Shown here piece after piece: positions 1 to 26,768 of a stretch of 26,768 bases of DNA. Position 1 is the stretch's first letter; each line of letters begins with the position of its first letter. Source of the stretch: a virus; the IMG/VR virus record IMGVR_UViG_3300032288_000807, positions 1-26,768 of that record. The stretch is one strand, 5' to 3'. The translations under genes were made by a program, and so were the position numbers. The notes under the pieces were generated by a model that was given only the letters and a program-made list of their open reading frames with translations, was not told the origin of the DNA and did no database searches.

Positions 1-648
1 GGCTTCAAACGAAGTCTCCATCTCTTGCAGATACTGATCCTCGGTTAATTGCGCCCTAGCTGCTTTGAGTTCAGAGGGAGGTAGCAGCCCCGACGAAGAG
101 GCGGGCAGGCGTAGCAAGAACCATTCAGCAGGGTTTTGCCTTGCTGTCTCGTAAATGTTCCAAAACTGATTCTTTCCTTTAGGCGTGCCCCCGAAAACGC
201 ACCACCCCATTTTGTCTGAAAGTGCCGGTCTCACAATATTGCCCCAGACACTTGGACGAAAATCTCCATATTCATCTAGGTAGCAACCGTCGAAACCCAA
301 GCCCCGCATAGCGTCGGCGTTGTCAGCCCCGAACAGCCTGATCTTCGCCCCGTTCATCAGGGTAACGGTCAGCTCGGCCTCATTGCTGTCCAGGATGATC
401 GGCTGCGCGAAGTTCTTGAGGTAATCCCAAACAACTGATTTAGCCTGGCTGCGGTACGGCGCTATATAGCCAAACAGAGGGAAAGCGCTCTTACAGGTAG
501 CCGCTGCCCTGATAACGTCGTTGATAGCTGCGACGGTCTTACCTGCGCGTCTATGAGCTACGAGACAGCCCCACCGCTGCGTCCTTGCATGGAACGGCAA
601 GAATGCGTGTCTAGGCGCATAGGGGAGGATTATTTCGGATCGGCCCAT
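1..648 (-). CDS. terL: Terminase large subunit (TerL), N-terminal part, cut by window edge
   Basis: This is the ATPase and nuclease motor that packages phage DNA into proheads. The 216 codons present carry the ATPase domain: a Walker A motif HRRAGKT at residues 32-38, a Walker B with LDE at 124-126, and the coupling motif GGTPKGKN at 153-160. The C-terminal RNase H-like nuclease domain lies beyond position 1; whole proteins are usually about 450-550 residues. The ATG at 648 was chosen because homologous N-termini read about like SEIILPYAPRH at this point. It overlaps the end of the small-subunit-like gene by 19 bp, as expected for a coupled terS-terL pair. The identification as TerL is secure; the exact start is less so. 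Confidence 0.95.
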   Translation of the reverse strand, partial: MGRSEIILPYAPRHAFLPFHARTQRWGCLVAHRRAGKTVAAINDVIRAAATCKSAFPLFGYIAPYRSQAKSVVWDYLKNFAQPIILDSNEAELTVTLMNGAKIRLFGADNADAMRGLGFDGCYLDEYGDFRPSVWGNIVRPALSDKMGWCVFGGTPKGKNQFWNIYETARQNPAEWFLLRLPASSSGLLPPSELKAARAQLTEDQYLQEMETSFEA

Positions 649-869
649 CGGATCACCATTTCCTGCGGCCCGCCCTCATTACCCACGTTTTCAGTCCTGG
701 CCAGGTCAGGAACGACCTTTTTCAGCAGGATATCGGCTGCTTTGACCTGCGTGCTAGATAGCTCGATCTCGCCCTCAACGTGCTTGAGTAAGCGATTCAT
801 GATCTGACTGGCTTGAATCTTTTCGCGCCAAGTGTCAGACAACACAACTTTCCGTTTTCTAGCAGCCAT
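630..869 (-). CDS. Terminase small subunit-like protein
   Basis: This is a 79-residue basic, helical protein directly upstream of and overlapping TerL, the usual place for the DNA-recognition subunit of the packaging motor. The N-terminus is rich in Lys/Arg (AARKRKVVL). It is followed by a segment (WREKIQASQIMNRLLKH...STQVKAADILLKKVVPDL) resembling the short terminase-small or DNA-binding proteins found in this place in many podovirus genomes. It is shorter than classic TerS proteins (about 140-170 aa), so the call rests on position and weak family resemblance. The start is ATG, but no strong ribosome site is visible upstream, and 37 nt separate it from the previous gene. Confidence 0.65.
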   Translation of the reverse strand: MAARKRKVVLSDTWREKIQASQIMNRLLKHVEGEIELSSTQVKAADILLKKVVPDLARTENVGNEGGPQEMVIRWADPK

Positions 870-906
870 GTGATTGATTTGTAACAGAAATTGTTAGCAT
901 ACTTAG

Positions 907-1074
907 TTAATATTTACTATCCATCCGCTTCATTGCTTCAGCCAGTTTCTTGCCCTTGTCAGCCTGGTTAAATTCCTTGGCTACTTTAACCGGCACGCCG
1001 ACCTTCTTGGCGAATTCGGGGTTATGTGCAGCCGCCGCCATCATGCGGGCTTGAGCGGGTGAATGGCTAGGCAT
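907..1074 (-). CDS. Small conserved phage protein, 55 aa, unknown function
   Basis: This 55-residue basic protein begins MPSHSPAQARMM and contains AAAHNPEFAKKVGVPVKVAKEF. Small proteins of this pattern (Ser/Ala/Gln start, then NPEFAKKVGVP) are, from memory, common beside terminase genes in phages of Gram-negative bacteria; no function is known to me. Its ATG overlaps the stop of the upstream gene by one base (TAATG), which indicates translational coupling. It is predicted soluble and helical, with no Cys and no membrane segment. It could be a packaging accessory protein by position only. Confidence 0.75.
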   Translation of the reverse strand: MPSHSPAQARMMAAAAHNPEFAKKVGVPVKVAKEFNQADKGKKLAEAMKRMDSKY

Positions 1075-1442
1075 TATTTCAAGAACCGGAGTTTGTAGAG
1101 GGTCGAATCAATCTGATCCGCGATCTCGTCCACGATGTTCTGAAGCTGACTTTCGCTTGGCAAGTCCTTGCGGATATCGTCCACAAAGTCTTTTATCTGC
1201 GTCAGGTACTTCACCGGATCGGTCGCCAGGTGGAAGTCTTTAGGGTAGCCAGTGATGATGTCATAGCACCCTTGATACGCCTCTGCCCACTTGTCTGCAA
1301 GCTCGACTATTGCGTCGTAATACTCGCCTAGCGCCATGTGCTGCGCGAATGATTTAGTCTGCAAGTGCATGAAGTGCGTGACCGTTGCTGAGTGAAAAAG
1401 AACACTAACAAACGCCGCCGCCGATTCGTTGTATTTCGACAT
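1074..1442 (-). CDS. DUF5856-like phage protein with ferritin/Dps-like helical pattern
   Basis: This 122-residue all-helical protein contains HLQTKSFAQHMALGEYYDAIVELADKWAEAYQG at residues about 26-58. That pattern resembles the phage DUF5856 family and also the first helices of Dps-like four-helix proteins (HWQTKSYAQH...LGE.YD). I do not see the full set of ferroxidase ligands, so iron binding is only a possibility. It is the first gene after the promoter at 1470-1498 and has a GGGTGA-type ribosome site a few bases before its ATG. It leads the packaging operon (this gene, the 55-aa protein, the TerS-like protein, TerL). Its function is unknown; the family assignment is moderately sure. Confidence 0.7.
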   Translation of the reverse strand: MSKYNESAAAFVSVLFHSATVTHFMHLQTKSFAQHMALGEYYDAIVELADKWAEAYQGCYDIITGYPKDFHLATDPVKYLTQIKDFVDDIRKDLPSESQLQNIVDEIADQIDSTLYKLRFLK

Positions 1443-1469
1443 TTTTCACCCTTTTTCAGCAATTTCACT

Positions 1470-1498
1470 ATGATATTCTGAATTTATCAGGCAGTCAA
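1470..1498 (-). promoter_or_regulatory. Sigma70-type promoter for the packaging genes
   Basis: On the minus strand TTGACT (1498-1493) and TATCAT (1475-1470) are separated by 17 bp, a near-consensus sigma70 promoter. Transcription should start near 1463, about 20 nt before the ATG at 1442. The -35 box overlaps the stop codon of the VRR-NUC gene. This lets the terminase group be transcribed apart from the long operon upstream. Confidence 0.65.
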
Positions 1499-1791
1499 GC
1501 ACGTAATTTAACCATTTGCGCGATCATGATTTCGACCGTATCCTTGACTCCTTGCTTGTCTCGGACGATTGCCCTGCATCCTGTCCATTGCAGCGCAAAC
1601 TTTTGTTGATCCTCCGTCTCTTTCCCTTTCGGCCCTTTGACTTCGACCAGCCAAGTAACGCCCCCAAACGCCACCAACAGGTCAGGCACGCCTCTACCCA
1701 TCGGTGCAAGGCTAAGCACAGCACATCCACGCATTTTGAATTCAGTAACGATTTCCACATGATTTGCATCGACCTTTGCAGCGCGTCTCAT
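1495..1791 (-). CDS. VRR-NUC domain nuclease (PD-(D/E)XK)
   Basis: This 98-residue stand-alone VRR-NUC protein has the expected core: Glu13 in the first helix, GRGVPDLLV with Asp37, then WLVEVKGP with Glu50 and Lys52, followed by the typical GKETEDQQKF segment. Phage VRR-NUC proteins are structure-selective nucleases, proposed to resolve Holliday junctions or branched DNA before packaging. Its length is typical of the minimal viral form. Its ATG overlaps the upstream stop codon in an ATGA unit, so it is translationally coupled. Position between recombination genes and terminase fits a role in clearing branched replication products; substrate preference is inference. Confidence 0.9.
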   Translation of the reverse strand: MRRAAKVDANHVEIVTEFKMRGCAVLSLAPMGRGVPDLLVAFGGVTWLVEVKGPKGKETEDQQKFALQWTGCRAIVRDKQGVKDTVEIMIAQMVKLRA

Positions 1792-2333
1792 AAGCCCTCA
1801 ACAAAAATTGATTTCGTGGGCGTTTTCCAGTTCTTGTCGGGCGCGGGTTCTATCCAGGACGGGTCGAGCCATACTAATCGGTTGTTAGGGTAAGCAATCA
1901 ACTGCCCGGTTTGCAAAGCAATAAAGTGATGATTCTTGTGCTGATCCGGTGTTTCTGACCACCCCGTTTTCATCCAATCCAAAGTGAACAAGTAATTTCC
2001 CGTTCGGATTACCCCATCCCTGCCAAGCGCCGTTACTTTGTGGTTTTTCAGGAATGAGAATTGATGCACCGCAAATTCATAGCCGTAGCTGTCCCACCAT
2101 ACGAGCTGCTCAATCGGTAACTGTTCGCAAGGCTGTAAACAAATCTTGTTGATCGGCACTCGCGCCCATTGCGCTCCCGATTCAAGCATGACCTGAAACA
2201 TCGGGACTCGCGCAGGTTCTGCCCGCACCCCAAAAATTACCGCTTTGACGAACTCCCCGTGACCTTCCTTCTCGTCATACAAAAATTCTTTCCTTACCAA
2301 GCATTGAATCGTCGGGCAGTCGTCAATTAACAT
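1788..2333 (-). CDS. Hypothetical phage protein, 181 aa
   Basis: This soluble protein has no family I can name. It is rich in Trp, Tyr and His (for example WWDSYGYEF and WMKTGWSETPDQHKNHHF) and looks like a mixed alpha/beta fold, with a central strand-rich part (KVTALGRDGVIRTGNYLFTLDW). The ATG at 2333 (MLIDDCP) is preferred over an upstream alternative codon because the previous gene ends at 2323, giving a short 11-bp overlap. It ends in an ATGA overlap with the VRR-NUC gene. Its place in a nuclease-rich operon suggests a DNA-metabolism or host-takeover role, but nothing in the sequence proves it. Confidence 0.7.
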   Translation of the reverse strand: MLIDDCPTIQCLVRKEFLYDEKEGHGEFVKAVIFGVRAEPARVPMFQVMLESGAQWARVPINKICLQPCEQLPIEQLVWWDSYGYEFAVHQFSFLKNHKVTALGRDGVIRTGNYLFTLDWMKTGWSETPDQHKNHHFIALQTGQLIAYPNNRLVWLDPSWIEPAPDKNWKTPTKSIFVEGL

Positions 2334-2559
2334 GGGATGCCTTCTCAATAGCTTTAGCGGTTTCAATCTCGGCAATCACTTCCGGGCCAGTCTCAATCGT
2401 GATCCGCATATCCTTGACCAACAATTCCATGCACACGCCCTCTGAAAGTTCTGTTTCTGTGTAATCGCTCTCAGTTTGCCCATATTCAAGGAATGCTGTG
2501 CAAATGCCATGCAGCACCCGCAACGCATCTTCTTGGCTTACTTTTGGAAACTGGCACAT
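2323..2559 (-). CDS. Small acidic phage protein, 78 aa, unknown function
   Basis: This 78-residue acidic protein starts MCQFPKVSQEDALRVL. The start at 2559 is decided by a very good ribosome site, GGAGGAAC, directly before the ATG; upstream in-frame codons lie inside the nuclease gene. It shows two or three predicted helices and a short strand pair (GVCMELLVKDMRITIETGPEV), ending in a Lys/Ala-rich helix. Three Cys residues are scattered and do not form a CxxC pair. I do not recognise a family. It lies between the Ref-like nuclease and the 181-aa protein and overlaps both slightly. Confidence 0.65.
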   Translation of the reverse strand: MCQFPKVSQEDALRVLHGICTAFLEYGQTESDYTETELSEGVCMELLVKDMRITIETGPEVIAEIETAKAIEKASHVN

Positions 2560-2831
2560 AGTTCCTCCGTCCTTTGTAACAATTCTTGCTCTGTCCCGTA
2601 TCTTTGCTCGAAAGCCTTGCGCCAGGGGTGGCGGCTGACATATTCCGGCGTATTGCGTCCACTTCTGTGATGCGTTGGACACAGACAGATCACAAACATT
2701 TCACCTTTGCGCTTGCTGCCACTCAAAACGTGGTGGATATCCCCGTCGGAGCGCGTTTCGTGGAACAACCGGCACACAATGCAACCCAAGTCTCTGACCT
2801 TTGCGTGCCATTCCTGTTCAAGTTTTGTCAA
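2538..2831 (-). CDS. Ref-like (RecA-dependent nuclease family) HNH protein
   Basis: This 97-residue protein resembles phage P1 Ref and its relatives: GCIVC (Cys17, Cys20), a GDIHHVLSG segment (His33, His34), then CLCPTHHRSG (Cys51, His54, His55) and the conserved WRKAFEQRYGTEQELL tail. Ref of P1 is an HNH endonuclease that cuts at RecA-bound D-loops; the phage family acts in recombination. The frame offers only a TTG start at 2831, preceded by a Gly-rich GGTGG-type site and overlapping the end of ninB by 14 bp, so start efficiency may be low and regulated. RecA dependence for this copy is inferred from the family. Confidence 0.85.
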   Translation of the reverse strand: MTKLEQEWHAKVRDLGCIVCRLFHETRSDGDIHHVLSGSKRKGEMFVICLCPTHHRSGRNTPEYVSRHPWRKAFEQRYGTEQELLQRTEELCASFQK

Positions 2832-3117
2832 CGTCCACCCCCATTTCTACCGAAGCAGCGTTCAACCATTCCAACCATTCACTAAACTTTTCTTTTGTGT
2901 ATTTGCTGGTTCGTCTGCCTAGCATCACTATGCCCCCATGAAGGCCAGGAGCAAGCCTTGGAGCGACTTCGCCCTCATAGGTAGCTGTTAGTATGTCCTT
3001 CCAATCGTTTTCGTGCAGGAACGTCTTTTTGCCGTTTATCAGCCATTCTTTCTGTTTTGACCAAGCCTTGAGGATTCGCCATTGCGCCGCGTTTTGGTCA
3101 AGGGTGCGGTCAGACAT
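2818..3117 (-). CDS. ninB: NinB/Orf-family recombination protein
   Basis: This 99-residue protein carries the NinB (lambda Orf) signature: RTLDQNAAQWRIL at the N-terminus, WLINGKKTFLHENDWKDILTA in the middle, and the near-invariant GGIVMLGRRTSKYTKEKFSEWLEWL at the end. Lambda Orf is a DNA-binding recombination mediator that can replace RecFOR. The ATG at 3117 has an AGGA ribosome site 7 nt upstream. The gene lies inside the 3' end of the upstream 88-aa frame for 79 bp, an unusually long same-strand overlap. Its downstream neighbour is a Ref-like nuclease, so mediator and nuclease are encoded together. Confidence 0.9.
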   Translation of the reverse strand: MSDRTLDQNAAQWRILKAWSKQKEWLINGKKTFLHENDWKDILTATYEGEVAPRLAPGLHGGIVMLGRRTSKYTKEKFSEWLEWLNAASVEMGVDVDKT

Positions 3118-3305
3118 TCATCGTTCCTTTCTTTAATTAACTCTGCACATTTCAAGCCGCCGTGAGTCGCCATCCAATAAAATCTATTGTAATCAAGGCA
3201 TATTTTTAGACATTCTTCGCGTTCGTGCTGCATAGCCCATCTAATCGCATCTCGGGTTGACGCATGACCTTGAATTGCTGTTTCAATTATTTGGTCAGTA
3301 TTCAT
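3039..3305 (-). CDS. Hypothetical phage protein, 88 aa
   Basis: This is a small His/Cys/Glu-rich protein (MNTDQIIETAIQGHASTRDAIRWAMQHEREECLKICLDY). The N-terminal 60 residues look like real coding sequence, with regular helices. The last 26 residues (TKTRRNGESSRLGQNRKNG) lie over the start of ninB in another frame and look like read-through sequence with little constraint. Its ATG overlaps the end of the GNAT-like gene by 11 bp. No family is recognised. The gene keeps the operon continuous, so it is probably translated. Confidence 0.55.
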   Translation of the reverse strand: MNTDQIIETAIQGHASTRDAIRWAMQHEREECLKICLDYNRFYWMATHGGLKCAELIKERNDECLTAPLTKTRRNGESSRLGQNRKNG

Positions 3306-3705
3306 AGTTCACCGTTGTCTTGTTGACTTGCAACACCTTTGCGCCGTTTTTCAAGTGGAATTGCCTAGCTATCTCAGTCTTGGGAGACATAGTGACAATG
3401 CGCTTGACTATTGCTGGCTGGCTGTCTTGAAATGCCCTGACCAATTTGCTACCGCACCCCGGTTTGTAAGACCAGATCGAATACAGCACTGCAATATTTA
3501 CTAGCTTGTCATCGGCAAACAGTTCTGAATCCTTGGTAGGCACAGTTCCTTGAAAGCAAACGCATAGCACCGCGCCGATATGACGATCTTCCAACCACAT
3601 CATCACCTCGCGTTTCAGTCCAAAGCGCCGCTGCGGGCTGATACTTGGGCGCACAGGGTCATCGCGCAAGATCGGATCGGGGTCAAGTAGTTGGACTAGC
3701 ATCAT
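3295..3705 (-). CDS. GNAT-like N-acyltransferase, phage type
   Basis: This 136-residue protein has the general form of a small GNAT fold. A strand-rich part (HIGAVLCVCFQ and NIAVLYSIWSYKPGCGSKLVRAF) has a loop followed by a helix where acetyl-CoA would bind, then PAIVKRIVTMSPKTEIARQFHLKNGA, which matches the end of GNAT domains (RFHLRNGA). The classic Q/RxxGxG/A loop is present only loosely as KPGCGSKLV. Two start codons (3705 and 3702) are possible after an AAGGGGG ribosome site. Phage members of this type are common but uncharacterised; the substrate is unknown. Confidence 0.6.
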   Translation of the reverse strand: MMLVQLLDPDPILRDDPVRPSISPQRRFGLKREVMMWLEDRHIGAVLCVCFQGTVPTKDSELFADDKLVNIAVLYSIWSYKPGCGSKLVRAFQDSQPAIVKRIVTMSPKTEIARQFHLKNGAKVLQVNKTTVNYEY

Positions 3706-4163
3706 TCCCCCTTGATGCCGTGGGCGGATTCAATGGCACGAACAAAACTTGCCATCGCACTTTTTGAATTCCATGTTTCTAAATTTGCCACAATTATTTT
3801 TTCAATCTGCTCATCCGTCAGCGGCTTGCGCTGTGGTGGGGTGGTATAGAGGGGTTCGGCATTTTTAATTTTTTCTTTCCAATTACTGCCGCTGCCGTTG
3901 TCAATGTATAACCACCCATATCCATCAAAGTCGTAGCGCATAGCCACCGGCTCTTGCTCCGGCTGTGGTGCATATTTGTTTTTACCGTCATGAAATCCGC
4001 TCATGTAAGCAATAGTCAAATCATCAGATTCTTGCTCCGGCTGTGCTAGTGCTTCGCGGATGGCTTTCATCGCATTGCCAATTTTTTCAATTTCACGAAC
4101 ATGCAGCGGCGAACAAATACAATCCAACGCCTCCAGCGCCAACTTCATCGCTTCAATGCTCAT
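3702..4163 (-). CDS. Modular phage protein with PEQE linker repeats, 153 aa
   Basis: This protein is built from modules: an N-terminal helix (MKLALEALDCICS), a helix ending AIREALAQPEQE, a short insert, a second linker APQPEQEPVA, a variable strand-rich part (MRYDFDGYGWLYIDNG), then the linker EPLYTTPPQRKPLTDEQI and a C-terminal helix. The same linkers occur in the next gene upstream. From memory such mosaic proteins are frequent in phages of betaproteobacteria and have no known function. It is coupled to both neighbours (an ATGA overlap upstream at 4160-4163 and overlap with the GNAT start downstream). The linkers contain an exact DNA repeat described separately. Confidence 0.7.
   Translation of the reverse strand: MSIEAMKLALEALDCICSPLHVREIEKIGNAMKAIREALAQPEQESDDLTIAYMSGFHDGKNKYAPQPEQEPVAMRYDFDGYGWLYIDNGSGSNWKEKIKNAEPLYTTPPQRKPLTDEQIEKIIVANLETWNSKSAMASFVRAIESAHGIKGE
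3945..3967. repeat. Exact 23-bp direct repeat, copy 1 (PEQEPV linker)
   Basis: These 23 bases (caccggctcttgctccgg and 5 more) are identical to 4463-4485. A 15-bp core (cttgctccggctgtg) occurs a third time at 4031-4045. All three encode the peptide QPEQE on the minus strand in two adjacent genes. Confidence 0.9.
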
Positions 4164-4612
4164 GTGTTCTTATCCTTTAATTTTGCTTCGATGGCATCAA
4201 TGAAAGAAGGTACACCTTCAATCCAAGCTTCTACCTGATTTCGTCCTGCATAAAGATGCAGACCTTCAAAATGGTCACGCTCCTCCTCCGTCAACCCAAT
4301 CCATGTGCGCTGTGATGGGGTGTTGTAATCAACAGAGCAACAATTACCAATTCGCCATTTCGTCCAGTTGTTGCGTTGCGCCCATTTGCTTACATGAAAT
4401 GCAGCATCAATCACATCATTCGGTGGGTTTTTAAACGGTGGAATACTATTGATTTGCAATGTCACCGGCTCTTGCTCCGGCTGTGCCAATGCTTCTTTGA
4501 TGGCGGTGATCGTGGAATACATTTCAGGCTCAAAGTCTGCCAATATCCATCCGTCTCTGTTGACACGCTCAATAAACTCAAGCGCCAGTTTTAGTGCTTC
4601 GCGTTCGTTCAT
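4160..4612 (-). CDS. Modular phage protein with PEQE linker repeat, 150 aa (paralog)
   Basis: This is a paralog of the following 153-aa gene. It opens with LALEFIERVNRDGW, continues to AIKEALAQPEQEPVT, has a variable centre (WAQRNNWTKWRIGNCCSVD), and then the linker YNTPSQRTWIGLTEEERDHFEGLH, equivalent to YTTPPQRKPLTDEQ in its partner. The start at 4612 is chosen because it gives a 4-bp ATGA overlap with the upstream stop; an in-frame ATG seven codons earlier would lengthen the overlap. No enzymatic motif is visible. The shared helix-linker scaffold with unrelated centres suggests module exchange, possibly through the DNA repeat in the linkers. Confidence 0.7.
   Translation of the reverse strand: MNEREALKLALEFIERVNRDGWILADFEPEMYSTITAIKEALAQPEQEPVTLQINSIPPFKNPPNDVIDAAFHVSKWAQRNNWTKWRIGNCCSVDYNTPSQRTWIGLTEEERDHFEGLHLYAGRNQVEAWIEGVPSFIDAIEAKLKDKNT
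4463..4485. repeat. Exact 23-bp direct repeat, copy 2 (PEQEPV linker)
   Basis: This is identical to 3945-3967 and encodes the PEQEPV linker of the upstream paralog. The flanking sequence differs, so identity is restricted to the linker. Confidence 0.9.
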
Positions 4613-4917
4613 TTCCGCACCCATACGCGACACATACGGCCTGACGCGCCTTTCTTCTTGCCATCAGTAAAAACCAAGTCCATGCGCTCTAGTTCGCTCA
4701 TCCTACGGGCTACGGCGTTATGGTCAAGGTCAGTCCTTGCAGCTATGTCGTAGATCGTGCCGGGTGTCTCCAACGCGACGATGATGATGCCGTGGTGCTT
4801 GGTGGCTAGGTCTGCTGCCTGATCCGCTGCTGCATGACTGGTATCGGGATCGGTGTTACGCACACGGGGAAATTGCAAGTTTGGGAAGAATCTATCTAGT
4901 ATCATTTTTTTATCCAT
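4609..4917 (-). CDS. Winged-helix-like phage protein, 102 aa
   Basis: After a short start region, NTDPDTSHAAADQAADLATKHHGIIIVAL opens a helical domain. It is followed by TPGTIYDIAARTDLDHNAVARRMSELERMDLVFTDGKKKGASGRMCRVWVRK, which has the shape of a winged helix: a recognition-helix candidate at DHNAVARRMSELERM and a basic wing. The DPDTSHAAA opening is common in phage proteins of this type. It is probably a DNA-binding protein, with unknown target. The ATG lies in a 16-bp overlap with the previous gene, and the end overlaps the next gene by an ATGA unit. Confidence 0.75.
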   Translation of the reverse strand: MDKKMILDRFFPNLQFPRVRNTDPDTSHAAADQAADLATKHHGIIIVALETPGTIYDIAARTDLDHNAVARRMSELERMDLVFTDGKKKGASGRMCRVWVRK

Positions 4918-5033
4918 TCATAGTAAAGGTTGTTTTCATGTGCCCTCACTTCTACTACTTGAAACTCAGCCGCAAACGCCCTCACGATTGCCGCTGACAT
5001 AGGCATAGCTGCTGCCCGTTCTTCTCGCGTCAT
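4902..5033 (-). CDS. Small hypothetical protein, about 43 aa (start uncertain)
   Basis: The frame is open from a GTG at 5180, but the part upstream of 5075 lies inside the previous gene and reads like a shadow. The likely protein begins at the ATG at 5033 (MTREERAAAMPMSAAIVRAFAAEF) or a GTG slightly earlier that has an AAGAAAGAG ribosome-like stretch before it. It is a short helical segment followed by a strand and the tail NNLYYEWIKK. The stop overlaps the next gene start by 16 bp. No family is recognised. Confidence 0.5.
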   Translation of the reverse strand: MTREERAAAMPMSAAIVRAFAAEFQVVEVRAHENNLYYEWIKK

Positions 5034-5074
5034 GTTCTGCACGCGCACTGCTGTTGCAACTCTTTCTTGCCAAG

Positions 5075-5419
5075 TTACGCGGCCCGTAACCGCAGGCGAT
5101 ACTGCGTCATGTCCTCGCCCGGTCTTGCTGGCACTCCTACTTTCCTGCCGTGCTCCATTGTTAGCTGATCGCTTGTCCACCAGTTCACCACTTTCGGTTC
5201 AGGCATCGAAATTTCATCATCGAATCGCTCGCCGTTAAGCCAGCTTGCAGGATGTGGAATGTATTGCTTGTCCCTTCCTTCTGCCGCCCACATCCGCACG
5301 TGTTCGTCAATCGCCTGTAGTGCTTTCTGTTGCTGCTCGGCAGTAAGACGCGCCCATGCTTTTTGTGCATCCTTGCGGGCTACTTTTTTGGGGTATTTGC
5401 TATAGAAGTCGTCGAACAT
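5075..5419 (-). CDS. Orphan C-terminal domain of a phage replication protein
   Basis: This 114-residue protein begins MFDDFYSKYPKKVARKDAQKAWARL and continues HVRMWAAEGRDKQYIPHPASWLNGERFDDEI. The same sequence block normally forms the C-terminal end of larger phage replication-initiation proteins, after an N-terminal helix-turn-helix domain. Here it stands alone: a stop lies five codons before the ATG, and an AAAGG ribosome site 5 nt upstream supports this start. No N-terminal domain is visible upstream; instead there is a structured leader. It may be a recruitment module working with a host or separately encoded factor, or the remnant of a longer gene. Confidence 0.7.
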   Translation of the reverse strand: MFDDFYSKYPKKVARKDAQKAWARLTAEQQQKALQAIDEHVRMWAAEGRDKQYIPHPASWLNGERFDDEISMPEPKVVNWWTSDQLTMEHGRKVGVPARPGEDMTQYRLRLRAA

Positions 5420-5440
5420 AATTACCTTTCATCATTACTG

Positions 5441-5704
5441 CTAGTAGTATCTATCTGCTCTTTGGTGAGCGCACGTAGCCTTAGCCAGTACGCCCTTTAG
5501 TCTGCTCTTCGGAGCCGCGACACGCGACAGTCTTTCGGTCAGAGGCACTATCTTCGCCACCTCTCTGCGTGCTGTTGCAGACCTTAGCCACCAGTAGCAC
5601 TTTCCACTCGCATCGCTGTTGCTCTCATTGCCCAATGCGGTGTAGCCCAAAAGAAAAACCCACCTACGGCTGGGCTTCAGACCTCGACGGAAGTGAGCTG
5701 ACAT
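5441..5704 (-). CDS. Doubtful 87-aa frame inside the leader
   Basis: The frame begins at an ATG (MSAHFRRGLKPSRRWVFLL) preceded by GAGAG at ribosome-site distance, and ends just before the replication-like gene. It is very basic (many Arg/Lys). Its start codon lies in arm A' of an inverted repeat and its first 15 codons cross a terminator-like hairpin with a T-run. That composition fits a frame open over structured RNA better than a protein. If translated, it could act as a leader peptide coupled to the attenuator. I have a vague memory of similar frames elsewhere, which I cannot verify. Confidence 0.25.
   Translation of the reverse strand: MSAHFRRGLKPSRRWVFLLGYTALGNESNSDASGKCYWWLRSATARREVAKIVPLTERLSRVAAPKSRLKGVLAKATCAHQRADRYY
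5649..5678 (-). terminator. Terminator-like hairpin with T-run in the leader
   Basis: On the minus strand CCCAGCC-GTA-GGTGGG (5674-5659) forms a six-pair stem with one bulged G. It is followed at once by TTTTTCTTTT (5658-5649), the layout of a Rho-independent terminator. It lies about 120 nt into the transcript from the promoter at 5803-5832, so it would act as an attenuator in front of the leftward operon. Confidence 0.6.
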
Positions 5705-5775
5705 TACAAGGCTCTCGAACGACGAAGCCCATGCGTAGATGGGTTCATTTGTAATGTCATTTCACGCTTCCGGCG
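5659..5775 (-). repeat. Interleaved inverted repeats A-B-A'-B' in the leader
   Basis: Arm B (5743-5724) and arm B' (5678-5659) can pair over 20 positions with 18 pairs, including one G-U. Arm A (5775-5749) and arm A' (5709-5685) share an 11-bp perfect core (TGACATTACAA) plus about 11 more pairs with small bulges. The order A, B, A', B' makes the two long helices mutually exclusive unless a pseudoknot forms. B also folds alone (CCCAT-gcgtag-ATGGG on the plus strand, 5728-5743), and A overlaps a local hairpin (CACGC/GCGTG, 5763-5777). Confidence 0.75.
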
Positions 5776-5802
5776 TGGCCCGATCTTTCTCTCGGACAGG
5801 GA

Positions 5803-5832
5803 TAGAATGGCATAGTCAAGCCACCTTGTCAA
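5803..5832 (-). promoter_or_regulatory. Leftward promoter upstream of the leader
   Basis: On the minus strand TTGACA (5832-5827) is followed after 18 bp by ATTCTA (5808-5803); CATTCT at 17 bp is an alternative -10. The promoter lies just past the end of the exported-protein gene and would start RNA near 5796, at the beginning of the hairpin-rich leader. Confidence 0.6.
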
Positions 5833-5841
5833 CACTTTTTT

Positions 5842-6135
5842 TCATGTGTTTTTTCCTGGCGTTCGCTTGGGCATCAGCGTCCAGTTTTCCAGCGGATAGC
5901 TACGCATCTTGCCGTCGTCAGCCCACACGATATGCACATACAAATCATCAATGAACCAACAGCCGAGAATAGTGTCGGTATTGCCGGTCGTGTAAGCAAT
6001 CTTTCCTTTCTGCGGGTTGCTGCAAGCCTCATCAGTAATGACGATGCGCCCGCCGCCCTTGTTGGTTAAGTAAGCAATGCTCTCGGCCGAAGCCGAGGAC
6101 ATTACCGCCACCATTGCCAGCGCAAGGATTTTCAT
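5842..6135 (-). CDS. Exported small phage protein, 97 aa
   Basis: A signal peptide is visible: MKILALAMVAVMSSASA, with a probable cut after residue 17 (ASA-ES). The mature part (SIAYLTNKGGGRIVITDEACSNPQKGKIAYTT...GCWFIDDLYVHIVWADDGKMRSYPLENW) is strand-rich and has two Cys residues that could form a disulfide in the periplasm. Proteins of this pattern (YLTNKGGGRIVITDE) recur in environmental phages, without known role. It is coupled to the upstream regulator by an ATGA overlap, suggesting expression with the repressor. An envelope role such as exclusion of other phages is only a guess. Confidence 0.75.
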   Translation of the reverse strand: MKILALAMVAVMSSASAESIAYLTNKGGGRIVITDEACSNPQKGKIAYTTGNTDTILGCWFIDDLYVHIVWADDGKMRSYPLENWTLMPKRTPGKNT

Positions 6136-6353
6136 TGCTGTGGGACGATTTCAGCCACCATCTGAGCGACAGGGATGTAGTCAGTAGGATTGACCTTCAG
6201 AGCGCCATTTGTGACTACCTCCAACTTGTATGCCATGCCCTCGGGGATTTGCCCGCGCTTCGCCCACTGGCTTACTGCTTGGCTCGTAATGCCCAATGCC
6301 TCGGCTAGTTTGCGACGGTTGCCGAAGTGTGCTTCTGCCTGTGCGATTTTCAT
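6132..6353 (-). CDS. Cro/YdaS-like helix-turn-helix regulator, 73 aa
   Basis: This small DNA-binding protein has a clear helix-turn-helix: FGNRRKLAEALGITSQAVSQWAKRGQIP at residues about 10-37, the pattern of the Cro/YdaS family where a Gln/Trp-rich recognition helix follows a Gly-Ile turn. The start at 6353 (MKIAQAEAHFG) is set by an AGGA ribosome site 7 nt upstream; longer in-frame starts lie in the operator region. It stands at the divergence point of two operons, the classic position of a phage switch regulator. No C-terminal protease domain is present, so it is Cro-type rather than CI/LexA-type. Confidence 0.85.
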   Translation of the reverse strand: MKIAQAEAHFGNRRKLAEALGITSQAVSQWAKRGQIPEGMAYKLEVVTNGALKVNPTDYIPVAQMVAEIVPQQ

Positions 6354-6380
6354 GTCGTTCCTCATAGGGTTAAAGATAAC

Positions 6381-6476
6381 TTGCAAAGTATCCTAACCTG
6401 TGTCAATCTATCTTGTCAAGCGGGATTGATTTAGTTAAGAATACTTTACAATTTTCCTTTGCAACAAGTATTGACA
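6381..6476. promoter_or_regulatory. Divergent control region with operator-like repeats
   Basis: TTGCAAAGTATCCTAAC at 6381-6397 recurs inverted at 6434-6451 (minus strand TTGTAAAGTATTCTTAAC), and a weaker third copy (TTGCAACAAGTATTGAC) lies at 6459-6475. These are candidate operators for the adjacent helix-turn-helix regulator. The leftward promoter probably uses TTGACA (6419-6414) and TAGGAT (6395-6390), 18 bp apart, with its -10 inside the first repeat. Confidence 0.55.
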
Positions 6477-6499
6477 ATGTGCCACTAGCTAAGTAAAGT
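6471..6499 (+). promoter_or_regulatory. Rightward early promoter
   Basis: TTGACA (6471-6476) and TAAAGT (6494-6499) are 17 bp apart. The -35 box overlaps the third operator-like repeat, so the regulator next door could repress it. Transcription would start near 6506 and run through the recombination genes. Confidence 0.65.
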
Positions 6500-6539
6500 C
6501 CGTCTTGCAGTAACCAATTGACAACAACAGGAGACACCA

Positions 6540-6833
6540 ATGAACCTCTGCAAAGACTGTGCATCATTTCAGATAAACGCCGACAACCCCGAAGCATCGA
6601 CTTGCCATCGCAAGATTGTTATCTCATCGGTAACTGGAAAATTCCTCCCTATTTTTTGCAACACCGAGCGTGCAGATTGGGGCACTTGCAAGCCGGAAGG
6701 TATCCACTTTCGCGCTCGCGCTACACAGGAAGAACTCGACGCTGACCGCGAGATGAAGTCCCGCGAGTGGGAGCGTTGGGTTGGCCCTGGCGACACTGAC
6801 TATGAACGTTTCAACAGGAAGCTCGGAATATGA
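6540..6833 (+). CDS. Cys-rich small phage protein, probable metal binder, 97 aa
   Basis: This is the first gene of the rightward operon, with an AGGAGA ribosome site before its ATG. Cysteines at 4 and 7 (CKDC), 22, 40 and 50 suggest a small zinc-binding fold: NLCKDCASF, then STCHRK, IFCNTERA and GTCKPEG. The C-terminal half is charged and helical (TQEELDADREMKSREWERW). The pattern is common in first-expressed phage proteins but the function is unknown to me. It ends in an ATGA overlap with a tiny membrane gene. Confidence 0.75.
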   Translation: MNLCKDCASFQINADNPEASTCHRKIVISSVTGKFLPIFCNTERADWGTCKPEGIHFRARATQEELDADREMKSREWERWVGPGDTDYERFNRKLGI

Positions 6834-6904
6834 ACGGGGATCGCGCAGTGGCTATTGGTTTCACAATCATTTTTCTACTTATCGTTACAGGAGTATTGGC
6901 ATGA
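6830..6904 (+). CDS. Tiny single-span membrane protein, 24 aa
   Basis: The frame encodes MNGDRAVAIGFTIIFLLIVTGVLA: a short charged start and then one hydrophobic span (residues about 7-24). It fits exactly between its neighbours, with 4-bp ATGA overlaps at both ends, the same coupling used throughout this operon, and this supports translation. The ribosome site of the next gene (AGGAG) lies inside it. It could be a real micro-protein or a device that couples translation from the Cys-rich gene to the ERF gene. Confidence 0.5.
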   Translation: MNGDRAVAIGFTIIFLLIVTGVLA

Positions 6905-7467
6905 GCGTTTACACAAAATTGATGCAAGCAAGGCTGTTCCTGCAAGCCACGAAGTTGAACAAGTCAGGCGAGAACAAGTTTGCCGGGTACAAGTATTTTG
7001 AACTGGGCGACTTTCTGCCTACGGTGCAGGAGATTTTCCACAACCTCGGACTGTGCGGCGTGGTCAGCTTCACCGCCGACATTGCCCGTCTGACGATCAT
7101 CGACACCGAGGATGGCTCGCAGATTGAAATCACATCGCCAATGGGTAGCGCCAACCTCAAGGGATGCCACGAAGTGCAAAATATCGGCGCTGTTGAGTCG
7201 TATCAACGTCGTTATTTGTGGGTTACAGCGATGGAGGTGGTCGAGCATGATCTGCTAGATGCCACTACAGGCAAGGATGCCCCCGCAAAGCGCTTAGATT
7301 CGCTCAACGCGCATTTGGACGTTATCGCTGGCGTTACCACACAGGACGCGCTGAAAACAGCTTACACGCACGCCTATAAAGCCGCCAAGGAACTTAACGA
7401 CACCGAAGCGATGACAGTAATCGTCGCTGCCAAAAATTCCCGCAAAGCAGAACTGGAGGAAGCATGA
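6901..7467 (+). CDS. erf: ERF-family single-strand annealing protein
   Basis: This 188-residue protein of the ERF superfamily (P22 Erf type) anneals complementary single strands in phage recombination. Visible family features are the start MSVYTKLMQARLFLQATKLNKSGENKFAGYKYFELGDFLPTVQEIF and the middle block GSANLKGCHEVQNIGAVESYQRRYLW, where the (G/A)xxxSYxxRY motif is nearly invariant. The ATG at 6901 is preferred over upstream starts because AGGAG lies 7 nt before it and the family N-terminus begins here. It is followed by its partner exonuclease with an ATGA overlap, forming a lambda Red-like module. Confidence 0.93.
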   Translation: MSVYTKLMQARLFLQATKLNKSGENKFAGYKYFELGDFLPTVQEIFHNLGLCGVVSFTADIARLTIIDTEDGSQIEITSPMGSANLKGCHEVQNIGAVESYQRRYLWVTAMEVVEHDLLDATTGKDAPAKRLDSLNAHLDVIAGVTTQDALKTAYTHAYKAAKELNDTEAMTVIVAAKNSRKAELEEA

Positions 7468-8081
7468 AAGTTTTGTCAATGCCGCAAGGCAGTCCCGAAT
7501 GGTTAGCTGCCCGTGCTGGCAAGGTAACGGCTAGTCGGATCAGCGACGTGATGGCGGCTAAGACCACCGCAGCTTACAGGGACTACAAAGCGCAGATCGT
7601 GGCTGAGATTCTGACCGGAGTTCCGCAGGAGTCCGGCTTTGTAAATGACTATATGCGATGGGGTACAGAGCAAGAAAAGTTTGCCCGCGCCGAGTACGAA
7701 ATGTTTTGCGCTTGGACGGTTGATGAGGTCGGGTTAGTCATACATCCAACTATTGAACAGGGTGCAGCTTCGCCTGACGGCTTGGTGTCTACTGACGGCT
7801 TGGTGGAAATTAAGTGCCCCAAGACTTCTACGCACCTGCAAACGCTGGTAGACAAGAAACAGCCTCGTCAGTATGAGAATCAAATGTTGTGGCAAATGGC
7901 TTGCACAGGTCGTGAATGGTGCGACTTTGTATCCTACGATCCGCGTTTGCCTGACGATTTACAGTTGTTTGTTCACCGGTTCGACCGCGATGAGAAACGC
8001 ATCACGGAAATCGAAGCAGCAGTACAGCAGTTCCTGACTGAAGTAAATGAAATGATTGACAAAATCAAGGAGAAAAAATAA
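7464..8081 (+). CDS. YqaJ/lambda-type exonuclease
   Basis: This 205-residue nuclease resects double-strand ends to supply 3' tails to the annealing protein. It has the YqaJ pattern: SPEWLAARAGKVTASRISDVM at 10-30, RWGTEQEKFARAEYE at 65-79, then the catalytic centre SPDGLVSTDGLVEIKCPK with Asp105, Glu115 and Lys117, and the late block RQYENQMLWQMACTG. Length matches the phage form. A strong GGAGGAA ribosome site precedes the ATG, which overlaps the ERF stop. Together with ERF and the SSB-like gene it forms a complete recombination unit. Confidence 0.95.
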   Translation: MKVLSMPQGSPEWLAARAGKVTASRISDVMAAKTTAAYRDYKAQIVAEILTGVPQESGFVNDYMRWGTEQEKFARAEYEMFCAWTVDEVGLVIHPTIEQGAASPDGLVSTDGLVEIKCPKTSTHLQTLVDKKQPRQYENQMLWQMACTGREWCDFVSYDPRLPDDLQLFVHRFDRDEKRITEIEAAVQQFLTEVNEMIDKIKEKK

Positions 8082-8338
8082 TGGCTTATGTACCAAAACC
8101 CGGCAGCTTTACGTTGTTCAAGAACACCAAAAAAGAAGCAGATAACCATCCTGATTATCGAGGCGATGGGATGGACATGATGGGCGAACCTGTGTGGGTA
8201 TCAGCTTGGATTCGTGAGGGCGCAAAGGGCAAATTTATGTCTTGCTCTATGCAGCACAAGAACAAAGATCAGCCGGTAAAGAAAAAGGCTGACGCGGCTG
8301 ATTTGTCCGATATGGATAACGATATCCCTTTTAATTAA
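8081..8338 (+). CDS. SSB-like / DUF736-like phage protein with acidic SSB-type tail, 85 aa
   Basis: This 85-residue protein has a small strand-rich body (GSFTLFKNTKKEADNHPDYRGDGMDMMGEPVWVSAWIREGAKGKFMSCSM), like the DUF736-type or truncated OB proteins next to phage exonucleases. It ends LSDMDNDIPFN. The DNDIPF end copies the acidic tip (DDDIPF) by which bacterial SSB recruits partner proteins. It probably binds single-stranded DNA made by the exonuclease, though an OB fold is inferred and the body is shorter than a standard SSB. The ATG shares one base with the upstream stop (TAATG). Confidence 0.75.
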   Translation: MAYVPKPGSFTLFKNTKKEADNHPDYRGDGMDMMGEPVWVSAWIREGAKGKFMSCSMQHKNKDQPVKKKADAADLSDMDNDIPFN

Positions 8339-8381
8339 AACGGGTCTATAATGGTTGTAACTTCCGCACAGGAGATACAAC

Positions 8382-8819
8382 ATGGCTCGTTTCAAAGAAT
8401 GTTTCAAGTGCAAGACCGTTCAGCCGTTAACTGAGTTCTACAAACATCAAGCAATGGCTGACGGTCATCTCAACAAATGCAAGACTTGTACGAAAAATGA
8501 TGTGGCAACGCATAGGCTGCAAAATCTTGAAAAAATACGCGCTTATGACCGACGAAGAGCAAAACTTCAACATCGGATTAATAAGTCTGTTGAGTTTAAT
8601 AAACGATGGCGAAGCAATGATCCTCGTCGCCCAAAAGCACATAACGCAGTTGCTAGAGCATTGAAAAGTGGTCAACTAATCCGATTGCCATGCTTTCGGT
8701 GCAACAAAGAAAAAACCGAAGCGCACCATGAAGATTATGACCAGCCATTAAGTGTTATTTGGCTTTGTAGCGTTTGCCATCATCAAAGGCATCAAGAATT
8801 GAAAGCACAATCTTTTTGA
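8382..8819 (+). CDS. Free-standing HNH endonuclease with zinc ribbon, 145 aa
   Basis: An N-terminal zinc-ribbon-like pair (CFKC at 7-10 and CKTC at 33-36) is followed by a basic linker and a C-terminal HNH core: CFRC at 104-107, EAHHEDY with His115 and His116, then WLCSVCHHQRH with Cys129, Cys132 and His137. This is the form of free-standing phage HNH endonucleases that spread as homing elements. A separate AGGAG ribosome site precedes it and 43 bp part it from the SSB-like gene, unlike the overlapping genes around it, which fits an inserted gene. Its target is unknown. Confidence 0.88.
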   Translation: MARFKECFKCKTVQPLTEFYKHQAMADGHLNKCKTCTKNDVATHRLQNLEKIRAYDRRRAKLQHRINKSVEFNKRWRSNDPRRPKAHNAVARALKSGQLIRLPCFRCNKEKTEAHHEDYDQPLSVIWLCSVCHHQRHQELKAQSF

Positions 8820-8830
8820 TAGGTGAAAAC

Positions 8831-9148
8831 ATGAACAAAATCGTAATTGATGGTATTGAATATGCGCCCGTTAAAGCCGCAGGAAATCGTGCAGTTGTAG
8901 TGGTGAATTCCGGCTGGATTTTTGCTGGCGATACCGAACAAGTTGATACAGTGGTCGGCAAAAGCATCCGAATTACAAATGCCCTGCATGTGGTTAAGTG
9001 GACTGAAATCGGTTTTGCTGGCGTGATTGCTAACGAAAAAGACAAACGCGTTGATCTGCGTCCCTGTGATCCGGTTGAAGTGCCGCTTGCCTCTGTAATT
9101 TTTATCGTGCCAGTATCTGAAACTTGGGGGCTGCGATGCTTACAGTAG
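8831..9148 (+). CDS. Hypothetical phage protein, 105 aa
   Basis: This is a mainly beta protein: EYAPVKAAGNRAVVVVNSGWIFAGDTEQVDTVVGKSIRITNALHVVKWTEIGFAGVIAN, then VEVPLASVIFIVPVSETWGL. The start at 8831 (MNKIVIDG) follows an AGGTG ribosome site. From memory, proteins with the WIFAG...RITNALHV pattern occur in other phages, also next to Gly-rich repeat genes, but no function is known. Its last 13 bp overlap the start of the Gly-X repeat gene, so the two are probably made together. Confidence 0.7.
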   Translation: MNKIVIDGIEYAPVKAAGNRAVVVVNSGWIFAGDTEQVDTVVGKSIRITNALHVVKWTEIGFAGVIANEKDKRVDLRPCDPVEVPLASVIFIVPVSETWGLRCLQ

Positions 9149-9405
9149 GCGACGGCTTCGGCTACGGCTTAGGAAACGGCTTTGGCAATGGCAACGGCTA
9201 CGGATTCGGAAACGGCTACGGATTCGGCAACGGCTACGGCTTCGGTGACGGCGACGGCTACGGCAACGGCAATGTCTACGGCTTCGGCTACGGCTTAGGA
9301 AACGGCTACGGCTTCGGCAACGGCTACGGCTTCGGTGACGGCTACGGCTTCGGTGACGGCATCGGCAAAGGCTACGGCATCGGCTACAAAACCGTGACTA
9401 TTTAA
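9136..9405 (+). CDS. Gly-X repeat protein, 89 aa
   Basis: From residue 5 to about 84 almost every second residue is Gly, and the residues between are Tyr, Phe, Asn, Asp or Leu. The dominant unit is GNGYGF or GDGYGF, a six-residue (18-bp) period; the DNA shows the matching degenerate repeat (ggcaacggctacggcttc). An extended chain would have Gly on one face and aromatic/polar side chains on the other, as in stacked-strand or silk-like structures. No signal peptide and no Cys are present. ATG at 9136 overlaps the upstream gene. The role is unknown; slippage could change its length quickly. Confidence 0.7.
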   Translation: MLTVGDGFGYGLGNGFGNGNGYGFGNGYGFGNGYGFGDGDGYGNGNVYGFGYGLGNGYGFGNGYGFGDGYGFGDGIGKGYGIGYKTVTI

Positions 9406-9410
9406 TCAAC

Positions 9411-9469
9411 GGGGGAAAGCATCGGCGCTCTGCGACTTCGCAGGGTAGCGCATCCGGTGCAAGTACCCC
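9411..9469 (+). ncRNA. Candidate cis-acting hairpin RNA before mazG
   Basis: The gap between the Gly-X gene and mazG folds into one long hairpin. Stem 9419-9424/9455-9460, stem 9425-9429/9447-9451 and stem 9430-9434/9439-9443 stack around the loop ACTT, with 3-nt bulges only on the 3' side (GGT and ATC). An outer GGGG/CCCC pair (9411-9414 with 9466-9469) can close it. It ends 17 nt before the mazG ATG and just before its AGGAG site. It could regulate translation or protect the mRNA end. It does not match a riboswitch class I know. Confidence 0.45.
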
Positions 9470-9486
9470 ACCATTTAGGAGCAATC

Positions 9487-9783
9487 ATGTTTGAACAAAT
9501 TCGTAACTGGGCGCGTGAGCGCAACCTGATTAAAGGCAGCAACATCCAAGCGCAAACAGTCAAGCTAGTTGAGGAGGTTGGTGAGTTGGCGGCTGGAGTT
9601 GCGCGAGGAGATTACAACAAGATCATCGACAGCATCGGAGATGCGATTGTTGTGCTGACCATCCTTGCGGAGCAAATAAACGTGCCGATAGAACACTGCA
9701 TTGAAATCGCATGGGATGAGATCAAGAATCGCAAAGGCAAGATGGTCGACGGTGTATTCATCAAAGAGGGCGACAATGGATGA
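9487..9783 (+). CDS. mazG: MazG-like nucleotide pyrophosphohydrolase
   Basis: This 98-residue single-domain MazG protein hydrolyses nucleoside triphosphates to monophosphates; phage forms are thought to alter nucleotide or (p)ppGpp pools during infection. The metal-binding set is present: VEEVGE with Glu29, Glu30 and Glu33, then IIDSIGDAIVVL with Asp48 and Asp52. Length suits the compact phage type. The start at 9487 follows AGGAG at 6 nt. It overlaps the next gene by 8 bp. The hairpin RNA upstream suggests separate control of this gene. Confidence 0.92.
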   Translation: MFEQIRNWARERNLIKGSNIQAQTVKLVEEVGELAAGVARGDYNKIIDSIGDAIVVLTILAEQINVPIEHCIEIAWDEIKNRKGKMVDGVFIKEGDNG

Positions 9784-10144
9784 ACAAGCCCAAACCATCG
9801 CCTGCACTCAGTTGCTGGCAAATGTCGTCACGCTTGCAGTTATTGATGCTTGCTTGAAGCCCGTTAAACGCAAAGATTCATTACGGCACAAAGTTTTTGT
9901 TTCTCAAGATCAAGCAATGGATGCCATGATGTTTCTTATGGATGGAGCAAAAAATTACGTCGAAATGATTGGAATGGAAGGCGAGCGATTCAAAAAGCAA
10001 TTAATAAAAGCCATGTATGACGACACTCAAAACTATTTTACGCATCACATCACAACAGAGCAAAGACGCAACTTTCGATTCAATCTTTACTTTTGGCAAA
10101 ACAACCCTGCACGACGCAGATTCTTACCGGAGGAAGAGGAATGA
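9776..10144 (+). CDS. Hypothetical helical phage protein, 122 aa
   Basis: This soluble, mostly helical protein starts MDEQAQTIACTQLLANVVTLAVIDACLKPV, with a central block SQDQAMDAMMFLMDGAKNYVEMIGMEGERFKKQLIKAMYD and a basic, aromatic end (RRNFRFNLYFWQNNPARRRF). The C-terminal block with a Met-rich helix and Arg-rich tail suggests nucleic-acid or protein contact. I do not know its family. Its start overlaps the mazG stop by 8 bp; its end overlaps the next gene by ATGA. Confidence 0.65.
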   Translation: MDEQAQTIACTQLLANVVTLAVIDACLKPVKRKDSLRHKVFVSQDQAMDAMMFLMDGAKNYVEMIGMEGERFKKQLIKAMYDDTQNYFTHHITTEQRRNFRFNLYFWQNNPARRRFLPEEEE

Positions 10145-10404
10145 GACTAGCTGATGCGATCAATTGGATGATGACCTACGACGCACTACAGCCCGACTTG
10201 ATCGACGTATCAAACTGGAGGCCGCACGATCCGCGACGCTACGACGAACAACGCAAGGAGTGCATCAAGTATTTGCGGGAAAGAAATCTATACATCCTTG
10301 ATGGCAAGTTCACGCCTACCAAAGCCTCGCACACCGACATAACCGTGATCTTTAATCGCGCCCGCCAGCAGCAGGGTGAAACTTTGATACAGGTAGCCAA
10401 ATGA
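10141..10404 (+). CDS. Hypothetical phage protein, 87 aa
   Basis: This small Trp/Asp/Arg-rich protein (MRLADAINWMMTYDALQPDLIDVSNWRPHDPRRYDEQRKECIKYL) has a strongly helical middle and a basic end. The ATG at 10141 follows CCGGAGGAAGAGGA, a very strong ribosome site, and overlaps the upstream stop by four bases. No catalytic motif is visible. It belongs to a run of small genes that fills the end of the rightward operon. Confidence 0.65.
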   Translation: MRLADAINWMMTYDALQPDLIDVSNWRPHDPRRYDEQRKECIKYLRERNLYILDGKFTPTKASHTDITVIFNRARQQQGETLIQVAK

Positions 10405-10664
10405 AAACATTACTTTGCTTCGCAGTCGTAATTCTTAGCGGCTGTGCATCATTGCAGCCCACAGCAAGCACAACAGTTCCCGAGGCTATCTCTAGCCTGC
10501 AAGTCGAAAAGGAAGTGCCGCCGCTGTCCAGGCTTGAAGTCATCAATGGCATTGGTGAGTGCGAAAAGGCCGGTATGCGCCCCGTAGTCATCAGCACAAA
10601 GCGCAAGGTCAACAATCAGTTAGTTCCGTCTGTGGTGGATGTAACGTGCCTGCCCAAGCTCTAA
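10401..10664 (+). CDS. Small lipoprotein, 87 aa
   Basis: A bacterial lipoprotein signal is clear: MKTLLCFAVVILSGC, with the lipobox LSGC and lipidated Cys15. The mature part is 72 residues with two further Cys near the end (GIGECEKAG and VTCLPKL) that may form a disulfide in the periplasm. Small phage lipoproteins can be outer-membrane spanins (lysis) or superinfection blockers. This one is far from the lysis genes and lacks the Pro-rich, very short form of typical o-spanins, so an envelope-altering early function is more likely. It has an ATGA overlap with the preceding gene. Confidence 0.8.
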   Translation: MKTLLCFAVVILSGCASLQPTASTTVPEAISSLQVEKEVPPLSRLEVINGIGECEKAGMRPVVISTKRKVNNQLVPSVVDVTCLPKL

Positions 10665-11056
10665 AACCCCGCGCCCGTCAGATCATTGCTGCCATGCGTG
10701 AAGTCTTAGCGCGTGACATAGAGATGACGGGTGTCAACATTGCCGGAGTCTTAAACGAGGATGCTGGCACTATTGGCAGCTATCTCAACGGCATGGCAAA
10801 GGATGGGCTTGTTTCCCGCATGGGTCTACGTTTGCAATACAACGGACGAACCCGCACCAAACACATGATGTGGAAGCTCAATCACAAACTGATTCGGAAG
10901 CTAGAAAATGAGAAAACAGCGACGCTGGCGGCTGACGGAACATCCGGCACTATGCACGCAGTGCCAAGAGATCAAGCCGCCGACAGAGTTCAACTTGACA
11001 GAATACAAAACGCTCTCGTCTTGGTGCAAAGAGTGCCACCGAACCCTGTGCCGTGA
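10646..11056 (+). CDS. Winged-helix-like DNA-binding protein, 136 aa
   Basis: With a GTG start at 10646 the protein begins MPAQALKPRARQIIAAMREVLARD. It has a helix-turn-helix-like region (MTGVNIAGVLNEDAGTIGSYLNGMAKDGLVSRMG) followed by a basic wing (LRLQYNGRTRTKHMMWKL), the layout of MarR-type winged helices. The GTG overlaps the lipoprotein gene by 19 bp and has a GGTGG-type site before it. The last 50 residues lie over another small gene in a different frame and look unconstrained, so the functional part is probably the first 90 residues. Confidence 0.6.
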   Translation: MPAQALKPRARQIIAAMREVLARDIEMTGVNIAGVLNEDAGTIGSYLNGMAKDGLVSRMGLRLQYNGRTRTKHMMWKLNHKLIRKLENEKTATLAADGTSGTMHAVPRDQAADRVQLDRIQNALVLVQRVPPNPVP

Positions 11057-11087
11057 ACGTTACCATTTAACAAAGGGGAAAAAATGA
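10908..11087 (+). CDS. Zinc-ribbon micro-protein overlapping the winged-helix gene, 59 aa
   Basis: Within the 3' part of the winged-helix frame, another frame encodes a basic start (MRKQRRWRLTEH) and a clear four-Cys ribbon: LCTQCQEIKPPTEF, then SSWCKECHRTLCRERYH. CxxC...CxxC spacing with a Pro-rich loop is the pattern seen in phage zinc ribbons that accompany HNH domains. A GGAAG site precedes the ATG at 10908. It ends with an ATGA overlap to the next gene. The intact motif supports this frame as the coding one over the overlap. Confidence 0.6.
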   Translation: MRKQRRWRLTEHPALCTQCQEIKPPTEFNLTEYKTLSSWCKECHRTLCRERYHLTKGKK

Positions 11088-11260
11088 TCTTTTGGGGCGG
11101 CTTGTTTATGATTGCAGTATCGTTTGCCGTGTTTGTGATGTTTGTTGATCCGATCAATGACAAACGGGCATGGTTAGAGGATGCTTGCGCCGCTGTAATG
11201 ATGATGGGACTAGGCATTGCTATCATTGGCGCGCTTATTTGGATTGGACGGTTTATATGA
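11084..11260 (+). CDS. Small two-span membrane protein, 58 aa
   Basis: Two hydrophobic spans are separated by a charged loop: residues about 2-21 (IFWGGLFMIAVSFAVFVMF), loop DPINDKRAWLED, and about 34-56 (ACAAVMMMGLGIAIIGALIWIG). A good AAAGGGGA ribosome site lies just before the ATG. Both ends overlap neighbours by ATGA units. The two-span, very short form resembles small holin-like or membrane-disturbing phage proteins, but it lies in the early block, away from the lysozyme operon. The function is unknown. Confidence 0.65.
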   Translation: MIFWGGLFMIAVSFAVFVMFVDPINDKRAWLEDACAAVMMMGLGIAIIGALIWIGRFI

Positions 11261-11436
11261 AAGACTATTCAGAAAGCATCTTGGAAGTCGATAGGCTTCG
11301 CAAGGAAATACACCACGCTGCACTAGGTAAACAATGGTGGAAAGCCTCTGCGTTGACTAATGATCTTCTTGTGGCAGTATCCGAACTGAAAGTAGAATTC
11401 CACGAACGGCAAAAGGATCAAAATGGAAAACTATGA
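11257..11436 (+). CDS. Small coiled-coil-like protein, 59 aa
   Basis: This highly charged, fully helical protein (KDYSESILEVDRLRKEIHHAALGKQWWKASALTNDLLVAVSELKVEFHERQKDQ) has a heptad-like Leu/Ile/Val spacing, so a small dimer or an adaptor is likely. The start at 11257 is fixed by the ATGA overlap with the membrane gene. It overlaps the next zinc-ribbon gene by 14 bp. No family is recognised. Confidence 0.6.
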   Translation: MKDYSESILEVDRLRKEIHHAALGKQWWKASALTNDLLVAVSELKVEFHERQKDQNGKL

Positions 11437-11593
11437 ACGCTGCAAAGTGTGTGATGTTGCTTTCAAGACCGGCGATAAGGTCATGTGGTGCAAAGTCAAT
11501 TCATGCCCCGAGACTGACCAGCGGGTTATGAGTGAACAGCAATACCGTTGGGTAATGAAGAAAAAAGCCGCGCTTCATCAGTTCGACGCTTGA
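11423..11593 (+). CDS. Small Cys-rich protein at the end of the rightward operon, 56 aa
   Basis: This frame encodes MENYERCKVCDVAFKTGDKVMWCKVNSCPETDQRVM..., with Cys at 7, 10, 23 and 28 in a ribbon-like arrangement that could hold one zinc. The C-terminal half is basic (YRWVMKKKAALHQF). It is the last rightward gene, and its final 68 bp overlap the 3' end of the lysozyme gene on the other strand, so both transcripts converge here. The four-Cys pattern and position in the coupled series support coding. Confidence 0.6.
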   Translation: MENYERCKVCDVAFKTGDKVMWCKVNSCPETDQRVMSEQQYRWVMKKKAALHQFDA

Positions 11594-12026
11594 CCAACCC
11601 TGGCAGGACTTTGCCCCCTGCCTTGGTGAACTTCATGAACTCAGCCGCAGCCGCTTCATAATCCCTCCGCAAAACCTTCTGACGGAGGGTGCTGCGCTGT
11701 AGCGTTCCCAAACCAAGGTTAAAAGCAAAGCTAACGAGAGCATCGAATTTACTTTGGGCAAGCTCGCCGCAATACTGGGTAACGCCGCGCTCAAATCGAG
11801 CCAAATCGCCTGCAAGAATTGCATCCACTTCCCCTTTGCTCCACACCCGATTGTCGTCGGGGTGTAAGTCTACTTTCAGCCGGTCTGCCATTGTCAGTTT
11901 GGCGTGGTCGGGATACATGACGTGGCCAATACCAATAGTCCACAAATTAGCAGGGCATCTGTAAGGCTTGTATCTAACGCCCTCATGATGTGCAATCATC
12001 TTGATGCACAGCGGCGAAACTTTCAT
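11526..12026 (-). CDS. GH24 lysozyme (endolysin), Cys-type active site
   Basis: This 166-residue phage lysozyme cuts the glycan backbone of peptidoglycan at lysis. The catalytic set is the E-8aa-C-5aa-T variant: HHEG with Glu15, Cys24 where T4 lysozyme has Asp20, and Thr30 in LWTIGIGH. The same Cys variant is known from P1 Lyz. The remaining body (KFDALVSFAFNLGLGTLQRSTLRQKV...LPGLVKRRTDEARLF) is typical of the family. No signal-anchor segment is seen, so release should need the holin. The start overlaps the holin-like stop by ATGA; the 3' end overlaps the convergent operon. Confidence 0.93.
   Translation of the reverse strand: MKVSPLCIKMIAHHEGVRYKPYRCPANLWTIGIGHVMYPDHAKLTMADRLKVDLHPDDNRVWSKGEVDAILAGDLARFERGVTQYCGELAQSKFDALVSFAFNLGLGTLQRSTLRQKVLRRDYEAAAAEFMKFTKAGGKVLPGLVKRRTDEARLFSSLPNGIAVHS
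11594..11626. terminator. Hairpin at the end of the rightward operon (possible)
   Basis: Directly after the rightward stop codon, GGCAGG (11602-11607) and CCTGCC (11617-11622) form a six-pair stem that can be extended by CCAA/TTGG. There is no T-run, so it is not a standard Rho-independent terminator. It lies inside the lysozyme coding region. Confidence 0.25.
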
Positions 12027-12547
12027 CGCTTGAATGCCTGGCCGCCAAAGTAGAAAGCAATGATGCTGCTGAAGATGATCTGCGAATCGTCATCCCAAAG
12101 ATTGTTGAGCGCCACATCAAACGCAACGCCCGTTTTGAAGGCGTACAGGAAACCGAATACATCCACAAACACCAACAACAGAAACATGCCGTAGGCGATG
12201 CCAGGACGCACCATAGCGCGTGCGTTGACCACCCATTGACTAGCACCCTTGGCGCTGTCCGTGTCGTGCTGTAGGAGGGCAATTTTCTCGGTTACAGCGA
12301 CTTGCTGCGACTGAACGGCTAGCTCCTCAGTCCGGCTCTGCGCCTGCACCTTGATCTGCTCGGTCTTGATTTCCTCAATCTGTTTCTCAAGCTCAAAACC
12401 GGCTTTCTTTAGCTCCAGTTCCCGTTCAATCTGCATTTGTGCTAGGGCGATTTCGTGTTTCTTGTCGGCTCGGTCTTGGAAGAACGACAGAATCGACGGC
12501 AACCCGCCCATTAGGAAAGAAAGAGAACTTGAGATAAGAGATAGCAT
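12023..12547 (-). CDS. 3TM-type holin-like membrane protein
   Basis: This 174-residue protein has an N-terminal hydrophobic segment (MLSLISSSLSFLMGGLPSILSFF), a long charged coiled coil (residues about 25-100, rich in Gln/Glu/Lys), then two membrane spans (RPGIAYGMFLLLVFVDVFGFLY and QIIFSSIIAFYFGGQAFK). This form matches the family of holins with three spans described for gene-transfer agents and podoviruses (W.VN.RA.VRP block, ending FYFGGQAFK). It directly precedes the lysozyme gene with a 4-bp overlap, which supports the lysis role. The ATG at 12547 follows an AGAGG site; an upstream frame extension is not needed. Confidence 0.75.
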   Translation of the reverse strand: MLSLISSSLSFLMGGLPSILSFFQDRADKKHEIALAQMQIERELELKKAGFELEKQIEEIKTEQIKVQAQSRTEELAVQSQQVAVTEKIALLQHDTDSAKGASQWVVNARAMVRPGIAYGMFLLLVFVDVFGFLYAFKTGVAFDVALNNLWDDDSQIIFSSIIAFYFGGQAFKR

Positions 12548-12548
12548 T

Positions 12549-13091
12549 TCAGCCTCTAAAGTAGATTGCAACGAATACAATGATGCCGCCAATGCCGAGG
12601 AACACAAAAATTCCCGCAGTCATCAATGCTTGCTCAAATTCTTCTTTTTTCCTAGCAGCGCGGTCTTTCGCTAACCTGGCTTTGCGGATAGCCTCTCTGT
12701 TTGCTTCGTCTTGCTCACCGCTGATCCTGTTGCGCTCGGCGCACAACTCTTCGTACAGACTGCCAGGCCCTGTCTCGCCTTTCATGGCAAACAAGTCGCG
12801 CAACTCAATCTCAAAGTCACGCATCTGTTTGCGTTGCATGACAATGGTGAATGCCTGAGACAGCACCGATTCCTGCGCTGCTGCTTCTTTTGGATCATCA
12901 GGCTTTGCTGCTGCTTTTGCCGCCTCGACCTGTTTAGCGGCTTTCTCAATCTGACCTTGCGCCGTGAAAAACTTGGACAGTTCCCCGTAGCAATCACGGA
13001 TTTCCTTACCCATGTTGATCGCCTCTTTGACAAAGGCGACCGAAGTCTTAGCTACAGCAAACGCTGCTCCGATAGTAATAGGGTCGATCAT
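12549..13091 (-). CDS. Phage membrane-anchored coiled-coil protein, 180 aa
   Basis: The protein starts MIDPITIGAAFAVAKTSVAFVKEAINMGKEIRDCYGELSKFF, a pattern (MIDPITIA.AFA.AK) found next to lysis and internal virion genes of many podoviruses. A long charged helical part follows (residues about 45-150, with KAAKQVEAAKAAAK and RKARLAKDRAARKKEEFEQ). The C-terminus is one membrane span (GIFVFLGIGGIIVFVAIYF). The function is unknown; a virion or lysis-associated role is inferred from position. It is coupled to both neighbours (ATGA with the upstream gene; a 1-nt gap to the holin-like ATG). Confidence 0.7.
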   Translation of the reverse strand: MIDPITIGAAFAVAKTSVAFVKEAINMGKEIRDCYGELSKFFTAQGQIEKAAKQVEAAKAAAKPDDPKEAAAQESVLSQAFTIVMQRKQMRDFEIELRDLFAMKGETGPGSLYEELCAERNRISGEQDEANREAIRKARLAKDRAARKKEEFEQALMTAGIFVFLGIGGIIVFVAIYFRG

Positions 13092-13357
13092 TTTGCATAA
13101 ATCCTCGCTCTTTCTTCCATTAACTTAACGCGAACTTGCAAATCGTGAATGTCTTTGTAAATTTCTTCTTTCAGCCTGTGCCGCGCTTCAGCAGATAAAG
13201 GGCTGTCCGTAGGCGTACCGGATGGCGTAATCAAAGCAGGCATAGAGCCTTCGATCTTAGTCAGTCTAGTAGAAAATTCCGAGACTTGTCCAAGTAGCCA
13301 AGCCAACGCCGCTACAACTATCGGGATGATCGCTTTGAGTACGTCTTGCCAATTCAT
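13088..13357 (-). CDS. Small membrane protein, possible spanin-like, 89 aa
   Basis: One N-terminal membrane span (AIIPIVVAALAWLLGQV, residues about 9-25) is followed by a charged C-terminal part with two helices (EFSTRLTKIEGSM and EARHRLKEEIYKDIHDLQVRVKLMEERA). An N-in single span with a coiled-coil outside would fit an inner-membrane spanin (Rz-like), and the gene lies in the lysis cluster. No Rz1-type lipoprotein is nested in it, so the call is tentative. It overlaps both neighbours by ATGA. Confidence 0.6.
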   Translation of the reverse strand: MNWQDVLKAIIPIVVAALAWLLGQVSEFSTRLTKIEGSMPALITPSGTPTDSPLSAEARHRLKEEIYKDIHDLQVRVKLMEERARIYAK

Positions 13358-13512
13358 GCTTTAGTTACCAAGTGCAGCAATAGAAGAATGATCGCGCCTG
13401 CACACGCGATGCCAATAGACTCTATGCGCTTTATTCGCAGAATCGTCTCTTTCCAACGTTCCGCGCATACAGCTTCATGCGTCAGAAACTTTGCTTCGAG
13501 ATTATTTTCCAT
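13354..13512 (-). CDS. Small membrane protein, 52 aa
   Basis: The start at 13512 ([52 protein letters not shown]) gives a charged helical head and a C-terminal membrane span of about 20 residues. This tail-anchored form resembles phage proteins of the haemolysin XhlA type (short head plus span), which assist lysis. The ATG overlaps the upstream stop by one base (TGATG). It lies between the tail-fibre accessory gene and the lysis genes. Confidence 0.65.
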   Translation of the reverse strand: MENNLEAKFLTHEAVCAERWKETILRIKRIESIGIACAGAIILLLLHLVTKA

Positions 13513-13664
13513 CACTCGTCTGCCGGTATTGGAGTGTTGCCATCTGCGAGCCAAGCTAAGTAGGCTTGATAGTCTGTGTTGGCTTCATCGAATGGAATAA
13601 ACGCGTTATCAGCCAAACGAATAACAAATTGCTGTTGCATTGCGCCTTGGTAAATTTTATACAT
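13512..13664 (-). CDS. Tail-fibre-associated small protein, 50 aa
   Basis: The frame encodes [50 protein letters not shown]. The block [23 protein letters not shown] is common to small proteins directly downstream of tail fibres in many phages and also to the ends of some fibre-assembly proteins. It starts exactly after the tail-fibre stop (TAA then ATG), so it is made with the fibre. It could be a fibre chaperone or a minor fibre component; this is family-based inference. Confidence 0.8.
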
Positions 13665-15380
13665 TTATAACTCCGCAGTTATTTTTATTGTGATAGCCGC
13701 ATCTGTACCATTTGAATATGCAGCAAAATCCTCATAAGAATTTACAATAGTTCCAGTAGTCAAAGTAACTGTTGGATTTGTTCTTTTTGGCAAATGATAC
13801 GAATACATACATCTAGTAACTGTGTTGTATACCGCAATGTTTGCTTGCTCATAATACCGTTGACACAAATCTAACTCAGTTCCATAAGAACGATAGTCAA
13901 AGCTAGTTGCTGTTGAGCCTTTTTCTAGCTGTACGCCTGTGACATACCATGTGGCAGCGTTTGTCCCTACTACGCTGACTGCGCCTGTAGGTGCAGAAAC
14001 TTGCCCGTTATACCAAGCGCCCGCAGTTCCGCTGATTGTTGAACCAACACCGAGACCAAAAGCAACATTTAAACCAATGCCATTTGTCGTTAACCACGTT
14101 CCCGATGTGTCACCCGGAATTGTTACTGAAATCGAAGTCCAAGTATTTGCAGATGAAATAGTGTAGCTAAATGGATAACTTCTTGCAAAACCATTATTAG
14201 TTATTGAACCACCAAATGTGCCGGTTAAACTTGAATACACTTTGAATGATAATGTTATGGGAACAGCATTTGCCGTACCCCAACCAAAATCAGCAATATT
14301 TAATCCTTCAATTAATTGGCAAATTGCAAGAAAATCTGATGCGCCAACAGAATAAGAAGATGAAGATGTTACGCCAAGATAATTTATAAACCCTGTTGGC
14401 GGCGTTACAGAACCCGCATTTTGCTGTACCGTAAATTTTGAAGCTACTGTAGCTCTATAACTAAATCTATCCAATGTATAAGTAAAAGCACTCGTATTTG
14501 TAGCAGTAACACTTGCCCCGGCATTCCTCGCATCAATAATCATCGCACCATTGATGATGCGGTTACGAAAAGCAGGTGTTGAATAATCAAGAATAGCCGT
14601 ACCAGTGTTAGCCGGGAACGTCAGCGTGTTTGTGCCGGAAACAGCAGATGCTGCAACTGTCAGCGTTCCGCTTGTTGATCCATCCATTGTGATGTTGTTG
14701 CTAACAATTTTTACTTTTGTATTGTCTTGCAACAACTTGCCCGTTGTTCCCGAAAATGTAGGAATAGCGTTTGCCGTAGATGATGCAGGGCCAACAACGT
14801 TTCCGCTTGATGCAGCGTTAACAAATTGAAACCGCGTTCCATCGTATTCAATTAACACAACCGCATTTGCAACAATGTCGCCCGCTACAAGAGCAGTCGT
14901 ACCGTTCTTAGTGATCGACTTAACGCCAACGCCGTCAATGTTGATTGTGACTGCGCCAGTATTTGTATTTGCAGCAACAAACGAGAACAGATTGCCCGCA
15001 GCGTAAGCCGTCAGCGCGGGAGTGACTGAGCCAATCAGGGTATCAGTACCGCTAACAGTTACTAGCTTGTCGGTATTGCTCTGAATTTGCCCATATTGAA
15101 CTGCATCAGTCCCTACCGTAGCAGCGCCAAGACCTGTGATCTTAAAGCCTGCCATTGGAATGTTTGCAGTTACAGTCGTCTGACCGTCTTTAGTGATAGC
15201 CGTAGAAAGACCGGTCGCTAAGTCCGAAGTCAGCGCGTTAAACGCGGTCGAACTAATGACTGTGCCCGCTACGACAGGTTGCCCCGTTGTATTGATCTGA
15301 AAAACACCGCTGCCATTGTAGCTCAAAGTTGCATCTCCCGTGAATAAGGCATAAACTGTCGATTTGACAGGAGATGCCAA
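13665..15380 (-). CDS. Tail fibre / receptor-binding protein
   Basis: This protein of about 571 residues is rich in Thr, Ser, Ala and Gly. The N-terminal third (STAFNALTSDLATGLSTAITKDGQTTVTANIPMAGFKITGLG) is typical of podovirus fibre shafts. The C-terminal part has RNRIINGAMIIDARNAG, ...YTLDRFSY..., WYVTGVQLEKGS, then DYRSYGTELDLCQRYYE, the carbohydrate-binding-like jelly-roll head common in environmental phage fibres. It binds the host surface. The frame has no ATG near its beginning; the only candidate is a TTG at 15380 four codons after a stop, and that base is also the start of an opposing HNH gene. The original 5' end may therefore have been altered. Confidence 0.85.
   Translation of the reverse strand: MASPVKSTVYALFTGDATLSYNGSGVFQINTTGQPVVAGTVISSTAFNALTSDLATGLSTAITKDGQTTVTANIPMAGFKITGLGAATVGTDAVQYGQIQSNTDKLVTVSGTDTLIGSVTPALTAYAAGNLFSFVAANTNTGAVTINIDGVGVKSITKNGTTALVAGDIVANAVVLIEYDGTRFQFVNAASSGNVVGPASSTANAIPTFSGTTGKLLQDNTKVKIVSNNITMDGSTSGTLTVAASAVSGTNTLTFPANTGTAILDYSTPAFRNRIINGAMIIDARNAGASVTATNTSAFTYTLDRFSYRATVASKFTVQQNAGSVTPPTGFINYLGVTSSSSYSVGASDFLAICQLIEGLNIADFGWGTANAVPITLSFKVYSSLTGTFGGSITNNGFARSYPFSYTISSANTWTSISVTIPGDTSGTWLTTNGIGLNVAFGLGVGSTISGTAGAWYNGQVSAPTGAVSVVGTNAATWYVTGVQLEKGSTATSFDYRSYGTELDLCQRYYEQANIAVYNTVTRCMYSYHLPKRTNPTVTLTTGTIVNSYEDFAAYSNGTDAAITIKITAEL
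15329..15357 (+). promoter_or_regulatory. Possible promoter of the antisense HNH gene
   Basis: TTGCAT (15329-15334) and TAAACT (15352-15357) are 17 bp apart, each matching 4 of 6 consensus bases, and lie 22 nt before the HNH ATG. An AGGAG ribosome site follows at 15369-15373. The promoter would fire from inside the tail-fibre gene in the opposite direction. Confidence 0.35.
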
Positions 15381-15937
15381 TGACTTACCAAGTCAACAAA
15401 GTAATACCGTGTTCCCAATGCGGAAAGCCTTCCGTAGCGCGTCATCTATGCCGCTCCCATTACAACGAAGCATGGCGCAATAAGGAATTGTCTCAGCATT
15501 CGGAAGTTACCGTTTACGAATCGTTTGATGCCAAAGTCAAAAAAACTAACAGTTGTTGGCTTTGGACTGGAACAAAAAATGGCGATGGCTATGGCATTAT
15601 TTTGATTGGCGGCAAAAATATACGTGCTCACAGATTTTCTTATGAAAGATTTGTTGGCAAAATACCTACCGGCAAAATAATTATGCACAGATGCGATACC
15701 CCTGCTTGCGTAAATCCTAATCATTTGCAAGTAGGCACTAAGGCTGAAAATAACGCTGATACCGCAAACAAAAGACGACATAACTACGGGCTTGACCATT
15801 GGAACGGTCGCCTTTCCGCGCAAGACATTGATGCAATTCGACAAAGCACTGAAGTGCATCGCATTCTTGCCGAACGTTATGGTGTTAATCAGAGCCATAT
15901 CAGTCGAATCAAATCAGGGCAAGCGCACAAACCATAG
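15380..15937 (+). CDS. HNH homing-type endonuclease with C-terminal HTH, 185 aa
   Basis: This protein is encoded against the direction of all neighbours. Its N-terminus holds a zinc-binding pattern (CSQCGKP at 11-17, then CRSH at 24-27). The centre is an HNH_3-type core: CWLWTGTKNGDGYG at 59-72, AHRFSYERFVG at 83-93, MHRCDTPACVNPNHLQVGT with His103 and His115. The C-terminus is a helix-turn-helix for DNA binding (RILAERYGVNQSHISRIKSG). It cuts DNA at a target site to spread its own gene. AGGAG lies 6 nt before the ATG at 15380. It ends one base before the stop of the ejection-protein gene, filling the gap exactly. Confidence 0.92.
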   Translation: MTYQVNKVIPCSQCGKPSVARHLCRSHYNEAWRNKELSQHSEVTVYESFDAKVKKTNSCWLWTGTKNGDGYGIILIGGKNIRAHRFSYERFVGKIPTGKIIMHRCDTPACVNPNHLQVGTKAENNADTANKRRHNYGLDHWNGRLSAQDIDAIRQSTEVHRILAERYGVNQSHISRIKSGQAHKP

Positions 15938-15938
15938 C

Positions 15939-17462
15939 TCATTGATGTGCTCCTTGTTGTCTTGCTGCCGCAAGTGCGTTTAGTAATGCTTCTTCTTCGG
16001 GCCTCATGCCACCAAGAGGAGCAAGTGCGCGATTCGTCATGCCCGGAGAATAATTAGGCTGTGCCATTCTTTTTTGATACGCAGACGATGTTACCAATGC
16101 CCTAGCGGGGATGCTTGCAAAAGGAAGTGCTGCTGCCAAAGCGCCAGGCGCACCCATTTGCGTGCCGCCTATAGTTCCAAGAATTGTTGCAGCCAAAGCA
16201 TTACCCGCACTCACGCCAGGCGTAGGAATTCTTTCACCCTCACGCATTGACGATGGGAACGCATTTGCAAATCGGCCTGTCGTGGCTAAATTGCCAGTAA
16301 ACGGAGCACCTTTGTCCATTTGCCTCGCAAGGATTGGCGCTGAGATGTTGCCCGTTCCTATATTGAGTGCGTTTTCAATGTTGTAAGATTTTGCAATTTG
16401 CTTTCGTGCTTCTCGCAAGTCATCAACTAGCTGTGGTTGATTTGATCTCCTAGCAATTTTTTCTAAAGCCGTTTCTAACATGTCAGCTTTATCATCAAGT
16501 TGTTTTGCTAGGTCTAATGCTTCGGGATCGGCGCTTCTGTTGTAATAAGTCCATTGTGTTTTTGCTTTAAATCGCGCATCTTTTAGTTTTTCTAACGTGC
16601 TACTTGCCAATGGCGATATGGCTGCAATTTCCTGATATGGCTTTGAAACTTTAGCCCGAAAATCAGACAATGCTTTTTCTGATATTGGCGTGCCTTCAGC
16701 AAGCCCCAATTCTTGACGCATCAATCTGTTGGTGATTTCCTGATTGCGTAAGCTAACTTCTTGACCGACAGCGGCTTTGCCGGAAATGCTTTCAAGGATT
16801 TTGTTGACTGCTGACGGGTTAACGGTAGACGGGGGAATCATGTATCCCGCTTCTTGCCCCGTTCGCAATGTTTGGTTACTTAGTCCTTGCTCTGCTTCGC
16901 GCAGCCTTGCCTGATTAACCGCAGCTTGCGCTCGATTGCCCGCACCACTCATTACGCTTGGAGTCGTCATGCTTGCGAACATACCCGCTATCGGGCTTCC
17001 TGTGGCTTCGGTTGTACCTTGCCCAGTAGCGCCGCTAACACCGCCTACAGCAACATTTCGCCCCATTCCACCTAGCGATGCAGCGGGAGACATTACGCCG
17101 CCTCCTACGCCTTGTCCTGCAACGTCTAAAACTCGTTGCCCTGTAGTGGAAGGTTCAAACTCAGGACGAATTCCACCGAGGGCGGTAAACGCTTTGCGAG
17201 CCAAATCAGGCGTCGGACGAATTTCAGGCGCAAGATCAGGACGGCCAGCAGCAATCGCAGCAGTACCTACGCCCGCACGCGCAAGGTTTGCCACGTTTTG
17301 GGGGGCATTTAGCAGCATATCAATCGTGTTAGCCATGCCTTTATTAACAGCATTGACTCCCACTTGCCAAGCAGCAGGCGATTCCTTTACCGATGCTAAG
17401 TAAGCATCAGGATCAAATGCAGGCTGTTGTGCTAGATACGCATCAGGATCAAATTTTTCCAT
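15939..17462 (-). CDS. Internal virion / DNA ejection protein, 507 aa
   Basis: This large Ala/Gly/Gln-rich protein of the virion block has two direct copies of FDPDAYLA at its start (residues 4-11 and 16-23). Glycine-rich hydrophobic stretches follow (GQGVGGGVMSPAASLGGMGRN and NALAATILGTIGGTQMGAPGALAAALPFASIPARAL), with long helices between. This composition is typical of podovirus internal proteins that leave the head with DNA and form a channel in the cell envelope. No lytic transglycosylase motif was found. The start shares one base with the preceding stop (TAATG). Confidence 0.75.
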   Translation of the reverse strand: MEKFDPDAYLAQQPAFDPDAYLASVKESPAAWQVGVNAVNKGMANTIDMLLNAPQNVANLARAGVGTAAIAAGRPDLAPEIRPTPDLARKAFTALGGIRPEFEPSTTGQRVLDVAGQGVGGGVMSPAASLGGMGRNVAVGGVSGATGQGTTEATGSPIAGMFASMTTPSVMSGAGNRAQAAVNQARLREAEQGLSNQTLRTGQEAGYMIPPSTVNPSAVNKILESISGKAAVGQEVSLRNQEITNRLMRQELGLAEGTPISEKALSDFRAKVSKPYQEIAAISPLASSTLEKLKDARFKAKTQWTYYNRSADPEALDLAKQLDDKADMLETALEKIARRSNQPQLVDDLREARKQIAKSYNIENALNIGTGNISAPILARQMDKGAPFTGNLATTGRFANAFPSSMREGERIPTPGVSAGNALAATILGTIGGTQMGAPGALAAALPFASIPARALVTSSAYQKRMAQPNYSPGMTNRALAPLGGMRPEEEALLNALAAARQQGAHQ

Positions 17463-19090
17463 TATTGCCCTAACCTTTTTCTGATGGCAGCAGCTCTTGG
17501 ATCAGTTGGATTTGTATTTGCCCATTGCAATGCTTGCTGATCTCGGGTTAATTGCCCTGCACCACCACCACTTTCAGGAACAGCTATTTCCTCTAGCTGA
17601 GACTGCAATCCACTCATGCCAGGCGCTTTCTTCAATCGTTTGATTGTCTGATTGCCTTTTTCAATAGAAGCCAATCCTGCACGTTCGTTAAGCCTTGCCA
17701 AATCAGCAAGCGTTTGAGCGTTGATTTGTATGTTTCCTGACTTTGCACGTTCTAGGAATTCTCTATCTTTGTCCGTAAATCCTTGTCCTGCACCAAGACC
17801 GCTAGTTTTGATTGAATCCAACGTTCCTGCTGCCAAACTAGACATTAGATTTTCAGTTGCTTGCGTTCTTGACGGATCAATAAGCCCGGCTGTTGACAAT
17901 GCTTTATCAATTTGCAATCTAATTTCAGCGCCTGTTCCGGTAATTGGATTTTGCTGCAACGTTTGAAGCACGCGCCTTGCGCTTGTAACTCTTTCAGGCG
18001 CTGAACGTGCTGCTTCTATTGTTGACGCATCAGACTTTGCCAATCCTTCTGCAACGTTGCCAAAGTAAGACCGTTCGGTGTTTACGTTGACAGTTGTTGC
18101 AGGTTGATTGCTAGTAATTTTTTTCAACAAATCATTAAATGCTGAACGACCTTGTTGACTATTGGGATCAATTCCTGCCCCTGTTAATGCGGCATTGACG
18201 TTGCGAATTTCTGTGGTCGTGGCTTCATAAGGCGTTGCTTGCAAAGGACGTTCAATTACTTGCCCTTGTTTGCCATAGACTCGTTCAACAAGAGTGCCAT
18301 CAGCCTTTCTAAACGTTTCGCCTTTTGTGCCAAACTCAGGTGCATTTTTTTGCAAAAAGTTAGCAAGTTCTCGACCACGTTTACTTGCAGACATAGCAAG
18401 CACTTCAGGATTCAAACCTAACCCTTGCTGCCCAGGTTGTTGCATTGCTTGCGGAGCAGCTTGTGGTGCAACGGGCGGCGCTACGGGTGGAAATATGTTA
18501 GGTTGTGCCATATTTGTTGCGCCAGGTGATTGATCTACTGCACCCGCCATAACGGATGAACCTGGCTGTCCAGGAATCATCGAGTTCATTCTTTCCGCAG
18601 CGGAGGCAGCAACAGGCGCTTGATTTCCTCTAGCAGCGTTCAAAGCACGTTGAAAATCTTTTTCTTCCATATCTTGAGCAAGCATTGTTTGTGCAAATCC
18701 GGCAGTTGCGGGATTGCTCAAACCTTTGAACAAGTGTGCTCTGCGTTCTTCTTCACTACGCTTTCGTGCGGGAAGCGGGCCTTCATCCACAAGATCAGAC
18801 GGCACAGTATCAATGTTCTGATACCAATTTTGTGCCTCTGTTTGAGCTCTTTCGCCCAATGCTTTCTGCTCGTTGATCAAGTCCTTTTGCATCTTCATTG
18901 ACGTATAGCCTTGCAAGGCTTTAGCAATGCCTGTAAGCGGCGAAGTCCTAGCCTGTATGCCACCATAGCTGAACGTCTCAGCAGGTTGAAATGCCTGTTG
19001 CTGCATCAGCTCTGCCATCTTTTGACGGCGAGCAATATCAGCCATTTCACTTTCGTAGGGGCTTGGCAAATTGAAATTTACGGTAGCCAT
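17462..19090 (-). CDS. Internal virion protein, 542 aa
   Basis: This is a Gln/Ala-rich, mostly helical protein (MATVNFNLPSPYESEMADIARRQKMAELMQQQAFQPAETFSYGG...). A disordered Pro/Gln/Ala segment in the middle (residues about 195-220) separates helical parts. The C-terminal half contains TSSLGAGQGFTDKDREFLERA-like sequence and a run of regular helices (LNERAGLASIEKGNQTIKRLKKAPG). I read it as a second ejection-type protein because of composition and position between two similar genes. No enzymatic domain is seen. It is coupled to its neighbours by TAATG overlaps at both ends. Confidence 0.7.
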   Translation of the reverse strand: MATVNFNLPSPYESEMADIARRQKMAELMQQQAFQPAETFSYGGIQARTSPLTGIAKALQGYTSMKMQKDLINEQKALGERAQTEAQNWYQNIDTVPSDLVDEGPLPARKRSEEERRAHLFKGLSNPATAGFAQTMLAQDMEEKDFQRALNAARGNQAPVAASAAERMNSMIPGQPGSSVMAGAVDQSPGATNMAQPNIFPPVAPPVAPQAAPQAMQQPGQQGLGLNPEVLAMSASKRGRELANFLQKNAPEFGTKGETFRKADGTLVERVYGKQGQVIERPLQATPYEATTTEIRNVNAALTGAGIDPNSQQGRSAFNDLLKKITSNQPATTVNVNTERSYFGNVAEGLAKSDASTIEAARSAPERVTSARRVLQTLQQNPITGTGAEIRLQIDKALSTAGLIDPSRTQATENLMSSLAAGTLDSIKTSGLGAGQGFTDKDREFLERAKSGNIQINAQTLADLARLNERAGLASIEKGNQTIKRLKKAPGMSGLQSQLEEIAVPESGGGAGQLTRDQQALQWANTNPTDPRAAAIRKRLGQ

Positions 19091-19335
19091 TATTGACTCT
19101 CCTGATACACGTTCAAATCAGTAGGCGTTGAAGCATTTTTTGCGTCATTACTGCTATACGGATTGATAGGCTTTTTCTTGAACAATTTAGCAATGTCCGT
19201 AGGCGACATTCCGCTAGACGATTGTGCAGGCGCTTGTGGCATCTGCAACTTTTGCTCAGGCAGAATGTAGTTTTGCAATGCTTGCGCCATGCGTACCCGT
19301 TTTTCCTCGGGATTGAAGCTGAACATAGAATTCAT
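19090..19335 (-). CDS. Small virion-block protein, 81 aa
   Basis: This short, partly disordered protein (MNSMFSFNPEEKRVRMAQALQNYILPEQKLQMPQAPAQSSSGMSPTDIAKLFKKKPINPYSSND) has a helical N-terminal part and a Pro/Ser/Lys-rich tail. It is placed between two internal virion genes with ATGA and TAATG overlaps. It may be an accessory of the ejection complex. No family is recognised. Confidence 0.6.
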   Translation of the reverse strand: MNSMFSFNPEEKRVRMAQALQNYILPEQKLQMPQAPAQSSSGMSPTDIAKLFKKKPINPYSSNDAKNASTPTDLNVYQESQ

Positions 19336-20438
19336 GCCAATGCTCCGTAATTAACCATCTTGTAGCCGCTTGAATGTTCGATTACAGCTTCAGGCATTAC
19401 CGCTTCGACTTCATCAGCCATCACACCGATTTGATGATTGTTGAAAATGTCATATTCGTAAATGCCAATTCCTAGCGGATGCGTGCCGATACGTTTGATG
19501 TTTGATTTCAGACGACGGTCAGAGAATGTCCCCGGTGGTGCGCCTGCTGCTGCCATTGCGCCCGAACCTAGCAAGTTATACAAACCCGCATTCTGAGCAT
19601 TAACGTTGGCAGATTGAATGCCGTAGTTCTGCATATTGGCCTGGCCTTGCGCTTGCGCCCCTGCAAAGATCGGAGCAGGTGCAACAGTTGGCCCTTGATA
19701 GCCTTGAAATTGCGGCATCTGAATTTGCGAGCCGGACATAAGACCCGTAATCTCGTTCAACGGTTGTTGACGCAAGTATGCTTGACGCTGCAATTCAGCT
19801 TGCTGTGCTGCATTCTGCGTACCCATCAATGCTTGTTGCTCGCCAAATCCTGCTGCCCGCGCTTGGGTATCAAGACCAATGCCTTGCAATGCAGCCTGGC
19901 TTAGCAAGTCGTTGCGATTCTGCGCTTCTTGCGTCTGTGCGGTTCTGTAAGCCTGTGAACCGGGCGTGATGCCTTGATTGGCAAGCTGATTTTCAAGCAT
20001 TGCTTGACGACCTTCTAGCTGCGGTTGCAGCCTACGCATAATTGCTTCTTGGCCCGTCATGCCTGCATTGACAGGCGCTTTAGCTAACGCAGACGTATCA
20101 AGCCTAGTTTGTAGTGCTTCTCCTGCTGTGCCGGTCGGAGCAAACGGCGTACTAATGACATTTTGCGCTTGCTGTGTACCCGTCTCACCAAGCCCGGCCA
20201 ATAGCTTTTGGACGCGTTGTTGCGAGGCAAGCGTTTCTTCCGCAGTCGGGGTCAGCTTCTGCGTGATCGTTGGCTGATCGTCTGCGTAGGTGACAGTCTG
20301 CGTACCCAAAGGCGAAACAATGTTTGGGTTCGACATTTTTCCCTGTAGGCGAGCTGTGTCTATGTTGGCAGCGCCTTGAGCTTGTGCAGCACCTGTGTAG
20401 TCCGGTGCGGGCGGCGGAGATGGTGCACTTTTACCCAT
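19332..20438 (-). CDS. Virion protein with C-terminal S74-like chaperone segment, 368 aa
   Basis: The first about 300 residues form a Gln/Ala-rich helical body (QPQLEGRQAMLENQLANQGITPGSQAYRTAQTQEAQNRN...), starting with a Pro-rich SAPSPPPAPDY leader. From about residue 308 the sequence is SDRRLKSNIKRIGTHPLGIGIYEYD...IGVMADEVEAVMPEAVI...GYKMVNYGALA, the core of the peptidase S74 / intramolecular chaperone domain normally found at the end of tail fibres. It ends just after VNYGAL, so the usual long C-terminal helices are missing. In related podoviruses a protein of this form is a tail-tip or internal protein. Confidence 0.75.
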   Translation of the reverse strand: MGKSAPSPPPAPDYTGAAQAQGAANIDTARLQGKMSNPNIVSPLGTQTVTYADDQPTITQKLTPTAEETLASQQRVQKLLAGLGETGTQQAQNVISTPFAPTGTAGEALQTRLDTSALAKAPVNAGMTGQEAIMRRLQPQLEGRQAMLENQLANQGITPGSQAYRTAQTQEAQNRNDLLSQAALQGIGLDTQARAAGFGEQQALMGTQNAAQQAELQRQAYLRQQPLNEITGLMSGSQIQMPQFQGYQGPTVAPAPIFAGAQAQGQANMQNYGIQSANVNAQNAGLYNLLGSGAMAAAGAPPGTFSDRRLKSNIKRIGTHPLGIGIYEYDIFNNHQIGVMADEVEAVMPEAVIEHSSGYKMVNYGALA

Positions 20439-20868
20439 GATTAACTCCTAATTTCTTACTATATTTATCAGTCAAAAACTTGCAAGCGTCATGCTTCATT
20501 GTGTAGAAAACAATGTCGCCATCCACTCTTGCATCCTTAATTCGGCTTTCCTCTACAAATCCCATGTTGGTCACTAGCTTAATGCTTGCTGCGTTGTCGC
20601 TTCCTACAGGCACGATGATCTTGTCTACTTGGCACACGTTGAACGGGTAGTCAAAAATTGCCGCCAGGTATGCTCCTGTCATTCGTCCTTCGATTGCTAT
20701 GTGACACCAAATGCTTTTCCTGTTCCAGTTCTCGTATATCACGCCTGCAACTATCTCATCGTCCTTACACAATCCTATTGCTTCGCTGCGTCCTTCAAAG
20801 TAGCCGCCCTCAACGCGCTTGGCCACCCAATGCCCGATAGCCGGGCCTTTCCTTATATACCTGCCCAT
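20431..20868 (-). CDS. GNAT-family N-acetyltransferase, 145 aa
   Basis: This protein has the GNAT fold pattern: EAIGLCKDDEIVAGVIYENWNRKSIWCHIAIEG as the first strands, then a helix (YLAAIFDYPFNVCQVDKIIVPVGSDN) and AASIKLVTNMGFVEESRIKDA, the conserved end of acetyltransferases that modify amino groups. Members in the same virion operon of podoviruses are common, next to the stabilisation protein; their substrate is unknown, possibly a virion or host protein. It overlaps both neighbours (8 bp downstream, 16 bp upstream). Confidence 0.85.
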   Translation of the reverse strand: MGRYIRKGPAIGHWVAKRVEGGYFEGRSEAIGLCKDDEIVAGVIYENWNRKSIWCHIAIEGRMTGAYLAAIFDYPFNVCQVDKIIVPVGSDNAASIKLVTNMGFVEESRIKDARVDGDIVFYTMKHDACKFLTDKYSKKLGVNHG

Positions 20869-22418
20869 CCGGTTTGATACACAACGTCAGTCGATGCCCA
20901 TTCAATTTGAATGCCACCGCTTGCGCTTTTCATCTGAATGCCGCCGCAGTAACCGATACCCGTAATGCCTTGCCAGTTGTTCGTAATCGTTGAATCCGAA
21001 CCCCACAAGCCAACGTCCCATAGCGACGTACCCCAAACGCCATAAGTCTGCGGGCTAAACGAAAGCGCGGCAGTCGTGTCTTGAATGTCGAAATCGACGT
21101 TCATGCCAACAAAGATTGCCGGCTGTCCGTTCGTGAAAATGCTAGGTCTTGCGCGGGTGAAATACTTCTTAACGCCACGCGAACCGTAATAGTTGAACGC
21201 TTGCAGTGTGTTCGCTTGAATGTTTGCAGAATTGTCTTGAAAGTCCAGCGTCCACGCTTTGCCTACAAAACCATTCCCGCCGAAATACGGGTCGTCGTTG
21301 AAGATTTCCCAACAGTTCGCATTCCAGTTCGTAAAGTTGCACCACGCTTTTGTGATGTTGTTCATTACATACTGCTGCTGTTGCGATCCTTCCGATACCG
21401 GCACATTGACGAACAATGCGTTGTTCTTCGCGTTGTACAGAATCTGCCAGCCGAAGTTGTTTTGATATGTCCTTGTTGCAGCCGCAAATGCGCCCTGTAT
21501 CTTGTCAGATAGCGCAATCCTCGGATCAAGCCGCGAACTTTGCACAGCCGACGCAAGCGGATACAAACCGTCAAGAGTCAGAATCAGCAAATCGCCCGAA
21601 TACTTGAACATGCAACGCTTGCCGATGGGAGTGCCTAGCTTCCACACCCCAATTAGCGCCCACGTCGATGCGGAGGCTGGATCAGTCCCGCGATAGGCAA
21701 TCACTTCGCCATTGCTAGTGACAAACACTAGGTTATCGTCAGCGCCGTAACCTGCGTCTATTGTCCATGTGCCGATAGATACAAGATAGCCACCGAAACG
21801 ACAGATTGAGCTGAGATCGAGCTGTTCAGCAGCACCACCAACTGAGGAAGTTGGCAAGTACCATGCTTTGAGGGTGTTCTTTTGAATGAACCAAACTCGA
21901 TTTTTAAACAGCGTCACATCATCAAGCGTCGTCGTTGTAACGCCTGTAATTGCTGGAGTTGAAGCCCCTGTAATCGAAGTCCACGTCGTGCCGTCGTAAA
22001 GCAAAGGAGCGTCCGAACCGTTTGCGGCGTACATGAACGCGCCGCCAGGCGTTGAGACGTTGACGTATTCCCACCGACTGTTAGTCAGTCCTGAGACAAC
22101 AGCAGCGCCAACAGCACCGCCTGCGGTTACGTCATAGATTTTGCCGCCAGCAACTGCGAAAAGTTTTTCAGAATTGCCGCCTGAGTAATTGAACAGGCTA
22201 TCGACTTGCCCAGTGATACCCGTTGCAAACTGCTGATAACCACCCCGCAGATTGACGCTTGAGACTGTGGGAAACATATTCGTTAACTGCACAGCATCAG
22301 TCGCTTCCATGTTGGCAAGCGAGTCCCGAGCATTCCAGCCACCGATAGGCGCAGGCAAGGAAGCCACTTGCGCGGCTGTGCCTTGAACCATCATGCGTTG
22401 GCGTGCGCTGCGTGCCAT
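20853..22418 (-). CDS. Tail nozzle / packaged-DNA stabilisation-type protein, 521 aa
   Basis: This large beta-rich protein begins ...LPAPIGGWNARDSLANMEATDAVQLTNMFPTVSSVNLRGGYQQFATG, the conserved opening of the stabilisation-type tail proteins of podoviruses. It continues with repeated blades (WEYVNVSTPGGAFMYAANGSDAPLLYDGTTW, DDVTLFKNRVWFIQKNTLKAWYLP, KLGTPIGKRCMFKYSGDLLILTLDGLYPL), which suggest a beta-propeller. Such proteins sit under the adaptor and keep DNA in the head. Length fits the family. It shares one base with the upstream stop (TGATG). Confidence 0.85.
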   Translation of the reverse strand: MARSARQRMMVQGTAAQVASLPAPIGGWNARDSLANMEATDAVQLTNMFPTVSSVNLRGGYQQFATGITGQVDSLFNYSGGNSEKLFAVAGGKIYDVTAGGAVGAAVVSGLTNSRWEYVNVSTPGGAFMYAANGSDAPLLYDGTTWTSITGASTPAITGVTTTTLDDVTLFKNRVWFIQKNTLKAWYLPTSSVGGAAEQLDLSSICRFGGYLVSIGTWTIDAGYGADDNLVFVTSNGEVIAYRGTDPASASTWALIGVWKLGTPIGKRCMFKYSGDLLILTLDGLYPLASAVQSSRLDPRIALSDKIQGAFAAATRTYQNNFGWQILYNAKNNALFVNVPVSEGSQQQQYVMNNITKAWCNFTNWNANCWEIFNDDPYFGGNGFVGKAWTLDFQDNSANIQANTLQAFNYYGSRGVKKYFTRARPSIFTNGQPAIFVGMNVDFDIQDTTAALSFSPQTYGVWGTSLWDVGLWGSDSTITNNWQGITGIGYCGGIQMKSASGGIQIEWASTDVVYQTGWAGI

Positions 22419-23326
22419 CAGTTCGTACCGTAGCCCGAGTCGGGAATGTTGTCGTAACCGATAAGAACTGTACCCGGACGCGGTGCGAGCGACAGATTAG
22501 CAGACGACATATCAAGAGCTTTCGCTGCTTCCATCTCTGTCAGATAGTTACGCATCATCGCTGTGGTATCAAAGCCTTTAGCCTCAAAATACTTTAGTTT
22601 TGTCGCGTTGACGATCAACCGATCAGGATAGATGCAAGTGTCGGTGTCGGCTGTAAACGAGTTCTTGACAGTCCCATCAGCCGCAGCCGCCCATCCCTTG
22701 CTGCGATACTCAAAGCCGAGATATTCAGCCGTAGACATACCCGGCCATATTTGGAAATACGCACCAAGCAAACGCCAACGAATACGCGGGCCAGTCGAGA
22801 TATAGCCCGACAACAGCCATTCCCATTGCTGTGCATCTTCCGGGCCTAGCATTTCCCAATGCTTGGATTTGTCCCACATCGTGCGCGGAACAAGGCTTTC
22901 GTAGTCCGAGGGAAGCGAGTATTTGATTTTCTGAAAGTAAGCCGTAGCACCTGCGGCACTTGCAGAAAAGTCTTGATTAACTGTGACTTGCGTTCCTGAG
23001 TCTACAGAAACGATATAGGTGTTCTGATTGATGCCTGTGCCTTGAACCTGATAGGTTGTATCAAGCCCCGCAGTCGATGCCATTGTGATCGTGCGGGCTG
23101 CGGTCGTCCAAGTGCCGGTCGTCGTGATGTATTGCGTATAAAACGCGTTTTGTTTTGTCAGTTCCCGCCAAGCGTGGCGACGAAGAAACTCGTACCCGTT
23201 CGCGTTCATCAACGCGAGAATTTGGATAACGTCTTGGTTCGTGTTTCCTGCTACGCTTGTCGGGGTTGCAACGCCAAGCTCGTTAGTTACTTGCTGCACT
23301 AACTCCAGCATCGTTGTCGTTGACAT
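22418..23326 (-). CDS. Tail tube A / head-to-tail adaptor-like protein, 302 aa
   Basis: The helical N-terminus (TTTMLELVQQVTNELGVATPTSVAGNTNQDVIQILALMNANGYEFLRRHAW) and the later block YSLPSDYESLVPRTMWDKSKHWEMLGPEDAQQWEWLLSG match the adaptor proteins placed just before the stabilisation gene in podoviruses. Between them lies a small inserted beta domain (GTWTTAARTITMASTAGLDTTYQVQG...). It joins the portal to the tail nozzle. The start overlaps the preceding gene by 44 bp. Confidence is high for family position, medium for exact name. Confidence 0.8.
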   Translation of the reverse strand: MSTTTMLELVQQVTNELGVATPTSVAGNTNQDVIQILALMNANGYEFLRRHAWRELTKQNAFYTQYITTTGTWTTAARTITMASTAGLDTTYQVQGTGINQNTYIVSVDSGTQVTVNQDFSASAAGATAYFQKIKYSLPSDYESLVPRTMWDKSKHWEMLGPEDAQQWEWLLSGYISTGPRIRWRLLGAYFQIWPGMSTAEYLGFEYRSKGWAAAADGTVKNSFTADTDTCIYPDRLIVNATKLKYFEAKGFDTTAMMRNYLTEMEAAKALDMSSANLSLAPRPGTVLIGYDNIPDSGYGTN

Positions 23327-23849
23327 TCTCTTTCCTCGGTCGGCCAGGCTTGCGCTGCTCTAAGAGCATTGCCATCTGCGCCTTAAGTTCTTCAAGCTGT
23401 GCGCGGGTTGCTTCCAACTCGCTACTCGAAACCTTTTGGTTCTTGTTCAACAAGTAATTGCGGGCACGTTCGCGCAGTCCCACGCCACCCATGCCGATCC
23501 GTTGAAGCTGATTATCGCTTGCCGTAGCCACTTGTTCAACCGTCTGAAACTTCAGAATCTGCAACTCAGCCAGTTGATTGTCGCCAAGTTCATCAGGACG
23601 GTCTTGAAACCAATCTTTCAGCGGCGTGCCGATAACCGGCCCATCACCGCTTTGCATCTGAAAATGCAGCCATTGGCGCGGGAATCGCTCTTTGTGGTCA
23701 TCCCGCACCGGCTGATCTATTACCGTCGTTTTGTCGCCTGGCACTACGATTCGGATAAACGGCTTGCCCTTGTAGGGGTCTTTCTCGGACGTGTAAAACT
23801 CGACGTAAAGCTGCGAGTCTGCATTGTTGATATCTGAATCGAGTGCCAT
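23283..23849 (-). CDS. Virion-block protein with coiled coil and AT-hook-like tail, 188 aa
   Basis: The N-terminal half is a strand-rich domain (LYVEFYTSEKDPYKGKPFIRIVVPGDKTTVIDQPVRDDHKERFPRQWLHF). The middle holds VATASDNQLQRIGMGGVGLRERARNYL, a possible helix-hairpin-helix, then a Leu/Glu/Gln coiled coil (LEATRAQLEELKAQMAMLLEQ), and KPGRPRKEN with the GRP core of an AT-hook. Proteins with this plan are often found beside adaptors in podoviruses and are uncharacterised. ACAGGAGAAC is an excellent ribosome site before the ATG. The C-terminal tail may contact DNA. Confidence 0.7.
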   Translation of the reverse strand: MALDSDINNADSQLYVEFYTSEKDPYKGKPFIRIVVPGDKTTVIDQPVRDDHKERFPRQWLHFQMQSGDGPVIGTPLKDWFQDRPDELGDNQLAELQILKFQTVEQVATASDNQLQRIGMGGVGLRERARNYLLNKNQKVSSSELEATRAQLEELKAQMAMLLEQRKPGRPRKENVNDNDAGVSAASN

Positions 23850-23867
23850 AACGTTCTCCTGTGGGGA

Positions 23868-24233
23868 TTAGGTTTTCGTGCCGTTGATGCTGTACCAAAT
23901 ACTATTCGTTACTGCAAAAAAAATGCTTGTGTGATCTTTATTGATCGTTGCCGAAGTCGTTTGATTGATCGTTGACGTTGATTCATACGGGTAAACCGTC
24001 AATGTACTAGCGCCGGAATTAACCACGAAAATCACTTCCCCCATTTCAGTCTGAGGAAGTTTTACGCCAGTTCCCGAAGTTACCGTATCAACAGAGTTGA
24101 AAACCGCCGTCAGTTGCTTGGCATCGGCTCTCGTCGATCCTGTGGCGACAATGTCGTCCTTACCATCTCCACATATAGAGACAGTCGATAGCTGATTTAC
24201 ACCTGAACCAAGAACCCGCGACGGGATAGACAT
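23868..24233 (-). CDS. Small beta-rich virion-like protein, 121 aa (tandem paralog 1)
   Basis: It is homologous to the next upstream gene over its whole length: both begin IPSRVL, share a (G)ICGD... block, LTAVFNS/LSAVFNA, TGVKLPQTEMGE/TGVKLPPTEAGA, then VYP and a Phe-Phe-Ala strand at the end. The fold looks like a small beta-barrel or sandwich, similar in size to capsid decoration proteins. Position between adaptor-region genes and the modification cassette fits a virion protein. It shares one base (TAATG) with its paralog. Confidence 0.7.
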   Translation of the reverse strand: MSIPSRVLGSGVNQLSTVSICGDGKDDIVATGSTRADAKQLTAVFNSVDTVTSGTGVKLPQTEMGEVIFVVNSGASTLTVYPYESTSTINQTTSATINKDHTSIFFAVTNSIWYSINGTKT

Positions 24234-24592
24234 TAGGCAGTAGTAACAGAAGCCCAGGTCGTTGCGCTTGTAGCAAAGAACAGCGCAGCTTTGCCATCAG
24301 CAAGGTCAACGCTTGCAGCGGCTGCATTGATCGTCGAGCTAGTCGCAGGATAAACCTTGATCGTCTGCCCCGATGCGTTCCAAATACCCACCATTGCACC
24401 GGCTTCGGTCGGCGGCAGCTTCACACCAGTTGAGGCTGCGGAAGTCGTGATCGCATTGAAAACAGCCGACAGTTGCAGAGCCGTTCCAGCAGTTGAACCG
24501 ACAGCAACAAGACCAGTGGCGGTATCGCCGCAGATCGTCGTTGACGACAGCGGAGAGTTACCGGCAGCCAAAACTCGTGACGGAATAGCCAT
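24233..24592 (-). CDS. Small beta-rich virion-like protein, 119 aa (tandem paralog 2)
   Basis: This is the upstream member of the pair (MAIPSRVLAAGNSPLSSTTICGDTATGLVAVGSTAG...). It has more Ala and fewer charged residues than its partner, and the central block STGVKLPPTEAGAMVGIWNASGQTIKVYPATSSTINAAA is the best-conserved part. Both probably arose by tandem duplication. A decoration or fibre-base role is a guess from size and context. Confidence 0.7.
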   Translation of the reverse strand: MAIPSRVLAAGNSPLSSTTICGDTATGLVAVGSTAGTALQLSAVFNAITTSAASTGVKLPPTEAGAMVGIWNASGQTIKVYPATSSTINAAAASVDLADGKAALFFATSATTWASVTTA

Positions 24593-24594
24593 GA

Positions 24595-25080
24595 TTACTC
24601 CTTAGATTTGCTGCCAACGACGCGAAGATCGCGCTGCGGCAAGTGGAAAAATGGTTCTTCAAAACGTACATTCTCAAAACCTGCTTCAACTAACATCGTG
24701 CCAATTTGCTGTTTTGAGTAACACCAATGGTGACGCATCGTATCAGGTTCGGGCATTCCGAACAATGCACGCCCGATCAAATCGTCATTCCTGTGCCCTT
24801 GATTCCATAGCGCAATCACGTTATCAAGGCATGGCATCTCGAGCGACAACTGACCGCCCGGCTTCAATACTCGCAACCATTCAAGCAACGTTTGTTTCGC
24901 TTTGGGTGTCGGGATATGCTCAAACAAATGTATCGCGGAAATCTCGTCGGCATGATCATCCGGCAAATCAAGTTCTGTTACATCCGAAATCAAGTCTTGC
25001 TCGCCAATGCAATCAACATTGATCCAGCCTGGCCAAGACCTATCGCCTGCCCCTAGATGGAGTCGAATACGCTCTGCCAT
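24595..25080 (-). CDS. SAM-dependent methyltransferase, 161 aa
   Basis: This is a class I methyltransferase of the small phage type. LHLGAGDRSWPGWINVDC at residues 7-24 is the SAM-binding loop in the form used by methyltransferases near sugar-modifying enzymes. It is followed by DVTELDLPDDHADEISAIHLFEHI (acidic loop and motif II) and LKPGGQLSLEMP (motif III). The start at 25080 (MAERIRLHL) was chosen because the family motif begins here and the overlap with the glycosyltransferase gene is then only 28 bp. The acceptor could be a sugar, a protein or a nucleotide. Confidence 0.85.
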   Translation of the reverse strand: MAERIRLHLGAGDRSWPGWINVDCIGEQDLISDVTELDLPDDHADEISAIHLFEHIPTPKAKQTLLEWLRVLKPGGQLSLEMPCLDNVIALWNQGHRNDDLIGRALFGMPEPDTMRHHWCYSKQQIGTMLVEAGFENVRFEEPFFHLPQRDLRVVGSKSKE

Positions 25081-25880
25081 TTGCGCCCCAATGTTTCCGG
25101 TGAATAGTGCTGCTGAATGTATTGCTGTCCTGCCCTTACCAAAGCGTTCAATTCGTGTTTGTAGGCTTGCGAGAACTGAAGCCCACCCTTTAGCGGCCCA
25201 AGGTAACAAAAGTGCCTGAATTCCTTGTTTATATCAATCTTACTGGCGATTACAAAGCAACCCGCCATGATTGCATTGATGAGCCGGTTCGCGCTTTTGT
25301 AGGTTTCTTCCTTGCTAGGCAATAAAACAATGTTGCTTTGCCGCAAAAGCTGCTCTTGGGCGGCTGTAGACCACGGCACGCACTCAACCTGATCGTTCGG
25401 CCCTGTGCAGTACGTCATATCGTACGGCTTCAGCATCTTCCCATAGGGCAATATTTCTTTCAGATTGCTTTGATGCCCTAGCCACAAATATTTGTTACCG
25501 TCTGCGTGGGGTTGACCGCTATTCTCCCAAGTGTCGGGGATTACTTGGGCATCTTTTTCCGCATAGACGCGGATTCGTCGCGCCATTTCCGCAGTCGGGC
25601 ACACTACGGCATCAGCTTTTTGAGCCATTTCCGCATAAATTTCCCCTAGCTTTGGGTGCGTGAAATGATCGTCGCAAATGTCTACCACCGCTTTTGCGCC
25701 CCTAGCTTGCACCTGCTCAAACACCACTAAATCGTCGGGCTGCGGCTTGGAAAACACCGTGATATCAGCGCCCGTTGCATTCAGTCTTGAGTGATAACCG
25801 CAGTACGCCGAAGGCATAGCCGCCCTCAGTCGGTAGGATGCCATCTCAGCACCGCCGCTGTGCATGAATGAAACTCTCAT
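25053..25880 (-). CDS. Glycosyltransferase-like protein (GT-B type), 275 aa
   Basis: The protein resembles GT4-like phage glycosyltransferases. The N-terminal domain has MASYRLRAAMPSAYCG, DLVVFEQVQARGAKAVVDICDDHFTHPKLGEIYAEMAQKADAVVCPTAEMARRI, typical of the acceptor side. The C-terminal domain has KYLWLGHQSNLKEI, IVLLPSKEETYKSANRLINAIMAGCFVIAS, equivalent to the donor-binding part, where the usual Glu is in KEETYKSANR. Donor and acceptor are unknown. Its position among virion genes suggests decoration of a virion protein or of the host surface. Confidence 0.75.
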   Translation of the reverse strand: MRVSFMHSGGAEMASYRLRAAMPSAYCGYHSRLNATGADITVFSKPQPDDLVVFEQVQARGAKAVVDICDDHFTHPKLGEIYAEMAQKADAVVCPTAEMARRIRVYAEKDAQVIPDTWENSGQPHADGNKYLWLGHQSNLKEILPYGKMLKPYDMTYCTGPNDQVECVPWSTAAQEQLLRQSNIVLLPSKEETYKSANRLINAIMAGCFVIASKIDINKEFRHFCYLGPLKGGLQFSQAYKHELNALVRAGQQYIQQHYSPETLGRKWQSVFDSI

Positions 25881-26668
25881 ACTCGCTTTCCGAGGCGTTT
25901 TCGCTCGTCCATGATTGCTGCGATTAGACCGCCGCCATGCACGTTGAAATGAATGTCAGGCAACGTCTTAAAGTATTCTTGAAATTCGTTTGCTTGCTGC
26001 GCCATTGCGCCATTCGACAAGAACCGCTTACCACCGACGATCACATCAATCGGTTCGTCTACGCCCTCGCCTGTGAATCGCTTAGTCTTGCCGTCATCTG
26101 CTAGGCAAGAGTCGAAACCGTACATCTCAAACGTTCTGAAACCTAGAACATAGCTTACCGACACCGCACGAAGTCCTGATGTAGTGCCACCGCCGACAAG
26201 AAACTTCTTGTTGAAGATGCTGCGATACGGTTCGTCGTTGTATTCTTCAAACGCAAACGAGTGCCACAAAATGACCTTGTTTGCTTTCAGCGCGTCAAAC
26301 ATTGACGGATCGCACCTAGAAGCCACTAGATAGACCGTATGCGCGTTTGCTTCGCTTAGCTGTGCGCTTCTATCTCGCGGGTCAACACAGCACCATAAAT
26401 CGGGCTGTATGCCGTTCTTGCAGAGAAAATCATGCGCTCCCTTGACTGCAAATATCGGGCGACCGCGTGCGCGTTCTGCTCGTATATTTTCAATCTGAGA
26501 TGGCATAGAAGGCCCACTACCCACGACGACCATGTGACCGTCGTGAGCAATGAGACTTGGTACTAGTTCCGGTAAACCCCGCGCAATCGCAGAGCGAATG
26601 TTAGACACAATGCCATCAGGTGTTCCTGCGGCTTTAACATTGACTTTTAATTGCGCGAGATTTTCCAT
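25877..26668 (-). CDS. DUF115 / MAF-type protein, 263 aa
   Basis: The core is GHMVVVGSGPSMPSQIENIRAERARGRPIFAVKGAHDFLCKNGIQPDLWCCVDPRD, followed by VYLVASRCDPSMFDAL, KFLVGGGTTSGLRAVSVSYVLGFRTFEMYGFDSCLADD. This matches DUF115/MAF, the family that includes proteins transferring sialic-acid-like sugars to flagellin and the archaeal pterin enzyme MptE. The start at 26668 shares one base (TAATG) with the preceding gene. The phage form is shorter than bacterial MAF proteins. It probably works with the adjacent glycosyltransferase and methyltransferase. Confidence 0.85.
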   Translation of the reverse strand: MENLAQLKVNVKAAGTPDGIVSNIRSAIARGLPELVPSLIAHDGHMVVVGSGPSMPSQIENIRAERARGRPIFAVKGAHDFLCKNGIQPDLWCCVDPRDRSAQLSEANAHTVYLVASRCDPSMFDALKANKVILWHSFAFEEYNDEPYRSIFNKKFLVGGGTTSGLRAVSVSYVLGFRTFEMYGFDSCLADDGKTKRFTGEGVDEPIDVIVGGKRFLSNGAMAQQANEFQEYFKTLPDIHFNVHGGGLIAAIMDERKRLGKRV

Positions 26669-26768
26669 TAGCCAGGCATTGCACCTGTGCCGATAACCGC
26701 GATGCCAGCAGCGATACAAGTAACTGCCGTGGCATTGGAGATCGTGCGGGTCGAAGTGCAGCCGATAA
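26668..26768 (-). CDS. C-terminal end of a structural-block protein, cut by window edge
   Basis: The last 32 codons are visible, with the ending RTISNATAVTCIAAGIAVIGTGAMPG, rich in Ala, Gly, Ile and Thr. This strand-rich ending is, from memory, typical of short proteins near capsid genes of environmental podoviruses. Its stop codon overlaps the DUF115 gene start (TAATG). The main part lies to the right of the window; no function can be given. Confidence 0.6.
   Translation of the reverse strand, partial: IGCTSTRTISNATAVTCIAAGIAVIGTGAMPG

Follow-up and report, generated by a model that had tools for sequence, protein, structure and literature searches.

The DNA analysed here, a 26,768-bp virus fragment from IMG/VR (the window), carries three consecutive genes on its minus strand: a DUF115/MptE-like gene (25877-26668; 263 aa; PF01973), a gene for a putative GT-B-type glycosyltransferase (GT; 25053-25880; 275 aa; weak matches to Glyco_transf_4 and Glyco_trans_1_4) and a gene for a class I SAM methyltransferase (MT; 24595-25080; 161 aa; Methyltransf_23). 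DUF115 and GT overlap by 4 nt, GT and MT by 28 nt; the three adjacent, overlapping genes that a preliminary description had placed at 24595-26668 are exact to the base. Downstream on the same strand lie b1 (24233-24592), encoding a small beta-rich protein of 119 aa that we considered as an alternative acceptor, and its paralogue b2 (23868-24233; 121 aa, 44% identical to b1). The copy number of this tandem varies (window 23868-24592; L194:9558-10385). On the upstream side the window ends 100 bases past the DUF115 start codon, and those bases are the end of a further minus-strand gene, dec (26671-26768, the last 32 codons), for a predicted capsid decoration protein and our proposed glycan acceptor. 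Cut by the window's edge and overlooked in the preliminary description, dec is the most informative neighbour of the cassette.

Relatives of the window show the gene order TerL-portal-scaffold-MCP-dec-DUF115-GT-MT-b1/b2-tail, which bears out the earlier placement of the cassette within the virion operon. The carriers form a family of freshwater phages, and 342 IMG/VR stretches encode DUF115 relatives. The cassette is not a chance arrangement, because dozens of distinct contigs keep the DUF115-GT-MT block in synteny (gene-order table of the relatives) and dN/dS values are low (0.01-0.06 for DUF115 and MT, 0.05-0.18 for GT). All three genes are under strong purifying selection. Searching 50,697 cultured phages with tblastn gave no match for DUF115, GT or dec and a single, partial match for MT. 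Elsewhere on the plus strand of the window are a 93-aa open reading frame made almost wholly of GYG/GNG repeats (9124-9405) and, opposite to and between two late virion genes, an HNH_3 endonuclease gene (15374-15937). In some relatives a group I intron (RF00028; L004:6135-6356, L006:4088-4307, L028:7716-7937) splits the MCP gene; the MCP gene of L004 also contains a further non-coding gap, near 5829-6054, and in L005 a GIY-YIG endonuclease reading frame sits just upstream of the capsid exon.

The DUF115 protein matches the Pfam family MptE-like (PF01973, formerly DUF115) at 2.9e-21. The preliminary description had proposed comparing its predicted structure with MAF enzymes. The AF2 model (pLDDT 89) indeed finds its best PDB match in the Magnetospirillum Maf 5MU5 (Z 21.0 over 217 residues, 3.0 A), followed by the archaeal HPPK 8SD5 (Z 16.6), SteA (11.6) and sialyltransferases of families GT42 and GT29 (7-9.5). 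The G-x-G-P-S loop and the G-I-x-P-D and G-F-R...G-x-D motifs align with those of Maf. The protein is thus predicted to comprise the central MAF_flag10/PF01973 catalytic domain, with its sialyltransferase-like fold, and from the model we hold a Maf-like fold to be almost certain. It shares this fold and the motifs with the Maf flagellin glycosyltransferases of Magnetospirillum (5MU5), Aeromonas (Maf1) and Clostridium, and, as DUF115 lies beside dec, those enzymes work beside their own protein substrate. In contrast to Maf, the 263-aa protein consists of the catalytic domain only, aligning to residues 244-499 of 5MU5 and lacking the N-terminal Rossmann-like and C-terminal helical domains; it is encoded in a phage virion operon rather than in a flagellar context, and its partner is dec instead of flagellin. 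Since the outer domains are missing, we speak of a Maf-like catalytic domain and not of a Maf; the label "MAF protein" used initially was too strong. Maf binds flagellin directly and glycosylates Ser/Thr residues in the cytoplasm (PMC4065374); it takes CMP-activated donors, CMP-Kdo besides nonulosonates, and leaves non-cognate flagellins unmodified (PMC11339370). A DUF115 profile run against bacterial genomes found no relative directly; a search of bacterial genomes with the MCP brought in phage contigs with diverged DUF115 genes.

The relative L004 has a complete dec gene (7171-7650), and the fragment in the window is identical to its codons 129-160. Complete genes in relatives have 160 codons and lie directly behind the MCP gene. 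An AlphaFold (AF2) model of the full-length protein from relatives (46 sequences, pLDDT 86) has as its top structural matches only phage decoration, cement and head-fibre-base proteins: 7kmx (XM1, Z 12.1), 8qsy (HFTV1, 11.6), 8hdt (Pam3, 11.2), proteins of T1 and Sf11, phi29 gp8.5 (9.4) and TW1 (8.5). Lambda gpD scores Z 4.8. HMM comparison shows homology of dec to p49 of Mx8, which bears the annotation "virion structural protein", and phrog_29386 (virion structural protein) was matched by all nine dec members compared; a sequence search of the PDB with the dec profile gave no match. Serine and threonine together make up about 21% of the protein. The predicted decoration/cement fold, combined with the position behind the MCP, makes dec very probably a capsid decoration protein.

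When dec was used as bait, the next gene was DUF115 in each of the 77 loci that could be read (three more were truncated), a figure that concerns this dec subtype, since the bait came from DUF115-bearing loci; more distant dec proteins occur without DUF115 in Mx8, RHph_I3_18, the Pandoraea prophage L245 and L247. Among close relatives the dec-DUF115 pair comes in two allele types, A (found in the window) and B. Comparing the two types gives 61-64% identity for dec and 54-56% for DUF115, against 84-99% for scaffold, MCP and tail genes; DNA identity drops where dec begins and returns to the higher level where DUF115 ends or shortly past it, with sharp edges. Type-A dec was found with type-A DUF115 in 12/12 contigs, type-B dec with type-B DUF115 in 18/18, and mixed pairs in none. 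In L012, type-A dec and DUF115 have 96% and 92% DNA identity and the surrounding backbone 85-87%, a pattern that a transfer of the pair would give. In the group L240-L243 the MCP is 90% identical and the gene order is kept, with DUF115 only 25-33% identical; dec is about 20% identical in L240 and L243, and that of L242 was not resolved. These comparisons indicate that dec and DUF115 are swapped as a unit.

Partial Mantel correlations gave 0.70 for DUF115-dec (p 0.0005), 0.19 for DUF115-GT, 0.63 for GT-MT and 0.62 for MT-dec. Distance alone is argued against as the cause of the dec-DUF115 linkage, because GT overlaps DUF115 and is physically at least as close to it as dec. Linkage of neighbouring genes can stem from recombination alone, and MT, too, correlates with dec; recombination hot spots could contribute. 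A specificity like that of Maf for its cognate flagellin would explain why dec and DUF115 are exchanged as a pair.

The remaining two enzymes behave differently. For GT, the window copy matches Glyco_trans_1_4 weakly (1e-3, below the gathering cut-off) and its relatives match Glyco_transf_4 (1.3e-4), so that both the N- and the C-terminal domain of a GT-B enzyme are matched. A D-x-C-D-D-H motif is invariant and a K-S-x-N-R motif near-invariant in the family. A PDB sequence search with the GT profile gave no match; the weak profile matches suggest a GT-B (GT4-like) glycosyltransferase. MT matches Methyltransf_23 above the cut-off (8.8e-9) and has the SAM motif I and the acidic loop of class I SAM methyltransferases, L-x-L-G-x-G and N-x-D being kept in 11 members. 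Contig ends excepted, GT and MT occur together or not at all; one further locus, L088, has an MT alone, and this methyltransferase is unrelated. In the gene-order table, about 54 dec-DUF115 loci lack GT/MT; of those that have the two genes, about 30 also carry b1 and 12 do not. It follows from these counts that GT and MT are an optional pair with no need for b1. A neighbourhood survey, as proposed in the preliminary description, finds DUF115 constant behind dec of this subtype and GT and MT paired, with the latter two optional beside DUF115. The DUF115 enzyme is not tied to the tandem small beta proteins to which that description had pointed: b1/b2 occur without GT/MT, and GT/MT without b1. 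This distribution rules out b1/b2 as obligate partners of GT/MT.

Other relatives carry other enzymes in the same slot: GT8 enzymes, a NovU-type sugar C-methyltransferase in L082 (Methyltransf_13/14, 6.7e-24) and a second MT in L180. DUF115-methyltransferase fusions are found in L243, L246 and also L177, where the fusion matches cultured phages solely through its methyltransferase half. The fused protein of L177 (971-2389) is a second DUF115 protein encoded upstream of the scaffold gene; it adjoins a Ser/Ala/Asn-rich protein of 323 aa, perhaps another enzyme-acceptor pair. This recurrence of sugar and methyl chemistry at one site speaks more strongly than any other evidence here for a methylated glycan, which we regard as plausible.

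The reading we favour, and consider reasonably probable, is that of a phage virion glycosylation module, in which the Maf-like enzyme O-glycosylates its cognate dec, GT extends the glycan and MT methylates it. Glycosyltransferases, methyltransferases and Maf/sialyltransferase-like enzymes also act in the synthesis of surface polysaccharides, and the cassette might instead modify host LPS or capsule late in infection, blocking superinfection or freeing progeny from receptor-bearing debris. The preliminary description had offered both virion proteins and host surface glycans as targets. The link of dec to DUF115 supports the virion option; the host option is not favoured and strikes us as quite unlikely, the DUF115 gene being locked to dec and swapping with it, and the genes belonging to the late virion operon, away from early and lysogeny genes. 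The virion could also be glycosylated in another way, with b1/b2 or the tail as the acceptor of GT and MT, and dec at most a substrate of DUF115. The position of b1/b2 directly downstream and the weak correlation of GT with DUF115 agree with this, as does a BclA_C-like C-terminal domain (4.6e-4, below cut-off) in the 275-aa b versions of some relatives, proteins whose build resembles an anchor with a knob, as in a head fibre or tail fibre. We nevertheless judge it unlikely: b1 is present in every locus that lacks GT/MT and extends to c188, it is missing from the dozen or so GT/MT loci counted above, and MT distances follow those of dec.

The Pfam name MptE-like raises a further alternative, namely that DUF115 encodes a pterin diphosphokinase (MptE) or some other non-sugar enzyme, the three genes being metabolic cargo without a virion target. 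Archaeal MptE (6-hydroxymethylpterin diphosphokinase, 8SD5) belongs to the same Pfam family, has the same fold and is the second structural match; yet it is farther from the DUF115 protein than Maf, the window proteins that were examined revealed no pterin gene, and it is sugar enzymes that gather in the cassette's slot. We find this alternative very improbable. In its strict MptE form it was set aside on the closeness of Maf and the absence of a pterin context.

In the virion glycosylation module proposed here, the DUF115 enzyme would transfer a first sugar onto Ser/Thr residues of dec in the cytoplasm, late in infection, either ahead of capsid assembly or in the course of it. None of the genes examined was recognised as a sugar-nucleotide gene, so the host has to supply the donor, which would probably be a CMP-activated sugar such as CMP-Kdo or a CMP-nonulosonate. 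A Betaproteobacteria-1 RNA in the window (RF02932, 76.5 bits; 5522-5642, minus strand) and the Pandoraea prophage relative suggest a betaproteobacterial host. Betaproteobacterial hosts make CMP-Kdo. Where present, GT would add a further sugar and MT a methyl cap, the outcome being a sugar-coated capsid whose type of glycan changes upon exchange of the dec/enzyme pair. We infer here the protein modification itself together with its acceptor, donor, order of steps, sugar methylation and benefit. Modification of dec by the DUF115 protein seems likely to us; for GT and MT working on that same glycan the chances are about even. More tentatively, with odds somewhat short of even, phages of an Mx8-related lineage may inherit their capsid glycotype through interchangeable pairs of dec and cognate Maf-like transferase, each pair being exchanged whole; optional genes for GT, MT, GT8 and a sugar C-methyltransferase would then add variety to the capsid glycan, in the way that O-antigen loci do for bacteria.

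To our knowledge, glycosylation of virion proteins is known in few phages only, mostly mycobacteriophages. In Che8, Corndog and Myrna, phage-encoded glycosyltransferases decorate capsid or tail proteins (Freeman 2023, as relayed in PMC12619734 and PMC12363180). Those systems likewise rely on enzymes of the phage, in another phage group and other hosts; neither a Maf-type enzyme nor a link to a decoration protein is mentioned in those two papers. The structural module of Mx8 (p45-p56) is among the nearest known counterparts. Its genes follow the same order, its portal, scaffold, MCP, dec (p49) and tail genes are homologous, and a GNAT-type acyltransferase occupies the corresponding position, but no DUF115, GT or MT gene lies behind p49. 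A study of the Mx8-like podovirus structural module does not mention glycosylation (PMC10386132), and our search of the open-access literature brought up no account of a DUF115/MptE-like enzyme that acts on phage virions. The initial remark that no function had been described for this gene combination in podoviruses agrees with the literature searched, virion glycosylation as such being known, and the pairing of a Maf-type enzyme with a decoration protein seems not to have been described so far.

A compact Maf domain of about 260 residues together with a small acceptor would be useful for glycoengineering. If the proposed function is correct, capsid sugar coats would be widespread, extending over several hundred environmental contigs; they would evolve by paired exchange and use the chemistry of flagellin glycosylation. 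The purpose of capsid glycans would then become testable, whether it has to do with grazers, adhesion to mucus or cells, stability or evasion.
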